Below, piece after piece: positions 1-64,000 of a DNA stretch of 64,000 nt (within the stretch, counting starts at the first letter, position 1; each line of letters opens with the position of its first letter). The DNA lies in the NCBI GenBank assembly GCA_938001915.1, contig CALLBD010000003.1, forward strand, positions 40,969-104,968. The letters are read 5' to 3'. This DNA is from an uncultured Caulobacterales bacterium. Lineage in GTDB: Bacteria > Pseudomonadota > Alphaproteobacteria > Caulobacterales > Maricaulaceae. The notes under the pieces were generated by a model that was given only the letters and a program-made list of their open reading frames with translations, was not told where the DNA came from and did not search any database. Both the position numbers and the translations under genes were made by a program.

Positions 1-789
1 AGCTTAGATATATCTCAAAAAAGCGCGCTAGACACCGCCCTCGAAGACTCTCGGATAACCCATATCCTGCATCTCGCAGCGCAGGCCGGCGTGAGATATA
101 GCCTGGAGAACCCACACAGCTATATTCAATCAAACGTCGTTGGACACTTAAATGTCTTAGAGTTTGCCCGTCATAGGAAGGCTATCGAACATCTTGTCTA
201 TGCCAGCAGCTCCTCTGTATATGGTGAGCGCGCGGCCGTCAAAGGATTCACGGAAACTGACCGTGTTCGGCAGCCTGCCTCTCTTTATGCCGCCACGAAA
301 CTAAGCGGCGAGCTATTGTCTGAGAGCTATGCGCGGCTGTATGATATCCCGCAAACAGGGTTGCGGTTTTTCACCGTCTATGGCCCGTGGGGCCGGCCGG
401 ATATGGCCTATTGGATATTCACGCAAAAGATTTTGTCAGGAGATCCTATCACGCTCTTCGCGCCAAACCTTATGCAGCGAGATTTTACCTTTATTGATGA
501 CATTGTTGATGTCCTGCCCAAAATCATAAGCCAGCCCGCGAGTCATCACGACATTTACAATTTGGGAAATTCGGCGCCAAATAAATTGCATGATTTGGTG
601 ACAGCCGTTGAGATGGCCTGCGGAGGAAAAGCTGAGATAATCCTCAAACCGCAACAAGCGGGCGATGTTCAGAAAACATTTGCAGATATTTCTGCCGCGC
701 AAAGTGCCTTTGGGTTTGCGCCCAAAACGGACCTGCAAACCGGTATTGCCAACTTCGTCAAATGGTATCGGGACTGGCATCAGGCTTAA
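1..789 (+). CDS. NAD-dependent sugar-nucleotide epimerase, 5' end outside window (UDP-glucuronate 4-epimerase-like)
   Basis: The frame is open from base 1, so the gene begins upstream and the N-terminal NAD-binding glycine motif is missing here. Translation from base 1 includes HLAAQAGVRYSLENP followed by YIQSN, the pattern typical of UDP-glucuronate/UDP-galacturonate epimerases of the extended SDR family. The catalytic features of that family are visible: the Ser-rich strand YASSSSVYG and the YxxxK pair in SLYAATK. Downstream FTVYGPWGRPDMA is the substrate-binding segment of the same group. The enzyme would interconvert UDP-hexuronic acids for capsule or surface polysaccharide in the cytoplasm. 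A GTG at base 91 could be mistaken for a start, but homology clearly continues upstream of it. A hairpin follows the stop. Family assignment is strong; exact substrate is inferred. Confidence 0.9.
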   Translation, partial: SLDISQKSALDTALEDSRITHILHLAAQAGVRYSLENPHSYIQSNVVGHLNVLEFARHRKAIEHLVYASSSSVYGERAAVKGFTETDRVRQPASLYAATKLSGELLSESYARLYDIPQTGLRFFTVYGPWGRPDMAYWIFTQKILSGDPITLFAPNLMQRDFTFIDDIVDVLPKIISQPASHHDIYNLGNSAPNKLHDLVTAVEMACGGKAEIILKPQQAGDVQKTFADISAAQSAFGFAPKTDLQTGIANFVKWYRDWHQA

Positions 790-816
790 GGCTCAATCAT
801 GAAATGATTGAACCTA
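788..816. terminator. Hairpin between convergent epimerase and porin genes
   Basis: The arms 789-800 and 804-815 pair over 12 positions with one mismatch, around a GAA loop. It lies directly after the epimerase stop and before the end of the convergent porin gene. No clear T-run follows on either strand, so its efficiency as an intrinsic terminator is uncertain. Confidence 0.5.
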
Positions 817-858
817 AGCTAAGCCACATAGTCCCGATAAGTTACTATTTAAATCAAC

Positions 859-2073
859 TTAAAAATCGTACTGCAGGCGGACAGTGAAGCCATCGACTGT
901 ATCTTCAGTCAATGTGGGGTCTGTAATCGCAGCCGCATAGACATCTTGCAGACCAACGCTTGATCCAACATTTGGCCCAGAAAGCGTCGCGTCTGAATTA
1001 AAATAGTTAAGCTGAATACGTGTTTGCTTGTGCAGCCACCAGTTTACGCCAACTGCGAACGTATCCAAATCACCGCCTTGAATACCTTCATCTGTTAGGT
1101 CGAGCGTGTCATAGCGGGCATTAATGGACAATGCACCCCAGCCGCCTTTTGTGACGGGGTTGTCCACGGTGACCCGTTTGAACTTACCTGTTGAGTAATT
1201 TCTCTTTCCGCCAAAGACATAACCGCCGCCGATTGACCACCCTGAGAAACTCGGATCTTCACTGCACACAGTTGACCCTTCGGCGCAATTTGCATTCACA
1301 ACTGTATATTCACCAATGGCCCAAGCAGAGCCGAATAGGCCGGCTAGCTCACCGCCGAAAAATGTATCGCTGTCTGCGACACGGCCTGTTGAAATGATAC
1401 GGCCTGTACTTGCGACGTAAGGACGTTGGCGATAGCGCAGGTCAGCCGCATCATTTTGCTCGCGATAACGGAAAGACGCGCCCGTGTGAATGATACCACC
1501 AGAGACATCAAATTTGTAAACGGCTCGGCCCGCAACAGCAATGCCTTCATTCCCGTCATTATTTTCAATCTCTTCTAAGTTCTCACCAAATACGCCAAGT
1601 TGAATTTGGTAATTATCGGCTTTTGTGGAGACTTCGAAACCAAGGCGGCGGTCCAGTTGGAACGCGTCTGTAAAAGCGGCACGTTCAATCAAATCTTCAT
1701 CCAATGACGAATTTAATTCTTGAAGGGAATTTTGTGTCTTAAATTGACCTGCTTTGAATGTGATAGGGCTACCCTGTGGTTTCCAAGACAAATAGGCGTC
1801 TTCTAGATTCACATCTCCATCCTGACCGAAAGTCGTTTCGAGTTTATATTTGAGGTTTTTCCCAAATTGACCACTGCCTTTCAGGCGCGCACGTCGAAGC
1901 GACGTCGCACTGACGTCAAAATCTGTGTTCTCCGAGCTAGCCGAAGCGTAATCAATGTTCAAACGCCCACCAAGTTTCACTGTAAAATCATCCTGCGCGA
2001 ATGCGGATGGTGTTGCCAGCATAGAAAATGCCAAGGCCGAACTCGCTAAAGTGGCTTTTTTGAAAAACGTCAT
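859..2073 (-). CDS. Phosphate-selective porin O/P-like outer-membrane protein
   Basis: A 404-residue precursor begins with a signal peptide: a charged FFKK start, a hydrophobic stretch, and an AFA cleavage site near residue 26. The mature part has alternating short beta strands, and the protein ends in VRLQYDF. A terminal Phe is the recognition signal for the BAM complex in outer-membrane barrels. The segment LRRARLKGSGQFGKNLKYKLE and the DAYLSWKP pattern are typical of the OprP/OprO family, which forms trimeric anion channels for phosphate or polyphosphate. The start is taken at the ATG at 2073 rather than the adjoining GTG at 2076, because a GAGG stretch precedes it. It is a single gene. 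No Pho-box was identified by eye. Confidence 0.85.
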   Translation of the reverse strand: MTFFKKATLASSALAFSMLATPSAFAQDDFTVKLGGRLNIDYASASSENTDFDVSATSLRRARLKGSGQFGKNLKYKLETTFGQDGDVNLEDAYLSWKPQGSPITFKAGQFKTQNSLQELNSSLDEDLIERAAFTDAFQLDRRLGFEVSTKADNYQIQLGVFGENLEEIENNDGNEGIAVAGRAVYKFDVSGGIIHTGASFRYREQNDAADLRYRQRPYVASTGRIISTGRVADSDTFFGGELAGLFGSAWAIGEYTVVNANCAEGSTVCSEDPSFSGWSIGGGYVFGGKRNYSTGKFKRVTVDNPVTKGGWGALSINARYDTLDLTDEGIQGGDLDTFAVGVNWWLHKQTRIQLNYFNSDATLSGPNVGSSVGLQDVYAAAITDPTLTEDTVDGFTVRLQYDF

Positions 2074-2228
2074 CACTTACCTCATTATTTGACGTTGCGT
2101 ATATGAGCAGTGATTCCACCGCCCCCCTAATCTGGCGCGGCTATGCCCACGAGAGATGACAAACACATATAATTTTTGTGACGGTTCAGTATATTTTTTA
2201 TGACGCTTTTACGACGCCTGGGCAGCGT

Positions 2229-2263
2229 TAAAAGAAAAAGCCCCCGACCAAGTCGAGGGCTTT
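2229..2263 (-). terminator. Rho-independent terminator of the giant repeat-protein gene
   Basis: Arms 2237-2247 and 2253-2263 form an 11-bp stem with one mismatch around a 5-base loop. Read on the minus strand it is followed by a T-rich run, and it lies 10 bases past the stop of the giant gene. Confidence 0.88.
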
Positions 2264-2273
2264 AGAGTTTGGC

Positions 2274-5200
2274 CTAGAATTTCCCAACAAGGTTGAGATA
2301 CCACCCAATGTCATCTTCTTCTTCGAGCGCGCTGAGATATTCTTCTTCAATGCCGCCCCATGTAACGCCGAAGCCAAGCTTCGCATTATCATTCATATGA
2401 CGATAGATACCTGCCTGACCGCCCAATCGCGTGATGGTCCCTTCACCGATGTCCAAATAGCGGCCCTCGATATGGGCATCCCATTGATGTGTGACATGAT
2501 AGTCAAGGCGCAAAATACCCAAATCAGCATTTGATTTCGTGAAATCTAAGCTCTCACGGTTAGAGGTCACTGAGCCAGAGCGATGAGCATATTTACCGCC
2601 CAACGTCCACTTCGGTGAAATATCATAAGCCGTATCTACAGACAGAATTTCTGACTTCTGACGATAGTTCAGCGTTTCGCCGCCAAATCTCTGGCTCGTC
2701 GGAGACAAGTCTTCGAGATAGGTATATTTCGCGAGCAAGTTGAAACGATCATCCCAGATTGGACGGTAAGCCGCCGCAATAGACCCTTCGGTGAATTCCG
2801 CTTCATTGAAGTCGAGCGGACCTAAGTCGCCATTTTCAGTTTGGCTTGAAACGGCGCGGTTAAACTTACCTTGCAAGCGCAGCTCCTCGCTCGCCTGATA
2901 TTGAGACGTCCAGCGCAATAGCCAAGTTTGGCGCGTATCATTAGTGTCAACATTTTCGTCCTGGCGCCATTCAGCGGCAAAACCAGCCTTGAAGCGCTCG
3001 TCACCAAATCCCGCCGCTAGCGCAATGGCTTCCCGGTCAAGATTATCAATTTTTCCAAGCTCACCCGAGAAACCAAAGTTCCAATTTCCAGGGTTCCAAT
3101 CCACACCATAGGCATGTGTCAGACCATTCAAGCCTCGGTCATTGAACTGCAAGCGTTCTTCACCAAAGACGGATAGCGCATCTGTGTAACGCTTACGCGC
3201 ACCGACGTTGAGCGACCCGAAATTACCCGTGGGTTGCGCCCGAAGCGGCAGATCATAGGCGAGATAATACTCGTCACCATCTTCCTCTTGTCGGCGCAAG
3301 CTTGCCCGAACGCCTAAACCGTCTTCGCCGGTTGAGACTTCGCCGCCGCCAAAGAATGTCTTTGACAATCGCACTTCCGCACCCGCGCCAATTCGGTCCG
3401 TTGTTCGGCTATTATCACCGACGATACCCACTTGGCCAAAGGCATATAATTCGCCGTCTTTGCCCAATTTATGCGATGCACGAACCGCCAAGGCAGCCCC
3501 TTCATTTCCGCGCGCATCATCATTGTAAGACAATCCAGCACTTACATCGATATCTTCATTGACAGCATAGTCGACGCTGGCTTCAGCAAAACTATTTGTG
3601 CCAATCAATTCACTGTCGGAAATATCCGCCCGTGCATTGAGTGTCAGATCTTTGCCAATCGCGAGTTGTAACCCACCGCCAATTTGTTCAACGGATTGAT
3701 TGGTCGCTTCGGAATATCCTGCGAATCCAGCTTCGCGTTTACGCCAATAAAGATAGGCATTGCCGTCATGTTTCGAAACTTCTGCAAAGTTCACAGCCGC
3801 TTCGATAGCATAGGCCGTTGCCGCAACATCATCGACATTGGTCAGTCCACCTCTATCCGCTGCCGCGAAGCTAAAGCCGCCATCAAGTGAGGTAAAGGTT
3901 TCGACACCGACGCCTTCGCTGCGGGCGACTTCACCTTTAATATATGTTCCAGCCGCATATTGTAGCGTCAGGTCCATTTCATACAGGTCAGACTCCAATC
4001 CACCATCATCAGCGTGATTATAAGTCGCGCCAAGTTTGACATGATCACCGAACCAACGTTTGGCACGAACACCATATATGGCACCATTATCATTTGCGCC
4101 AAAGACCGGCGTGAACTCATAATCTGCGACGAGGACTTGGGCATTACCAGACTGACTTCCGTCTCTGAATAGACGTCCGTCATCACCTGTGCTTCCAAGT
4201 GGGCGCGTTAAGATGACACGACCTTGGATAAAGTCGAGATCATAATCCGTCCCATATTGTAAGCGGCGGCTTTCGATTACCAGACCCGACACGCTATCAC
4301 GCGTTTCAACACGCAGCTGTTCGGAGCCAATCGAAATATCGCCGTGGCGGAGATAATAGACAGAGCCGCCCGTACCGCGCAGTTCATCGCGCGCCTGACG
4401 TGATCCGCCTTCGGCTACAAATGCTGTCACTTCCGTGCGGGCATCCCCAAGCGTCGTGAAGGCATTTTCATCCCAATGAAGTTTGGCACCATATAATGTG
4501 CGGTTCACCCGCGCGAATTCCGTGTCATTGAAATTCGTCTGGTAATTCCCCCAAAGCGCATAGTCATCGTCACGCTGAATACGGGCATAGATACGGCCAG
4601 ATGTCGGCGCATCTTGTTCAATGACCGAATTATCACCGTATGTCGGGTAATAGCGATCAGGGTCCAAACGGCGGAGCAATTGATTCAGATCCTTATCATC
4701 CAATGTTGAGACGAGATCGCCTAAGCCCGCTTCGCCCGTATCGGCGGTAGCCGTAACGGTCCAACGGTCATTTAAACGCGAGCGAACATAGAAGGCGACG
4801 CGGCCTTCTTCAAAAGTCTCATCAGATCCAATCCGCTCACCGATAGTGGCTTCAACCTGAGCCACATAGAATGTGTCTTTGGATTTAACCTCAACCGAGC
4901 GAACCAACTTCTGAGACCCTGCTTCTATAGTAATAGATTGCTGACCCGCTGGCAGAAGCTGCTCGGCGACAAAGCGTCCATCCGCGTCCACGCGAACACG
5001 TTCACCCATAACCACGGCGGCTTCGCCCGGTACATTTCGGCCATAAACCTTCACCGATCCACCGCGCACACGCACATTGGATGTCTCAAGCGTATTCTGA
5101 CCAAAGGTACCAGATGCGCGCTCTAGCCATTCGGCGCGCGTGAGATCAAAATCAGCGTCACCAATATATAGGACTTTGGGCGCGGTTTGATCAAAAGCGC

Positions 5201-8200
5201 CATCAGCCGCATTTGCCCGCAGCACATATTGTAGCTCGTAAGGCAGTCCCTCTGGGAGCGTCATGGTGGCCACATTACCCGTCACTGGCATAGTGAATAG
5301 GGGCTCACCGCGCGCTGAGCGCCTTGCATCAAAGACTCGAATTTCAAGCTTATCGGCAAAGGCGACATAATTAGAGTAGGTCGCAGCCTTGAGCACACGT
5401 TGTCCCTCTTCAGAGACAATATCCATATGCGCATTCAGACGTTTCACAGGATCAAGATTATCCCCCTGCGTTTCAATCTCCATCGCATCGACATAGGCGG
5501 AGGTAGAGTTCCCCCAGCCTAACCAGCGCTGCAAACGGCCTGGCGCAGGACTTTGGTCAACCTCATTTTTGCGATCACGACGGCCTAAAATAGAGGCGCT
5601 ATTGTGACGTGTATCAGACTCCAAAGCTTCATCCGCATGTTCCCCGTCATTGTTCAGACCATTGCGTAGGCCGGCATTGCGGTTCCATCTGCGGTCTTCA
5701 GCGCGATCAGGAATTTCATCGCGTGTAATTGGCAAGACATCACCGGTTGCATTGACACCAAAGACTTGTCGGTCTGTTCCATTGCGGCGACCATTATCTT
5801 TAATGTCTTCATCCGAGATAATCGATCCAAACATCTCACCGGCGATACCGCCCTCGTGAGAATAGGTCCCATAAGGCCTTTTATGATGGTCTGAAACCTG
5901 ACCGCAGTCGCTACAGTCTGTTCCCGTCCACAGCGCTTCCATTGCAATATCATCAAGCGTGTCAGGGCTAAGCTCGCGGACAACATCTAATGCGATTTGC
6001 AGACGTGCCTGCGCGGCGTCAACGCTCATGCCATCATCTGCATGAAAGACTAACACAGCCCGTTCGGCAGATTGATTCTGCGCCAAGAAACTTTGCAGTT
6101 CTGCGACTTTTGTCACAGCAATACCCGTACCATCGAGATTAAAGTCACTCATTCTGAAATCGACACGTAATTTTGTCCGGAAACCTGCACCGAAGTTTAG
6201 TTTCACAAATTTACCGCGCGTCGCACGAACAACCCGAGGGTTTTCCGTTGTAGGGGCATATCCCAAAGGTAACGTCCGCGTATCTGCCTTCAGTAAGAAG
6301 TTCGATCCATTCTCGGAGTCCGCAATGACGGCACAGGGAATGTGATAGCGGCCATATTCATCCGTTGTGATAATATCGCCGTTGACGCTCACGAGACGCA
6401 CGCCAGGCAAGCCCGGTTCACCATCGTCAGGATAGCCATTTACATTCACATCATCATAGACGCGGCCAATGACAGGCGTACAATCGAAACTTGGTTCTGG
6501 GATATAATCCACGGTTGCCGTCGCGATATCTGAGCGTGAGCCATCTTCCGTATTTTCAGCAAAAGCTTGGTTCTCATGTGCGCCAAATGTCACATTAGGA
6601 CCTGCGAGCAAGTTCAATGTCACCGTTACGGTTTCATTTGGCTGCAACGCATCCAGAGGCGCAGTTTCGCCTTGATTAAGTGACCAGCTGAGAACGCCGC
6701 GGCTGCGAACATTTGGTTCAAGCTCGACGGTCTCCGCACCGTTAGTGACGGCACTGGAACCAGGCACATAAGCAAACCCTTCTGGCAGGCGGTCCACAAT
6801 ATCAACGCCGCTCAAGGTCGTGGCGCTCTCATTTGTTACAGAGATTGTATAGAGAACGGGGTCGCCGATTTGCACGGTGCGCGGGTTCGCTGTTTTTGTA
6901 ACCCGCAGGAAGCTGGCATCAGAAATTGGTGCTAGGCTTACCACAGCGGAGTCGGTTGCATCTACAGCACCCGTATTCAGCGGTCCAACCGCAGATACGA
7001 CAGCCGTATTGGTAAATTCGCCTGCACTATCCGTAATAACGGCCACGTCTAATCTCATGGTGAAGGCTTCACCTGGCTCTAGCGTACCCTCACCATCACT
7101 CAGGCTCAGGCTATTAAAGCCATCAAAATTTAGAGCCGGCAGACCCGTGAAGGCCTCTGGAGCGGAGACAAGTTCGATGTTCTGAACCGAGACGCTCTGG
7201 TCGCCAAAGGCTGTCGACAAATCATCAGACAGAATAATGTCTGTAATCGAAGTTTGTCCTGTATTCTCAACCGTGAACTCATAGGTCACGAGCTCGCGCC
7301 CATCGTCCAAGCGCTCAACCTCGCCAATAGCTCTTTTCGTAAGACCCACATTTGGAACGCCGCAAGATTGCAGAGGAATATTATTCAGGAAAACAGAAGG
7401 GTCACCGGCCTCAATGTCAAAGGACAGATAGAAAGGTGAGTTTGTCTCTTCAGTGAAGTCAGCGATGACGCCGCTACTGCCAACCTCGGAGGCCCCAAGT
7501 ATGGCAGGGTTATCCGTGCGCGTTGACACATCCAATGGGTCAGTTGCAGCCAAGCGGGTTGTCGAGGGCTCAGCCCCGTCAGGGTATGTTGGCGTTACAG
7601 TGTAGAGACCCGGTTCCGTTACATAGAACTGGAAGAACCCATCTGTTCCGTCATGAACAATATTAATATTATTCGTCAGACCGGTGGCGCTATTCGTCCC
7701 GGCTGGACCTGTAACGCTAATACTGCCGCCCGGAATTATCGCGCCGTTCTCTTCACAATAGAAATAACCGGTTGGGTCATAATCCTCAGAGTCAGGGATA
7801 CCATCGCCGTCACGATCTTCCGCTGCGCTTTCGAAATTATCAGGCGCGCCATCCCCATCTGTATCAATGAGTGAGAGCGGAGCTGGGTTTACATCACCAG
7901 GTGTGTCAGGCGTGACAACCGGATCATTCGATGGAAGCGGTGTCGATAGTTGATTGGTTTGTCCGTAAGCTGTGTTCCCTTGCGCAGGGCCGCCATTTGT
8001 AATGTCGAGACGCGCTGTAAGTTGCACAGTGCCATTTTCGCCAACAGCAAGGCTATCTGTTCCGCTTAACAGTTCAATCAAGCTCACGCCGTCATATTCT
8101 GTGTCTACGGTCAGGTCAGCCGACTCGGCCACAGGCGTTCCAAATAGGGACGCAGGGGCAAAAGCTTCGGCCAAGTCATCTTCGAGCGTGACATTGGTCA

Positions 8201-11200
8201 GTGTGACATTACCGATATTTTCCAAACCTATTTCATATTGGACCTCATAAATTGGACCAAAGAGCTGGCGACTGGATACGGTGGTTTTTGTGATCTCTAA
8301 GCGCGGTTCAACATTGGCTTCAACCGTCTCAGAGACTTCTGGAGATGTGAAGGAGCTGCCGTCAAAGCTAGTCGACGCAGTGGCCAAGTTCGTGACTTGT
8401 CCGGCATCCACATCCGCCTGCGTAACCGCATATTCGGCTGTACAGGTCACGCTCGCGCCCGGTTGGATCCCGCCCGCTGGAAGCGCAGGACAGGTGACAG
8501 AGGCAATCTTATCATCGGAAATCGCGATAGGCTCAGTCAACGTTACATTACCCGCGTTGGTAACAACATAATCATATGTCAAAATATCACCGGGAATCAT
8601 GAAGCTTGCCGTTGTTGCAGTTTTCACAACCGTAAGCGCAGGGGCAGATTCGGCAGGTAAGGTAACCGTATCACTCGGCGAGCTTACAGTTTCACCGTTC
8701 AATTCAGCGCTGGCACTTGCAATATTTGTGACCCCACCCGCATCAATGTCGGCTTGAAGCACGATATATTGCGCAGAACATGTCAGGCTCGCTCCGGGGA
8801 TCAATCCCTGCGCAGGTATGGCCGGACAAATGACATCTGCAATTTTATCATCACTTACGCTTACGGGTGCGGTGAACGTTACATTCCCCGTATTGGTAAT
8901 GAGGTAGCTGTAAACCACCGTCTCACCCGCTGTCGCGATAGACGTATTGTCTGACGATTTTTCTATTGAAAGAGCAGGCAACTGGCTTCCCGAAATCTCA
9001 ACGCTATCTGTATCAGACGTGATGTCTCCACTGGTCGCGGAGGCGATATTTGTCACCCCACCCGCATCAATATCAGCTTGCGTCACCGTGTAAGTCGCTG
9101 AACAGGTCAAAGTTGCACCTGGAACCAGTCCTGGGTTGGCAGGACAGATCACATTGGCAATCTTATCATCAGACACTGTGATTGGGTCTGTCAGCGTAAA
9201 GTTACTCGTGTTGCGCAAGATATAATCGTAGGACAGGACATCACCCACGGCAGTGAAGCCGCTGGACTGTGCCACTTTATCAATCTCGATACCCTCTGAA
9301 CGATCCGCGTCGACTGTGACTGTCTCGTCAGGAGACGTGGTTGTGCCGTCTGTCGCAAAGGCAGTATTGGTCACAGTTCCCGCATCAATATCAGCTTGGG
9401 TAATTGTATCTGTCCCCGTACAAGTTAGGCTCGCAGCTGGACGTAATCCACCAGTCGGAAGCGGCGGGCACATCACATTCGGGATACGAGAATCTGTTAC
9501 AGATACAGGGTTTGTTACTGTCGTATTGCCAGAGTTTGTAACAACAAATTCATAATCGAGCGTATCACCAACAGCCGCGTAGCTTGCCGTCAGCGCTGTC
9601 TTCAGCAGCGTTAATTCTGGCGCCTGGCCGGCATTGATTGTCACCGCATCTGGCGGAGATGTTGTTGTAGGGTTTTCTGCAAAAGCGTTATTCGTAACCT
9701 CGCCTGCATCAATGTCTGCCTGGGTGACCACATAGGTCTCCGTGCACGTTTCGACTTGGCCAGGCGCTAGGTTTCCAGAGAAACAGAGGAAAGTCCCGAT
9801 CTTGTCATCAATGATATTTGTATCACCGGTCAGCGTCAGGTTCCCCGTATTCTCTAGCTCAAATGTATAGCTCAAAACATCACCAACGGCGTCATAGCTC
9901 GTGTCCGCAGATGATTTACGCATCGTCAGAGCTGGCAAGCCATTTGCAGGTATTGTTTCAGAGTCTGGCGTCGAGGTGGTCGTCCCATCAGAGGCAGAAG
10001 CCACATTGGTAACACTGCCGATATCCAAATCAGACTGCGTCACGACATAGGTCGCGGTACACGTCAGCACACCGCCCGGTAGCAGGCCACCACTTGGCAG
10101 AGCTGGGCAATTCACAGACGGAATTAGGTTATCCGTAACAGTGATTGGCGCTGTAATTGTGGTGTTACCATCATTGGTCACAACATATTCATAGGTCGTG
10201 ATGTCGCCCGGACTTTCAAAATTGATATCCGTGGCCGTTTTGACAAATCCAAAAGAAGGCATCTGGTCGGCATTAACCGTCGCGTCATCTTGCGGCGAGC
10301 TAATCGTACCATCGGTTGCGCGCGCGATATTGGTGACGCTACCCGCGTCAATATCGGCTTGGGTCACGGCATAAGTTCCCGTACAGGTCAAGCTCGCAGC
10401 CGGTGGCAAACCACCAGCGGGCAAAGCTGGACAGGTAACAGACGGGATTAGGTCATCTGTGACCGTTATCGCGGTTGTAATTGTTATGTTTCCTGAGTTG
10501 ATGACATCATATGTGTAGCTCAACAAATCACCGGGAGACGCATAAGTGAAATCTGTCGCCGTTTTGACCAGCGTCATTTCTGGCATCTGACTAGCGTTGA
10601 CGGTTTCATCTACCTCTGGCGAAGTAGTCGTTCCATCTGTCGCACTCGCAATGTTGGTTACGGATCCGGCATCGATATCGGCTTGTGTCACGACATATGT
10701 CGCTGCACAGGTCAAGCTCGCACCAGGGACCAATCCGCCCGATGGCGCGACAGGGCACGCAACAGACGCGATTTTGTTATCACTGACAGAAATTGTACCT
10801 GTTAGCGTAACGTTACCGCTATTTGTGACCTCATAGCTGTAATCAATCGTATCGCCGACACTATCGAAATCAGGCGTTGTCGCCGTCTTCACAAGCGTAA
10901 GCTCTGGATTTAGATCGGCAGTCACGCTGCGCACAGCACTGACGGGATCTAATGATCCGACGCTTGGCGTTCCGTCGGCAGAGGCGACATTATCGACCTG
11001 GCCCGCATCAATATCGGCCTGCGTGACCGTGTAAGAACCCGTACACACAAAGCTAGCATTGGGCGCCAAAACATCCGTTGGACAAGACAATGACGGGATA
11101 AGCGGATCATCGACCACAACATTAGAGATGGTAACATTCCCAATATTTGAGACCGTAATTTCATACGCGAGAATATCGCCCGCAGTATCGAAGCTGGTGC

Positions 11201-14200
11201 GCAACGCGGATTTGAAAATATCCAATTCCGGATTCGCTACACCTGTCACCACGGCGGTATCTGACACTGTCGGCACAGGATCACCATTAGGTAAATTCGC
11301 ACCCACGGAAGCCGTATTCATAACGTCGCCTGCATCAATATCAGCTTGCGTCACGACATAGCTGGCTGAACAGACCATAGAGGCAGCAGGGGCCAGCGTT
11401 GCGGTCGGGCAAGTGACAGACGGTACTAAAGCATCGCTGACCACGACATTAGACAGGGTAATCATGCCGGTATTTTCGACGTCAAATTCATAGGTAAGAA
11501 TATCGCCGGGTTCAGAGAAATCGGTGCTAATAGCCCGCTTTTCAAAGCTAAGACCAGGAGCCGCTGAACTGTCGACAACGGCGCTATCCGCTGTTGTAAC
11601 AGACGGAAGTCCGGGCGGCGGCGTAGCCCCTACAGAGGCATTATTGACAACTTCGCCAGCATCAACATCGGCTTGGGAAACAGTATAGCTTGCGGAACAC
11701 ACCATGGTTGCGGCAGGTGCAAGGCTTGTCTGAGGACAGCTAACAGCGGCGATGATATCATCCGTGATAGAGAGATTTGTGAGTGTCACATTCCCTGTAT
11801 TCTCAACATCAAACTCATAGGTGATGACGTCGCCCGCTGAGTTAAAGTCAGCCGTTGTAGCGCGTTTTTCAAATCCTACTGAGGGCGTACGCGTCCCGCC
11901 GACTGTGACGTCGACTGGCGCAGAAACTAATGTGCCGGATTGCGCAAAGGCTTGGTTCATGATTTCGCCTGCATCCATATCGGCCTGCGTAATCGTGTAA
12001 GTTGCGCGGCAAGTTTGAGTCGCGCCTGGAACTAAATTAGCTGTACCACACGTAATTGTGCCGATTTTATCGTCAACAACTTCAATATCGTTCGTAAGGG
12101 TTAGGTTGCCGTCATTCGTCACGGCAAATTCATATTCCACAATATCGCCCGTCGCCGTAAAGTCAGAAAACAGAGCCGTTTTCACGATGGAAAGCGCAGG
12201 ATTTTGGTCAGCCGGAATCGTCTCCGTTGTTTGCGGTGAGGAAATCGGTCCACTTGCCGCAGACGCAATATTTGTTACCTGCCCAGCGTCCAAATCAGCT
12301 TGGGTCACGGTATAATCTGCCGTACAAGTCAGCGCAGCATTTGGCGCAAGGCCGCCAGCCGGAAGTGCGGGGCAATTGACTGGTGAAATCAAATTATCCG
12401 TCACAACAATAGGATCCGTCAAGGTGACATTACCCGTATTGGTGACAACATACTCATAGGTCGTGATATCGCCTGGTAGCTCAAAGTTCACATTTGTCGC
12501 CGTTTTGACGGTTTCCATGGCGGGCTGCTGATCAGCCGCAATGGTTACGCTATCGGTTGGCGGTGTGAACGTGCCACCAGCTGGGGATGCCGTGGCGGTC
12601 GCATTATTGAGAACATTACCCGCATCCAAATCGGCCTGCGTGACAGCGTAATCTGCGGTACAGACAACCGTCTCACCGGGATCGAGATTGGCGTCGCCAT
12701 TTCCAACAGCCGCGACATCGCAAAGAACCGTAGCGATTTTATCATCAGACACAGCCACATCGCTGACAAGAACATTACCCGTATTTACGATGGTATATGT
12801 GTAGCTCAATACATCTCCGACCGCAGCAAAACGTGTATCGGCGGACGCTTTATCCAGCGTTAGTAATGGCATTTGATCGGCTGCAACGGTTTCCGTCGCC
12901 TCGGGCGCAGTCAAAGTGCCGCCCGCTGGCGTACCATCGGCAGACGCAATATTCGTCACAGACCCCGCGTCGAGGTCTGCCTGCGTAACAGCATATTGAC
13001 CCGTACAAACAACTGTCTCACCTGGATCAAGATTTGCATCACCGTTCCCAACGGCCGCGACATTACATGTCACCGCAGGGATTTTATCATCCGAAACAAC
13101 TAGATCTGAAATCAGAACATTGCCCGTGTTTACGACGGTATAGTCATAGGTCAGCATATCACCGACAGCTGTAAAATCGGTCTCATTTGCGGTTTTGACC
13201 AGCGTCATGGACGGTGTTTGCGTCGCCGCAACAATCGCCTCATCCGTTGGAGATGTCGTGGTGCCGTCCGTGGCGGAAGCGATATTTGTAACTTCACCTG
13301 CATCCAAATCAGCTTGGGTGACGCTATAGCTGCCCGTACATGTCAAAGTCGCAGAAGGAGCCAAGCCGCCAGCCGGGAGGGCTGGACAATTTACAGACGC
13401 AATTTTGTCATCCGATACGCTTATCGGATCAAGCAGCGTAACATTACCTGTATTGGTGACGTCATATTCATAGGTCAGCACATCGCCCACGGAGGCGAAA
13501 TCTGTGTCTAATGCGCGTTTCACCATTTCAAGCGCAGGGCTTTGCGTGCCGTCAACCGTGGCGGTATCGCCAGCGGGGGCGAGCGTGCCGCCAGCGGGCG
13601 TACCAGACGCCTGCGCAATATTTGTGATTGAGCCAGCATCTAAATCAGCCTGGGTTACGACATAAGTCGCGGTACAGACCATCGTCTGCGTCGGCATTAA
13701 ACTTGTCACCGGACAGCTGACGGAGGCAATTTTATCATCTGTGACGACGATATTTGTAATTTCAACATTGCCCGTATTTGTAACCAAATATTCGTAATCA
13801 AGCGTATCGCCAAGGGCAGCAAAATCCGTATCGAGCGCAGTTTTAACAAGCGTCATCATAGGGCTTTGCGTGCCGTCCACAGTCGCTGTATCGGTCGGCG
13901 CAGTCAAAGTGCCGCCCGCTGGCGTACCATCGGCAGACGCAATATTCGTCACAGAACCCGCGTTCAAATCGGCTTGGGAAACCGTATAGCTCGCTGAGCA
14001 TGTGGTGGCCGCGCCAGGTGCCAATGTCGTAACGGGGCAGCTGACCGTCGCAATTTTATCATCCGAGACGCTAAGCGCACTAATCGTAACATTGCCGATA
14101 TTTTCTACATCGAATTCATAGGCCAAGACGTCACCGACGGCTGCGAAACCTGTGTCTAGCGCGCGTTTAGCAAGAGACAGCTCAGGCGCTGGCGCATCTG

Positions 14201-17200
14201 GCGACACGGATTCATCCGCCGTAATGGACGCAAGCGTACCGCCCGCTGGCGTGGCGCTAATCGTCGCTGTATTTGTAATCGCAGCGCCCGCATCAATATC
14301 AGCCTGCGTCACTTGATAAGTCGCCGTGAAATCAACGCTCGCCCCAACCGCAAGCGCGGGAACAACGGCAGGCGTGATGGCGGAGAGCGTTCCCGCCCCA
14401 GAATGAACATCAGAAACCGAAATATCGGATAAGCTAACATTGCCTGTATTGGTGACGCTATAGGTATAGGTCACAATATCGCCAACGCTAAGGTCGCTCG
14501 TGACATCAGCGGTTTTTGTCAGCTCGGCATTTGGCGCAGGGGCCTCAAGGGAAACGGACTCACTATCCGTGGCTGGATTAAGCGTGCCGCCAGCAGGCGT
14601 TGCGTCCGCCGTGGCTATATTCGTAATGGGCGTGCCCGCATCAATATCAGCCTGCGTGATCACATAGGTCGCGGTGAAACTTGTGCTTCCGCCAACCGCT
14701 AGGCTGGCAACATTAGCCGGCGAAATTGCGCTCAATGTTCCCGTACCTGAATGGACATCAGAGATGGTGACATTATTGACAGTGACATTGCCTGTGTTCG
14801 TCACAGCATAGGTATAAGTTACGACATCACCTTCTGACAGATCCGTCGAGATGTCTGCTGTTTTGACGAGCTCTAATTCTGGGTCAAAAGCTTCTGGGGA
14901 GACGCGTTCATCCGCTGTTGCGGGAACATAAGTTCCGCTCGGCGGCGTGGCGCTGGCCGCTGCTGTATTGGTAATATCTCCGCCTGCATCAATATCGGCT
15001 TGCGTGACAACATAGGTAGCGGTGAAAGTCGCGCTCTGGCCAATCGGCAAGCTGGCAACAGAGGCGGGGGTGATGGTAGAGAGCGTGCCGCTCCCCGAAT
15101 GCAAATCGGAAATACTGACATCCGCCAATGTAACATTGCCAGTGTTTTCAGCCGTATAGGTATAGGTGATGACATCGCCAGCCGCGATATCGGTCGTTTG
15201 ATCTGCAACTTTCGTTAATGAAATCTCGGGAGCTGCAGTAATGGGTGTGACGGATTCTGTATCTGAAACGGGCGCAAAATTACCCGCTGAAGGCGCAGCA
15301 TCAGCTGTCGCTTCATTCGTGATCGGAAGGCCCGCATCCACATCTGCTTGGGTCACGACATAGGTCGCCGTGAAATCCTGCGTTGCGCCGGGCGCAAGTG
15401 TCACACTTGCTGGCGTAATGGCGGATAAGGCACCTGTTCCATTATGGACATCCGTGACCGTCACATCATTCATCGTAACATTGCCTGGATTTCGAACCGT
15501 ATAAGTATAGGTTACGGTTTGACCTACCGTCAGGCCAGAGGTGACATCAGCTGTTTTCTCTATCTCAAGCGCAGGGGCCGGATCTGCAAGTGCAACGACT
15601 GCTGTGCCTTGAACAGGACCGAGTGTTCCGCGGCGCGGCGTACTGGCGAGCGAAGCCGTATTGGTAATATCATTAGACGCATCAATATCTGCCTGCGTCA
15701 CCTCATAGGTTGACGTAAAGGTAACAGAAGCGCCTGGCGCAAGCGTCGCAACCGAAGCCGGCGTAATGGCAGATAGCGTACCTGAGCCCGCGTGATTATC
15801 TGAAATTGAGAGCGTATCTAAAGTGACGTTACCCGTGTTAGTGACAAGATAGCTATAGGTGACAATATCGCCTAATTCGAGGTTTGCCGTTACATCCGCC
15901 GTTTTCTCCAGAGTTGCGGCAGGTGTTGGCGCTTCGATTGTTACGGTCTCACTATCCGTTGCAGGTGTGAGGCTCCCGCCAGCAGGCACGCCATCGACTG
16001 TGGCCGTATTGGTAATATCTGTTCCCGCATCAATATCGGCTAGGGTTACCGTATATGTCGCCGTGAATGTCTGAGACGCGCCCGGTGCCAGGGTTACACT
16101 GGCAGGCGTAATAGCAGAGAGCGTGCCTGAGCCGCTGTGAACATCCGAAACGGCCACATTATCGATGCTGACATTGCCTGTATTTTCAACGAGGTAAGTA
16201 TAGGTAATCACATCGCCCACAGCGACATCCGCCGTGTCGGACGCCGTTTTTGCCACTGTGAGGGACGGCGCGGGCGCTTCCAGCGCCACCGTCTCATCAT
16301 CCGTAACAGGTGCATAGGTACCGCTGGCTGGCGTCGCATTGAGCGTTGCTGTGTTTGTAATATCTGTGCCGGCGTCAATGTCAGCCTGCGTAACCGTATA
16401 GGTCGCTGTGAAGGTTTGCGTATCACCTGGCGCAAGGGCCACGCTAGTTGGCGTAATGGCAGACAATGTACCTGAACCGCTATGCACATCGGAAACAGAG
16501 ACGGCGCTCATCGACACATTGCCGGTATTTTCAACCGCATAGCTATAGGTAATGACATCACCGACTTGAACATCCGTTGTGTCGGAGGCTGTTTTTGCCA
16601 TGGTCATGGCAGGGTCGGCAGCCTCTAGCGCTACCGTCTCATCATCCGTGACAGGCGTATAAGTACCGCTGGCTGGCGTCGCGTTGAGCGTTGCTGTGTT
16701 TGTAATATCTGTGCCGGCGTCAATGTCAGCCTGCGTAACCGTATAGGTCGCTGTGAAGGTTTGCGTATCACCTGGCGCAAGATCCACGCTAGCTGGCGTA
16801 ATGGCAGACAATGTGCCTGCGCCGCTATGCACATCGGAAACAGAGACGGCGCTCATCGACACATTGCCGGTATTTTCAACCGCATAGCTATAGGTAATGA
16901 CATCACCGACTTGAACACCCGTCGTGTCGGAGGCTGTTTTTGCCATGGTCAACGCGGGATTAGCGGCTGCAAGGCTGACAGACTCATAAGCCGTAGCAGG
17001 CGTATAGGTTCCGCCGGCGGGCGCCGCATTGGCCGTCGCCGTATTCGTAATAGCTGTCCCCGCATCTATATCGGCTTGGGTGATGGTATAAGTTGCCGTG
17101 AATGTCTGGTCGTCACCGGGGTCAAGACTGACAGTGGCGGGCGTAATGGGAGAAAGCGTTCCCGATCCATTATGTACGTCAAATATGGAGACATTGTTGA

Positions 17201-19454
17201 GCGTAACATTACCCGTATTGGTGAACAGGTAGCTATATGTGATAACGTCACCTGCAACAGCATCGCTCGTTTTAGAGGCTGTCTTCGTCAAGGAAGAATT
17301 CGGGGCGGGGGCAATAACCGCAACCGACTCATCGGCGGTTACAGCTGGCAGGCTGCCGCGGACAGGCGTGGCTGAAAGCGTTGCGGTATTGGTAATCGGT
17401 GTACCCGCGTTCACATCATCTTGGGTGATTGTATATGTGGCAGTAAAGGTCTCACTCGCGCCTGGAACAAGGTCGACGCTCGCGGGCGAGATGGCGGATA
17501 GTGTGCCTGTTCCGAGGTGTACATCCGCTACGGAGACAGAGGTCAGCGCTACGTCGCCCGTATTTGTGACTAAATAACTATAGGTCACGACTTGGCCTGC
17601 AGTCAGGTCAGCGTCGTCGCTGGCTGTCTTTGTTAGGGTTGCGGCCGGTGTAGGCGCGGCGAGGCTGACCGTTTCATCAGCTGTTAGCGGCGCGAGCGTC
17701 CCGCGCGCCGGCGTCGTGCTCAATGTGGCGGTATTATCAATATCCGTGCCCGCATTGAAGTCATCTTGCGTGATAACATAGGTCGCGGTGAAATTTTGTG
17801 TGGCACCCGGAGGGATATCAACATTTGCTGGGGTTATAGCGGAAAGTGTGCCTGTGCCGCCGTGAACATCGGTGACGGATGTATCTGTCAGGGTGACATT
17901 GCCTGTGTTTTGAACACTATATGTATAGGTGACGGTATCGCCTTCAGCTAACGCTGCATCAGGACTCGCAATTTTGGAAAAGACCGCTTCAGGCGTAGGC
18001 ACGCCCATGGCAATCGACTCATCGGCTGTTGGATCCGTAATGGTTCCGCGCATCGGCGTCGAAGTGGCGGTCGCCGTGTTCAAAATGTTCCCGCCGGCAT
18101 CAAAGTCATCTTGGGTAACCACATATGTCGCCGTGAAACTTTGGCTGGCGCCCGGCGCGAGGCTGACAGAAGCCGGCGTCACTGCGGACAAAGTGCCAGA
18201 GCCCCCATGCACGTCATTAATCGCAACATCATCAAGGGTAATATTACCCGTGTTGGTCGCGACATAGGTATATGTGATTGTGTCGCCTTCTTGAACATCA
18301 GTTGTCTTATCGGCTGTCTTTGTCAGCGTCATAGAGTTATCTGCGGTAGGGCCAGGGATAGATAGTGTTCCAGAAACACTCCCTAAAGTGCCTTCACTCG
18401 GCGTCCCCGTAACACTGGCCGTATTCACAAAGATAACATCATCATCGATATTTTGCTGACTGACAATATGCTGCCCCGAACAAATCATAGACTCACCTGG
18501 CGGCGTACCATTTATATTCCCGGGTGAGAGGGTGGTTTGCGGACAGGTGACAGCCCCTGTGATGAATGAGTCATCTACGACGATATTGGTCAGTTGAACC
18601 GACCCAATATTCGTCACTTCAAATTCGTAATTAATGACATCGCCAACGCCCGTGTAGCTGGTCCTGTCAGCTGTTTTGATGATTTCTATCCCTGGCGCGA
18701 CTTCAGGCGTGCCTGTGGCGTCGTCTCCGTCGGTAAAGAACCAGAAATTATCGCCACGAGTCGTACTAGCCCCTGTATCCGTATCCGTGATGAAGGGCGT
18801 TGTCCCCCCGGTAGACAAAATATTGCTAAGCACGTTTCCAGGAAGATCAAACCAGCCCGTACTCGTTTCCGTACTCCCTTGGTTTCGGAAGCAATCTTCC
18901 GTTCCAATCGTGGATGTACCCGCGAAATTGGTCCGCTCAACCGAACCCGGAGCCAAGTCAGAAAGACTTGAAACAGGGAGTCCGTTTACTTCAAATGAGA
19001 CGTCTTGGTAGTCAAAGTTACCCGGACAAGCATCGGCGTCTCGCACGGTTAAGCGCGCATAGCCCTCTGCAATGGAGCCGCCAAAATAAGCGTTACAGCT
19101 CACGCTGCCGCAATTTAGCGTTTGGGTCGGCCCAAGCTGAAAAGTCGGAATACCCTGAAACGCCGTCGGGGTGCCTGTACCGGCGAATCCTCTGAACTGC
19201 GTGGAGGGATTGACGAATTGATAATATATATTGCCGTTCGCACCAACGAGTACAAACATGGTTCCGCCCACAGGGGGATAGGTATTAGGAATAGGACCAT
19301 TGCCGTTTGGCACGGTTTCCGTGAACGTCGTTGCCCAGGCCGTTGGGGCTGCAGCCACGCCCATTAATAACAGGCCTATAGCTGCCGAAACTTTCGCAGT
19401 CCTCTTAAAGAGGCGCTGTGATTTCTTGATAATATTCGCAAATAATCCGGACAT
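2274..19454 (-). CDS. Giant exported repeat protein with C-terminal outer-membrane beta-barrel (5726 aa)
   Basis: The N-terminus has a long signal peptide (KK..RLFKR, hydrophobic core, AWA cleavage near residue 41). After a unique domain to about residue 250 come about 31 tandem immunoglobulin-like units of 108-115 residues. Each opens with a P-x-L-x-x-x-K-T-A pattern, then GDVxTYxYxVxNTGN, and ends near VTQADIDAG and TNTA. This is the DUF11/DUF7507 conserved-repeat pattern. Units 2-13 share SDVHSGxGTLSxITP; units 14-31 (residues about 1755-3710) instead have DDKIxxVxCP and a second Cys. Two or three diverged DUF11 units follow, then an SdrD B-like module (near 4325), an OmpA-like segment (near 4430), and an ~870-residue barrel ending in NLVGKF with terminal Phe. 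It is probably a surface-exposed stalk or adhesin anchored by its own barrel. Function is inferred from architecture; no catalytic motif was seen. Confidence 0.85.
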   Translation of the reverse strand: MSGLFANIIKKSQRLFKRTAKVSAAIGLLLMGVAAAPTAWATTFTETVPNGNGPIPNTYPPVGGTMFVLVGANGNIYYQFVNPSTQFRGFAGTGTPTAFQGIPTFQLGPTQTLNCGSVSCNAYFGGSIAEGYARLTVRDADACPGNFDYQDVSFEVNGLPVSSLSDLAPGSVERTNFAGTSTIGTEDCFRNQGSTETSTGWFDLPGNVLSNILSTGGTTPFITDTDTGASTTRGDNFWFFTDGDDATGTPEVAPGIEIIKTADRTSYTGVGDVINYEFEVTNIGSVQLTNIVVDDSFITGAVTCPQTTLSPGNINGTPPGESMICSGQHIVSQQNIDDDVIFVNTASVTGTPSEGTLGSVSGTLSIPGPTADNSMTLTKTADKTTDVQEGDTITYTYVATNTGNITLDDVAINDVHGGSGTLSAVTPASVSLAPGASQSFTATYVVTQDDFDAGGNILNTATATSTPMRGTITDPTADESIAMGVPTPEAVFSKIASPDAALAEGDTVTYTYSVQNTGNVTLTDTSVTDVHGGTGTLSAITPANVDIPPGATQNFTATYVITQDDFNAGTDIDNTATLSTTPARGTLAPLTADETVSLAAPTPAATLTKTASDDADLTAGQVVTYSYLVTNTGDVALTSVSVADVHLGTGTLSAISPASVDLVPGASETFTATYTITQDDVNAGTPITNTATLSATPVRGSLPAVTADESVAVIAPAPNSSLTKTASKTSDAVAGDVITYSYLFTNTGNVTLNNVSIFDVHNGSGTLSPITPATVSLDPGDDQTFTATYTITQADIDAGTAITNTATANAAPAGGTYTPATAYESVSLAAANPALTMAKTASDTTGVQVGDVITYSYAVENTGNVSMSAVSVSDVHSGAGTLSAITPASVDLAPGDTQTFTATYTVTQADIDAGTDITNTATLNATPASGTYTPVTDDETVALEAADPAMTMAKTASDTTDVQVGDVITYSYAVENTGNVSMSAVSVSDVHSGSGTLSAITPTSVALAPGDTQTFTATYTVTQADIDAGTDITNTATLNATPASGTYAPVTDDETVALEAPAPSLTVAKTASDTADVAVGDVITYTYLVENTGNVSIDNVAVSDVHSGSGTLSAITPASVTLAPGASQTFTATYTVTLADIDAGTDITNTATVDGVPAGGSLTPATDSETVTIEAPTPAATLEKTADVTANLELGDIVTYSYLVTNTGNVTLDTLSISDNHAGSGTLSAITPASVATLAPGASVTFTSTYEVTQADIDASNDITNTASLASTPRRGTLGPVQGTAVVALADPAPALEIEKTADVTSGLTVGQTVTYTYTVRNPGNVTMNDVTVTDVHNGTGALSAITPASVTLAPGATQDFTATYVVTQADVDAGLPITNEATADAAPSAGNFAPVSDTESVTPITAAPEISLTKVADQTTDIAAGDVITYTYTAENTGNVTLADVSISDLHSGSGTLSTITPASVASLPIGQSATFTATYVVTQADIDAGGDITNTAAASATPPSGTYVPATADERVSPEAFDPELELVKTADISTDLSEGDVVTYTYAVTNTGNVTVNNVTISDVHSGTGTLSAISPANVASLAVGGSTSFTATYVITQADIDAGTPITNIATADATPAGGTLNPATDSESVSLEAPAPNAELTKTADVTSDLSVGDIVTYTYSVTNTGNVSLSDISVSDVHSGAGTLSAITPAVVPALAVGASVDFTATYQVTQADIDAGAAITNTATISATPAGGTLASITADESVSPDAPAPELSLAKRALDTGFAAVGDVLAYEFDVENIGNVTISALSVSDDKIATVSCPVTTLAPGAATTCSASYTVSQADLNAGSVTNIASADGTPAGGTLTAPTDTATVDGTQSPMMTLVKTALDTDFAALGDTLDYEYLVTNTGNVEITNIVVTDDKIASVSCPVTSLMPTQTMVCTATYVVTQADLDAGSITNIAQASGTPAGGTLAPAGDTATVDGTQSPALEMVKRALDTDFASVGDVLTYEYDVTNTGNVTLLDPISVSDDKIASVNCPALPAGGLAPSATLTCTGSYSVTQADLDAGEVTNIASATDGTTTSPTDEAIVAATQTPSMTLVKTANETDFTAVGDMLTYDYTVVNTGNVLISDLVVSDDKIPAVTCNVAAVGNGDANLDPGETVVCTGQYAVTQADLDAGSVTNIASADGTPAGGTLTAPEATETVAADQMPLLTLDKASADTRFAAVGDVLSYTYTIVNTGNVLVSDVAVSDDKIATVLCDVAAVGNGDANLDPGETVVCTADYAVTQADLDAGNVLNNATATASPAGGTFTPPTDSVTIAADQQPAMETVKTATNVNFELPGDITTYEYVVTNTGNVTLTDPIVVTDNLISPVNCPALPAGGLAPNAALTCTADYTVTQADLDAGQVTNIASAASGPISSPQTTETIPADQNPALSIVKTALFSDFTATGDIVEYEFAVTNDGNLTLTNDIEVVDDKIGTITCGTANLVPGATQTCRATYTITQADMDAGEIMNQAFAQSGTLVSAPVDVTVGGTRTPSVGFEKRATTADFNSAGDVITYEFDVENTGNVTLTNLSITDDIIAAVSCPQTSLAPAATMVCSASYTVSQADVDAGEVVNNASVGATPPPGLPSVTTADSAVVDSSAAPGLSFEKRAISTDFSEPGDILTYEFDVENTGMITLSNVVVSDALVPSVTCPTATLAPAASMVCSASYVVTQADIDAGDVMNTASVGANLPNGDPVPTVSDTAVVTGVANPELDIFKSALRTSFDTAGDILAYEITVSNIGNVTISNVVVDDPLIPSLSCPTDVLAPNASFVCTGSYTVTQADIDAGQVDNVASADGTPSVGSLDPVSAVRSVTADLNPELTLVKTATTPDFDSVGDTIDYSYEVTNSGNVTLTGTISVSDNKIASVACPVAPSGGLVPGASLTCAATYVVTQADIDAGSVTNIASATDGTTTSPEVDETVNASQMPEMTLVKTATDFTYASPGDLLSYTYDVINSGNITITTAITVTDDLIPSVTCPALPAGGLPPAASLTCTGTYAVTQADIDAGSVTNIARATDGTISSPQDDATVNADQMPSFGFVKTATDINFESPGDITTYEYVVTNDGNTTITAPITVTDNLIPSVNCPALPSGGLLPGGVLTCTATYVVTQSDLDIGSVTNVASASDGTTTSTPDSETIPANGLPALTMRKSSADTSYDAVGDVLSYTFELENTGNLTLTGDTNIIDDKIGTFLCFSGNLAPGQVETCTETYVVTQADIDAGEVTNNAFAENPTTTSPPDAVTINAGQAPELTLLKTALTASYAAVGDTLDYEFVVTNSGNTTVTNPVSVTDSRIPNVMCPPLPTGGLRPAASLTCTGTDTITQADIDAGTVTNTAFATDGTTTSPDETVTVDADRSEGIEIDKVAQSSGFTAVGDVLSYDYILRNTSNFTLTDPITVSDDKIANVICPANPGLVPGATLTCSATYTVTQADIDAGGVTNIASATSGDITSDTDSVEISGSQLPALSIEKSSDNTSIATAGETVVYSYLITNTGNVTFTAPVSVSDDKIADVICPAIPAQGLIPGASLTCSAQYIVLQADIDAGGVTNIASASAELNGETVSSPSDTVTLPAESAPALTVVKTATTASFMIPGDILTYDYVVTNAGNVTLTEPIAISDDKIASVTCPALPAGGIQPGASVTCTAEYAVTQADVDAGQVTNLATASTSFDGSSFTSPEVSETVEANVEPRLEITKTTVSSRQLFGPIYEVQYEIGLENIGNVTLTNVTLEDDLAEAFAPASLFGTPVAESADLTVDTEYDGVSLIELLSGTDSLAVGENGTVQLTARLDITNGGPAQGNTAYGQTNQLSTPLPSNDPVVTPDTPGDVNPAPLSLIDTDGDGAPDNFESAAEDRDGDGIPDSEDYDPTGYFYCEENGAIIPGGSISVTGPAGTNSATGLTNNINIVHDGTDGFFQFYVTEPGLYTVTPTYPDGAEPSTTRLAATDPLDVSTRTDNPAILGASEVGSSGVIADFTEETNSPFYLSFDIEAGDPSVFLNNIPLQSCGVPNVGLTKRAIGEVERLDDGRELVTYEFTVENTGQTSITDIILSDDLSTAFGDQSVSVQNIELVSAPEAFTGLPALNFDGFNSLSLSDGEGTLEPGEAFTMRLDVAVITDSAGEFTNTAVVSAVGPLNTGAVDATDSAVVSLAPISDASFLRVTKTANPRTVQIGDPVLYTISVTNESATTLSGVDIVDRLPEGFAYVPGSSAVTNGAETVELEPNVRSRGVLSWSLNQGETAPLDALQPNETVTVTLNLLAGPNVTFGAHENQAFAENTEDGSRSDIATATVDYIPEPSFDCTPVIGRVYDDVNVNGYPDDGEPGLPGVRLVSVNGDIITTDEYGRYHIPCAVIADSENGSNFLLKADTRTLPLGYAPTTENPRVVRATRGKFVKLNFGAGFRTKLRVDFRMSDFNLDGTGIAVTKVAELQSFLAQNQSAERAVLVFHADDGMSVDAAQARLQIALDVVRELSPDTLDDIAMEALWTGTDCSDCGQVSDHHKRPYGTYSHEGGIAGEMFGSIISDEDIKDNGRRNGTDRQVFGVNATGDVLPITRDEIPDRAEDRRWNRNAGLRNGLNNDGEHADEALESDTRHNSASILGRRDRKNEVDQSPAPGRLQRWLGWGNSTSAYVDAMEIETQGDNLDPVKRLNAHMDIVSEEGQRVLKAATYSNYVAFADKLEIRVFDARRSARGEPLFTMPVTGNVATMTLPEGLPYELQYVLRANAADGAFDQTAPKVLYIGDADFDLTRAEWLERASGTFGQNTLETSNVRVRGGSVKVYGRNVPGEAAVVMGERVRVDADGRFVAEQLLPAGQQSITIEAGSQKLVRSVEVKSKDTFYVAQVEATIGERIGSDETFEEGRVAFYVRSRLNDRWTVTATADTGEAGLGDLVSTLDDKDLNQLLRRLDPDRYYPTYGDNSVIEQDAPTSGRIYARIQRDDDYALWGNYQTNFNDTEFARVNRTLYGAKLHWDENAFTTLGDARTEVTAFVAEGGSRQARDELRGTGGSVYYLRHGDISIGSEQLRVETRDSVSGLVIESRRLQYGTDYDLDFIQGRVILTRPLGSTGDDGRLFRDGSQSGNAQVLVADYEFTPVFGANDNGAIYGVRAKRWFGDHVKLGATYNHADDGGLESDLYEMDLTLQYAAGTYIKGEVARSEGVGVETFTSLDGGFSFAAADRGGLTNVDDVAATAYAIEAAVNFAEVSKHDGNAYLYWRKREAGFAGYSEATNQSVEQIGGGLQLAIGKDLTLNARADISDSELIGTNSFAEASVDYAVNEDIDVSAGLSYNDDARGNEGAALAVRASHKLGKDGELYAFGQVGIVGDNSRTTDRIGAGAEVRLSKTFFGGGEVSTGEDGLGVRASLRRQEEDGDEYYLAYDLPLRAQPTGNFGSLNVGARKRYTDALSVFGEERLQFNDRGLNGLTHAYGVDWNPGNWNFGFSGELGKIDNLDREAIALAAGFGDERFKAGFAAEWRQDENVDTNDTRQTWLLRWTSQYQASEELRLQGKFNRAVSSQTENGDLGPLDFNEAEFTEGSIAAAYRPIWDDRFNLLAKYTYLEDLSPTSQRFGGETLNYRQKSEILSVDTAYDISPKWTLGGKYAHRSGSVTSNRESLDFTKSNADLGILRLDYHVTHQWDAHIEGRYLDIGEGTITRLGGQAGIYRHMNDNAKLGFGVTWGGIEEEYLSALEEEDDIGWYLNLVGKF
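8330..14190 (-). repeat. Class II tandem protein repeats with paired cysteines (about 18 units of ~326 bp)
   Basis: Within the giant gene, about 18 consecutive units carry the pattern SDDKIAxVxCP and a second Cys 14-18 residues later in a TCTATY-like strand. The regular Cys pair suggests one intradomain disulfide per unit after export. The DNA period is about 325-330 bp, and units are diverged at DNA level. Confidence 0.8.
14191..18350 (-). repeat. Class I tandem protein repeats without cysteine (about 12 units of ~330-345 bp)
   Basis: About 12 units share DVHSGxGTLSxITPxxV and TATYxVTQADIDAG. They lack the Cys pair of the class II units. Two neighbouring units near 16270-16960 are almost identical at DNA level with a 345-bp period, pointing to a recent duplication. 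Boundaries are estimated from the translated pattern. Confidence 0.8.
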
Positions 19455-19896
19455 CGGACACGATCCTATTTCTACTAGAACGAGAAACCTTTAGGTAAAT
19501 TGTGAAGCAGGTCTTAAGGGAGGTTGTGTTTTGTGGTTATGAAACAGTTAATCGTTCAGGATGGGTTCAGAAGGATTAAATTAAGCGCGAAGACAGCCTT
19601 TAAATTACTGAAAAATAACGTTTTATATTTTTATTAAGGTTAAGATTTGCCATTTCAAAAGGGTAAGTTTTTAATGAATTTGTCTTGGTGACTTTTAATA
19701 ACCAATCCGTTTCTTTGGTCTCTTCTGGGGTGCTACATAGGTATATTTTTAACACCTGATTTTTGCCTTTTGGCCCGCAGGCGCGAAAACCGTCTATATC
19801 GGATTACACTCACTTTAACGCATTAGTTACGCATCGGCACTTATAAGCAGTCAGGGGTAAGAGGCTGCGGACATCCGCAAAACTTTTGGAATTCTA
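19455..19896. other. Intergenic region between the divergent giant gene and the HxlR gene
   Basis: This 442-bp AT-rich spacer must hold the promoters of both divergent genes. I found no convincing small ORF, RNA gene or strong inverted repeat by eye. Confidence 0.5.
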
Positions 19897-20301
19897 ATGA
19901 AAACCTATCCACCACCCGGCAAAGCCCCTGACATTTTTTACAATGAAGATATCTGTCCTATTAGAAATTTGTTGGGGCAGTTAGGCCGGAAATGGCCGAG
20001 CCTGATTATGAGCCATCTCTCATTTGGCGCACATCGGTTCTCGGAGCTTCGAGGCGCCATTCCGGATATCTCTCAACGTATGTTATCTCAAACATTGAGA
20101 GAATTAGAGCGTGACGGACTTATAGAGCGCCACGTCCAACCCAGCGTTCCGCCGCGGGTTGATTACAGCCTCACCCCGCTCGGTGAGTCATATATCGAGC
20201 CGCTGCAAGCCCTGCTCAGTTGGGGAGCCAAACATCAAGATCGCATCGCGGTTATAAGACGCGCCTATGATGCCGAACAGGATATCAAAGCCGCGGGTTA
20301 G
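19897..20301 (+). CDS. HxlR-family winged-helix transcriptional regulator
   Basis: This 134-residue protein has the HxlR signature in order: CPIRNLLGQLGRKWPSLIM near residue 26, RFSELRGAIPDISQRMLSQ (recognition helix region), LRELERDGLIERH, and the wing YSLTPLGESY. The length and the conserved N-terminal Cys fit HxlR regulators, which bind DNA as dimers and often respond to electrophiles or redox signals through that Cys. It lies 59 bp upstream of cysD in the same direction, so it may regulate or be cotranscribed with sulfate activation genes. That link is inference from position only. Confidence 0.9.
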   Translation: MKTYPPPGKAPDIFYNEDICPIRNLLGQLGRKWPSLIMSHLSFGAHRFSELRGAIPDISQRMLSQTLRELERDGLIERHVQPSVPPRVDYSLTPLGESYIEPLQALLSWGAKHQDRIAVIRRAYDAEQDIKAAG

Positions 20302-20344
20302 GCCGCGCCTAAAAAATGACGGGTCTTGACTTGTCAGAATAATC

Positions 20345-20360
20345 GTGGGAAATATCCCAC
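20345..20360. promoter_or_regulatory. Inverted repeat directly abutting the cysD start
   Basis: GTGGGA-AATA-TCCCAC is a perfect 6-bp inverted repeat whose last base touches the ATG at 20361. It could be an operator for the HxlR regulator or for the HTH-like extension of CysD, or a small hairpin that blocks initiation. No usual Shine-Dalgarno sits between it and this ATG, which also raises doubt about the start. Confidence 0.45.
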
Positions 20361-21461
20361 ATGAGCCAAGAGATCATCGCACGTATCGAAAACTTTGCCT
20401 CCCGCTATGGGAAGTCCGAGTCGACGATTGCGCGCAAAGTCTTCAACGATGGCAAAACCTTAACCCGCCTCCGCGACGGCGGACAGTTAACCCCGCGAAC
20501 ACAGGAAAAGGCTATGGCCGCATTAGACACGCTTGAACGCGACGCCGCAGGACCGTTGGGTCAGCGCTTGACCCATTTGGACAGATTAGAGGCCGAGAGT
20601 ATTCACATCATGCGCGAAGTCGTCGCGCAATGTGAGAACCCCGTCATGCTATATTCCGTCGGGAAAGATAGCTCGGTTATGCTAGAATTGGCGATTAAAG
20701 CCTTTTACCCCTCACCGCCGCCTTTCCCGCTTTTACACGTCGATACGCAGTGGAAATTTCAAGAAATGTATAGCTTTCGGGACCGCCGCGCCAAAGAAGC
20801 GGGCATGGAGCTGATTACCCATATCAACCCTGAAGCGATTGAGAAAAATGTTGGGCCCTTCACCCATGGCTCTGCTGTCCATACCGACATCACCAAAACC
20901 CAAGGCCTGAAACAGGCCTTAGACGCCGGTAAATTTGACGCAGCCTTTGGTGGGGCGCGCCGTGATGAAGAAAAATCTCGCGCCAAAGAACGCATTTTCT
21001 CCTTCCGCAATGAACATCACCGTTGGGACGCGAAAAACCAGCGCCCTGAACTCTGGGACATTTATAATGCGCGGGTCCAAAAAGGCGAAAGCATGCGGGT
21101 CTTCCCCATCTCTAATTGGACGGAGCTGGACATCTGGCAATATATCTACCGCGAAAATATCCAAATTCCAGGGCTTTATCTGTCCGCTGAGCGCCCTGTT
21201 GTCGAACGCGACGGCACGCTCATCATGGTAGATGACGACCGTATGCCGCTAGAGCCTGGCGAAACGCCCATGATGAAATCTGTGCGCTTCCGCACGCTGG
21301 GCTGTTACCCGTTGACGGGCGCGGTCGAGTCAGAGGCCGTTACCCTGCAGGACGTTATTCAAGAAACCTTGCTGGCCACATCTTCTGAGCGTCAGGGCCG
21401 CGTCATCGATTCTGATGCAGGTCAGTCAATGGAGAAGAAAAAAGAAGAGGGATATTTCTAA
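20361..21461 (+). CDS. cysD: Sulfate adenylyltransferase small subunit CysD with N-terminal extension
   Basis: Residues from about 70 to 366 follow CysD closely: [18 protein letters not shown], the PP-loop SVGKDSSV (99-106), [33 protein letters not shown] and the C-terminal [10 protein letters not shown]. CysD with CysN makes adenosine 5'-phosphosulfate (APS) from ATP and sulfate. Typical CysD is about 300 residues; this one is 366 because of about 68 extra N-terminal residues. That extension ([19 protein letters not shown]... through RLRDGGQLT) resembles a small helix-turn-helix module found at the N-terminus of some alphaproteobacterial regulators. An internal ATG at 20514 would give a normal-length 315-residue CysD, so the extension may be conditional or mis-called. 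The gene overlaps cysNC by one base (TAATG), indicating translational coupling. Confidence 0.93.
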
Positions 21462-23371
21462 TGGCGCATCACGACCCCCTCATTGCCCAAGACATTAAAG
21501 CCTATCTTGAAGTTCAGGAACGCAAGAGCTTCCTGCGCGTCTTCACATGCGGTTCCGTGGATGACGGAAAATCAACGCTGATTGGCCGCCTCCTCTATGA
21601 TTCAAAACTTATCTATGAAGATCAGATGGCCGCGATTGAACGCGATAGTAAAGCCTCAGGCACGACGGGCGAAAAACCGGATCTCGCGCTCCTTGTTGAC
21701 GGCCTAGCCGCAGAGCGTGAGCAAGGCATCACAATTGATGTCGCCTACCGCTTCTTCTCGACGGATAAGCGCAAGTTTATCATCGCCGATACGCCGGGCC
21801 ATGTTCAATACACACGCAATATGGCGACAGGCGCCTCCACGGCTGATGTTGCGATCTTACTGATTGATGCCCGGTACGGCGTTATGGAACAGACGCGCAG
21901 ACATGCCTTTATCGCAAGCCTTTTGGGTATTCCTCAAGTCGTTGTGGCTGTGAACAAAATGGACCTCGTTGGTTTTGACCAAAGCAAATTTAACGAAATC
22001 GACGTGGCCTTCCGTGATTTCGCAAAGAATTTGAATTTCACGGACATCATGACAATACCCGTCAGCGCGCTGGACGGCGATAACGTCACGACAAAATCGG
22101 ACGTGGCACCGTGGTATAAGGGACCCAGTCTTTTGGAATTTTTGGAAGAGGTTGAAGTCGACCGCCAAAGCTTAGAGACGCCGTTCCGCCTCCCCGTGCA
22201 ATGGGTCAACCGTCCAAATCTGGATTTCCGCGGATTCTCTGGCACAATCGCGTCGGGCACAATTTCCAAAGGCGATGAGATTATGGCGATGCCCTCTGGC
22301 AAACGCTCACGGGTCAAAGACATCGTGCTCTATAAAGAGAGCTTAGATCACGCCCGTATGGATCAAGCCGTGACAATCACGCTCGAAGACGAAATTGATA
22401 TTTCGCGCGGCGATATGATTTGCACGCCCGATCATCCGAATGAGGTGGCAGATCAATTCCAAGCCCATTTGATTTGGATGGATGACACCCGGCTCTTCCC
22501 GGGGCGTCAATATATTATTCGTACGGCCAATATGTCCGTTGCAGGTTCGGTCACAGCCCTCAAACACCGTATTGATGTGGCGGACTTCTCCGAAGCGGCC
22601 GCAAAGACCTTGGAGCTCAATGAAATCGGTGTTGTTACCCTGTCCTTGACCAAGCCTATCCCCTTTGATTCCTATTTGAACAATCGAACGACAGGGGCCT
22701 TTGTGGTCGTTGACCGCATGAGCAACCGGACTGTCGGCGCGGGTACAATTGATTTCGCATTGCGCCGGTCAAAGAATATTGTCCGTCAGGACTTCACCGT
22801 CGACCACACCGCCCGCGCAGAGCAAAAAGGTCAAAAGCCCGCAACGCTATGGTTCACGGGACTTTCTGGCTCTGGCAAAAGCACAATTGCCAATCACGTC
22901 GATCAGATTTTGTTCGAACGGGGTCATCACACCTATACGCTAGACGGCGATAATATTCGCCACGGATTAAACCGTGACCTTGGGTTTACAAAAGAAGACC
23001 GCGTCGAAAATATTCGCCGCATAGGTGAAGTCTCTCGCCTGATGAATAATGCGGGCTTGATTGTCATGTGTTCCTTCATCAGCCCCTACCGCGCCGAGCG
23101 TCAAATGGTTCGCAGCAAAGCGGGTGATGGGGTTTTCGTTGAAGTCTTTGTCGATACACCCTTATCTGTTGCAGAAGAGCGTGACGTTAAAGGCCTCTAC
23201 AAGCGCGCACGTTCGGGTGAAATCAAGAATTTCACGGGTATTGATTCCGAATACCAACCACCGAGAAATCCTGAAATCCATATTAAAACTGTCGAAACCT
23301 CTGCCGAGGCGGCAGCCGCTCAGATTGTTGACTATCTGGAAGCCAAGGGTTTCTTGACGATTGACCTTTAA
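21461..23371 (+). CDS. cysNC: Bifunctional sulfate adenylyltransferase subunit 1 / adenylylsulfate kinase
   Basis: This 636-residue fusion has an N-terminal CysN GTPase (about 1-440) with G1 GSVDDGKST, G3 DTPGHVQY and G4 NKMD. The C-terminal CysC APS kinase (about 445-636) has P-loop GLSGSGKST, LDGDNIRHGLNRDLGF and IGEVSRLM. Together with CysD it turns sulfate into APS using GTP hydrolysis, then phosphorylates APS to PAPS for assimilation or sulfation. The CysN-CysC fusion is common in alphaproteobacteria. The start overlaps the cysD stop, and the last bases overlap the next gene. No cysH, cysI or transporter gene is in this window. Confidence 0.96.
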   Translation: MAHHDPLIAQDIKAYLEVQERKSFLRVFTCGSVDDGKSTLIGRLLYDSKLIYEDQMAAIERDSKASGTTGEKPDLALLVDGLAAEREQGITIDVAYRFFSTDKRKFIIADTPGHVQYTRNMATGASTADVAILLIDARYGVMEQTRRHAFIASLLGIPQVVVAVNKMDLVGFDQSKFNEIDVAFRDFAKNLNFTDIMTIPVSALDGDNVTTKSDVAPWYKGPSLLEFLEEVEVDRQSLETPFRLPVQWVNRPNLDFRGFSGTIASGTISKGDEIMAMPSGKRSRVKDIVLYKESLDHARMDQAVTITLEDEIDISRGDMICTPDHPNEVADQFQAHLIWMDDTRLFPGRQYIIRTANMSVAGSVTALKHRIDVADFSEAAAKTLELNEIGVVTLSLTKPIPFDSYLNNRTTGAFVVVDRMSNRTVGAGTIDFALRRSKNIVRQDFTVDHTARAEQKGQKPATLWFTGLSGSGKSTIANHVDQILFERGHHTYTLDGDNIRHGLNRDLGFTKEDRVENIRRIGEVSRLMNNAGLIVMCSFISPYRAERQMVRSKAGDGVFVEVFVDTPLSVAEERDVKGLYKRARSGEIKNFTGIDSEYQPPRNPEIHIKTVETSAEAAAAQIVDYLEAKGFLTIDL

Positions 23372-24356
23372 CGCACGGCGCAGTGTGTCTGATTTTGATC
23401 TCTTTAATGGAGATGCCGACGGCATCTTCTCACTGTTGCAATTGCGGCAAACTGATCCGCGGCCAGAGGCGGCGCTCATTACAGGTGTCAAACGCGATAC
23501 GCAATTATTTGCCCGTATCGCCAATGAGGTCAAAGCGGGAGACCGTATTTGCGCCCTCGACATAGGCATGAACCGCAACAGGCCTGAGTTACGACAGGTC
23601 CTCGAAACGGAAGCCGAGGTGTTTTTCTGTGACCATCACGCGGCGGGAGAAATACCGCATAGCCCGCATTTAAAGCTTATAGCTGATGATTCCCCAGACA
23701 CTTGTACGGCCTCTTTAATTGATAGTTATCTTGAAGGCGCGAAAGCCGCCTGGGCGGTTTGCGGCGCATATGGCGATAATTTCCAAGCGCTCGCGGGGCG
23801 AATTGCCCGCGACAGACAGATTACATTTCCGCTCAATCAATTAAGAGAACTCGGCGAATTGGTGAATTATAATGCCTATGGGTCGACCGTAGAAGATTTA
23901 CATTTTCACCCCGCTGAGCTGTATAAAATTCTGCTCGCCTATCCAGACCCGATGGGTTTTTTGGAAGACGCTCCAGAGGCGCTCGAAACCTTGCGCAACG
24001 GATATCGGTCCGATTGGGACATTACCGAGCAAGCCCGAGAAATAGATATTTCTCGTGAAGGACAAATTCTGTCTTTGCCCGCCTGCCCCGCGTCCAATCG
24101 AATCAGCGGCCTTTTCGCAAATGCGCTTGTTGATGAAGATCCCGATGTGGCCTTTGCAATATTGACACATTTAGACCCAGATATCGGGGGATACCGCATC
24201 TCCATTCGCGCCCCGATTGCGCGTCAAACCCAAGGCGCGGATGAGTTTGCGAAACTATATGGCGGCGGAGGCCGGGCCGAAGCGGCGGGGATAGACCACT
24301 TGCGTGAAAACCAAATGGATAGCTTTATCGCAGCCTTTCAGGCGACCTTCAGATAG
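23361..24356 (+). CDS. DHH/DHHA1-family phosphoesterase
   Basis: The order of motifs matches DHH phosphoesterases: LFNGDADGI (residues 15-22, metal-binding Asp pair), ALDIGMN, the signature FFCDHHAAGE, then CGAYGDN, and a C-terminal DHHA1-like GGGGRAEAAG. In most relatives the last motif is GGGH; here the His is replaced by Gly, which may alter substrate contact. Some family members (NrnA type) hydrolyse 3'-phosphoadenosine 5'-phosphate, the by-product of PAPS use. The overlap with cysNC makes such a clean-up role attractive, but this is inference. The open frame begins at TTG 23361, 11 bases inside cysNC; a GTG at 23385 is an alternative. No strong ribosome site decides between them. Confidence 0.8.
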   Translation: MTFNARRSVSDFDLFNGDADGIFSLLQLRQTDPRPEAALITGVKRDTQLFARIANEVKAGDRICALDIGMNRNRPELRQVLETEAEVFFCDHHAAGEIPHSPHLKLIADDSPDTCTASLIDSYLEGAKAAWAVCGAYGDNFQALAGRIARDRQITFPLNQLRELGELVNYNAYGSTVEDLHFHPAELYKILLAYPDPMGFLEDAPEALETLRNGYRSDWDITEQAREIDISREGQILSLPACPASNRISGLFANALVDEDPDVAFAILTHLDPDIGGYRISIRAPIARQTQGADEFAKLYGGGGRAEAAGIDHLRENQMDSFIAAFQATFR

Positions 24357-24431
24357 AGCCTATAGCTCTGCACAGCGGCTTTAATTTACCTCAGGGAGGT
24401 TCATCCACGAGACCTACAAAGAGAGGCTTGA

Positions 24432-24450
24432 CCCCGCCTAGGTAGCGGGG
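24432..24450. other. GC-rich hairpin upstream of the nuclease gene
   Basis: CCCCGC (24432-24437) pairs with GCGGGG (24445-24450) around a 7-base loop, 13 bases before the ATG at 24464. No T-run follows, so a role as leader structure or weak terminator for the upstream DHH gene is only possible. Confidence 0.4.
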
Positions 24451-24463
24451 CCACATCGGGGCA

Positions 24464-25597
24464 ATGGGTTTTACCTTTATTCATACCGCCGATTGGCAAC
24501 TCGGAAAGAGTTTCGGGCAATTTCCTGCCGACGCAGGCGCGGCCCTGCGGCGCGCGCGGCAGAATGTTATTGCGCGCATTGCGGAGGCCGCACGCGGAGC
24601 GGGCGCCGAACATGTGCTTGTCGCAGGGGATGTTTGGGACAGCGCTATTCCCTCGCACGCAACACTGCGGCAACCACTTACCATCATGGGCGAAGCGGGC
24701 GATATTCAATGGTGGCTCCTACCTGGAAATCATGACCCTGATGGGGCCGATGGCCTTTGGGACCGCATTGACGACGTAAAGCCGAAAAATGTCCATACAT
24801 TGCGGCGCGCGGAAGCCTTTGAAATCTGCAGCGATGTCTTCCTCCTGCCCGCGCCTTGGGCGCGCATACAGCACGGGCAAGATTTGACCGATTGGATGAG
24901 TGGCTGCGAGACGCCCGAAGGCGCTTTGCGTATTGGGATAGCGCATGGCGGGGTACGCGGGTTTGGCTCCGAGGATAATGGCGCGCGGGAAATCATTCCG
25001 CCGAACCGGGCAGAGACCGCGAAACTAGACTATCTCGCCTTGGGCGATTGGCATGGCTTTAAAACAATCTCACCCCGAATGGCCTATTCAGGTACGCCCG
25101 AGCCGGACCGCCATAAATCTGGTGCGCGCGGGCAAGTTCTAGCGGTGACTTTAAAGACGGGTCATCTCCCAAAAATTGAGAGCCTTCCTACAGCCAGTTA
25201 TGATTGGCCGCTCGTTGATCTCGCGCTGCAGCCGGGAGCGGTAAAAACGCTCACGCAAGAGCTGAGACGGTCTCTGGAGACGGGCCATCCGCTGCGGCAA
25301 ACCCATGCGCGGGTGAACCTATCGGGCGAGATGACGGTTGAAGACTGGGCAGAATTCGAAGCCTTTTTGGAAGAGATGACAGGCGAATGCGCCTCTTTTG
25401 ATGTGCGCGGCATGAGCGATGTGCGCTTAGTTGTCGTGGCCGAAGATATCGATTCGCTGGATGCGCAGGGCTCCGTGCGCGAAACGGCAGAGCGTCTCGC
25501 GGCCCGTTCCGAAAATTCCGATCTCTCGCGCGGCGACCGCCAAATAGCGTCAGACGCCTTAAGGCTCCTCTTTAGCTATGCGAGCCAAACCGCGTGA
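24464..25597 (+). CDS. SbcD/YhaO-like metallophosphoesterase DNA nuclease
   Basis: The 377-residue protein starts with FIHTADWQLGKSF, the first metal-binding motif of SbcD/Mre11-type phosphoesterases. It continues with VLVAGDVWD, LLPGNHDPDGAD, an IAHGGVRG motif and LALGDWHG, all metal-ligand motifs in correct order. Such enzymes nick or resect DNA ends with a partner SMC-like ATPase. The next gene, overlapping by four bases (GTGA), encodes that kind of ATPase, so the two probably act as a complex in DNA repair. Length and partner type fit the YhaO branch better than classical SbcD. Confidence 0.88.
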   Translation: MGFTFIHTADWQLGKSFGQFPADAGAALRRARQNVIARIAEAARGAGAEHVLVAGDVWDSAIPSHATLRQPLTIMGEAGDIQWWLLPGNHDPDGADGLWDRIDDVKPKNVHTLRRAEAFEICSDVFLLPAPWARIQHGQDLTDWMSGCETPEGALRIGIAHGGVRGFGSEDNGAREIIPPNRAETAKLDYLALGDWHGFKTISPRMAYSGTPEPDRHKSGARGQVLAVTLKTGHLPKIESLPTASYDWPLVDLALQPGAVKTLTQELRRSLETGHPLRQTHARVNLSGEMTVEDWAEFEAFLEEMTGECASFDVRGMSDVRLVVVAEDIDSLDAQGSVRETAERLAARSENSDLSRGDRQIASDALRLLFSYASQTA

Positions 25598-28233
25598 GGC
25601 TTACGTCCATATGTCTACGCAATGTCGGGCCTTTCGGCTCGGAAGGTGTTCGTTTGGCGGGCATAAGCCCGGGATTGAATGTTGTGTGCGAAACCAATGA
25701 ATTTGGCAAATCCTCTATCTTGGACGCGCTGCAACTCATCTTATACCAGCCCTTTTCTTCGACAAAAGCTGACGTCAAATCCCGCATGCATGCCGCGTCG
25801 ACGGACGGGTTTGAGGGCGAGATTTATTTCGAAGTTGACGGGCGTCAATATTGTTTCTGGAAACGATTTTTGAAACGCAAAGGCGCGCGCCTGTTAGATG
25901 TAAGTTCGGGCGATATCTTGGCTGTCGACCGAACCGCAGAAGAAAAACTGGCCAGCCTATTACGCGCGGATGTTTCGCAGAAAGGCCCCTCTGGATTACT
26001 ATGGGTCAAGCAAGGCTACTCTATGGAGGCGGTTAAAGATGACGGGCAAATCGCCTCGCGACTGGAAGGCGAGTTAGGAACTTTAATTGGCGGCGACCGG
26101 GCGCGGACTTATCTGACCCGCGTCAATGCGGAGCTGGCTGAGTACCTAACGCCCAGCGGACAGGAGAAAAAGGGCGGACCCTTGCGCCGTGCACGAGAGG
26201 CCGTGGCCGCCACGCAAAGTGAATTGGACGAGGCCCTGCGGCGGCGCGATATGACCGCCTCCATTGGTGCCGAATTAAGCCGGGTCACGGCTGACATCAC
26301 GCGGCTGACCCAAGACGCAGATATGGAGACTGCCGCCCAGCAAATTGAGCAGGCGCGGGCAGATATGACGGCGGCGCGGCGCTTCGCAGATAGCCTCGAG
26401 TTACGGCAGGCGAAAAGCACAGAAGCCGCGGCGGCAGCCCAGCGCGCGGCCACCCGGCAAGCTGAATATATTTCTGCCTGCGTAAGTTTTGATAAGACCC
26501 GCGAGCAGCTCGGCCTATTGGACGCTCAACATGAGCAATCACTTGAAGACTTGAAGACATTAAAGACGCAGCGGACGGAATTGCGGCGCTCTCTGTCTGA
26601 AAATGAAACCCGGCGCGATGAGCTAGACCGTGTGCGTAAACGCCGCGATGAGATTCAGAGACAAACGCAGCGCCTAGAAACCCTGCAAAAAGATCAACAA
26701 CGGCTCGGAGCGTGTCTGGAGCATTATGCGGCCCTGAAATCTAAGCAAGCCCGTCTGACGGAGCACCTTTCTGATTTGCCTGCCCTCACCCGCGCCGATG
26801 TGGAAAGTCTGCGCCGCGCAGCCGATGAGGTCCAGCAATATGACATTGAACTTACCGCCCTCTCGACACCGCTTTATCTGGAGCTAACAGAGGCGGGGGC
26901 AGGCAAAGTCACATTGGGCGAAAATATCTTAAGCTCTGGCCCCGTGGAATTAACGGGGGGCAGCGCGCTAAAAATTGCCGGAATTGGCGAAATACGCAGC
27001 GATGAGCGTCAGCTACGCGAAACACGCCGAAATCTGGACCGCGCCCGCCAAACACAGGCGGATTTGCTGGCCCAATTTTCCGTATCAGACGCCGCCGAGG
27101 CCGCGACAATCGCAGATCAAAGGCATGAGCTAGAAGAAAGCCGCAAACATATCACCGCAGAAATGGCGCGACTTGCGCCTGAAGGGCTGAGCGCGATTGA
27201 AACGGCTTTCCATTCGGCGGAAAGTGAAATCCGCGATTTAGCGGACCATCTTGAAGACACTCAAGCGGAGGCCAGCGAAGCCGAAGACAGAGATGAAGAC
27301 ATAGATATCGGGGAACGGCTCCGCACGGAGCGCGCAAAATTAGAGGTCCTTGACGATGCGCTTGCGGCGGCCCGCCAGACCCTAGCGAAAACGCAAGCCG
27401 AGCAAGCCCGTCTGAAAGAGAAACTGACAGGATTAAACCTTCCCCGCGACCTCACCGCCCGCACGGCAGGCGCTGAGAAGCTGGCGGGTGAAACATTAGA
27501 CGCGGAAGCCAAGGCCCGCGCGCTGAGGGCAGACACCGAGGCTTTAAAGGCCAGCGCGCCAGAACATTCCCTAGATTTATTGCAGGCCCGCTTAACCCGA
27601 TTAGAAGCCGCCGCGGAGACGGCGCGCCAAGAATTAGAAACTTTAAAAACAAATGCGGCGAGACTACAGGCCCGCCGCGAGGCGGCCTTTGAAGGCGGGG
27701 ACGCGGAAGGCGTTGTCGCTTTGCTCGAAGCGCGTCTAGAGACAGAGCAAGACGAACTTGCGCGCCGCAATAGAGAAAAAGATGTGCGCGTGCTTTTACG
27801 GGACACCTTAGTGGAGACGCAGACCCGCTTGCGCGAAGCCTATACCGCGCCAGTAATGGCAGAGCTAGCGCCGCTCCTATCTCGCGTTTTTCCCGGCGCG
27901 AGAGCGGAGCTAGGTGACGCGCTGGGCGTGGACAGCGTGTTAAGACAAGGCAAATTAGAGAAAATCGCCCAGCTTTCTGGGGGGACCCAAGAACAATTCG
28001 CCATTTTGACGCGCTTAGCCTATGCGCGGCTTTTGGCGCGGAGCGGCGCCAGCGCGCCGGTCATTTTAGATGATGCTTTGGTCTATGCGGATGATGCGCG
28101 GCGCGATGCCATGTTTGATGTTTTGGGATTGGTTAGTTCTGGCGAAACGCCCATTCAAATTCTCTATCTCTCCTGTCATTCGGGAGCGACCCGGCACCTC
28201 GGCGGGAACCGCATTACCCCTCAACCCTGGTAA
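25594..28233 (+). CDS. SbcC/YhaN-like SMC-type ATPase
   Basis: This 879-residue protein has an N-terminal Walker A in CETNEFGKSS (around residue 35), a long coiled-coil-rich middle of Gln, Glu, Arg and Ala heptads (about 170-730), a C-terminal ABC signature LSGGTQEQFAIL and Walker B VILDDALVYADD. It lacks the CxxC zinc hook expected at the coiled-coil apex of SbcC/Rad50, placing it nearer YhaN-type AAA proteins. It starts at GTG overlapping the nuclease stop, so translation is coupled. The pair likely processes DNA ends or hairpins. Physiological target is unknown. Confidence 0.87.
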   Translation: MRLTSICLRNVGPFGSEGVRLAGISPGLNVVCETNEFGKSSILDALQLILYQPFSSTKADVKSRMHAASTDGFEGEIYFEVDGRQYCFWKRFLKRKGARLLDVSSGDILAVDRTAEEKLASLLRADVSQKGPSGLLWVKQGYSMEAVKDDGQIASRLEGELGTLIGGDRARTYLTRVNAELAEYLTPSGQEKKGGPLRRAREAVAATQSELDEALRRRDMTASIGAELSRVTADITRLTQDADMETAAQQIEQARADMTAARRFADSLELRQAKSTEAAAAAQRAATRQAEYISACVSFDKTREQLGLLDAQHEQSLEDLKTLKTQRTELRRSLSENETRRDELDRVRKRRDEIQRQTQRLETLQKDQQRLGACLEHYAALKSKQARLTEHLSDLPALTRADVESLRRAADEVQQYDIELTALSTPLYLELTEAGAGKVTLGENILSSGPVELTGGSALKIAGIGEIRSDERQLRETRRNLDRARQTQADLLAQFSVSDAAEAATIADQRHELEESRKHITAEMARLAPEGLSAIETAFHSAESEIRDLADHLEDTQAEASEAEDRDEDIDIGERLRTERAKLEVLDDALAAARQTLAKTQAEQARLKEKLTGLNLPRDLTARTAGAEKLAGETLDAEAKARALRADTEALKASAPEHSLDLLQARLTRLEAAAETARQELETLKTNAARLQARREAAFEGGDAEGVVALLEARLETEQDELARRNREKDVRVLLRDTLVETQTRLREAYTAPVMAELAPLLSRVFPGARAELGDALGVDSVLRQGKLEKIAQLSGGTQEQFAILTRLAYARLLARSGASAPVILDDALVYADDARRDAMFDVLGLVSSGETPIQILYLSCHSGATRHLGGNRITPQPW

Positions 28234-28281
28234 AAATTGCGTTGGGAGGTGACGCGTTAGGGGGTTTGCAAAACCGAGTTT

Positions 28282-29256
28282 TCAGCACAAAAATGTCAGA
28301 CTAATATCCCGAGAACTTGCAATCCTGTTTTCTAAAAATAGCCCGCCATCCACAGCGCTAATGCCGATATTTCCCGCTAGGCTGTTTGTCCCCGTGAGAT
28401 CTGCCGTCCGCAAATTTTCGACACGGTTCGTCTTTGCAAGCGTCACGAGGTTCGGCGACCTGCCGCTATCATAGGCGAAGATACCCGAGTGCCCGACTTG
28501 CGGGAAACCCGCATCGCTTACAACCGTGAGCGCAACGAGGCCGCCCGTTGCGGGTGTGGGGATGCGCTGCGCCGTATCATTTGCGAGCGTTACCCGCACC
28601 GACCCAAAGGCTGGCGACCGAATACCTGCGTAAGTTTCAGGGGTCGTTAGGCGGGTCGAAAAATTCGAGCCATCGGAACTTGTTTTTATCGAAAACCCGT
28701 CGCCGCCCGTAAGCCCCAATTCGGCCTCGCTGGAAAAATTTGTTTGAAACAAAAGGCTCGCCGTATCGGGCACCGCGGCGCGGTTCAAGGACAGACGATG
28801 ACTATCTCCATCATGGGTGAAGAGGCTGGTGTCACTGGCCACAGAAAGCCGCTGATTTGGGCCCGCCGAGGCATTTAGCCCTAAAAAGGGCCGTGTTTCA
28901 TTATCCGCATCAGAATTTGGGAACCGCCAGTCCTGCCCATCAAAAACACGCAGGGCGTCTGCTGTCTTATCCCAAACAACCCAACCCGGTTTGGGCGTGA
29001 ACCAAATCCATCCGCCCGATAAAAACACGCCAATGTGCCCCGCGCGCGCGCTCAGGGCCGCATCGGGGGAACCGGATATAATCTGGGCTTCGCCCTCAAT
29101 AGGCGCGCTTGGCAATCTATCTGCCGCCATATCTGAACAGAAAAGATAAAGGCCCGCATCCACTCTCTGAAGCGCTTCATTATGGGTTATATTTTTCAGC
29201 GCTTGTCCCGCCTGAAGGAAAGGGAGGTTTAAGCGCGAGGTTGCAGTTTCCGTCAT
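28282..29256 (-). CDS. DUF2793 family protein (phage/GTA-associated)
   Basis: The N-terminus, LNLPFLQAGQALKNITHNEA followed by LQRVDAGLYL, is the DUF2793 signature seen in alphaproteobacterial prophage and gene-transfer-agent tail regions. The next segment has Trp- and Gly-rich strands (SGGWIWFTPKPGWVVWD), also typical. The C-terminal half is Ser/Thr-rich and beta-predicted, as in tail fibre or structural proteins. A clear GGAG ribosome site precedes the ATG at 29256. No other phage genes surround it, so it is either an orphan or a relic of a tail module. Function unknown. Confidence 0.8.
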   Translation of the reverse strand: MTETATSRLNLPFLQAGQALKNITHNEALQRVDAGLYLFCSDMAADRLPSAPIEGEAQIISGSPDAALSARAGHIGVFLSGGWIWFTPKPGWVVWDKTADALRVFDGQDWRFPNSDADNETRPFLGLNASAGPNQRLSVASDTSLFTHDGDSHRLSLNRAAVPDTASLLFQTNFSSEAELGLTGGDGFSIKTSSDGSNFSTRLTTPETYAGIRSPAFGSVRVTLANDTAQRIPTPATGGLVALTVVSDAGFPQVGHSGIFAYDSGRSPNLVTLAKTNRVENLRTADLTGTNSLAGNIGISAVDGGLFLENRIASSRDISLTFLC

Positions 29257-30062
29257 ATTATTCTCCTTAACTTGAAACTCGCTGAAAAGCGTAAGTGCAA
29301 AATTTAATGCGAGGAGAGACTTTCGAAATATGTCGGATTAAAGGGGCTATCTCTTTGTTAGCGCGCAGGAATTTTGAGGATAGGCCTAAGACGAGCCGAG
29401 GACGAAAAAGACCCCGCGTAAAACACCGCGCCTTATCTAATGCTGTTCTGAACTTCCGTAAGTCTATCAGTACTGACGAGTCACAGGCGCGCGAATTTCA
29501 ATTAATCCTCACTTTATATAGGCCTATTGAAATAAAGTTTTCCGCCATTTCAACCGCTTATAATTTTTTCAAAAAATTGCGTCCTCACTTTGCAATTTGG
29601 GCTGCATATTAATGGGGTTCTCTCAAGCACTGGACAGGTAAGATATCGACTTGCTGGTTTGAGAGGCTGTGTGTGAAACGGGTCAGTTATGATACGCTCT
29701 CTCGTTAACTTGAAGTTCGGAGCCTGCCCTCAAACTACTGTATTCGCTTAGTGAAAGCTGATGTCGGTACAAGTGGTGGATAGGTGAGGTAATGAGGCCG
29801 TTCTTCAAAACGTCACAGCCGTAAGGTCAGCCTTGCGTAAAATATTTTTCTATTCTGGTACTCCATCGTGAGTGCTGACCTTACGGGCAGTCCTAACTTC
29901 CCGATGACGATGTTTCGGCAAATCCCAAGATGGTTTGCGAGCGCACCCGCTTGCCCAATACGCAGGGGTTACAGACCCTAACATCTACAGACGGAAATCG
30001 GATTAGAGACCTCTTGAATTTCACTCCTCTCCCCCTATCCTACCCAAAACTGGGGAAACATA
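29257..30062. other. 806-bp intergenic region without a convincing gene
   Basis: One open frame of 105 codons (29295-29612) is present, but it has no recognisable domain, an odd Lys/Arg-rich composition and no good ribosome site, so I do not call it. The region does contain a perfect 13-bp inverted repeat described separately. The rest shows no RNA gene or operon signal that I can support; it may be decayed accessory DNA. Confidence 0.5.
29819..29886. repeat. Perfect 13-bp inverted repeat with 42-bp spacer
   Basis: CCGTAAGGTCAGC (29819-29831) is exactly complementary to GCTGACCTTACGG (29874-29886). This could be a small non-autonomous element with terminal repeats, or the stem of an RNA. No target-site duplication is obvious at its ends. 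Confidence 0.6.
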
Positions 30063-30341
30063 ATGCCGGATAAAAACGAAACAGGACCGAGCGTGGCCAA
30101 TCAGGCGGCCTATTGGAAATCCACCTTACGCTTGACGCTCGGCCTTTTGTCGATTTGGTTTCTCGCCTCATTTGGCGCAGGTATATTGTTTCGTGAAGCG
30201 CTTGATAATTTCAGCATTGGCGGCGCGCCGCTTGGGTTTTGGATGGCGCAAAATGGCGCGATTTATATCTTCCTCATTCTCATTGTCATCTATTGTATTC
30301 GCATGACGCAGCTTGAGAAAAAATACGGAATTAAGGGTTAG
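30063..30341 (+). CDS. DUF4212 membrane protein (small symporter partner)
   Basis: The 92-residue protein has a polar N-terminus with AYWKSTLRLTL, then two membrane spans (about 25-45 and 58-78) and a charged end, RMTQLEKKYGI. This matches the DUF4212 family, encoded almost always next to a sodium:solute symporter of the VC_2705 subfamily. That is the next gene here, starting 3 bp later, so the two are one operon. A GGGGAAA ribosome site precedes the ATG. The protein is probably a small subunit of the symporter. Confidence 0.9.
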   Translation: MPDKNETGPSVANQAAYWKSTLRLTLGLLSIWFLASFGAGILFREALDNFSIGGAPLGFWMAQNGAIYIFLILIVIYCIRMTQLEKKYGIKG

Positions 30342-30344
30342 CCC

Positions 30345-32090
30345 GTGGTCGATCCTTGGACAATATTCTGGGTTGTTACGACTTTTGGCCTTTATATATT
30401 TATCGCCATTCGCGCCCGTGCGGGTTCGACAGAAGATTTTTACGTTGCGGGACATGATGTCCACCCCGTCATAAATGGCATGGCAACGGGCGCAGATTGG
30501 ATGAGCGCCGCAAGCTTCCTGTCTATGGCCGGACTGATTGCCTTTTTGGGATATGGCGGGTCGGTCTATCTCATGGGCTGGACGGGCGGCTATGTTTTAC
30601 TCGCGCTCCTGCTCGCCCCTTATTTACGCGAATTCGGAAAATTCACCGTGCCGGATTTCGTTGGCGATCGTTATTATTCGAAACTCGCGCGCGTCATCGC
30701 GGTTGTCTGCGCGCTCTTTGTGAGCTTCACCTATATTGCAGGACAGATGAAAGGCGTCGGCGTGGCCTTTTCAGGCTTCCTCGGCGTATCGTTTAATACA
30801 GGCATTTTAATCGGCATGGCGATTGTCTTTTTCTATGCGGTCTTAGGCGGCATGAAAGGCATCACCTATACGCAAGTCGCGCAATATGTCGTGCTGATTT
30901 TCGCTTATACGGTCCCCGCGATATTTATCAGTCTCACCATTACGGGCAATCCAATCCCGCAGCTCGGCTTTATCGGTAATGCGGCGGGCACCGATGTCGG
31001 CATGCTGGAAAAGCTCAATAAGGTTGTCACAGATTTAGGATTTTTAGAATATACCTCAACGGATAAATCTAAATTAGACGTGCTATGTATTACCGCGGCG
31101 CTTATGTTTGGCACGGCAGGCCTGCCCCATGTCATCATCCGGTTTTTCACCGTAGGTAGCGCGCGCGCGGCGCGGAAATCTGCGGGATGGGCGCTCCTCT
31201 TTATCGCCTTGCTTTACACGGTTGCGCCTGCCGTAGGCGCCTTTGCGCGGATGAATTTCGTCGATACCGTCAATGAGGCCACGTATATTGCGGATGCTGA
31301 AAATTACGAGGAACGCGCCGCAGAAATCCTGTTGGACGGCGGCAAGCCCGTGCCCGAATGGTATAAGTCTTGGGAGAAAACGGGCCTACTAGCCTATGAG
31401 GATTTGAATGGTGATGGCATCATGCAATATCGCGGACCCAATGCGCCCGATGGGCTTGCCAATGAAGTTACGCCAAGCCGCGATATTTTCGTGCTGGCCA
31501 ATCCGCAAATTGCGAACTTGCCCAATTGGGTCATTGGTCTGGTGGTCGCGGGCGGGCTCGCGGCCGCGCTCTCGACAGCGGCGGGGCTTTTAATGGTTAT
31601 TAGCTCGGCCGTGTCTCATGATTTACTTAAACGCACCTTCAGGCCAGATATGAGCGAGAAATCAGAAATGCTCGCCGCGCGCATTGCGGCCGCCTTTGCT
31701 GTATTCCTCGCGGGATTGCTTGGGATATTCGCCACCCAATTGCCTTTCGTAGCGCAGGTGGTCGCCTTTGCCTTTGGCCTCGCGGCGGCCTCGCTTTTCC
31801 CCATCATATTCCTTGGTATTTTCTGGAAACGTATGAACAAAGAAGGCGCAATCGCGGCCATGCTGACGGGATTGATTACGACCTTTAGCTATATTTATTA
31901 TTTCAAATTTGGCGGCGGCGCTGCAGATAGCTGGCTTTTCGGCGTCTCCCCCGAAGGCATAGGTTTTGTGTTTATGTGGCTCGCCATCGGGGTCGGTATC
32001 GCCGTGTCTCTGGTCACGCCGCCGCCGCCAAAAGCCATTCAAGATTTGGTGCAGGATATCCGCATCCCAGGAAATCGGGGGGCACTATGA
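30345..32090 (+). CDS. Sodium:solute symporter (SSS family, VC_2705/ActP-like)
   Basis: A 581-residue polytopic protein with about 13 membrane spans. It starts at GTG and contains YVAGHDVHPVINGMATGADWMSAASF, here read as two adjoining short motifs, typical of the acetate/cation symporter branch. Further conserved parts are GYVLLALLLAPYLREFGKFTVPDF and GTAGLPHVIIRFFTV. An insertion of about 100 mainly polar residues (about 305-375), including DLNGDGIMQ, lies between transmembrane helices; the VC_2705 group carries such a domain. It likely imports a small carboxylate with Na+. The paired DUF4212 gene supports this family. Confidence 0.9.
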   Translation: MVDPWTIFWVVTTFGLYIFIAIRARAGSTEDFYVAGHDVHPVINGMATGADWMSAASFLSMAGLIAFLGYGGSVYLMGWTGGYVLLALLLAPYLREFGKFTVPDFVGDRYYSKLARVIAVVCALFVSFTYIAGQMKGVGVAFSGFLGVSFNTGILIGMAIVFFYAVLGGMKGITYTQVAQYVVLIFAYTVPAIFISLTITGNPIPQLGFIGNAAGTDVGMLEKLNKVVTDLGFLEYTSTDKSKLDVLCITAALMFGTAGLPHVIIRFFTVGSARAARKSAGWALLFIALLYTVAPAVGAFARMNFVDTVNEATYIADAENYEERAAEILLDGGKPVPEWYKSWEKTGLLAYEDLNGDGIMQYRGPNAPDGLANEVTPSRDIFVLANPQIANLPNWVIGLVVAGGLAAALSTAAGLLMVISSAVSHDLLKRTFRPDMSEKSEMLAARIAAAFAVFLAGLLGIFATQLPFVAQVVAFAFGLAAASLFPIIFLGIFWKRMNKEGAIAAMLTGLITTFSYIYYFKFGGGAADSWLFGVSPEGIGFVFMWLAIGVGIAVSLVTPPPPKAIQDLVQDIRIPGNRGAL

Positions 32091-32171
32091 CATCGCTCGG
32101 GTTACTACGGGAGGTCTTCATTGAACGCTTGACGCGGACGGCCGAACGGGCAAACACGGCGAGTGCCGAAG

Positions 32172-33059
32172 ATGTCTAAGAGGACAGCAGGAATGCAAAA
32201 GCTTTCACTTCACAACACGCGCTGGTCTATCGGGGGCAAAGCGCCCTTAGCCGTTATTGCGGGCTTAAATGTGCTCGAAGATATCGGTCTCGCGCTCGAA
32301 ATCGGGACCGAGTTAAAACGCATATGCAAAGACCTTGGCCTGCCTTACGCCTTTAAGGCCAGCTTTGACAAAGCCAATCGCTCCTCCATAAAATCCTATC
32401 GCGGTCCTGGAATGGCGGCAGGGCTTGAGATGTTGGCGCGGGTAAAGTCGGAACTCAACGTGCCCATTTGCACAGATGTTCACACGCCCGAACAATCCGA
32501 GCCCGTCGCAGAAATTGCAGAGCTGGTGCAGCTTCCCGCCTTCCTCTGTCGGCAAACGGATTTGGTTGTGGCTATGGCTGAAGCCACGCAAGCGGCGGGC
32601 GGTATTTTACACGTCAAAAAGGCGCAATTCCTTGCACCGTGGGATGTGAAAAATATTGTCTCAAAAATCGGCGAAGTCGCGCCAGATTTAGGGGTCATCC
32701 TCTGTGAGCGCGGCACGAGTTTCGGCTATAATAATCTTGTCGTCGATATGCTCGGCGTTCAGGCCATGCAGGCTTTGGGCGTACCCGTCACCATTGACGC
32801 CACCCATGCCGCACAGCTCCCCGGCGCGGACCCGCGCACCTCAGGCGCGTCGACGGGGGGGCGCAGAGAGGGCGTGCCAATTATTGCGAAATCTGCCGTT
32901 GCTGCGGGCGCAAATGGTGTCTTTCTTGAGTTTCATACGGACCCGGATGCCGCGCTGTGCGACGCGCCAAGCTGTCTGCCGATTGACGGGGCCGCGGCAT
33001 TAATGAAAACGCTGAAACAGATTCACGAAACGGTCACGGCGGAAGGAGAATATTTATAG
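32172..33059 (+). CDS. kdsA: 3-deoxy-8-phosphooctulonate synthase (KDO-8-phosphate synthase)
   Basis: KdsA condenses phosphoenolpyruvate with arabinose 5-phosphate for the lipopolysaccharide inner core. Characteristic motifs are AGLNVLED, FKASFDKANRSS, SYRGPG, TDVHTPEQ, LPAFLCRQTDL, VKKAQFLAPWD, ERGTSFGYNNLVVDM and DATHA. Length (295 residues from this ATG) agrees with the family's roughly 285. An in-frame GTG at 32163 and a later ATG at 32193 are alternative starts. The last bases overlap the end of the convergent aminotransferase gene by 6 bp. Confidence 0.95.
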   Translation: MSKRTAGMQKLSLHNTRWSIGGKAPLAVIAGLNVLEDIGLALEIGTELKRICKDLGLPYAFKASFDKANRSSIKSYRGPGMAAGLEMLARVKSELNVPICTDVHTPEQSEPVAEIAELVQLPAFLCRQTDLVVAMAEATQAAGGILHVKKAQFLAPWDVKNIVSKIGEVAPDLGVILCERGTSFGYNNLVVDMLGVQAMQALGVPVTIDATHAAQLPGADPRTSGASTGGRREGVPIIAKSAVAAGANGVFLEFHTDPDAALCDAPSCLPIDGAAALMKTLKQIHETVTAEGEYL

Positions 33060-34169
33060 GGTGTCGAGAGCGGCTTGAATGATCTTATCTTGGTCAGATT
33101 CTGGCAGATAGGGATGCATCGGCAGGCTAACAACGTGATTACGGCAGGCCAGCGTATTGGGCAGACCCTGACCCGATATCGGAAAATCCTGATAGGCGGC
33201 GTGCAAATGAATAGGGAGCGGATAATAGCGCGCTGTTGGAATATCCCGCGCTTTCATCTCCGCTGAAAATGCCTCAGCATTGGGCACTTCGATTGTATAT
33301 TGCGCCCAGGTTGAAATCACATCAGCATCAATTTTTGGAACGCGCATTACAAAAGGCTTCAAACCCTCAGAATAGCGCGCCGCGATGATATTTCGCCGGG
33401 CTATTTCATCCTCAAACACGGCCAATTTCGGGAGTAAGATAGCGGCTTGCAGCGTATCAAGCCGCGAATTTATACCAATATAATCGCTATCAAAGGGCGT
33501 CTCACTCCGCCCATGAAATCGGAGCGAGCGTAGGATCTCATTTAACGCGTCATCATTCGTCAGCACCGCGCCGCCATCCCCGTAACAGCCCAAAGGTTTA
33601 GCGGGGAAAAAGCTCGTGGTTTGCACGTCCGCCCATGCCAAAGGATGCAAGCCCCCCCGCGCGGAACCAAAGCCTTGCGCGCTATCAGAAATGACTTTCA
33701 AACCCGCGGCGCGGGCTATCGGTGCTAAAGCTGGGTAATCTGCACATTGGCCAAAAAGATCGACTATAATTACAGCGCGCGGCGTCAGCTGAGTTTGTTT
33801 CTGCACTTGCGAAATAGCCCTCCGCAAGCTCTCCGCATCCATATTATATGTCTCGCGATCTATATCGACAAAGACAGGCGTGGCGCCGCGCAATGCAATG
33901 ACTTCCGCCGTGGCACAATATGAAAAGGACGGGCAAAACACCGCGTCGCCCGGGCCGATGTCCCACGCCATCAAAGGCAAGCTAATTGCATCAGTACCAT
34001 TCGCGCAGCTGATGGCATGTTTGGCCGTCACAAATGCCGCTAGCTTGTCTTCAAACTCAGCGACCTGCGGGCCAAGAATATAGCGGCCATGGCGGAGCAC
34101 ATCCGCGATGCCAGCGTCAATCTCAGCTTTGAGGCGCCGTTGTTGGGCATGGAGGTCGATAAATTGCAT
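33054..34169 (-). CDS. DegT/DnrJ/EryC1/StrS-family PLP aminotransferase
   Basis: The 371-residue sequence has the family pattern: FIDLHAQQRRLKAEID, GRYILGPQVAEFE, CANGTDAI, SYCATAEVIALRGATPVFVDI, the PLP-binding DSAQGFGS region and the Schiff-base lysine in SFFPAKPLGCYGDGGA. Enzymes of this type transfer an amino group to a keto-sugar nucleotide for surface polysaccharide. With kdsA and the epimerase it fits envelope glycan synthesis, though they are not one operon. Exact sugar substrate cannot be told from sequence alone. Confidence 0.92.
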   Translation of the reverse strand: MQFIDLHAQQRRLKAEIDAGIADVLRHGRYILGPQVAEFEDKLAAFVTAKHAISCANGTDAISLPLMAWDIGPGDAVFCPSFSYCATAEVIALRGATPVFVDIDRETYNMDAESLRRAISQVQKQTQLTPRAVIIVDLFGQCADYPALAPIARAAGLKVISDSAQGFGSARGGLHPLAWADVQTTSFFPAKPLGCYGDGGAVLTNDDALNEILRSLRFHGRSETPFDSDYIGINSRLDTLQAAILLPKLAVFEDEIARRNIIAARYSEGLKPFVMRVPKIDADVISTWAQYTIEVPNAEAFSAEMKARDIPTARYYPLPIHLHAAYQDFPISGQGLPNTLACRNHVVSLPMHPYLPESDQDKIIQAALDTL

Positions 34170-34286
34170 GAACTCGAATCTCTAAATTATCTTACCTTGA
34201 TATAGGCCGCACACGACAAAGATCACCAACACTTATGATTTCATTATTAAACATCTAAGGGACCCAATCTCGGAAATGAAATTCTA

Positions 34287-35582
34287 TCAGCGCGTATCAT
34301 TTCGGGTTTGCGCCAAGACTAAGGCGCGGAAATCATCGTGAATTTGCGGGTCAGCGGCACTGAAAAATTGCAACATGATTATGCCAATCGCCTTATTTTT
34401 AGGGTCCACCCAAAAATTTGTTCGCGCCGCTCCACCCCATCCAAATTGCCCTGGATATCGTCCCTGCGCAGCCTCCAATTCTGGCGTCGTTGTAATTTGG
34501 ACCGAGCCGCCATACCCAAAACCCGTGCCTGTATCGCCCCCAATCCAAGGCAAAAGAGCAGGTACATCCCCGAGATGATCCGTCATCATCAATCTTACCG
34601 TTTCGGCCTTCAAAATACGCCCCCCCTCGTAGGTTCCCTCATTGAGCAACATGCGTGCAAATTTCAGCCAATCATCGGTGGTAGATACTAATCCGCCGCC
34701 GCCTGATTCAAATTTCCCAGGCTCGGTGAAGGGCGAAATCTGACCATCTTCCGCGAGGGTAAAGCTTCCATCAGCTCGCAAGAGGTAATTTGAGGCAAAG
34801 CGCGGTTTAAGTTCTGCGGAAACTTGGAAGCTTGTCTCTGTCATCCCCAAGGGGCCAAAAAAACGCGCTTGCATTGCCTCGCCCAAAGTTTGGCCGGTGA
34901 CCACTTCGGCAATACGGCCTAAAATATCGATGGAATAGGAATAAAACCACTGCTCCCCCGGCTGACCCAGTAGCGGCAAAGCTGGCATTTTTTCCATATT
35001 ATCGGCCATGCCCGTTTGCGGGTTAAAGAGATCCGCTTGCGCCCAAGCGTCTTCAATCGGATTGCCACCGAAAATCCCATAGGCCATTCCAGCGCGGTGA
35101 AGCAGGAGGTCTTCTATCGTCATGGGGCGAGTTTGATCTTCAAATATGGATTGGCCGTCAGGTCCGCGGCTCACAACTTTCATCGCGGCCAGCTGCGGGA
35201 TATATTTTGCCGCGGGGTCAGTGAGGGCGAGTTTGCCTTCCTCCATCAAGTCCATAATCAGAGCGGAGGTCACTGGCTTGGTCATAGAATAAACGCGGTA
35301 GAGCGTATCGGATGTCACGGGCGTCTCTCGTTCACGGTCAGCGAGGCCAAAACTATTGCGGTAGACCGTTTGCCCTTCATCGAACACTAAGGCTTGAACG
35401 CCAATAACGTCGCCGCGCGCAACTGCGCTAGAGAGCAAATCATCCATAGCGGCTACATCGAACCTAACCGAAGCAGCGGTGCTAGACGGCGCGATAAGTT
35501 TTGACGAAGCGTCTATGTCTGGCGTGCAGGCTGCGCCTGTCAGAATGAACAGCGGGAGACACAAAGGTTTGAAATTTATCAT
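34287..35582 (-). CDS. Serine hydrolase of the beta-lactamase/class C penicillin-binding family, probable lipoprotein
   Basis: The 431-residue protein begins with a signal sequence ending in LTGAAC, a lipobox-like site with Cys19. The catalytic SxxK is SMTK (99-102) inside YRVYSMTKPVTSA. A YSYS stretch is at the position of the class C YxN motif, and GYGG near the C-terminus may replace the KTG triad. This fits the esterase/DD-peptidase EstB-type group rather than a true beta-lactamase. It would act at the periplasmic face of a membrane. Substrate unknown. Confidence 0.85.
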   Translation of the reverse strand: MINFKPLCLPLFILTGAACTPDIDASSKLIAPSSTAASVRFDVAAMDDLLSSAVARGDVIGVQALVFDEGQTVYRNSFGLADRERETPVTSDTLYRVYSMTKPVTSALIMDLMEEGKLALTDPAAKYIPQLAAMKVVSRGPDGQSIFEDQTRPMTIEDLLLHRAGMAYGIFGGNPIEDAWAQADLFNPQTGMADNMEKMPALPLLGQPGEQWFYSYSIDILGRIAEVVTGQTLGEAMQARFFGPLGMTETSFQVSAELKPRFASNYLLRADGSFTLAEDGQISPFTEPGKFESGGGGLVSTTDDWLKFARMLLNEGTYEGGRILKAETVRLMMTDHLGDVPALLPWIGGDTGTGFGYGGSVQITTTPELEAAQGRYPGQFGWGGAARTNFWVDPKNKAIGIIMLQFFSAADPQIHDDFRALVLAQTRNDTR

Positions 35583-35646
35583 ATGCTGACTGTGCGGCTT
35601 TTCACGCTCTGGTCAAGTCTAGCGAACTCATGCAAACACGCAGACT

Positions 35647-36417
35647 ATGAAATGGGTCCACCGCATAATTTTTCTCGGCATCACGCTTTATTCTATGTTG
35701 GCCGCAACCGCTTACGGCGTACAACGCAAGCTGCTCTATCTTCCGCCCAATATCATATATTCCGCGCCGACAGATATGATGGAGGTGAAAACAAAGGACA
35801 ATCATTTGGGATGGTATAGTCCCGCCCAAAATGACCTTCCCACTGTCATGGTTTTTCATGGAAATGCCTCTGCTATTGACAGCAATCTCCATATTTTTCG
35901 CGATTTACGGAGCGCGGGTTATGGGGTCTGGTCGGTTGGATACCCCGGATATCCTGGTATAGAAGGAACGCCTAGTCAGAGACATATCGTTGCTGCAGCC
36001 ATAGACCAATACAAGCATTTAACCCGCTTAGGCGTGAAGCGCATCGTATTTTATGGCACATCTTTAGGCAGCGGCGCGGCGGCGCAACTCGCGGCGCATC
36101 ATCCGCCGGACCTCTTAATTTTGGATGCGCCGTTCAATTCAATCTCAGACATGGCACGGAAAAATATAGGAATATTGCCGGTAGATATTTTACTGAAAGA
36201 TCAGTGGCGGTCGGACAAAGCCCTGAGCGGTTTAACAGTTCCGCTCATATGGATTCATGGTACGGAGGACAAAGTCGTGCCCCTTACGCAAGGCCAAAAA
36301 CTTTATGACGGATATAGAGGTCCAAAATCGGCCCATATTATTCCTGGGGCAAACCATATTAATACCTGGCTAAAGGGCGGGCGGGAAACCGTCTTGGACG
36401 CCTTAGAAAGCCGCTAA
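35647..36417 (+). CDS. Alpha/beta hydrolase (Bem46/ABHD13-like), membrane anchored
   Basis: A 256-residue protein with one N-terminal hydrophobic segment (residues 7-22) serving as signal anchor. It has oxyanion strand VMVFHGNAS, nucleophile elbow YGTSLGSGAAA, an acid residue in HGTEDKVVP and catalytic His in GANHIN, the complete triad of the Bem46 group. Likely a lipase or esterase facing the periplasm. It is divergent from the serine hydrolase gene and precedes the ABC transporter pair. Confidence 0.87.
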   Translation: MKWVHRIIFLGITLYSMLAATAYGVQRKLLYLPPNIIYSAPTDMMEVKTKDNHLGWYSPAQNDLPTVMVFHGNASAIDSNLHIFRDLRSAGYGVWSVGYPGYPGIEGTPSQRHIVAAAIDQYKHLTRLGVKRIVFYGTSLGSGAAAQLAAHHPPDLLILDAPFNSISDMARKNIGILPVDILLKDQWRSDKALSGLTVPLIWIHGTEDKVVPLTQGQKLYDGYRGPKSAHIIPGANHINTWLKGGRETVLDALESR

Positions 36418-36458
36418 AATCTTGGCCGCATTAACCTATTGGTTTTACTCTCTGTGCC

Positions 36459-37415
36459 ATGTATTTTTTCAACATGACCCCACCTCTCGCGCTCGACTCA
36501 ATTTCTAAATCCTTTGGCGGTAAGGCGGCGGTGCAAGACGTCTCTTTCACGGTTGAGCCTGGGCAAATTGTCGGGTTTCTAGGACCGAATGGAGCAGGAA
36601 AAACCACAACACTCCGCATGGCACTTGGGCTTATCAAACCTGACACCGGATCTGTTAAACTTTTTGGCGAAACACCTGGAGAAAATGCCTTTGGACGGGT
36701 GGGTTTTCTCCCCGAAGAACGCGGTCTATATAAAAAACAAACCGCGCGTGAGGCGATTGCCCATATGGCGCGCCTAAATGGGATAAAAAAGAGAGCCGCC
36801 GTTACGCTCGCGGATGAGCTTTTAGATCGCTACGGCCTCGGCGAGGCGAAACGTAAGAAGAATAAAGATATGTCCAAAGGGATGGCGCAGAAAGTCCAGC
36901 TCTTGGCCGCCATTGCTCATGACCCCGAATTTCATATTCTTGACGAGCCTTTTTCAGGGCTCGATCCCGTCAATCAACAGGTCTTAGAAGATATGGTCAG
37001 AGAAATTGCGCGGCGTGATCGCACCATAATTTTTTCAACCCATGTCATGGAACATGCGGAGCGGCTCTGTGACCGCATTATCCTGATGGCGTCTGGGCGT
37101 AAAGTTTTTGACGGCACGACCAAAGAGGTCTTAGCCCATGCCCCAAGACGCGTAAATTTAGCATCCGATATGGCGGGATTAAAAGACCTTGTTGAACCTT
37201 TTGCGAGCACCGTAGATGAGCACGAAGATGGGTCCTTATCCTTGATATTAAAACCAACTGCTCAGGCACATGATATTTTGGAACGGTCCGTCGCCCAAGG
37301 TCTGCCCCTTACCCAATATGAACCGATCCGTCCCACGCTACACGAAGCTTTTGTCACCTTGGTTGGCGAGGACGTTCGGCAAGATATGGATATCACTGAG
37401 GGGGCCACAACATGA
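36459..37415 (+). CDS. ABC transporter ATP-binding protein (NatA-like)
   Basis: The 318-residue protein contains Walker A GPNGAGKTTT, a Q-loop, an ABC signature MSKGMAQKVQLL, Walker B FHILDEPFSGLDP and the switch His in STHVMEHAE. The C-terminal extension of about 90 residues after the nucleotide-binding domain is as in NatA/DrrA-type export ATPases. It overlaps the permease gene by four bases (ATGA), so both form one exporter. The start may be ATG 36459 or ATG 36474; neither has a strong ribosome site. Confidence 0.92.
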   Translation: MYFFNMTPPLALDSISKSFGGKAAVQDVSFTVEPGQIVGFLGPNGAGKTTTLRMALGLIKPDTGSVKLFGETPGENAFGRVGFLPEERGLYKKQTAREAIAHMARLNGIKKRAAVTLADELLDRYGLGEAKRKKNKDMSKGMAQKVQLLAAIAHDPEFHILDEPFSGLDPVNQQVLEDMVREIARRDRTIIFSTHVMEHAERLCDRIILMASGRKVFDGTTKEVLAHAPRRVNLASDMAGLKDLVEPFASTVDEHEDGSLSLILKPTAQAHDILERSVAQGLPLTQYEPIRPTLHEAFVTLVGEDVRQDMDITEGATT

Positions 37416-38893
37416 GTTTCTTGCCTCGCATTAGCCTTCGCCGCACCTTCCTCATCGCGCGGCGAGATTATCTGGGATATGTCAAGACATGGGGCTTTTG
37501 GCTGTCTTTCCTCTTGCCCTTTATTTTTGGAGGATTTGCCTTCATCGCGGCGACCTCTGATATTGATTTGACGCCCACGCAATATGTGACCGTCATTGAT
37601 GAAACGGGGCTCCATGCCGAGCGCTTTTATGACCTCTATGATGAAGAGCTAGAAGAACAGGCACAGGCCGCTTTATCAACCAAAGCGTTCTTCATCCAGG
37701 ACAAAAACAAACGCCAGACATTTCAACGTATTTTGCGCGCCGATGGCACGAAAGCGGCGCAAAACTATATTTCCGAAAACATCCCGGGAGTCTCAACCAA
37801 GTATGAGGAACCCGTCCCAGCTTTTAAGTTCACGGACCCGCCCGCCGATAATTTGAAGGATTTACTCCCCTATCTCCGCGGTGAGATACAAATGACGATA
37901 GATGACAAACCAGCTAACTTAGGCGGGCTAATTATTTTCAAATCTAGCGACAATCCTAGTGAGCCAGACACGCAATATTGGTCGACAAATGTGAATAAGT
38001 TGGACGCGCCAAATCTAACAAATCGATATCTACGCCGTCTCGCCAGAACGAATTACCTCGAGCCAAAAGGACTAAGCGTTAAGGAGATCGATCGTAGGAT
38101 TGCCCTAGCGGCAGAAACCTCGACATTTAACCCTGTGAAAACTGAAGCGGCAGACCAAGGCGTCAACAAAAGCGACACCGTGCCGTTTTTGGTTGCTACG
38201 GTACTGGCTTTTATGTTGTGGCTTACGGTCTTCTCAGGCGCCTATATGTTATTGACCTCTATGCTAGAAGAGAAGCTCAATAAACTCTTGGAGATGATGC
38301 TCGCGACAACACGGTTTTCAGAGATAATTTTGGGGAAATTAGTGGGCGTGGCTGCCCTCACGCTATCGATGATGGCGCCTTATATTGTGCTGGGGATTGG
38401 CGGCGTACTGGGCTATGTATTTTACGGGGCCGACCAAGATGTCGTCAAAGGGCTGATATCTGCGTTTAACGCAAAGATGATAATATTCCTGATTATAAAT
38501 TTGCTTCTCGGTTATATTCTCTATGGCGCATTTTTCATTGCGCTGGGGTCCTTATCCTCCTCAATGCAGGACGCCCAAACATTGACAACGCCGATTTTAT
38601 TTATCCTCATGGCCTGCGTACCTGTTATCTTCTTGGGGATGACGGCCCCCGATAGTCCTCTCCTCAAAATCGCGACTTTCATTCCTTTCTCAGCCCCCTT
38701 CGCAATCATTGTGCGCCTGCCTTCCGACCCGCCGCTTTGGGAGCTTTTACTCTCCACAGGATTTTTGACACTCCTTTGTATCGGCACGATAGCTTTGGCG
38801 GGGCGTATCTTCAGATATGGTGTTTTATCTGGCGCAGGCGCAGGTGTTGTCATCGCTTGGTTCAAACGCGTCATATTGCGCCGTAAAGCCTAG
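37412..38893 (+). CDS. ABC-2 type permease (NatB-like)
   Basis: The 493-residue membrane protein has one N-terminal span (about 27-45), a large extracytoplasmic domain (about 50-255), and five or six further spans (about 260-480). Its ARRDYLGYVKTWGFW N-terminus and the segment EEKLNKLLEMMLATTRFSEIILGKL are typical of NatB-type permeases. With the preceding ATPase it would export a small molecule, ion or drug. Substrate unknown. Confidence 0.9.
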   Translation: MSFLPRISLRRTFLIARRDYLGYVKTWGFWLSFLLPFIFGGFAFIAATSDIDLTPTQYVTVIDETGLHAERFYDLYDEELEEQAQAALSTKAFFIQDKNKRQTFQRILRADGTKAAQNYISENIPGVSTKYEEPVPAFKFTDPPADNLKDLLPYLRGEIQMTIDDKPANLGGLIIFKSSDNPSEPDTQYWSTNVNKLDAPNLTNRYLRRLARTNYLEPKGLSVKEIDRRIALAAETSTFNPVKTEAADQGVNKSDTVPFLVATVLAFMLWLTVFSGAYMLLTSMLEEKLNKLLEMMLATTRFSEIILGKLVGVAALTLSMMAPYIVLGIGGVLGYVFYGADQDVVKGLISAFNAKMIIFLIINLLLGYILYGAFFIALGSLSSSMQDAQTLTTPILFILMACVPVIFLGMTAPDSPLLKIATFIPFSAPFAIIVRLPSDPPLWELLLSTGFLTLLCIGTIALAGRIFRYGVLSGAGAGVVIAWFKRVILRRKA

Positions 38894-38928
38894 GTGACTT
38901 TTCCGCTCCGCTTTCCTATGTATGCCGC

Positions 38929-39627
38929 ATGAGCCGACCCGACGAAATCCGAGATGCTATATTAAAAGCCGCATTGAAAATTGCGCCATTCGAAGGCTGG
39001 AGTCATTTAACCCTGAAGCGGGCCGTCCGAGATGCGGGCTTTCCAGAGGGGTCTGAAGAGCTCTATTTTGAAAATGGTTTATCAGATTTACTGAACCATT
39101 GGTCCGACGCTTTAAATGCGCAAGCCGAGCAGGAAATTCAGGCGCTAGACTTAGGGGCATTAAAAATCCGAGACCGGATAACACAAGCGGTGCTTTTGCG
39201 GTTGGAGGCAATTGGACCGCATGAGGAAGCGGCCAGGCGCGCCTCTGCCCGTCTGGTCCTACCCGACCTAGCACCAACGGGCCTAAAGCAAATTTGGAAT
39301 GCGGCAGATATGATCTGGCGCGCGATAGGCGACACATCAACAGATGGGAATTACTATTCGAAACGCACAATTCTTTCTTCTGTAATTTGGTCAACGCTGC
39401 CTATTTGGCTCTCTGATCAATCTGATGATAAATCCGCGGCCCGCACTTTTCTGGACGCACGGATAGAAAATGTCATGGCGTTTGAAAAGCTAAAATGGCG
39501 CGTGAAAGGCTTCACTAAAGATATGCCTGACCCCGCTGAAATCTTAGGGCAGCTCAGATATGGTGGGTCAGAGATTTTCTCGCGCCGTAGAAAAGGCCGC
39601 GCGCGAAGACGACGTTATTCGCGTTGA
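38929..39627 (+). CDS. COQ9-family ubiquinone biosynthesis protein
   Basis: A 232-residue protein with a TetR-like helical fold. The N-terminus ILKAALKIAPFEGWSHLTLKRAVRDAG and the C-terminal half with YYSKRTILSSVIWST are COQ9 signatures. COQ9 binds lipid and presents ubiquinone intermediates to hydroxylase Coq7. Its presence supports an alphaproteobacterial origin. The 3' end overlaps the convergent apbC gene by 13 bases. Confidence 0.9.
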   Translation: MSRPDEIRDAILKAALKIAPFEGWSHLTLKRAVRDAGFPEGSEELYFENGLSDLLNHWSDALNAQAEQEIQALDLGALKIRDRITQAVLLRLEAIGPHEEAARRASARLVLPDLAPTGLKQIWNAADMIWRAIGDTSTDGNYYSKRTILSSVIWSTLPIWLSDQSDDKSAARTFLDARIENVMAFEKLKWRVKGFTKDMPDPAEILGQLRYGGSEIFSRRRKGRARRRRYSR

Positions 39628-40712
39628 GGCGTTGTTTGGGCCTGCTGCCAAAGCTGGGTCGCTATATCTTTAAAATTCTCCGATATGTCGGTATTTGCCG
39701 CTGCAACGGGCTGCCCTGCGTCACCGCTTTCTCGAATAGATAACGCTAATGGCGCAGCACCGAGATAATTTATATTAGACGCCTCTGCCTCAGTTTTAGC
39801 GCCGTCCTTGCCAAAAATATGATGCGACGTGCCGCACTCACTACAGGTGAAAACCGCCATATTTTCAATAAGGCCCAAGACGGGAATATCGACTTTTTCG
39901 AACATAGCGACGCCTTTGCGCGCGTCTAGCAAGGCTAGGTCTTGCGGCGTGGAAACAATAACGGCTCCATTCGGTTTTACATCCTGCGCGAGCCCAAGCT
40001 GCGCATCCCCTGTGCCAGGCGGCATATCAATCAGCAAAGCATCTAATTCACCCCAATCCACATCCCATAACATCCGCGCAATCGCCCCTTGAACGAGCGG
40101 GCCGCGCCAAACAATGGGACTGTCATCGGGCGTCAAATACCCAATCGACATTGTCTGAATGCCGTATGCTTCGATAGGGACAATAATATTCCGAGCGCCC
40201 GCCTTAATTGTGCGAGCTTGTTGCCCGGTTGTGCCAAATAACATTGGCAGGCTAGGCCCATGAATATCCGCATCTAATAGACCAATTTTCAAGCCTGAAC
40301 GACTTAAGGCTACGGCCAAATTCGCAGCCATGGTGGATTTGCCGACACCTCCTTTCGCGGATGAAATAGCCAAAATACGCTTGACGTCACCATCACCTTG
40401 TACGCCTTCGGGTCGGCGGGCTTGATGGGGGTTTGGGCGCGGTCGGCTTGCCATTTGAGGTCCCGCCTTATGCGCCGATAAAATAACTTGGGCTTTGGTC
40501 ACGCCCTCTAGAGCCTCGAGAACCGATTGCGCCGTTTCTCGTATGGGGAAGAAGTTTTCGGCCTGAGGCGGCGGAATTTGGAGAACGGCCTGCAATGTTC
40601 CGTCCACAAATTCTAGGCTAGCCAACCGTCCGCTTGAAATGATATCGCCGTCCTTAATGGGGTCTGCGATGTTAGAGAGCGCTTTGAGAGCAAGGTCTTC
40701 GGAATAAGTCAT
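39615..40712 (-). CDS. apbC: Mrp/NBP35/ApbC-family iron-sulfur cluster carrier ATPase
   Basis: ApbC-type P-loop proteins carry and deliver Fe-S clusters. The N-terminal DUF59-like domain (about 1-85) is followed by deviant Walker A SSAKGGVGKSTMAANLA, LLDADIHGPS, LLIDMPPGTGDAQL and the cluster-binding CxxC in FTCSECGTSHHIFG. The ATG at 40712 is preferred over an earlier candidate at 40757, because it overlaps the upstream gene's stop (TAATG) and matches the usual family N-terminus. Length then is 365 residues. It is cotranscribed with the preceding HEAT-like gene. Confidence 0.93.
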   Translation of the reverse strand: MTYSEDLALKALSNIADPIKDGDIISSGRLASLEFVDGTLQAVLQIPPPQAENFFPIRETAQSVLEALEGVTKAQVILSAHKAGPQMASRPRPNPHQARRPEGVQGDGDVKRILAISSAKGGVGKSTMAANLAVALSRSGLKIGLLDADIHGPSLPMLFGTTGQQARTIKAGARNIIVPIEAYGIQTMSIGYLTPDDSPIVWRGPLVQGAIARMLWDVDWGELDALLIDMPPGTGDAQLGLAQDVKPNGAVIVSTPQDLALLDARKGVAMFEKVDIPVLGLIENMAVFTCSECGTSHHIFGKDGAKTEAEASNINYLGAAPLALSIRESGDAGQPVAAANTDISENFKDIATQLWQQAQTTPQRE

Positions 40713-42556
40713 TACTTGGGCGCGCGAGGTGGAAAACCAGCTGTTTTGTTCGAGCAAAAAAATGTCATAGCGCCCGACTTTGACAGTTGAATGGGCATTT
40801 GATCTTTATCCGCAGAGCCGATGATAAGGTCTCCATTTGTATTTACGGCAAAGCCTCGCGCCGAACGCGGCAAGACCCCAATATGATTTATCTGCGGCGT
40901 GGGTCCTGAAAGATTTAGCGTAAACGCAGAGATATCTGCCCCCGCCGGTCCCCATCTATCTATAATCCAAAATATTGGCGTTGATTGCCCAAGCTTTAGG
41001 GGTCGCCCTGGGAGTATAGCCATGGGATTTGAAAACTCGCCAATGGGCTCGAACTGCCCTGACTTATTGTCGTAATGCAAGAGGGTTCCGCCCTTAAGCG
41101 TGACCCGCGATTTAGCCGCAGCTAAATCATATCCCGCAAGCCAGCCCGTCGCGGTAGGATGTGCTGTTGTTAAGTGCTCTCGCGATAAGGCAACGCGGGC
41201 AGAGGTATCAGAAATCATCCAACCCGATTCAAAAAACGGCATTTGTGCCTGCATATCACCCAAATCAAATGGACGCACAGGGCATGGCTGATTGCGCTGC
41301 GGACCCGCACGAAGCTTCAGATAATGCTTCGCCGCCAGCGCGATCGGGGTCACAGGATGATTAGTCTGTTCTTGGATGAGCGCGCGATGGGAAGGTTTTG
41401 CCTTTTTAAGACCCGCTGAAACGGCCCGAATATCATTTGAGCGGATAAGGTCAGACACAACCTGCTGCTGCGCAGGGTGAGCGCCGTAATACTCTGCTAT
41501 GAGATCGCGGTTAATCCATTTTTCCGACTGAGCCACTTTCCAAATATGCGTCAAAGCGGGCTGCGCCTTCGTATTTTGCAAATAACTCAGATATTGATTT
41601 TGGGCGACAAAAGGCTGCCCTTCAACAAGCGCGGAAAAAGCCGCTAGCCGGCTAGGCGTGAGGTCAGGAAAAGGTCCGTCAGCGATGGTCAGGACAGCGT
41701 GCAAGCCGCTCGCCCGCGCGAGCACGGGTAGCTTGTCATCATCAGACATTTTGCGGGCAAATTGAAGATAAAACCCATCTGGCCGCGATTTATGCCGAGA
41801 CGCGAGCATATCACCAATCGCTCTGGCTTGTGCAGGCGTGTCAAGTCCTGCCATCTCCGCTAGTAATCCATTGAACGCTTTTGCCGGACTAGAGCGGTAG
41901 AGAGTCGTATAGGCCGCCGTCACAATCTCTCGCTGCCCACTCCCCAAAAGCGCAATAAACGCGTCTTCGCTCCCCGCCGCGTCTAGCCGATATAAATAGG
42001 GAGCCGCTTCGCGGATAGGGTCCTGGCTTAACGCCTGAAGCAAAACCTTCTGCACCCCACTGGATATCGGCGCGCGCTGCGCGGTGATGGGTAAACGGGT
42101 CAAAGCCTGACGTGCCTGTTCCCGCGTAGCAGGATTTGAATGCGCAAGGCTTTGCAACAATAAATCTCTCGACATGGGATGGCCGTCTTGCAGAAGCGGC
42201 ATGAGGGCTTCCGCCTTCTTTGGGCTCCATTTCTGAGCCACGCGTTGTCGCTCTATAGGCGTCAAAGGCCCTAAGGCTAAAATTAATTTGGCTATATCAG
42301 CATGGCCGTCTTTACTTTCCAAAAGCGAAAACAGTGCATGCCTTCCTATTGGGCCAAAGCGCCTAAATTCGGTCTCGAGAACATCAAAGTCAAATTCAGA
42401 CGCCGTATGACGGCTCACAATGTCTACGCAGGCGCGCAATGCGCTGCAAACAGTTTGCTCTTCGGGGGTTAATGTGCGGGCCTCAGTCACGGAGGCGCTT
42501 AGCCCCCAAAGGCCAACAGACACCACAACGGCTTGTATAAAGTTCAGGCGAGACAC
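40712..42556 (-). CDS. Exported HEAT-like repeat protein of unknown function
   Basis: From a GTG at 42556 the protein starts with a plausible signal peptide (hydrophobic VVVSVGLWGLSASV, then TEA). The open frame extends to 42670, but the upstream part is unlike a secreted N-terminus. Residues about 60-400 consist of paired helices with HEAT-like patterns, such as SRDLLLQSLAHSNPATREQA and REIVTAAYTTLYRSSPAKA. The C-terminal 200 residues are beta-rich with GWLAGYDLAAAKSRVTL and IFWIIDRWGP, possibly a small propeller or sandwich. I recognise no named family. Its stop overlaps the apbC start. Role unknown; a periplasmic scaffold is a guess. Confidence 0.65.
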   Translation of the reverse strand: MSRLNFIQAVVVSVGLWGLSASVTEARTLTPEEQTVCSALRACVDIVSRHTASEFDFDVLETEFRRFGPIGRHALFSLLESKDGHADIAKLILALGPLTPIERQRVAQKWSPKKAEALMPLLQDGHPMSRDLLLQSLAHSNPATREQARQALTRLPITAQRAPISSGVQKVLLQALSQDPIREAAPYLYRLDAAGSEDAFIALLGSGQREIVTAAYTTLYRSSPAKAFNGLLAEMAGLDTPAQARAIGDMLASRHKSRPDGFYLQFARKMSDDDKLPVLARASGLHAVLTIADGPFPDLTPSRLAAFSALVEGQPFVAQNQYLSYLQNTKAQPALTHIWKVAQSEKWINRDLIAEYYGAHPAQQQVVSDLIRSNDIRAVSAGLKKAKPSHRALIQEQTNHPVTPIALAAKHYLKLRAGPQRNQPCPVRPFDLGDMQAQMPFFESGWMISDTSARVALSREHLTTAHPTATGWLAGYDLAAAKSRVTLKGGTLLHYDNKSGQFEPIGEFSNPMAILPGRPLKLGQSTPIFWIIDRWGPAGADISAFTLNLSGPTPQINHIGVLPRSARGFAVNTNGDLIIGSADKDQMPIQLSKSGAMTFFCSNKTAGFPPRAPK

Positions 42557-43045
42557 CCCAAAGGCATAGGTGATGAAAGACCTGGCAACAAGCCATGGAA
42601 ACCGCTTTGTGCAGAGCGAGCAAATTAGAATCTCAGAAAATACGGGCCCTGACGACGGGAAGATACTCACCCCGCTCGTCAGAGCCCTAATTTATACTCG
42701 CCACAACACGCAAATTTGGCCTACCTCATGTCTCCACAAGGAGCGGTTTAGGTTTAACAATCCGTCGAAACGAGATGGTATCGTTTCATGAGTGGGACTA
42801 CCGGATTCCAAATCATGTCACACGAAGAACACTCCCACTGTTTCACAGTTGGATATATACAAAACTCAAACCATCGTATTGAAAACCCTAAGGTATTTCA
42901 AAATTTTTGCTGTCTTGAACCTGCATTTCATTCTCCGCTAGGAGTATGCCCAAGAGTTAGGTTATCGTCGCCATCCAAACACCAGACGATAGAGGGGTGA
43001 TTTGAATTTTTGTTGTGTAATCAAAGATTCTATCCAGAGATGTAA
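42557..43045. other. Intergenic region before the NACHT gene
   Basis: About 490 bp, AT-rich, separating the apbC operon from the accessory block. It contains a 7-bp inverted repeat, GAAACGA/TCGTTTC (42767-42787), and another, AGTGGGA/TCCCACT, just after it. Two open frames of about 70 codons have no recognisable features and are not called. Presumably it contains the promoters of both divergent units. Confidence 0.45.
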
Positions 43046-45658
43046 ATGAGACCCACAAAGATAATAATTCCCCCGCCCAGAAATTTTGAGACCTATGGGC
43101 CTTCCGAGCTCTTTCGGTTTTTCTTCCAAATTGGTCACTGGACAGAAGACAGTTTTAGCGAGGAGTTTCAAAACTATACTCGCGGGACACTTATTAGCAC
43201 GGTGACAATCAATAAGTGGAAAAATAAGAACGTCATCCCGACGCGTTACTCTGGGCAATTATTCAAAATGATTGAGACCATGTCGGAGCCGCCCATCGGC
43301 AAAGCGTGGATTAAAGCCTTCGAAACGGTTTGGGCCCTTCACGCCGCCGGCCGGTACGCCGATATAGAGTCAACCAGCGAGCGCGCGCCTTCGGACACAG
43401 TATGCAGGCAACATAGAAAGTGGATTCAACACCTCTACACGCAACCTATGGAAGGGCAGAGCTTTTCGACCGCAGATATTTATGTGCCGCTGCAATGTCT
43501 TAACGCATCAGAAGATAGTGGGGAAATTCTTGATGTGGAGGATGCTGCTCAGGCCCGTTCTAAAATGTGGACCTTCATTAGTGGGGGACCTGGATCGGGG
43601 AAATCTATCAGCGCCTTACGTTTGGCAAGATCATTTTGTGAAGGTGATGTTTTCCCAATTTACATCAGAGGCAAGCACGTCTCAGATATTGACATTGATG
43701 TCACGAATAGCACGCAATTTATCTTCGACTCCTTTTCTATCAAATCATTTTTAAAACAGTTTAGGGCCTCTTCCTTTGACAGCGCTTGTTTGATTTTGGA
43801 CGGGCTCGACGAAATAAATCAAATGTCAGGTGGTAGACACAATCGAGTCGCCCAGATTCTATCTAATTTGAAGCTTGAGCAAGCCGCCTGCGCCGCGCAT
43901 GGTAAATCTTTGCAATTCGTTGTATTCGGCCGTGAGCCCCATATTGAATATGCAGCGAGCCTTGTTCAGGATAGTCAGTCTCAGCATTTGACCTTACTAT
44001 CCCTTGATGGCTCACACCCCAGCAAAGAGAAGCTCAATGATTCCAAAACAGGGTCAGATTTACGGCCAATTTGGTGGGAAAAATATCTTGAGGCTACACA
44101 ACGAAATATAGACCCAACTCTACCCGATTTTTTATGTTTAGAATATGATGATTTTTCAAGCTTTGGACTTAACCCCCTCCTTAGCTTTCTGATGTGTCAA
44201 ACGGCATTTGAGCACGCCCAAGATAGCGCGTTCGTAAAATCACCACATGTCAAATTACAACATGAATACATCAACGCCTTCACATATAGATCCAATAAAA
44301 ATGAAATTTACAACTCCATTGTCCAACACATGGCGGGGTCTTTAAGCCATATACTTACGCCCTCTAAGTTCCGCGCGGTCCTTCAACATATTGCGGTATC
44401 AATATGGCAGGCTGGTGACAATTTATCTGTGCCGATTAATCACATATACGACTCCCTTGAAGACGCTGACCAAAAAAGGAGTTTCAAGGCCTTAGGTCTG
44501 GACTCACGCACCCCAACACCACCGGATATTTTTGTCACCTCATTTTATTATCGCGTGACGCCACATGAAAACCAGCCGGAAAATATGAGGGTAGAATTCA
44601 CGGATGAAACATTTTCCGACTATTTAGTGAGTACATTTCTTTTCGATCGGTTTGTCGACTTACTGTCTGCTTTTAAGACAAATGAGAAAACCGAAGAGGC
44701 TTTGAGCGCCTGGGCTAGGGCGTCCAGTTCTGGAGCCCATACACCAAGCCTTGCGGGCTTCTGCCAAAAAGAGGCGATCTTACGCTACGATGACTTCGCG
44801 GACTTGAATTGGGATTTTGCACTAAAGATTATTCAGAGTCACTTATCCCCCCATCATTTTGGGGAAGGCAGCCTTAAGTCTCTCACCCAATTACAACACT
44901 CAAATAGCGTCTTATTTTTTATCTGGTCATGTTTGAATTTGGAGCGATACAAACGGCGCGATACGCATTTTGATATCATCGGAAATACTCAGGATTTCGA
45001 TATAAATACCCTTAGGGTGTTTCAACCCCCTCACTCGGCGTCTCACCAATCGAGCCCTTTCAATAAACACGCCGCAAACCACCACAGCTTTTTATCCTTT
45101 TCGCTATCGGGGCAAAAAGTCTCCGCGGGCGACTTGCGCCAGTTTAACTTCCGCCAGGGGCATATGGAGCATGCAATCTACATAGATACGAACTTTGCTA
45201 TGACCTATTGGAGCCATGTTAAGGTAAGTGACAGTCAATTTAGTCGAGCCACTTTCCAACAAGCCATTATCCATAAATTGCGTGTTTTAAAATCAGACTT
45301 CAAAAATTGCTTATTTCAGGGCTCGCGATTTGAAGGGGCCCTGTTTAACACTTGTCAAATGCGCGACGTTTTCTTTTCTCAATGCCATTTCTCGGAGGTC
45401 GAATTTATGGCCCCTCAATTCGAAAACGTAATTTTCGACCGATGTGTGTTTTCAGATGTTAGTTTTTCTCAGCTTGACGATAGAATCGGTCTTACCGGCG
45501 CGAAGTTTCGATATTGCACATTTCTAGATATGGAAGCTAACATTGAAAAAATCCCTATAGATAATCTGATTGGGACAATTCAGAAAAACCCAGATGGAAC
45601 CACGCCTATTGCCCTGAAAACATCGAAAATTGGGACAGGGTTACAGAAATTTTTATAA
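43046..45658 (+). CDS. NACHT-type STAND NTPase with pentapeptide-repeat C-terminus
   Basis: This 870-residue protein has three parts. Residues 1-80 form an XRE-like helical domain with a final TINKWKNKNVIP pattern, possibly DNA binding. Residues 160-560 form a NACHT ATPase: Walker A GGPGSGKS (180-187), Walker B LILDGLDEI (249-257), a sensor-like VVFGRE, and the GLNPLLSFLM helix region. Residues about 685-825 are pentapeptide-like repeats of A/F-(D/S)-x-(C/L/F)-x type (FKNCLFQGSRFEGALF, FDRCVFSDVSF). NACHT NTPases are antiphage sensors in many bacteria; the right-handed helix here would be the sensing or scaffolding part. No known nuclease or pore effector domain was seen. The weakly conserved N-terminus may be the effector. 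It sits directly upstream of the SET/decarboxylase operon in the same direction. Confidence 0.8.
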   Translation: MRPTKIIIPPPRNFETYGPSELFRFFFQIGHWTEDSFSEEFQNYTRGTLISTVTINKWKNKNVIPTRYSGQLFKMIETMSEPPIGKAWIKAFETVWALHAAGRYADIESTSERAPSDTVCRQHRKWIQHLYTQPMEGQSFSTADIYVPLQCLNASEDSGEILDVEDAAQARSKMWTFISGGPGSGKSISALRLARSFCEGDVFPIYIRGKHVSDIDIDVTNSTQFIFDSFSIKSFLKQFRASSFDSACLILDGLDEINQMSGGRHNRVAQILSNLKLEQAACAAHGKSLQFVVFGREPHIEYAASLVQDSQSQHLTLLSLDGSHPSKEKLNDSKTGSDLRPIWWEKYLEATQRNIDPTLPDFLCLEYDDFSSFGLNPLLSFLMCQTAFEHAQDSAFVKSPHVKLQHEYINAFTYRSNKNEIYNSIVQHMAGSLSHILTPSKFRAVLQHIAVSIWQAGDNLSVPINHIYDSLEDADQKRSFKALGLDSRTPTPPDIFVTSFYYRVTPHENQPENMRVEFTDETFSDYLVSTFLFDRFVDLLSAFKTNEKTEEALSAWARASSSGAHTPSLAGFCQKEAILRYDDFADLNWDFALKIIQSHLSPHHFGEGSLKSLTQLQHSNSVLFFIWSCLNLERYKRRDTHFDIIGNTQDFDINTLRVFQPPHSASHQSSPFNKHAANHHSFLSFSLSGQKVSAGDLRQFNFRQGHMEHAIYIDTNFAMTYWSHVKVSDSQFSRATFQQAIIHKLRVLKSDFKNCLFQGSRFEGALFNTCQMRDVFFSQCHFSEVEFMAPQFENVIFDRCVFSDVSFSQLDDRIGLTGAKFRYCTFLDMEANIEKIPIDNLIGTIQKNPDGTTPIALKTSKIGTGLQKFL

Positions 45659-45720
45659 TATTTTCAGAACCCTAATACGCAAACACATCTATTAGTTTAT
45701 AGTGAGTTAATGGCGTCTTT

Positions 45721-45742
45721 TCCGCTTCCGCGTGTAAGCGGA
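45721..45742. promoter_or_regulatory. Hairpin covering the ribosome site of the 43-residue ORF
   Basis: TCCGCTT (45721-45727) pairs perfectly with AAGCGGA (45736-45742) around an 8-base loop. The 3' arm holds the GGAG-like site just before the ATG at 45747, so folding would hide it. It could be a translational switch or attenuation signal for the operon. Confidence 0.5.
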
Positions 45743-45746
45743 GTTC

Positions 45747-45878
45747 ATGAAAACATCCCAGAAACCCAATTTTAAATCAAAATCCCCTTCCTTAAAACGC
45801 CTGATCTTTCATGCGCTATTTGGTAGAAAACGCGTGTCTTTCTGCACGCCTATTGCTCTTGCGTCACGCCGCAAATGA
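45747..45878 (+). CDS. Small, extremely basic 43-residue ORF heading the operon
   Basis: This ORF encodes 43 residues: about 12 Lys or Arg (seven Lys, five Arg), one His and no Asp or Glu. Its stop overlaps the next start by four bases (ATGA: TGA 45876-45878, ATG 45875), the same coupling used by the next pair in this operon. A GGAG-like sequence stands before the ATG, inside a hairpin. Lys-rich segments KTSQKPNFKSKSPSLKR and a GRKR stretch are visible. With a SET methyltransferase two genes later, it could be a modified substrate or a small DNA- or RNA-binding peptide. This is inference. A leader peptide or spurious ORF cannot be excluded; no family is recognised. Confidence 0.5.
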   Translation: MKTSQKPNFKSKSPSLKRLIFHALFGRKRVSFCTPIALASRRK

Positions 45879-47116
45879 CCCGCCTTCATTCAAGCCAGAA
45901 GATTAGGCGACGGGATGTTTTTGCGTTTGCCAGATTAGCTATACGCCCGCTTTTAAGCTTGACGGCTATCGCCCTCTTCACACCGAAACGCACGCGGCAA
46001 ATGGCAGACCTTTTTGCGGAACTTTACTCTCGGCTCTGGGATTGTGCCGAGCATTCAATTTCTCACCAAGGGTTTACCTTGCCATCTGCCCTTGGCGATG
46101 ATCCAGTCCACCGAGTCAATGAACACCTTAAACAACTTTATGGAAGTCAATTTGCAAGTCTTTCAATGGGGGGGTCTTCCGGCGCAATGTTAGCTTTATT
46201 GACCGCCGTCCTACCCAAATTAAATCCTAACCGAGAGTTTATCCTTTTCGACGACGCTTGCCACCAAAGCACAATTGGCGGTCTGATATTTGGGCGATGG
46301 AAAGCCATTCGTTTGCCAAGAGAAAATTGTGAGAGCCGCCAAACTATATATCCGGTTAAATTTGAAGCCCTAAAAGCGCGTATTGAAAAATACGGTCCTG
46401 AAAATTTTGCGGCAATAATATTGGTCCTTCCGTCTTACGATGGGTTTCGGTCTCCCTCGGAGGATCAAAGAATTTACCAATATGCGCGGAACTTAGGTAT
46501 TCCTGTGATTGTTGATGGCGCCTGGGATGCATTGAGGTTTCACGGGCCTAAAGCCCAAACCCCGCCACTTTCCTCTATCTGCGACGTTTGGATTACGAGC
46601 CCCCATAAGCGCGGGCTAACCCCTTCAAGTCTTGGCTGCGTTCTCACAGATAATGAGAGCATAATCCGCCTCTGGGATGAGGCTATGGATTTAGGTTTTC
46701 GGTCCTCTAGTGTGTCTTTTGTAGAGATTATGATTGCAGAATATAGGCTGTCGCAAATTCTAGCTGGCCGTTGGAAGAAAAATTTTGACGACGCCGACAG
46801 AGCCGCGAAAATATTGCGCGCCCGTATTAAAGACATTCATCCAGATCTGGAAATTACAACGGCCCCTCAGGTTCAGGCTGAAATCCATGACCCCACACAT
46901 TTATTGATTGGTACACAAAATATTCCAGATCTAGACGCGCGGGCTTGGGCCAATATTCTAGCAAATGATTTTGCGATCGATATCGAAAAAGCGACAAGGT
47001 CCTCTCTGCTACTTCTATGCGGTGACCCTATACATTTGAGGCATATCGACCAGATTATTGAAAGCTTTGGGGCCGCTCTAAAAATAGCTCTAGAGAGAAC
47101 AGCGAAGTACACATGA
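45875..47116 (+). CDS. PLP-dependent protein of the Orn/Lys/Arg decarboxylase class-I fold, lacking C-terminal domain
   Basis: Family pattern in order: GGSSGAMLALLTAV (cofactor phosphate contacts), FDDACHQST (His130, ring-stacking position), VLPSYDGFRS, VIVDGAWDAL (Asp214, pyridine N contact) and the Schiff-base lysine in TSPHKRG (Lys245). These match the major domain of bacterial Orn/Lys/Arg decarboxylases. In relatives the DEAHGA motif has a His after Asp; here it is DGAWDA, so chemistry may differ. The protein has 413 residues and ends before the usual C-terminal domain. A motif of that domain occurs at the start of the next gene, so the enzyme seems split. It overlaps both neighbours by four bases. 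Substrate unknown: decarboxylation or transamination of Lys/Arg-like amino acids is suggested by family. Confidence 0.8.
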   Translation: MTRLHSSQKIRRRDVFAFARLAIRPLLSLTAIALFTPKRTRQMADLFAELYSRLWDCAEHSISHQGFTLPSALGDDPVHRVNEHLKQLYGSQFASLSMGGSSGAMLALLTAVLPKLNPNREFILFDDACHQSTIGGLIFGRWKAIRLPRENCESRQTIYPVKFEALKARIEKYGPENFAAIILVLPSYDGFRSPSEDQRIYQYARNLGIPVIVDGAWDALRFHGPKAQTPPLSSICDVWITSPHKRGLTPSSLGCVLTDNESIIRLWDEAMDLGFRSSSVSFVEIMIAEYRLSQILAGRWKKNFDDADRAAKILRARIKDIHPDLEITTAPQVQAEIHDPTHLLIGTQNIPDLDARAWANILANDFAIDIEKATRSSLLLLCGDPIHLRHIDQIIESFGAALKIALERTAKYT

Positions 47117-48777
47117 CACGCAAAACAGATGAATGCCTGCGGCCCTGGGACGCCTTTATCGCCCCAACTGAACGGATAGATTTAGCAAGAGCCTCTGGCC
47201 GAATTGCAGCCTCAACTATTCGGCAATATCCGCCGGGAATACCAGAAATCATACCAGGCACCCAATATTCTCCAGACGTCATCAAGTCTCTTGAGAGCGC
47301 CCATGCCGCTCAAGCTAAAATTATTGGCATCAACATGGCGGCGGATCGCAAGGTAGATGTTCTTAAAGACTTAGGGCGGCAGGCAGAAAAATTGGATATC
47401 CAAGTCTTTGAGTCTCGAAGTATAGACGGTTCAACATCGGATGAGATAGCCGATTTTTTTAGAACCTCTTTCAGCGCGGCGCCTTATTATCACTTCGCCT
47501 TTCATGAAAGTGAGCCCTTAGACTCTCTGCCCCCCACGCTCGATTTCGAAGCCTATGCGGTCAGCATCGCCCTCACCGACCCAGAAAAGCGAAAAACCTG
47601 CCAAGACGCTTTGCGAAGTGTGGCTTATGAAAAAGCGGTGCATGCCAATGCATCCGCTGATTTAAGTAGCATCATTCTGCCAAAAGGATTTCACCTTTGG
47701 ACCGATAAAGCCCTGTGCCGAAAACATATAAAGGACCGTCTTTCTGATCCCGGATATGTCACCCTTGTTCGGCATAAGGATACTGGAAAACTCTTGGGTT
47801 TGCTGCACTCAAGAATGGGAACGGTCAGAAGAATTTTTCAATCTGAGGAGTGGTCCGATCCCTTACTTTTCAGCACCTATAGTGATGCCAAGAAATTAGC
47901 GGATGCCAAACAGTTTTTCGAAAAAGTCGACTATCATTTTGGCCTAAAGCCAAACGACCCCATAATGACAATTTCGGCACAAGTTCTCGCTCCCGAAATT
48001 CAGGGCGGTGATGTATTTTATCAAATGATTAAACCTATGGCAGAGCTTATCAGTCCGCAGCACGCAGCCCTGCCCTTACTCAGCGAAATTTCTCTTCATG
48101 GCACTGCGCATGTATTGAACACGTCCTTTACGGATCGTATTGTTTTTGGCGTTCTCAAAAACACACACCCCCTGGTGTATTGTTCACAAATGAACCAAGC
48201 ACTTTTCCTTTTCACGAGCGAGAAAAAACATTGGCATCACGCCCTGAGAAAAGCTGCCCGCGAAAACCTAGAGTATCGCAAACAATATTTTATTTCCCAT
48301 CATACCGACAATAAGCATGTAAAAGTGCGGCCTAATGGTCCGCTAGGATTAGCTGTTTTTGCGATTAAGGACATCCCCGCAAAAACGCGTATTGCCGTTT
48401 TTAGAGGAGAAACCTATCGCTCAACCTCTGCTGTCAATTTACCCGAAATTATGCGAGACCACGCCATTCAAGTCGGACCGGAAGAATTTGTTTTTGGGTA
48501 TAAAGGCTTGGCACATTGCCTGTGTCATTCTTGTGACCCCAATTGCGGGATCAGAAATCTCACGGAGATTTTTACCATAAGAGACATTGCCGCAGGGGAG
48601 CAGCTATCATGGGACTACAGATGTTCAGAGAACTCAGACTGGGTTTTGGAAACCTGCCTTTGCGGTAGCGAAAGATGCACGGGTACAGTCAAGAATTTCG
48701 ACAGTCTTCCACGTGAAATAAAAGCAGAGTATCTCGCTAAATCCATGGTTTCCGAATGGATTAGAGAAAATATTTAG
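47113..48777 (+). CDS. SET-domain methyltransferase fused to a decarboxylase C-terminal motif and a possible GNAT-like domain
   Basis: The 554-residue protein has three zones. Residues 28-60 contain GRIAAS, YPPGIPEIIPG and a following helix, as in the C-terminal domain of Orn/Lys/Arg decarboxylases (GRIAAE, YPPGIPLLVPGE type). Residues about 190-370 have an alternating fold with VTLVRHKDTGKLLGLLHSRM and a later SAQVLAPEIQGGDVFYQMI, suggestive of a GNAT-type acyltransferase; this is uncertain. Residues about 403-526 form a SET domain: NGPLGLAVFA (cofactor loop), HSCDPNC (472-478), QLSWDYR (498-503) and post-SET cysteines CLCGSERCTG (515-524). The usual NHSC Asn is Cys here (CHSC). SET enzymes methylate protein lysines. 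It overlaps the PLP gene by four bases and ends two bases before the convergent luxR-type stop. Confidence 0.8.
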   Translation: MTRKTDECLRPWDAFIAPTERIDLARASGRIAASTIRQYPPGIPEIIPGTQYSPDVIKSLESAHAAQAKIIGINMAADRKVDVLKDLGRQAEKLDIQVFESRSIDGSTSDEIADFFRTSFSAAPYYHFAFHESEPLDSLPPTLDFEAYAVSIALTDPEKRKTCQDALRSVAYEKAVHANASADLSSIILPKGFHLWTDKALCRKHIKDRLSDPGYVTLVRHKDTGKLLGLLHSRMGTVRRIFQSEEWSDPLLFSTYSDAKKLADAKQFFEKVDYHFGLKPNDPIMTISAQVLAPEIQGGDVFYQMIKPMAELISPQHAALPLLSEISLHGTAHVLNTSFTDRIVFGVLKNTHPLVYCSQMNQALFLFTSEKKHWHHALRKAARENLEYRKQYFISHHTDNKHVKVRPNGPLGLAVFAIKDIPAKTRIAVFRGETYRSTSAVNLPEIMRDHAIQVGPEEFVFGYKGLAHCLCHSCDPNCGIRNLTEIFTIRDIAAGEQLSWDYRCSENSDWVLETCLCGSERCTGTVKNFDSLPREIKAEYLAKSMVSEWIRENI

Positions 48778-48778
48778 A

Positions 48779-49669
48779 TCAAGAGGGCATGCCAACCAGT
48801 TCTGCCGTGTGATCTCCTAAGAGGCTCAGAAAACTATAATGTTGGTCTAATAAACGCGTGGGTGTATTGCGCGTTGGGTCAGTTTTCACACCGAGTTTAA
48901 GAATTGTTTTATCGCGGACCATGGCTAAATCCTCTTTTAGCGTGCTAGCTGTGATGCCCAAATCCTTGGCCTGTTGTTCAAAGCTCTGCAAAGGCGAGTT
49001 TATATATTTTCGGAGATTTAGCAGACGGCTCTCGGTTAGCCCTGATAACAAGAAAAACAACTTCTTCAATCTCAACTCATCAAAAACACCCGAACGATAG
49101 AACCACGCCAAAGCAAAGGGGAAGGAGGCTAATTCAATTTTTATATGATCAAATGAAACCCAATTCACATTGTTTTTGTCCCCCATATAGTCGAAGGATA
49201 AAAATGTGCTTTCATGGCCCGGGTTTAGAAACCCAACTGACATCGAGTGATAAATTCCAAATTTCAGACAGTGATTAATGAAAAAAGGAAAGTCTTCTAC
49301 CCGCTCGGCTCGACAAATATGCGTATAATTCAAAGCGCGTCCTGGGTTCGCATAAACCACGGGCGAGAGCGTATCCAAATGGGCATTGTGCATATAGCTG
49401 ATCAAACATTCCTCTGGTAAATTCCAAAGAACAGTTTGAATATCAGGGGCCAGGCCTTTTTCGCTCAGCTTAATCTGACTTGTTGTGCAAAACTCATAGG
49501 TAAAATCTGGAAAAATATCTTCAAATACGCGGTTTTGAAATGCCGAAAACGCCAAATCGCCCTCTTTAGATACAGGCGTGACTTTCGCCATATGGAAAAT
49601 TTCTTCAAGGGAGTCAGATGCCAGAAGCCTCTTTATCGAATTTTTATACTGACGCGAAATCCCAGCCAT
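48779..49669 (-). CDS. LuxR-type regulator with autoinducer-binding-like domain
   Basis: Residues about 75-185 resemble the autoinducer-binding domain: LISYMHNAHLDTLSPVVYAN (Tyr and Asp as in TraR positions 61 and 70) and GIYHSMSVGF. The Trp that normally accompanies these (TraR W57 position) is not obvious, so ligand specificity may be altered. The C-terminal HTH is degenerate GerE type: LTESRLLNLRKYI, then DLGITASTLKEDLAMVRDK and a final LKLGV. No luxI gene is in the window, so it is a solo regulator. It converges on the SET gene with one base between stops. A palindrome lies just upstream (49686-49698). Confidence 0.75.
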   Translation of the reverse strand: MAGISRQYKNSIKRLLASDSLEEIFHMAKVTPVSKEGDLAFSAFQNRVFEDIFPDFTYEFCTTSQIKLSEKGLAPDIQTVLWNLPEECLISYMHNAHLDTLSPVVYANPGRALNYTHICRAERVEDFPFFINHCLKFGIYHSMSVGFLNPGHESTFLSFDYMGDKNNVNWVSFDHIKIELASFPFALAWFYRSGVFDELRLKKLFFLLSGLTESRLLNLRKYINSPLQSFEQQAKDLGITASTLKEDLAMVRDKTILKLGVKTDPTRNTPTRLLDQHYSFLSLLGDHTAELVGMPS

Positions 49670-49685
49670 TTCATTCCTAAGGTCG

Positions 49686-49698
49686 ACACATAATGTGT
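49686..49698. promoter_or_regulatory. Candidate operator upstream of the LuxR-type gene
   Basis: ACACA-TAA-TGTGT is a 5-3-5 inverted repeat ending 17 bases from the regulator's start codon. TATCACACA also occurs twice further upstream (49715-49723 and 49741-49749). These are plausible binding sites for an autoregulating LuxR-type protein, but no binding consensus is known for it. Confidence 0.45.
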
Positions 49699-49802
49699 TG
49701 TTTTATTGAGCTAATATCACACAATAGCCGTGGGGTTCAGTATCACACAGCCGCAAGACAATAGGAAGTCAGTAAAGTCAGTTTCGAAGAAATTCACCGT
49801 TC

Positions 49803-49877
49803 TGGTGGGCGATACTGGGATTGAACCAGTGACCCCTACAATGTCAATGTAGTGCTCTCCCGCTGAGCTAATCGCCC
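49803..49877 (-). tRNA. tRNA-Val (GAC)
   Basis: On the minus strand the acceptor stem GGGCGAT pairs with ATCGCCC, followed by a genome-encoded ACCA end. The anticodon stem CTACA/TGTAG encloses TTGACAT, anticodon GAC, for valine. D-arm GCTCAGCGGGAGAGC and T-arm with GGTTCAATCCC are canonical. Its 3' end faces the accessory block 42.6-49.7 kb. I saw no second copy of the 3' end as an att site nor an integrase. Confidence 0.95.
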
Positions 49878-50015
49878 GTCCAGACCTGAACGTTGAAGCG
49901 TTTAGCCTAAGCTATCCGCGTTCGGGAAACGGCGATATACGCAAGGTCTCCGAGAGTGGCAAGCCCTAATCCCCCCGCAATCGCAGCGCATTTTCAATCC
50001 TACGCTTGTCCCGTT

Positions 50016-50375
50016 TTACGCCGCGATAAGGCGATCTACCTCTTCAACGAGCTGCCGCAGATGGACGGGCTTTGATAAAACCGTTTGGCTATTTATATCC
50101 TGATCGCTCATGGCAACGGCCGCAAAACCAGTGATGAACATGATTTTAATTCCAGGAGACAATGTTTCCGCCTGTTTGGCGAGTTCAATACCATCAATAC
50201 CGGGCATCATTATATCGGTCAGGAGTAAGTCAAAAGCCCCATCTGCGAACTTCAAGGCTCTCAGAGCCCGTTCTCCGTCAGCGCAGGCAATCACATGATG
50301 ACCCGCTTTTTCGAGAGCCTTCTCAAAAAACCGGCGCATTCCATCGTCATCTTCAGCATATAGGATTGTCGCCAT
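50016..50375 (-). CDS. cpdR: CpdR-like single-domain response regulator
   Basis: A 119-residue receiver domain with no output domain. The acidic pocket is AEDDD (8-11), the phosphorylation site Asp54 is in LLTDIMMPG, and Lys102 is in SKPVHL. The C-terminal HLRQLVEEVDRLIAA and the IMFITGFAAVAM segment closely resemble alphaproteobacterial CpdR. CpdR controls ClpXP localisation and proteolysis of CtrA and other cell-cycle regulators; phosphorylation comes from the CckA-ChpT relay in relatives. Those partners are not in this window. Confidence 0.88.
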   Translation of the reverse strand: MATILYAEDDDGMRRFFEKALEKAGHHVIACADGERALRALKFADGAFDLLLTDIMMPGIDGIELAKQAETLSPGIKIMFITGFAAVAMSDQDINSQTVLSKPVHLRQLVEEVDRLIAA

Positions 50376-50508
50376 AACTGCACGTCCTGATTATGTTTCA
50401 TTCTGGGTCTGGCAGCTTACAATGCAATGAGCTGGCCAACATGCACTCTCGTAGCCGCGCAAAATTAAAAATGTCTGAGGACGCAGAGCATTTTTAAGAC
50501 TATAAGTC

Positions 50509-51405
50509 ATGAATATGCGATTCAGACCCAAAAAGATAGGAGAAGATCTAAGTGCCTTTGGCAAGGGCCATGACATTAAAACACCACGAGACTGGCAGGC
50601 GGGCGTGATTTTTGCCTCACCTCACTCCGGGTCGATATACCCGTCCCCCCTTTTTGAAGGATCAAACGTGTCCGCGCATCAATTGCGGCGCAATGAGGAT
50701 GTCTTTATCAATCAGTTATTTGACAGCGCCGTCGAGGCTGGGGCGCCTCTCTTGAGCGCGCGATTTCCTCGGGTCGTGGTGGACGTTAATAGGGGCGTAA
50801 ATGAATTGCCACAGCATTGGGAAAGCCTAAATAACCCCGCCGATTGCAATCCCGCCACGCCAAGAGCTGCAGCTGGTCTGGGGGTTGTGCCGACCTACTT
50901 ATCCGAAAATCTCGCTATCTATACCCGCTTGCCGACCATCGCTGACGTCAAACAAAGGTTGATAAAATTATATTATCCCTATCATAGTGCTCTCAAAACT
51001 CTGCTGGACACATCAATAGAAAGATTTGGCCGAGCTTTACTGGTGGATTGTCATTCTATGCCAGGGTTTGCACCCATGGGGTCCCGCCGGCCCGACATCA
51101 TCCTAGGCGACAGATTTGGAAGCTCATGCCATTCTGATACGCTCGCGCTGTTCCAGAAATTATTTACACAAGCGGGATATAGTGTTGGCGTAAATTATCC
51201 TTATGCAGGCGGATATACGACATCTCATTACGGCAAACCTCATGAGGGTATTGAGACTATCCAAATTGAAGTGAACCGAGATCTATATGTGAACCCCGTA
51301 ACTTTTTTACCTAAATCGGGTTTTGATAAGCTCTCGGAAGATTTGCGCTTTATCACGCGAGAAATTGTAATCTCAGCCAAGCCTCAAGATTTAGCGGCAC
51401 AATAA
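50509..51405 (+). CDS. N-formylglutamate amidohydrolase
   Basis: A 298-residue enzyme with VIFASPHSGSIYP (metal-binding His), RFPRVVVDVNRGVNEL, VDCHSMPGF and the ETIQIEVNRDLY C-terminal motif, all typical of the N-formylglutamate amidohydrolase family (HutG type). It hydrolyses N-formylglutamate to formate and glutamate at the end of one histidine degradation route, but related members act on other formyl amino acids. No hut genes surround it. It is divergent from cpdR. Confidence 0.9.
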   Translation: MNMRFRPKKIGEDLSAFGKGHDIKTPRDWQAGVIFASPHSGSIYPSPLFEGSNVSAHQLRRNEDVFINQLFDSAVEAGAPLLSARFPRVVVDVNRGVNELPQHWESLNNPADCNPATPRAAAGLGVVPTYLSENLAIYTRLPTIADVKQRLIKLYYPYHSALKTLLDTSIERFGRALLVDCHSMPGFAPMGSRRPDIILGDRFGSSCHSDTLALFQKLFTQAGYSVGVNYPYAGGYTTSHYGKPHEGIETIQIEVNRDLYVNPVTFLPKSGFDKLSEDLRFITREIVISAKPQDLAAQ

Positions 51406-51495
51406 AGCAGCGTTTTCCCGCGGGGCGCGAAAGTTTGGCACGTAACTTGCTCTCCTCTTAAGCGAACAGACCATTAACTTTCGGGGAATTCCGTT

Positions 51496-51900
51496 ATGAC
51501 CAGTGATATTGACCTGCATGTTGGCAAACGCTTACGCCGCCGCCGCCGTCTTTTAGGACTTACCCAGCAATCGCTTGCTGAAGAAGTTGGCATTCGCTTC
51601 CAACAAATTCAAAAATATGAATGTGGCGCCAATCGCGTATCTGCCGCGCGCTTGTTTGAATTATCTGAGGCTTTGTCTGTGCCTATCCAGTATTTCTACG
51701 AAGGTCTCGGGTCCCATGATCCCCTAACCGGCGAGGTAGACTCAGATGTGATTGCGCCCGATGTTTTATCACGCAAAGAAACGATGGATCTTGTGAGAGC
51801 TTATTATGCGATGGATGACGCGCCGCGGAAGCACTTATTGGATCTGGCCAAGTCACTGGAACAGGCCAATAAACCAAAATTACGCCTCGTTGCACAATAG
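51496..51900 (+). CDS. XRE-family helix-turn-helix regulator
   Basis: A 134-residue protein whose residues 8-65 are a Cro/C1-type HTH: VGKRLRRRRRLLGLTQQSLA with EEVGIRFQQIQKYECGANRV. The C-terminal half (LSRKETMDLVRAYYAMDDAPRKHLLDL) is as in alphaproteobacterial short regulators. A GGGGAA ribosome site is present before the ATG. Its target is unknown. It stands before hisN and may be cotranscribed with it. Confidence 0.9.
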   Translation: MTSDIDLHVGKRLRRRRRLLGLTQQSLAEEVGIRFQQIQKYECGANRVSAARLFELSEALSVPIQYFYEGLGSHDPLTGEVDSDVIAPDVLSRKETMDLVRAYYAMDDAPRKHLLDLAKSLEQANKPKLRLVAQ

Positions 51901-51933
51901 ACAGCAGGGCGCCTGACTGTTAGCTGAGCCAAT

Positions 51934-52758
51934 ATGGCTCTATCAGATGAAATCGGGAAGCGGCTCGACCACTTCGAAACTTTATCCCGCTTAGCACGGC
52001 GCATAACCCTGCCCTTGTTCGCTGACCCCCAAGGCGTCGAGAATAAGGCCGCAGGCAGTGACTATGATCCCGTCACGCAAGCGGATATTGATGCCGAGGA
52101 CGCTCTGCGGACCGCTATACATACAGCCTTCCCCGAGGATTCTATTGAAGGTGAAGAGCGGCCTGATTATGTCGGATCAAATGGTTTTTCTTGGACGTTA
52201 GATCCTATAGACGGCACTCGCGCATTTGTGGCGGGCGTTCCCGTTTGGAGTACCCTCATTGCTTTATCTCATGACGGTGAAGCAAAATTGGGCATGATTG
52301 ATCTGCCCGCGCTTGATACTCGATATCTAGGCCGAACGGATGGGACCATAAGGCGGGCTTGGGTTGAAAGACCTCTTCATGCAATTGACGCTTTGGAAAC
52401 GAAGCCCTGCCTCGAAATTCGGGACGGGATTCTCGGCTGCACAGCGCCCTTTGGCATGTTCCGCCCCGGAGAATTAGCGGCCTTTAAAATTATTGGAGCG
52501 GGGACGAAATTTATGAGACTGGGGTTGGACGCACTTGGATACGGGCTTTTGGCAGAAGGCCGCATGGATATTATCGTCGAGGCCGGTATGAAACCCTGTG
52601 ACGTTCGGGCGCTTATTCCAATCGTGGAAGGCGCAGGGGGACGGCTGACAAATTGGGAAGGCGGGAGCGCCGCTGATGGAGGGCGAGTGGTTGCCGTTGG
52701 CGACCCCATTTTATTACCAGAGCTCTACACATATCTTGGCCGTGCCTTAGACGAGTAA
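51934..52758 (+). CDS. hisN: Histidinol-phosphatase of the inositol monophosphatase family
   Basis: The 274-residue protein has metal-binding motifs in order: SIEGEERPD, DPIDGTRAFVAGVPVWSTLIA and CDVRALIPIVEGAGG (in place of the usual WDxAAG). DPIDGTRAF with GVPVWSTLIA is characteristic of the HisN branch of inositol monophosphatases, which release phosphate from histidinol phosphate in histidine synthesis. Lower-specificity phosphatase activity is also possible. It lies 33 bp after the XRE regulator. Confidence 0.85.
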   Translation: MALSDEIGKRLDHFETLSRLARRITLPLFADPQGVENKAAGSDYDPVTQADIDAEDALRTAIHTAFPEDSIEGEERPDYVGSNGFSWTLDPIDGTRAFVAGVPVWSTLIALSHDGEAKLGMIDLPALDTRYLGRTDGTIRRAWVERPLHAIDALETKPCLEIRDGILGCTAPFGMFRPGELAAFKIIGAGTKFMRLGLDALGYGLLAEGRMDIIVEAGMKPCDVRALIPIVEGAGGRLTNWEGGSAADGGRVVAVGDPILLPELYTYLGRALDE

Positions 52759-52781
52759 AAAAGCCAGCCCCTTTCGGCGCT
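52756..52781 (-). terminator. Possible terminator of the DUF11 cluster
   Basis: On the minus strand, AGCGCC-GAAAG-GGGCT is followed by a GGCTTTTTT run. The stem is short with one mismatch, so it is weak. It overlaps the final stop of the 1705-residue gene. Confidence 0.4.
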
Positions 52782-55700
52782 TAGCGTTGATTCAAATTCT
52801 TGGTGGCTTCTACGGGACCTAAACTCGTGGCAGTGGGGCTAAGGCGGCGCAATAATCCACTGGCCGTATTCTGGTCAAATTTCACACGAAGCTGAAGATA
52901 CGCCCCTTCCCGTGAATATTCGGCCGCCTCAAAATCATCATCCTTATAACCTTCGACATTGTACCCAGCGCTAATCCAAACATTATCAACCGGGGAGACC
53001 CCAATGCTAGGCCCCCAAGAATAGGAGGTTCCAACGTCTTTATTGGTTAAAACAGACCCACGAAGACCGAGATCAATTTTCTCTGTCACATCAAATCGTG
53101 TTTCGCCGCCAACAAGATGTGTCCAATTCGAAACTGTTTCATCCCCAATATCGGTTTTTACATATTTGTTTCCGACATTCGTCGAAAGCTGCCAGCGATC
53201 GCCAATCATGGTATTCATCGCCGCATTATTCACCAATTTCGTTGTATTGATTCCAGACAGCGGCTGCGAATTCAGAACGTCAAATCGGTTGAAGAAGACT
53301 GTGTCTTCATTTCGCGGACGCCAAGACGCCCCGACGCGGGCTTCAAAGAGCTTATCTGTTTCGGGGTTTCCTCGAGGTTCAGAAATCCTTCCTCGTCCTG
53401 TGGCCGCGAGCGAAAATTTCTCAGAAAGTTCGCGCGCGGCTGACCCAGAGAAGACCCACGTTTTATCGCTATCATTATCCCGAACTTCGACCCGCGCAGA
53501 TGAGCTCATCTTATCATCGCGGTAGGCGATACCGGCATAAATAGATTGAAAATTTTCATTGACTTCAAAGGGTGATATTACAGCATCAGGGGCAACTTCG
53601 AGGAAGTCTGCTTCCTGCCGCAATAATCGACGGGCTCTCACCCCAACCTGCCCTGAGATATTTTCAGTGAAACGAACGGACTGATCCAGGCCAACTGTTG
53701 CGCCCACTCTCCGTCCGCTTTCATTTGACAAATTGTCCGTCGCAACGGTTGCTGTGCCGCCCGACCACGGCGTCGCAGACACGCCCAATGTTGTATTGCC
53801 AGATCTCTGGCCGCCGCCATTAAGAATTTCATGACGTAAGTTAATCGTTGCAAAATTACCGACGCGTTTATCGACACCAAACATCAGTTTCTGCGGTTGA
53901 TTAGAGACGCCGTCTTCGCCGTCAATTGGCGTTTCAGCCGAAGCCTGAACCGTCAGGCCATGCTCGCTAATATCATATGATGCGCGGGCAACGGCCAAAA
54001 GGGACGTGCGATCATCCCCGCTTACAAGATTATCCTCGGTAAGCCGAAGTCCAGCAGAGACATCTAATTTTGTCCCATCTTGCGTCGCAAGAATTTCACC
54101 GCTTGTTCGTGTATTCCCAGTAGATAGATTTTCCTCTCTATAGGCTTCCACCTCAAAGTGGCGTGTGGAACGGCGACCCGTTTCGGCATCATTTTTCTCG
54201 CTCACTTTCACGGCCCCACGCGCACCATATCTGCGAATATTATTCGTATTTGAATTGCGTTGCCCGAGGCCAAACCCGCCCTCTTCTTCTCGGAAATAAG
54301 CTTCGGCCAGAACAGATTCGGAGGTATGCACAATCTCTAAAAGCTTGGCATCTGCGACGCCTTCGCCGTCATTAGCCTGATCCGTGATGGCATATTCCGC
54401 CCGAATTTCCGTCGAGTCCGTAACTTGAGCGATGACATCAATACCGATTTGATTAGACTTCACACCCGCCGCTAAAGCGCTGCCATTCTCATGGGTAAAG
54501 GTTGAGCCAATTAGCACGCGATCATTTAGAATTTGTCCCTGAACGCGCCCCCCCGCCGTAATATTGCGTTCGGCATCTTCGGAGGTTTCATAATCAACAA
54601 TAATAACATTCGGATTGAAATTTGCATCCGTCGCATCGACAGGTAAGCGGAAGATAAGCTCGCCCGTAAAATAATCCAATGTGTAGTCAAGAAAACGCAC
54701 AAGCGTTTTGGTTTCCAATACGATATCTGGACGCACGCGGTCGCGTGTTTCTACCGTAATTTCTTCCGACTGCGGCAAAATAAGATCGTTAGACAAACGA
54801 TAGGGCCCAGAAAGGCCTTCAGCCGCAATTTCATCTTTTACGAACCCTTGATTTGTCTCCGCGGCAAACCCGAGAACCTGGAAATTATCGCCAATATATT
54901 CTGCCTTAAGGCCCGTTAGCTTTCGGTTATAGCTGGTCAAGCGGCCTTCGGTGACATTGGTGTCAAAGTCACCAAACAAGGCGTAGGCCTGACGTTTTTC
55001 AAGCTTTACAAAAAGAGGGTAGCGAGAGACGCCTTCGAACTCTTGATAAGTTTGATCCCCATAAAGTGTGTAATAGGCATTAGGATCAATTTCACCTTCA
55101 AACCCTGTATCTCGGTTGCCGCGGCGTTTATCCGTATCAACGGCCAAGGTCATAAGCCAATTACCTTTAACCATGCCTTTTGCAAAAAAGGCGACGCGGC
55201 CATCCGTTACCACATCATCCGCATCTCCCGAAAATGCACTCACATTTCCTTTGACATTCTGCAAAGCCGCGCTGCCTTCTGCGAGACCAACCAAAATCCA
55301 ATCTCGTTTTTCAGGTTCTAAATACATGTAAATCGGAACTTCACGGCCCGTATCTAATGTGACAGTCACTGTGACTTTGCCCGTTTTCAACGTTGGCTCC
55401 AACGGTACACGTAGAATACCATCTCGCCCCACGCTAAATTCGCGTCGGTTGGACAAGGGTGAAATTAAAGTCTCTGTCTGTTCGCGCAAGCGATTATCGC
55501 CGCTAGCATCCAGAAGGCTGTAGGGTTCTTCCAAACTCACCCGCGCAATACGGCCCGCGTGAACAGGACGTCCAGATTGATCTTCGAGACGAACAGCAAT
55601 TTCTGGCGACGTTCGGCCATCTGCAACCAAGACGGATCGATCAGGCACAGGTGTTGCGCGCGCAATATTTTTTACAAACCAAATCTCTTGGCGAATTGTC

Positions 55701-57898
55701 TTAGCTAAAGTTCCATCTGCATTATGCACATCCGCTAAAAAGACGTTTCGCCCATCTTGCAAGGGCAATCCTCGCCAACGCGAAATTTGAACATCCCCGC
55801 TCGCACTCGTGTCTGCACCTTGAAAATAATATCCCGCGAGGTCCCGGTCATTTAGACGGATTTTCACGCGTTGGCCGAAGCCATGTTTAATGCCCACATG
55901 GGTAGAGGGAATAGACGGCGTACGCTCGGGCGAAGGATATGCCCATTCTGGCGTGGCATCCTGTTTGTTCAACCAATTACCGTTAAAATCTAAATGTTCT
56001 GTCGTGTCTTTAAAGGCTTTCTCTTCAACGACCTCTTCGATTTCACCCGTTTGCTTTAGATAAAAATTCGCACGCCATATTCCACCGCCTTGAACATCAA
56101 TGAATTTGGAATTATTGACACCCGCATATTGTGTGTTTTCTTCACATGTCATCAGTTCGAAGCCTTTGGGCAAGGTTTCCTCGTCGACTTGGACCACATG
56201 TGTGCCTTCGCTCACGCCTTCAAAATGAAACAACCCATCGGAGTCAGAGACAACATAGGCACCTGTCTCCATATAAATACGAACGCCATCTACACCGATG
56301 CCTTTGTAAATGGGACGCGCCCAATCCGCATCTCCGTCACAGCTTTGCTCCGTGACGCGGCCAATAATTGTGCTAGTGGATCGCAGTAAATCTTCGCGCA
56401 GCGTAACGCCCGCGCGGGCTACATTTGAAAGTGGCTGCATAAGCGGATCAAGGACGACGGCTTCGTTCACCGCATCACCCAAATGCGCCCCAGGACCCAC
56501 CAATAGAGCGTAATTTAAAGTTATCGTCTCGCCTGGCGCCAAGGCATCCATATCGAAGGTCAGCAAGGTCGCATCTTCCGAGATTTCTGGGTCAACCGAC
56601 GGGCTAGCTTCTATTCGCGTTGTGCCCGGAACATAGCGAAAACCAATAGGCAAGGTATCATACAAATCCACGGCAGCCGCAGAGTCGCCAGAATTTTGTA
56701 CTGTCACCGTGTAAGACACATAATCCCCAACGTCGACCGCGTCGCGGTCAGCCGTCTTCGTCAGGACAATATTACTTTCGGGGTCAAGCGGAATATCAAA
56801 TCTTAGAGGACCGCGCTCGGCTACCGTAAAGGTCTCGCCCAAAGAAGCCGGTGTAATCACGAAGCCTTCTTGCGCGCCAAATTCGAGCAAGTCGCTCTCT
56901 GGGACAATAGACGCAAAATTATAACCTTCGGGCGGCTCGACCTCAATGCGGTAGGTGCCCGGTCCAACAACGGGATAGCTGAATTCACCCAGGTTGTTGA
57001 TATAGGCGAGGCCCGCCTCATCGACCACGTCATCCCCTGATACGACATCAGCTGGAAAAGTAGAGAATCCATCGACACCGAAAACAGTTGCGCGCGTTCC
57101 TGTTTCAACATTTATCAATGTGACAACAGCTTCGTCCAACCGCGCGCCATCGGCGGTAGAAAATACGCTATTGGACGGGTTCAAAAAGGCCGTATCAACG
57201 GTTACATCCGTACTGTCAAAAATATCGACATAGGTTGCCGTCAGCTGGGTGTTTTCCCCCGCGCTGATAATACCATCGCCCGCAGTGGGCGCTTCGGGGG
57301 TCGAGGGTAAAAAGGCGAAAAACTCGCCTGTATCTGGTCCAGATTCATACAGGCGAAGCGTAATTACGTCCCCATTACTCGCCTCAATAGTTACAACAAC
57401 GGTTTCAATTTCATTGCTGTTTAGATTTTGACCTGTGTCGACAACCCGAACGAATATCAGCTCGCCCGCGAGAAAGGTGGTAGCTGGGATGAGCGGAACT
57501 TCCGACGATAGATCAACCCGTGTGTCTCCACCCAAAGAGCTCAAAGGGGCAGTTTGTGAACCAGGAGGATTCACAAATGGGCCGCTTAACGCTCCTGAAG
57601 GAGAAAAGTCAGTACCGTTAATTTGTCTAAAAATAGGATTGTCTGCCGTCGGCGCGTATCGAAAAAACTCAATAACGGCGGGAGAATCTTCGGGACGAAT
57701 GACAAATACAGCAGCGCCCGTTCCAATCGTGCGGCGCTCTTCTCCGACCGTGTAGGCCATGCTCGCCACATTCACGACTTCCGTGCCATAGTTCCGCACA
57801 GTGAGGTCCTCTTGCGCATGGGCAAGTGATGCCGAACCAATCCAGGCCGTTGCGGCTAAGGCTAGAAGCCCAGGAATATGTGGATGAGACTGTTTCAT
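52781..57898 (-). CDS. Exported DUF11/SdrD-like protein with outer-membrane beta-barrel (1705 aa)
   Basis: The ATG at 57898 begins a standard signal peptide ending AHA; the frame extends to a TTG at 57913, which is less likely. N-terminal beta-rich domains contain a Cna/SdrD-like fold (RDSxVxTGxFAF-type at about 200, EPPEGYNFASIVPESD near 335). A DUF11 unit (about 380-500) has VLTKTADRDAVDVGDYVSYTVTV. A second SdrD-like module (IIGRVTEQSCDGDADWARP region) follows. The last ~850 residues are repetitive amphipathic strands, a barrel as in the 5726-residue protein, but the C-terminus has no terminal Phe (KNLNQR). The protein shares domain order with the giant protein and is probably anchored in the outer membrane. 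It is the last gene of a three-gene cluster. Confidence 0.8.
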   Translation of the reverse strand: MKQSHPHIPGLLALAATAWIGSASLAHAQEDLTVRNYGTEVVNVASMAYTVGEERRTIGTGAAVFVIRPEDSPAVIEFFRYAPTADNPIFRQINGTDFSPSGALSGPFVNPPGSQTAPLSSLGGDTRVDLSSEVPLIPATTFLAGELIFVRVVDTGQNLNSNEIETVVVTIEASNGDVITLRLYESGPDTGEFFAFLPSTPEAPTAGDGIISAGENTQLTATYVDIFDSTDVTVDTAFLNPSNSVFSTADGARLDEAVVTLINVETGTRATVFGVDGFSTFPADVVSGDDVVDEAGLAYINNLGEFSYPVVGPGTYRIEVEPPEGYNFASIVPESDLLEFGAQEGFVITPASLGETFTVAERGPLRFDIPLDPESNIVLTKTADRDAVDVGDYVSYTVTVQNSGDSAAAVDLYDTLPIGFRYVPGTTRIEASPSVDPEISEDATLLTFDMDALAPGETITLNYALLVGPGAHLGDAVNEAVVLDPLMQPLSNVARAGVTLREDLLRSTSTIIGRVTEQSCDGDADWARPIYKGIGVDGVRIYMETGAYVVSDSDGLFHFEGVSEGTHVVQVDEETLPKGFELMTCEENTQYAGVNNSKFIDVQGGGIWRANFYLKQTGEIEEVVEEKAFKDTTEHLDFNGNWLNKQDATPEWAYPSPERTPSIPSTHVGIKHGFGQRVKIRLNDRDLAGYYFQGADTSASGDVQISRWRGLPLQDGRNVFLADVHNADGTLAKTIRQEIWFVKNIARATPVPDRSVLVADGRTSPEIAVRLEDQSGRPVHAGRIARVSLEEPYSLLDASGDNRLREQTETLISPLSNRREFSVGRDGILRVPLEPTLKTGKVTVTVTLDTGREVPIYMYLEPEKRDWILVGLAEGSAALQNVKGNVSAFSGDADDVVTDGRVAFFAKGMVKGNWLMTLAVDTDKRRGNRDTGFEGEIDPNAYYTLYGDQTYQEFEGVSRYPLFVKLEKRQAYALFGDFDTNVTEGRLTSYNRKLTGLKAEYIGDNFQVLGFAAETNQGFVKDEIAAEGLSGPYRLSNDLILPQSEEITVETRDRVRPDIVLETKTLVRFLDYTLDYFTGELIFRLPVDATDANFNPNVIIVDYETSEDAERNITAGGRVQGQILNDRVLIGSTFTHENGSALAAGVKSNQIGIDVIAQVTDSTEIRAEYAITDQANDGEGVADAKLLEIVHTSESVLAEAYFREEEGGFGLGQRNSNTNNIRRYGARGAVKVSEKNDAETGRRSTRHFEVEAYREENLSTGNTRTSGEILATQDGTKLDVSAGLRLTEDNLVSGDDRTSLLAVARASYDISEHGLTVQASAETPIDGEDGVSNQPQKLMFGVDKRVGNFATINLRHEILNGGGQRSGNTTLGVSATPWSGGTATVATDNLSNESGRRVGATVGLDQSVRFTENISGQVGVRARRLLRQEADFLEVAPDAVISPFEVNENFQSIYAGIAYRDDKMSSSARVEVRDNDSDKTWVFSGSAARELSEKFSLAATGRGRISEPRGNPETDKLFEARVGASWRPRNEDTVFFNRFDVLNSQPLSGINTTKLVNNAAMNTMIGDRWQLSTNVGNKYVKTDIGDETVSNWTHLVGGETRFDVTEKIDLGLRGSVLTNKDVGTSYSWGPSIGVSPVDNVWISAGYNVEGYKDDDFEAAEYSREGAYLQLRVKFDQNTASGLLRRLSPTATSLGPVEATKNLNQR

Positions 57899-58053
57899 AT
57901 ATTGCAAATGCAATCCGACACATGTGTCAGGTTATCAGAGGGCATGTTTGGAGAGCCCACCGCAAATACGGCAGAGGTCAAACTAAAGTCCCGCGATGTG
58001 GTCGCCGTTCGAATATAGAACGACGACCCTATCAAATAACCAGAGCTAGAGAC

Positions 58054-59262
58054 CTAGTTGATTGTTGCTCGGATAACGAGGTAACCAACTGTAGGCGTCG
58101 CGGCCGAACCAGATGCCAATGTGGCATTCGTCAGCGCAACGTTACAGGTCGTGGCTGTTCCATCACAAACCGAACCTGCGGCGGGGGCTGATAGATTACC
58201 AGCTGGCGCAGCAGTAGGTAGGACGAGAGATCCCCGAACTTCAGCTTCGCGGAATGTCAGATTTGGCGGCAAAATATCTGTAAGGTCGATATTTGTGGCA
58301 TTCGTCGAACCTGAGTTATTCACCTCAATGACATATTCTACACAGCTATTTGGCGTGAAATATTCCGTGTTCGCAGTTGGCTTCGTGTAGCTTCCTGCGG
58401 CTGGAATGGCATCACATGTTCCGTCAGTTGCAGCCGCGACACCAAAGACTTCTTTGCTTGCCGTTACATTTGGATTTTCGATGATGTAATTACCGCGAGC
58501 TGAATGCGCGCCATCCGTAGCGCCGTCATTCGCAGCTGAGGCTGGGCCATCTTCGTCAGCTAACACATTCTCAACGGTGAGAGGGTTCGCGTCATTGCCG
58601 TTCGTATCACCCAAAGTTTCTGTGAAAACCAAAGACGTACCCGTGCCGCCCGTGATGGATTGCGTGTCGGCATAAAGCAAAACTCCGCCAGTATCAGTAT
58701 CAACGCGGCCCGCGGGAATATTTTGACGTACAAAAACAAATGCGCGCTCATCGGCACTCAACACAGGTACGTTAACAGCGCCTGTTGTCGTATTATAGCT
58801 TTGCGGTGTACCCGCTGCACGTTCGGCGGCGCTCAGGACGCCATCGTTATCGGTGTCATCGCTCTCATCATAGAAAATGATGTCCGGCGCAGTCGTTGCT
58901 GCATCCGTGTTAAAGTCATCATCTGTCGCTTGCTCAAAATCAAGAAGATAGGCATGCTCATCATTACCATTGTTAACAACAACGAAGGGTAGGAGCACGT
59001 CGTCTTGATCTGCGACGGCAAATGTATCTCCCAAACTACTCACTGTAACATTGACAAGACGGTCAACGTTGAAATCAGTCGGTGTCGCTGTGTTATCAAT
59101 TTGAGCTTGTGGTGTGTCATTCACCTCATAGTTCAAGGTGAAGGTGTTAGAAACAGTTGTGCCCGCAGTCGTAAAATCATTCTGCGCCCAAGCCGTTTCG
59201 GCCACTAAGGCTGAGAGAGCTGTCGCTCCCAACATGCCTTTTATAAATTTACTATTTGTCAT
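58054..59262 (-). CDS. Exported DUF11-type protein of the cluster (402 aa)
   Basis: The ATG at 59262 has a GGGACAAAGAGAA ribosome site; an upstream in-frame start at 59277 would be TTG and is rejected. A signal peptide ends AWA near residue 27. The mature part has strand patterns such as VSNTFTLNYEVND, VNVTVSSLGDTFAVADQDDVLLPFVV and a C-terminal CVEYVIEVNNSGSTNATNIDLTDILPPNLTF, a DUF11-type unit. Residues near 100-170 are Asp-rich (DESDDTDNDGVLSAAERA, calcium-binding-like). It has no barrel and may be a secreted partner of the large anchored protein downstream. Confidence 0.78.
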   Translation of the reverse strand: MTNSKFIKGMLGATALSALVAETAWAQNDFTTAGTTVSNTFTLNYEVNDTPQAQIDNTATPTDFNVDRLVNVTVSSLGDTFAVADQDDVLLPFVVVNNGNDEHAYLLDFEQATDDDFNTDAATTAPDIIFYDESDDTDNDGVLSAAERAAGTPQSYNTTTGAVNVPVLSADERAFVFVRQNIPAGRVDTDTGGVLLYADTQSITGGTGTSLVFTETLGDTNGNDANPLTVENVLADEDGPASAANDGATDGAHSARGNYIIENPNVTASKEVFGVAAATDGTCDAIPAAGSYTKPTANTEYFTPNSCVEYVIEVNNSGSTNATNIDLTDILPPNLTFREAEVRGSLVLPTAAPAGNLSAPAAGSVCDGTATTCNVALTNATLASGSAATPTVGYLVIRATIN

Positions 59263-59598
59263 TTCTCTTTGTCCCAAAGGTTAGTTGATGGGAAAATTAT
59301 AGGAAATGATAGTTAAATGCTTGCCAATTAGCGTAGTTAATAAACTAATAAAAAATGAATGTTTATTTTAAATTCATCGTCAAAAAGAATGATTTATCAA
59401 TTAGATGCGAGATTATGAGTTAAAAAATTCATATATCGTTAAATAAAAACAATTTTTTCGCTTTCTCCTCTTAACGCCAAAAATGAGTTATTATTCCAGA
59501 AAAAATCGCTTTGAAGACCCTTGTCCTGAAAATATTATTTAACAAAGAAAGACCGCGATAAAGCATCGCGGCTTTAGAAAATATGCAAGTTTTAAAAC
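59263..59598. other. AT-rich spacer within the DUF11 cluster
   Basis: About 336 bp, markedly AT-rich, with an intrinsic terminator near 59541-59575 and presumably the promoter of the 402-residue protein. No ORF supported. Confidence 0.5.
59541..59575 (-). terminator. Intrinsic terminator after the 160-residue gene
   Basis: CCGCGAT (59553-59559) pairs with ATCGCGG (59565-59571) around AAAGC, extended by AAAG/CTTT flanks. Read on the minus strand it is followed by TCTTTCTTTG. It ends transcription after the 59599-60081 gene, so the cluster has at least two transcription units. Confidence 0.8.
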
Positions 59599-60081
59599 CT
59601 ATCGTAAACGAGCTTTAAAGCTCACTTTATCGCTGGCCCCAACTGGAATAGGGCCGGAAATTCGCCATTGAATATGCGTAATGTCATCCACATTTGCCGC
59701 ACGCGTCCCGCCGCCAACAGCTGGTAATACAAGCGCATCACGGCCCACAAAAGATGATCCCCCATCCGTGGAAAATCGTACAACCGCGCCGGGTCGATTC
59801 GCCGTGCCGTCCAGGTATCGAACATCTGACGGGACAGGCATTGCAAGGACGATATCTGTCGCGGCTTCTGAAGAGTCATTCGTGAAAGCGACCGTATATA
59901 CAACCTTTTCTCCTGGTGTGACTTCTGCAGCGCTGACAAGGCGTGTTTGGGTGGTGCCATCCTCTAATTGAACAGAGATTTCTTTCTCAACCTTTTGCGT
60001 CGCCGTAAGAGCGTGCGCGGGCAAGGTCGATGCAGCGACTGCGGCGGATAAAACTAGTATGGCAAAATGTCGGTTTAGCAT
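59599..60081 (-). CDS. Small exported DUF11-type protein (160 aa)
   Basis: A 160-residue protein with signal peptide (ILVLSAAVAASTLPAHA) and one DUF11-type unit: VSAAEVTPGEKVVYTVAFTN, EAATDIVLAMPVPSDVRYLDG, and ITHIQWRISGPIPVGASDKVSFKARLR at the C-terminus. This closely follows a DUF11 fold. It is the first gene of the cluster, with a terminator after it, and may be a soluble periplasmic or surface component. No specific function known. Confidence 0.75.
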   Translation of the reverse strand: MLNRHFAILVLSAAVAASTLPAHALTATQKVEKEISVQLEDGTTQTRLVSAAEVTPGEKVVYTVAFTNDSSEAATDIVLAMPVPSDVRYLDGTANRPGAVVRFSTDGGSSFVGRDALVLPAVGGGTRAANVDDITHIQWRISGPIPVGASDKVSFKARLR

Positions 60082-60364
60082 GTGGCACCCATTAAGTTGA
60101 ATTTCGATAACGGACCACGATTAGTCTCATAGGCTTAACGGAGACTTAAATTCCTTGGCGCGCACATAGAACGTTTATCGCGCATTCATTTATTTCCGCG
60201 TCAAGTTTTAGGTCAAACTTTACCGAAACCTTGGCCGATTTCATTCCAACACATCTCCAGGCAAACTCTCGAGAAAGTCGATTTGACCCTTGGGGCAAGC
60301 CTTAGCAGAAAACTCTAAACCTTGGACTGCATTTGACTCTCAGATGTCGGAAGGGCGGGCAGGC

Positions 60365-60964
60365 CTAAAACAATAAAAACCCAACACCGATAAATACGCC
60401 TAAACTGAGGGATAACCCCAAAAGCGTCAAAACACCATCTCGGGCTGTGATCCCCAAACCGAATAAGAGTATTATGGACGCAGGCGCGACGACGGCAAAA
60501 GGTATCACGCCTAATGGGAAAAACGTGGCGGATAAGATAATGGCAAAGATAGAGACCAGGGCTTGCATTGGGCCTGTCGCCGCCCATTGAAGTCTGGGTC
60601 GAATTACCCCGTCAACTTTTGCCAAAACGGGTCGTACTTTTTGTTGAACTTTCAGGAGCTTTTCTGCGGGAATTTTAACCTTGCGGAGAAATTCGGGCAT
60701 CCAAGGTGTCTTACGTCGAAAGAGAAGCTGTAAGGCAAACACAATAACGATAACACCAAACGCAACAGGTATGCCAGGCAAAGCCCCCAAAGGGGTCATC
60801 ATACAGAGACCGCATAATACCATAATCGGGCCGAAGGACCGATTGCCAAACGCTTCTACAACCGTTTTCAAATCAACAGAGTCGGCGCCGTCAAGTGTGG
60901 CAGCGACCTGTTCTAATACAGCTTGTAGAGGCGTTTCAGCCTGCGTATTCGTGTTTTCATCCAT
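60365..60964 (-). CDS. ExoD-family membrane protein
   Basis: From the ATG at 60964 (earlier in-frame starts lie in the next gene's promoter and are not homologous) the protein has 199 residues. It contains GADSVDLKTVVEAFGNRSFGP (ExoD opening pattern) and four to five hydrophobic spans (VLCGLCMMTPLGALPGIPVAFG; FAIILSATFFPLGVIPFAVVAPASIILL; LLGLSLSLGVFIGVGF, here read as short stretches). ExoD proteins were first linked to exopolysaccharide in rhizobia; molecular function is unknown. It diverges from the LysE gene with 79 bp between starts. Confidence 0.87.
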   Translation of the reverse strand: MDENTNTQAETPLQAVLEQVAATLDGADSVDLKTVVEAFGNRSFGPIMVLCGLCMMTPLGALPGIPVAFGVIVIVFALQLLFRRKTPWMPEFLRKVKIPAEKLLKVQQKVRPVLAKVDGVIRPRLQWAATGPMQALVSIFAIILSATFFPLGVIPFAVVAPASIILLFGLGITARDGVLTLLGLSLSLGVFIGVGFLLF

Positions 60965-61043
60965 AACGTGACAAATGTGGCCTACGCCGCTAGGGCGCAA
61001 GCGAGTTTTCAGTGAAATACGGTTTTTTTTAGGATTGGCGGAA

Positions 61044-61661
61044 ATGGAATTTGAGTTATGGCTCAGCCTCGTGGCTCTGTTTTTCACAGGTGGCCTAACG
61101 CCAGGTCCTGCCGTCATGCTCGTCCTCGCCTCTTCATTTCGATATGGGTTTAAACCAGCGCTCCTCCCCGCTTTGGGCGTTGCCTCGGCGAATGTGCTTT
61201 GGTTGATTGTGGCCGCCAGCGGAACCGCCGCACTTTTTGAAATTTACCCGCGCGCGACACTGGCCTTGAAAATTTTGGGTATTTTGGTCCTGGGCTGGAT
61301 GGCCCTTTCCGTCATGTTTGGGCCATTGCCTCGTTTGGAACCTGATCCAGACGATGCGCCAAAGCGCGGCAGATTATATGCAAAGGGATTTTTACTCCAA
61401 ATTACCTCACCCATGCCATTGGTCTATTTTGGTATGTTGCTACCCATGTTTTTTCAAACGGACGTCCCGCTCGCGCCGCAATTTTTGACGATGCTGATTA
61501 CCGTCACAATTTTGGAGTTATTTGGATTATCTGTCTACGCCTACGCAGCGCAATCCATCAGGCGGTTCTTACAGAATCCAAAAACGGGACGTATATTCAA
61601 CATTCTAATCGCAGTTATAATGATTTTATCTGGGGTTTTTGCAGTTCTTTCCACGGCATAG
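61044..61661 (+). CDS. LysE/RhtB-family amino acid exporter
   Basis: Start at the ATG 61044, after an AGGA ribosome site; the longer open frame from 60975 is unlikely. The 205-residue protein has the family N-terminus LWLSLVALFFTGGLTPGPAVML, with the conserved GLTPGP motif, and about six membrane spans. It would export an amino acid or related compound. Downstream is the ppa gene. Confidence 0.9.
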   Translation: MEFELWLSLVALFFTGGLTPGPAVMLVLASSFRYGFKPALLPALGVASANVLWLIVAASGTAALFEIYPRATLALKILGILVLGWMALSVMFGPLPRLEPDPDDAPKRGRLYAKGFLLQITSPMPLVYFGMLLPMFFQTDVPLAPQFLTMLITVTILELFGLSVYAYAAQSIRRFLQNPKTGRIFNILIAVIMILSGVFAVLSTA

Positions 61662-61719
61662 CCTTGTAAAGATGCGCTGCCTCGCTATCAGGCGAGCGAA
61701 CAAAAAGGATGTATTCCCA

Positions 61720-62247
61720 ATGGATATGAGCAAAATTGTGACGGGCGAAAATCCGCCATTTGACGTCAATGCAATCATTGAAGTCCCTCTTGGTGGTCAA
61801 CCCATAAAATATGAATTAGACAAAGCCTCCGGCGCCATGTTTGTTGACCGCTTCCTTTATACGTCAATGCGCTATCCTTGTAATTACGGATTTCTACCGC
61901 ACACACTCTCTCAGGACGGTGACCCAACCGATATTATGGTTGTGGGCCAACGTGCCGTCGTTCCGGGCTGCGTTGTCCGCGCCCGCCCCGTTGGCGTTTT
62001 GATGATGGAAGACGAAGCGGGAATGGATGAAAAAATCGTAGCCGTACCGCATGGCGCATTGACCCGCTACTACGACAACATCAAAACCTACACAGATTTA
62101 CCGCAGGTCCTGCAAGACCGTATTCCGCATTTTTTTGAGCATTACAAAGACCTTGAACCCAATAAATGGGTCAAAGTTTTAGGGTGGGAAGGCCGCGAAA
62201 AAGCGGGTGAAATGATTTTAGAGGGCATCAAAAATTACAAAGGTTGA
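61720..62247 (+). CDS. ppa: Inorganic pyrophosphatase (class I)
   Basis: Start at ATG 61720, giving 175 residues, the usual length for bacterial class I pyrophosphatase. Signature: VEVPLGGQPIKYELDK-like region (IIEVPLGGQ), FLYTSMRYPCNYGF, the active-site DGDPTDIMVVG and the VKVLGWEG C-terminus. It hydrolyses pyrophosphate in the cytoplasm. In the same window a membrane pyrophosphatase, hppA, begins at 63783. Confidence 0.94.
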   Translation: MDMSKIVTGENPPFDVNAIIEVPLGGQPIKYELDKASGAMFVDRFLYTSMRYPCNYGFLPHTLSQDGDPTDIMVVGQRAVVPGCVVRARPVGVLMMEDEAGMDEKIVAVPHGALTRYYDNIKTYTDLPQVLQDRIPHFFEHYKDLEPNKWVKVLGWEGREKAGEMILEGIKNYKG

Positions 62248-62252
62248 GGGAT

Positions 62253-62285
62253 AAAGGCGGGGTCAAACCCCGCCTTTTTATTTTG
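62253..62285. terminator. Bidirectional intrinsic terminator after ppa and the sugar dehydrogenase
   Basis: AAAGGCGGGG (62253-62262) pairs with CCCCGCCTTT (62268-62277) around TCAAA, followed by a T-run on the plus strand (TTATTTT). On the minus strand the stem is preceded by the stop of the sugar dehydrogenase gene at 62278-62280, so it can serve both genes. Confidence 0.9.
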
Positions 62286-63423
62286 GCGTGATGCGCAGTA
62301 AGCGTCCGTCATTATCTTCCAAGACGTAAATCGCACCGTCAGGACCTGTTTCGACTTCGCGAATACGCCGGCCCCACTCAAACCGTTCTGCCTCTTTTGC
62401 TTTAGGGCCGCGACGTGCCTCTTCGAACTCAACGCGCACGAGGGCTTGAGACGACATACCACCGATAAATCCATGCCCCTGCCACTCTGTAAAGAGTGTA
62501 CCATCATAAATGGTAAGGCCAGCGGGGCTTATGGCTGGGACCCAATAAGCAGCAGGGGCTTTAAAGACAGGATTTGTATCATGGTCAGGAATATCCACGC
62601 CCGAATAATGCGTTCCGTTTGAAACGACAGGATATCCATAATTTGCGGCTCGGGTAATGTGGTTGAGTTCATCGCCGTCACGAGGCCCCATTTCATGCAC
62701 CCAGAGCCTACCTTCGGCGTCAAAGTCAATGCCAAGCGGATTTCGGTGCCCCAGAGTCCAAATTTGTTTGGTCACGCCGTCCTGTGCTGCAAAAGGATTG
62801 TCTTCGGGGACCGTACCGTCGGCATTAATCCTCACGACTTTTCCTAAGTTCATCTCCATATTCTGAGACGGCGTAAACTTCTGCCGTTCGCCTGAAGTGA
62901 TATAAAGATACCCACCGCCGTCTTTCGCGGTTTCGGGGCTGAAGGCCATGCGGTGACCATAATGCCCGTTCCCCGTCATTTTGGGCAATTGCGTCCAGAT
63001 ACGTTCTCGCTTCACCAAGGCCCCGCCGCGTGTCGAAGTTGTCAAAGTCGCACGGTCTACGACAGCGCCGGAAAGGCTGTCATCGTTTTCGTCTCGCTCA
63101 ACATAGGAAATATAGACCCGCTTATTATTCTGGAAATCGGGATCAAGAATAATGTCACCCATACCGCCTTGGTTTCTCTCGGTCACATCAGGCACATTCC
63201 CGATTTTACCTAGCTTCTTGCCATTGCGGCCCACGAGCCATAGATTGCCGCTCTGTTCCGTCACCAAAAGACGTCCATCGGGAAGGAAGGTCATTGCCCA
63301 GGCCCCGTCAAAAGACTCAAGTTCAGTGATTTCAATTTTAGAGCCAGAGGTTCCTGTTATCGTTTCAGCGTAAGCTATCGGTGCGATTGCCAAAATCGCG
63401 GCGGACAGAAAAAATGCGCGCAT
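62278..63423 (-). CDS. PQQ-dependent sugar dehydrogenase (YliI/Asd-like), secreted
   Basis: A 381-residue protein with signal peptide (AAILAIAPIAYA) and a six-bladed propeller. Family motifs: ESFDGAWAMTFLPDGRLLVTEQSGNLWLV, GGMGDIILDPDF, GHYGHRMAFSP (active-site His), GHRNPLGIDFDAEGRLWVHEMGPRDGDELN and GGMSSQALVRVEF. Members of this soluble glucose/sorbosone dehydrogenase group oxidise aldoses in the periplasm with PQQ. Natural substrate is uncertain. Confidence 0.9.
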   Translation of the reverse strand: MRAFFLSAAILAIAPIAYAETITGTSGSKIEITELESFDGAWAMTFLPDGRLLVTEQSGNLWLVGRNGKKLGKIGNVPDVTERNQGGMGDIILDPDFQNNKRVYISYVERDENDDSLSGAVVDRATLTTSTRGGALVKRERIWTQLPKMTGNGHYGHRMAFSPETAKDGGGYLYITSGERQKFTPSQNMEMNLGKVVRINADGTVPEDNPFAAQDGVTKQIWTLGHRNPLGIDFDAEGRLWVHEMGPRDGDELNHITRAANYGYPVVSNGTHYSGVDIPDHDTNPVFKAPAAYWVPAISPAGLTIYDGTLFTEWQGHGFIGGMSSQALVRVEFEEARRGPKAKEAERFEWGRRIREVETGPDGAIYVLEDNDGRLLRITPK

Positions 63424-63607
63424 TGTGATTACCTTTAAAATTTATCTTCGAGCTTTATACGGATTAACCCCGCCATAAGGGTTTATTGCGTTATTTTAAA
63501 GCGAAGTTTCTCCATCCGAACGTGGCTTGAAGCTGGAAGTTCCGATATTTACCTTTTCTTAATAGCCCCTTGACGTCACGTTACGGCTTTGTCACATAAT
63601 AGCTCTA

Positions 63608-63718
63608 CGCGAAGGGAAGCGCCCGCACCGTTAGAAAACGGGCGGCGGCCAACTTCATACTCGCGAGGGGAAGCGTGCCACTGTCGGGGAGACAAAGAAC
63701 AGCACGGCCAACTTCATA
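63608..63718 (+). promoter_or_regulatory. Tandem structured leader upstream of hppA, riboswitch-like
   Basis: Two copies of one element are adjacent: 63608-63659 and 63662-63718. Both share the 14-mer CGCGARGGGAAGCG and end with the same 13-mer GGCCAACTTCATA. The middle differs but conserves pairing: CGCCCG/CGGGCG in copy 1 and CGTGC/GCACG in copy 2, with GAAG/CTTC closing pairs in both. This compensatory variation supports RNA structure. A ribosome site follows at 63769-63775. Tandem aptamers are typical of riboswitches. I could not assign a class from sequence alone; a sodium-sensing class is one idea given hppA. Confidence 0.7.
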
Positions 63719-63782
63719 ACATCTGTGCGCGCATGGCTCCGTCAAAGAAGAGCTTCGCCCACATACGCAAGGAGGGCATGTT

Positions 63783-64000
63783 ATGGCTCCAATTTATCTT
63801 ATCATCTTAGCGGGGCTCATCGCTGTCGCATATGGAGTTTTTACCCGTGCGGGGCTGATGAAAGCCTCAACGGGCAATGAACGTATGAATGAAATCGCAG
63901 GTGCGATTCAGGAAGGCGCGAAAGCCTATTTAAACAAGCAATATAAAACGATCGCCATTGTCGGTGTCTTCGTCACGATTTTACTCTTTATATTTTTCCG
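63783..64000 (+). CDS. hppA: K+-insensitive H+-translocating pyrophosphatase, 3' end outside window
   Basis: The start ATG at 63783 has an AAGGAGG site 7 bases before it; an earlier ATG at 63778 is out of frame. The 72 visible residues start MAPIYLIILAGLIAVAYGVF, then GNERMNEIAGAIQEGAKAYL and NKQYKTIAIVGVFVTI, which match the first two spans of membrane pyrophosphatases. The AIQEGA segment is a family hallmark. Its substrate-binding loops are outside the window, so the H+ versus Na+ type cannot be read here. The gene is preceded by a tandem structured leader. Confidence 0.9.
   Translation, partial: MAPIYLIILAGLIAVAYGVFTRAGLMKASTGNERMNEIAGAIQEGAKAYLNKQYKTIAIVGVFVTILLFIFF

What the first reader, a model, noticed from the sequence alone, without database searches (positions are those of the whole stretch)
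45747..45878. 43-residue highly basic peptide as possible substrate or RiPP-like precursor
About 12 of 43 residues are Lys or Arg with no acidic residues. The stop/start overlap with the next gene mirrors the coupling between the other two genes. With a SET methyltransferase and a PLP enzyme downstream it may be a modified peptide. It is short enough to be missed by routine gene calling.
Basis: partly seen in the sequence, partly recalled or inferred. Interest (0 to 1): 0.7.

Follow-up and report, generated by a model that had tools for sequence, protein, structure and literature searches.

The report
Detached front piece of split decarboxylase
A 43-residue unannotated gene is real and conserved, and it most likely encodes the broken-off front segment of a vitamin-B6-dependent amino-acid decarboxylase that here is spread over three neighbouring genes, rather than a peptide hormone or antibiotic precursor.

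Summary
The small ORF (45747-45878) is genuine. All 8 genomes of the genus (Hellea/Litorimonas clade) that hold the PLP gene also carry it, overlapping the PLP start codon. Synonymous sites are saturated while amino acids are constrained. Two distant relatives of the PLP enzyme (another genus of the family; a Mesorhizobium plasmid) also have a small ORF just upstream with a similar C-T/S-P motif. Ordinary Orn/Lys/Arg (OKR) decarboxylases do not.

The PLP proteins are OKR decarboxylases that lack the N-terminal 'linker' segment carrying (F/W)(C/H)TPGH. The peptide aligns to exactly that missing segment (lysine decarboxylases read ALFtYVkerKYTFCTPGH; the peptides read RSLFVKPRLSFCTPV). The OKR C-terminal domain is also detached: it forms the N-terminus of the next protein, followed by a probable GNAT acyltransferase and a SET methyltransferase. 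Best reading: three co-linear, translationally coupled genes encode one decarboxylase tethered to acyl- and methyl-transfer domains, making a modified amine, possibly a signal for the adjacent LuxR-like regulator.

A RiPP-type substrate is not excluded but is less likely. The split-segment homology is statistically moderate (1/300 column shuffles) and untested by structure or experiment. New variant of a known enzyme kind.

The parts
45747..45878 (+). 43-aa microprotein; proposed detached N-terminal linker segment (LF..+.R.sFCTP) of the OKR decarboxylase
45740..45743 (+). GGAG, weak Shine-Dalgarno of the microprotein (better spaced ones in most relatives)
   Evidence: sequence
45690..45712 (+). 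DNA element conserved in 8/8 loci (GTTTgGAtTrGGTTyATGGgc in relatives), about 40-60 bases upstream of the microprotein start; candidate promoter or operator
45875..47116 (+). PLP-fold-I core of the decarboxylase (413 aa): H130, D214-x-A-W217, S-P-H-K245 conserved; lacks the TPGH linker segment and the C-terminal domain
   Evidence: PF01276 OKR_DC_1 in 7 of 8 orthologs, best E 1.1e-7; residue alignment; hhalign
47113..48777 (+). 554-aa fusion: OKR decarboxylase C-terminal domain + probable GNAT acyltransferase + SET methyltransferase with post-SET cysteines
47167..47319 (+). OKR_DC_1_C domain (aa 19-69)
   Evidence: PF03711, 8/8 orthologs, E 6e-7 for this protein
47392..48147 (+). probable GNAT domain (about aa 94-345)
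   Evidence: Foldseek top hits are polyamine/agmatine N-acetyltransferases, E 1e-3, from a low-confidence model; no Pfam match
48346..48618 (+). SET domain (aa 412-502)
   Evidence: PF00856 E 4e-9, 8/8 orthologs; HSCDPNC and DYRC motifs
48779..49669 (-). convergent LuxR-like regulator (assignment weak); best conserved protein of the block (63-81% identity)
43046..45658 (+). STAND/NACHT-type NTPase with pentapeptide repeats, same block in 8/8 genomes
42981..42998 (.). imperfect copy of an 18-bp dyad (perfect ACCCGACGATCGTCGGGT in three relatives) upstream of the NTPase gene

Best explanation
The microprotein is the detached N-terminal linker segment of an Orn/Lys/Arg-type PLP decarboxylase whose chain is encoded co-linearly by three coupled ORFs: microprotein (linker with FCTP), 413-aa PLP core, and a C-terminal domain now at the front of a GNAT-SET protein. 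Start/stop overlap makes the pieces together so that they can assemble; the microprotein packs against the PLP core where the linker lies in intact enzymes and completes the fold or the active site. The fused C-domain brings the GNAT and SET sites to the decarboxylase, so the amine product is acylated and methylated in the same complex; the adjacent LuxR-like regulator may sense the product. Shown: conservation, coupling architecture, homology of core and C-domain, absence of the linker from the core ORF. Moderately supported: homology of the microprotein to the linker. Inferred: assembly, reaction, product and sensing.
For: (1) Clade-wide pairing: 8/8 genus genomes, and short upstream ORFs in both other members found of the PLP clade, which a 100/100 branch separates from ordinary OKRs; ordinary OKRs checked have no such ORF. 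(2) Complementary coverage: the PLP-clade profile aligns to OKR columns 45-372 (E 4.5e-29), G018 PLP alone 44-360, Mesorhizobium 59-372, the genus profile alone 75-372; the missing columns 1-43 hold the TPGH-type motif in 10 of the 11 OKRs of the profile; the peptide profile aligns best to columns 24-33 of the same profile (2/150 column shuffles as good against the full profile; 1/300 against columns 1-45). (3) Single peptides: 7 of 8 genus peptides p 0.003-0.023, Mesorhizobium p 0.017, and it still reads CTP..GHTFGG. (4) Lysine decarboxylases read PPFTKALFTYVKERKYTFCTPGHMGG, in the LdcI linker region, residues 130-183, which flanks the PLP subdomain (PMC4832331). (5) The other end of the enzyme is also detached: OKR_DC_1_C at the N-terminus of the SET protein in 8/8.
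Against: The linker match rests on about 10 residues and moderate p values; G018 and L011 are not significant alone (p 0.27-0.28). The genus peptides lack the GHxGG half of the motif. The peptide profile from the genus does not find the G018 or Mesorhizobium peptides at a significant E-value by itself, so homology between lineages leans on position and motif. The window's own PLP protein is below Pfam detection. AlphaFold models of the partner proteins were poor, and no complex could be predicted.
Confidence: 0.58

Rival explanations
1. RiPP-like precursor or carrier: the peptide is a ribosomal substrate modified by the decarboxylase-like enzyme, GNAT and SET domains (for example at Cys33 or the conserved Lys), giving a modified peptide signal sensed by the LuxR-like protein.
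For: Conserved C-terminal 'core' with Cys-Thr-Pro and a Lys near the end; neighbours encode methyl- and acyl-transfer domains; regulator next door; the Mesorhizobium copy sits near ATP-grasp, MATE and Xaa-Pro peptidase genes.
Against: Pairing is with the PLP enzyme even without GNAT/SET (G018, Mesorhizobium). The N-terminus varies and the C-terminus is fixed, the reverse of usual leader/core behaviour. No RiPP-class enzyme, transporter or protease in the genus block. No Pfam/NCBIfam match. The OKR-linker match gives a simpler account.
Confidence: 0.17
2. Nascent-chain regulatory leader: the peptide stalls the ribosome in response to an amino acid or polyamine and so controls the overlapping decarboxylase gene, like SpeFL/ORF34 of speF.
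For: Short basic ORF directly upstream of an OKR-type gene; variable N-terminus and conserved C-terminal part; conserved promoter-like element shortly upstream.
Against: The Cys-to-stop distance differs (11, 12, 13, 14 residues in genus, L016, G018, Mesorhizobium), so there is no fixed stop-codon register. No conserved RNA structure (0 pairs), no Rfam hit, no room for a control region: orf34 starts at +32 and speF at +516 (PMC6386406), whereas here the ORFs overlap. Synonymous sites are saturated.
Confidence: 0.1
3. Independent small protein (activator, antizyme-like inhibitor or membrane tether) that binds the PLP enzyme but is not derived from the OKR linker; the FCTP match is chance.
For: Strict co-occurrence and coupling; amphipathic basic sequence; hydrophobic basic N-terminus also on the PLP protein.
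Against: The best profile match falls at the segment missing from the PLP ORF, and the motif recurs in three lineages.
Confidence: 0.15

Closest known systems
Wing-type OKR decarboxylases LdcI/LdcC, AdiA, SpeF (PF01276 + PF03711)
   Same: PLP fold-I core with stacking His, D-x-A-W, S-x-H-K; linker motif FCTPGH; C-terminal domain
   Different: Here no N-terminal wing; linker, core and C-domain are on separate ORFs; CHKS becomes CHQS, D(E/S)AW becomes DGAW; C-domain fused to GNAT-SET
SpeFL/ORF34 leader peptide of speF
   Same: Short basic ORF upstream of an OKR decarboxylase gene
   Different: No long leader, no conserved RNA structure, direct start/stop overlap, no fixed register to the stop codon
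BurB/BurI of Burkholderia DMSP synthesis (PMC12542666)
   Same: A SET-domain methyltransferase works in one small-molecule pathway with the enzymes (BurI among them) that convert S-methylmethionine onward to DMSP; our SET profile hits BurB (9l4t, E 7e-8)
   Different: Hits histone methyltransferases equally well (MLL1/HRX E 5e-8); fused to GNAT and OKR C-domain; substrate unknown; BurI itself was not compared here
LuxR-type solo regulators
   Same: Autoind_bind at E 0.025 in 2 of 8; collinear profile match E 0.03; 18-bp dyad in the block
   Different: Below every curated threshold; no LuxI in the block

Membership tests
Orn/Lys/Arg decarboxylase (OKR, PF01276/PF03711) | PLP fold-I major domain | tested here: met
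   PF01276 in 7/8 orthologs, best E 1.1e-7 (the window's own protein was not detected); profile E 4.5e-29 with distant members included
Orn/Lys/Arg decarboxylase (OKR, PF01276/PF03711) | Catalytic Lys, PLP-binding Asp, stacking His | tested here: met
   K245, D214, H130 align in all
Orn/Lys/Arg decarboxylase (OKR, PF01276/PF03711) | C-terminal domain | tested here: met
   present but in trans, on the SET protein, 8/8
Orn/Lys/Arg decarboxylase (OKR, PF01276/PF03711) | TPGH-type linker segment before the PLP domain | tested here: inconclusive
   absent from the PLP ORF; FCTP half found on the microprotein at p about 0.003-0.013
Orn/Lys/Arg decarboxylase (OKR, PF01276/PF03711) | Decarboxylase activity on a basic amino acid | not testable with these tools
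   needs enzyme assay
RiPP precursor peptide | Class-defining maturation enzyme, with protease or transporter nearby | tested here: not met
   none seen in the 5-gene block
RiPP precursor peptide | Conserved leader followed by a modified core | tested here: inconclusive
   N-terminus variable, C-terminus conserved, the reverse of the usual pattern; modification itself not testable
Regulatory arrest leader (SpeFL type) | Leader separated from the gene by a structured control region | tested here: not met
   overlap in 8/8; 0 conserved pairs
SET-domain methyltransferase | SET fold motifs and post-SET cysteines | tested here: met
   PF00856 8/8; HSCDPNC, DYRC, CLC...C
GNAT acyltransferase | GNAT fold with acyl-CoA loop | tested here: inconclusive
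   Foldseek E 1e-3 to GNATs from a pLDDT 47 model; no Pfam match
LuxR family | Autoinducer-binding domain and GerE-type HTH | tested here: inconclusive
   E 0.025-0.05; controls 0.15-0.97

The most novel reading that the evidence does not exclude
A decarboxylase broken into three coupled pieces, with the smallest a 40-residue active-site segment supplied in trans, is physically tethered to an acyltransferase and a SET methyltransferase to build an acylated, methylated amine that is a new class of bacterial signal, read by a divergent LuxR-like receptor encoded next door.
Probability: 0.14. Interest if true: 0.8.

Novelty: new variant of a known kind. Interest (0 to 1): 0.5.

Why it matters
If true, it shows a catalytic chain that evolution has cut at its domain borders into separately translated pieces, the smallest a microprotein that gene callers can miss, and it gives a rule for finding others: look just upstream of decarboxylases that lack their TPGH segment. 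It would also explain one class of conserved small ORFs that look like RiPP precursors but are enzyme pieces. The OKR C-domain/GNAT/SET fusion next to a LuxR-like regulator is an unexplored candidate route to a modified-amine metabolite or signal in marine bacteria, with a named strain that holds it (Litorimonas cladophorae KCTC 23968).

Tried and rejected
Programmed frameshifting that would fuse peptide and PLP: rejected, no conserved slippery site and the relative frame differs between lineages. Conserved RNA structure: none; Rfam: none. Peptide homologs without the PLP gene: none in 137 family, 398 order or 289 class genomes at meaningful E. PLP homologs in viral contigs: none. AlphaFold models of the regulator and SET protein: too poor to use as evidence except for a GNAT-like fold match. 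LuxR assignment by profile: only suggestive. BurB-like Met S-methylation: possible, not distinguishable from lysine methylation by sequence. The first attempt to test the linker idea, with 8 OKR linkers, was weak; the fuller profile was better.

Full report
OBSERVATION. The ORF at 45747-45878 is as described: 43 codons, 12 Lys/Arg, no acidic residue, TGA overlapping the ATG of the next gene. It is not chance. The window belongs to an alphaproteobacterial genome, and a scan of 60 related genomes found the PLP gene in 8 of the 18 genomes of the genus, at 51-60% identity in the 7 relatives, plus one distant hit in another genus of the family, G018. Named records place the genus in the Hellea/Litorimonas clade; one is the named strain Litorimonas cladophorae KCTC 23968. 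Every one of the 8 has a 37-43 aa basic ORF immediately upstream of the PLP gene, overlapping it by ATGA (GTGA in one). A profile of these peptides finds those 8 places at E of 9e-18 or better and nothing better than 0.02 elsewhere in the genus. Searches of 137 family, 398 order and 289 class genomes added only G018, which had been put into the profile. Synonymous sites are saturated (pS 0.77) while replacement sites are constrained, most in the C-terminal part (pN 0.28, 0.11 in one subclade), and the other reading frames give pN/pS above 1. This is selection on the protein.

SURROUNDINGS. The same five-gene block lies at the same place in all eight genomes, between a gene of unknown function and a tRNA-Val/response-regulator region: STAND NTPase with pentapeptide repeats, microprotein, PLP protein, SET protein, and a convergent regulator. 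In G009, which lacks the block, the two flanking genes stand about 0.8 kb apart with only the tRNA-Val and the response regulator between them. The PLP protein is an OKR decarboxylase by Pfam in 7 of 8 orthologs, with His130, Asp214, Trp217 and Lys245 conserved. The SET protein begins with the OKR C-terminal domain in 8 of 8 and ends with a SET domain whose catalytic and post-SET motifs are intact; the part between resembles GNAT acyltransferases (from a low-confidence model). The regulator looks LuxR-like but only at E about 0.03.

DISTANT PAIRS. The G018 PLP protein (24% identical) carries its own C-domain and is preceded by an ORF ending ...ICQALFALQSRVKLCSPTGALRQTPRV, with no SET gene nearby. 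A plasmid search with it found a Mesorhizobium 'hypothetical protein' preceded by an ORF with no listed gene, ending ...LSAALLQGIPRRKWCTPLRSGHTFGGRY two bases before the PLP start. The genus profile does not detect these two peptides significantly by itself (per-ORF p about 1.5e-4 for G018, from E 0.065 over 435 ORFs, and about 0.003 for Mesorhizobium). The PLP proteins with such an ORF form one side of a 100/100 branch against ordinary OKRs (long branches noted). Ordinary OKRs checked have no comparable upstream ORF.

THE KEY COMPARISON. Nearly all OKR decarboxylases compared carry a motif just before the PLP domain: P(L/F)..aL..yv.....(F/W)(C/H/Y/F)(T/S)PGHxGG; in E. coli LdcC it is PPFTKALFTYVKERKYTFCTPGHMGG. 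[quoted passage not shown] in a homologous arginine decarboxylase the C-terminal domain forms part of the entry channel (PMC8983666). Against an 11-sequence OKR profile of 375 columns, the PLP proteins of the peptide-bearing clade align only from column 44-59 on (45-372 for the joint profile, E 4.5e-29; the genus profile alone gave 75-372). They lack the segment with TPGH. The peptide profile, compared with the same full profile, aligns best to columns 24-33, RKRVSFCTPI against ykYTFCTPGH: the missing segment (2 of 150 column shuffles score as high; 1 of 300 against columns 1-45). Seven of eight genus peptides and the Mesorhizobium peptide are individually significant against shuffles at 0.003-0.023; G018 and L011 are not. 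Order along the DNA (linker piece, core, C-domain) is the order along an intact decarboxylase chain.

INTERPRETATION. The simplest account is a decarboxylase split at its domain borders into three coupled ORFs in this genus and into two in G018 and Mesorhizobium. The microprotein would supply the linker segment in trans. This accounts for the position, the overlap, the constant pairing with the PLP gene irrespective of SET/GNAT, the conserved CTP core and the free N-terminus. It does not account for the loss of the GHxGG half in the genus. The product is probably a small amine, acylated by the GNAT domain and methylated by the SET domain tethered through the C-domain; the DMSP pathway, where SET enzyme BurB methylates methionine (PMC12542666), shows that a SET domain can act on a small molecule. 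Substrate and product are inference.

RIVALS. RiPP-type substrate: possible, but no class-defining enzyme, protease or transporter in the block, and the conservation is reversed from the usual leader/core. Arrest leader as for speF (PMC6386406): the overlap leaves no control region, there is no conserved RNA structure, and the distance from Cys to the stop varies from 11 to 14 residues. Unrelated small partner protein: not excluded, but the location of the profile match would then be coincidence.

VERDICT. Observation confirmed; the gene is real. Interpretation revised from precursor peptide to detached enzyme segment, confidence about 0.58. New variant of a known kind; moderate interest, higher if the tethered decarboxylase-GNAT-SET complex makes a signal.

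Noticed in passing
window 42981-42998; L013:973, L014 (reverse complement):2965, L015:4654: 18-bp dyad ACCCGACGATCGTCGGGT (perfect in three genomes, 3-4 mismatches in the other five) once per locus upstream of the STAND NTPase gene; size and symmetry recall LuxR-type operators.
   Followed up: partly
window 45690-45712: DNA element GTTTgGAtTrGGTTyATGGgc conserved about 40-60 bases upstream of the microprotein in 8/8 loci though the flanking DNA has diverged; no known promoter type recognised.
   Followed up: partly
window 43046-45658: STAND/NACHT-type NTPase with C-terminal pentapeptide repeats and a conserved HTH-like N-terminus, always part of the block; weak similarity to anti-phage DS8 and Hailong HalA models.
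   Followed up: no
window 49803-49877; L016 (G007) around 11245-12459 of its reverse complement: The block sits beside tRNA-Val(gac); G009 has the empty site (tRNA and response regulator only), and in G007, where no tRNA-Val was found in the stretch, an integrase-like ORF lies at the corresponding place: a likely integration hot spot.
   Followed up: partly
L074 1462-13245 (Mesorhizobium sp. AR10 plasmid pMspAR10a): Cluster of lysine 2,3-aminomutase, two ATP-grasp-like enzymes, split OKR decarboxylase with microprotein, MATE exporter and Xaa-Pro peptidase: looks like an uncharacterised lysine-derived metabolite cluster.
   Followed up: partly
window 45875-46010: The first ~45 residues of the PLP protein are basic and hydrophobic (possible membrane-associating helix) and have no counterpart in OKR decarboxylases.
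   Followed up: no
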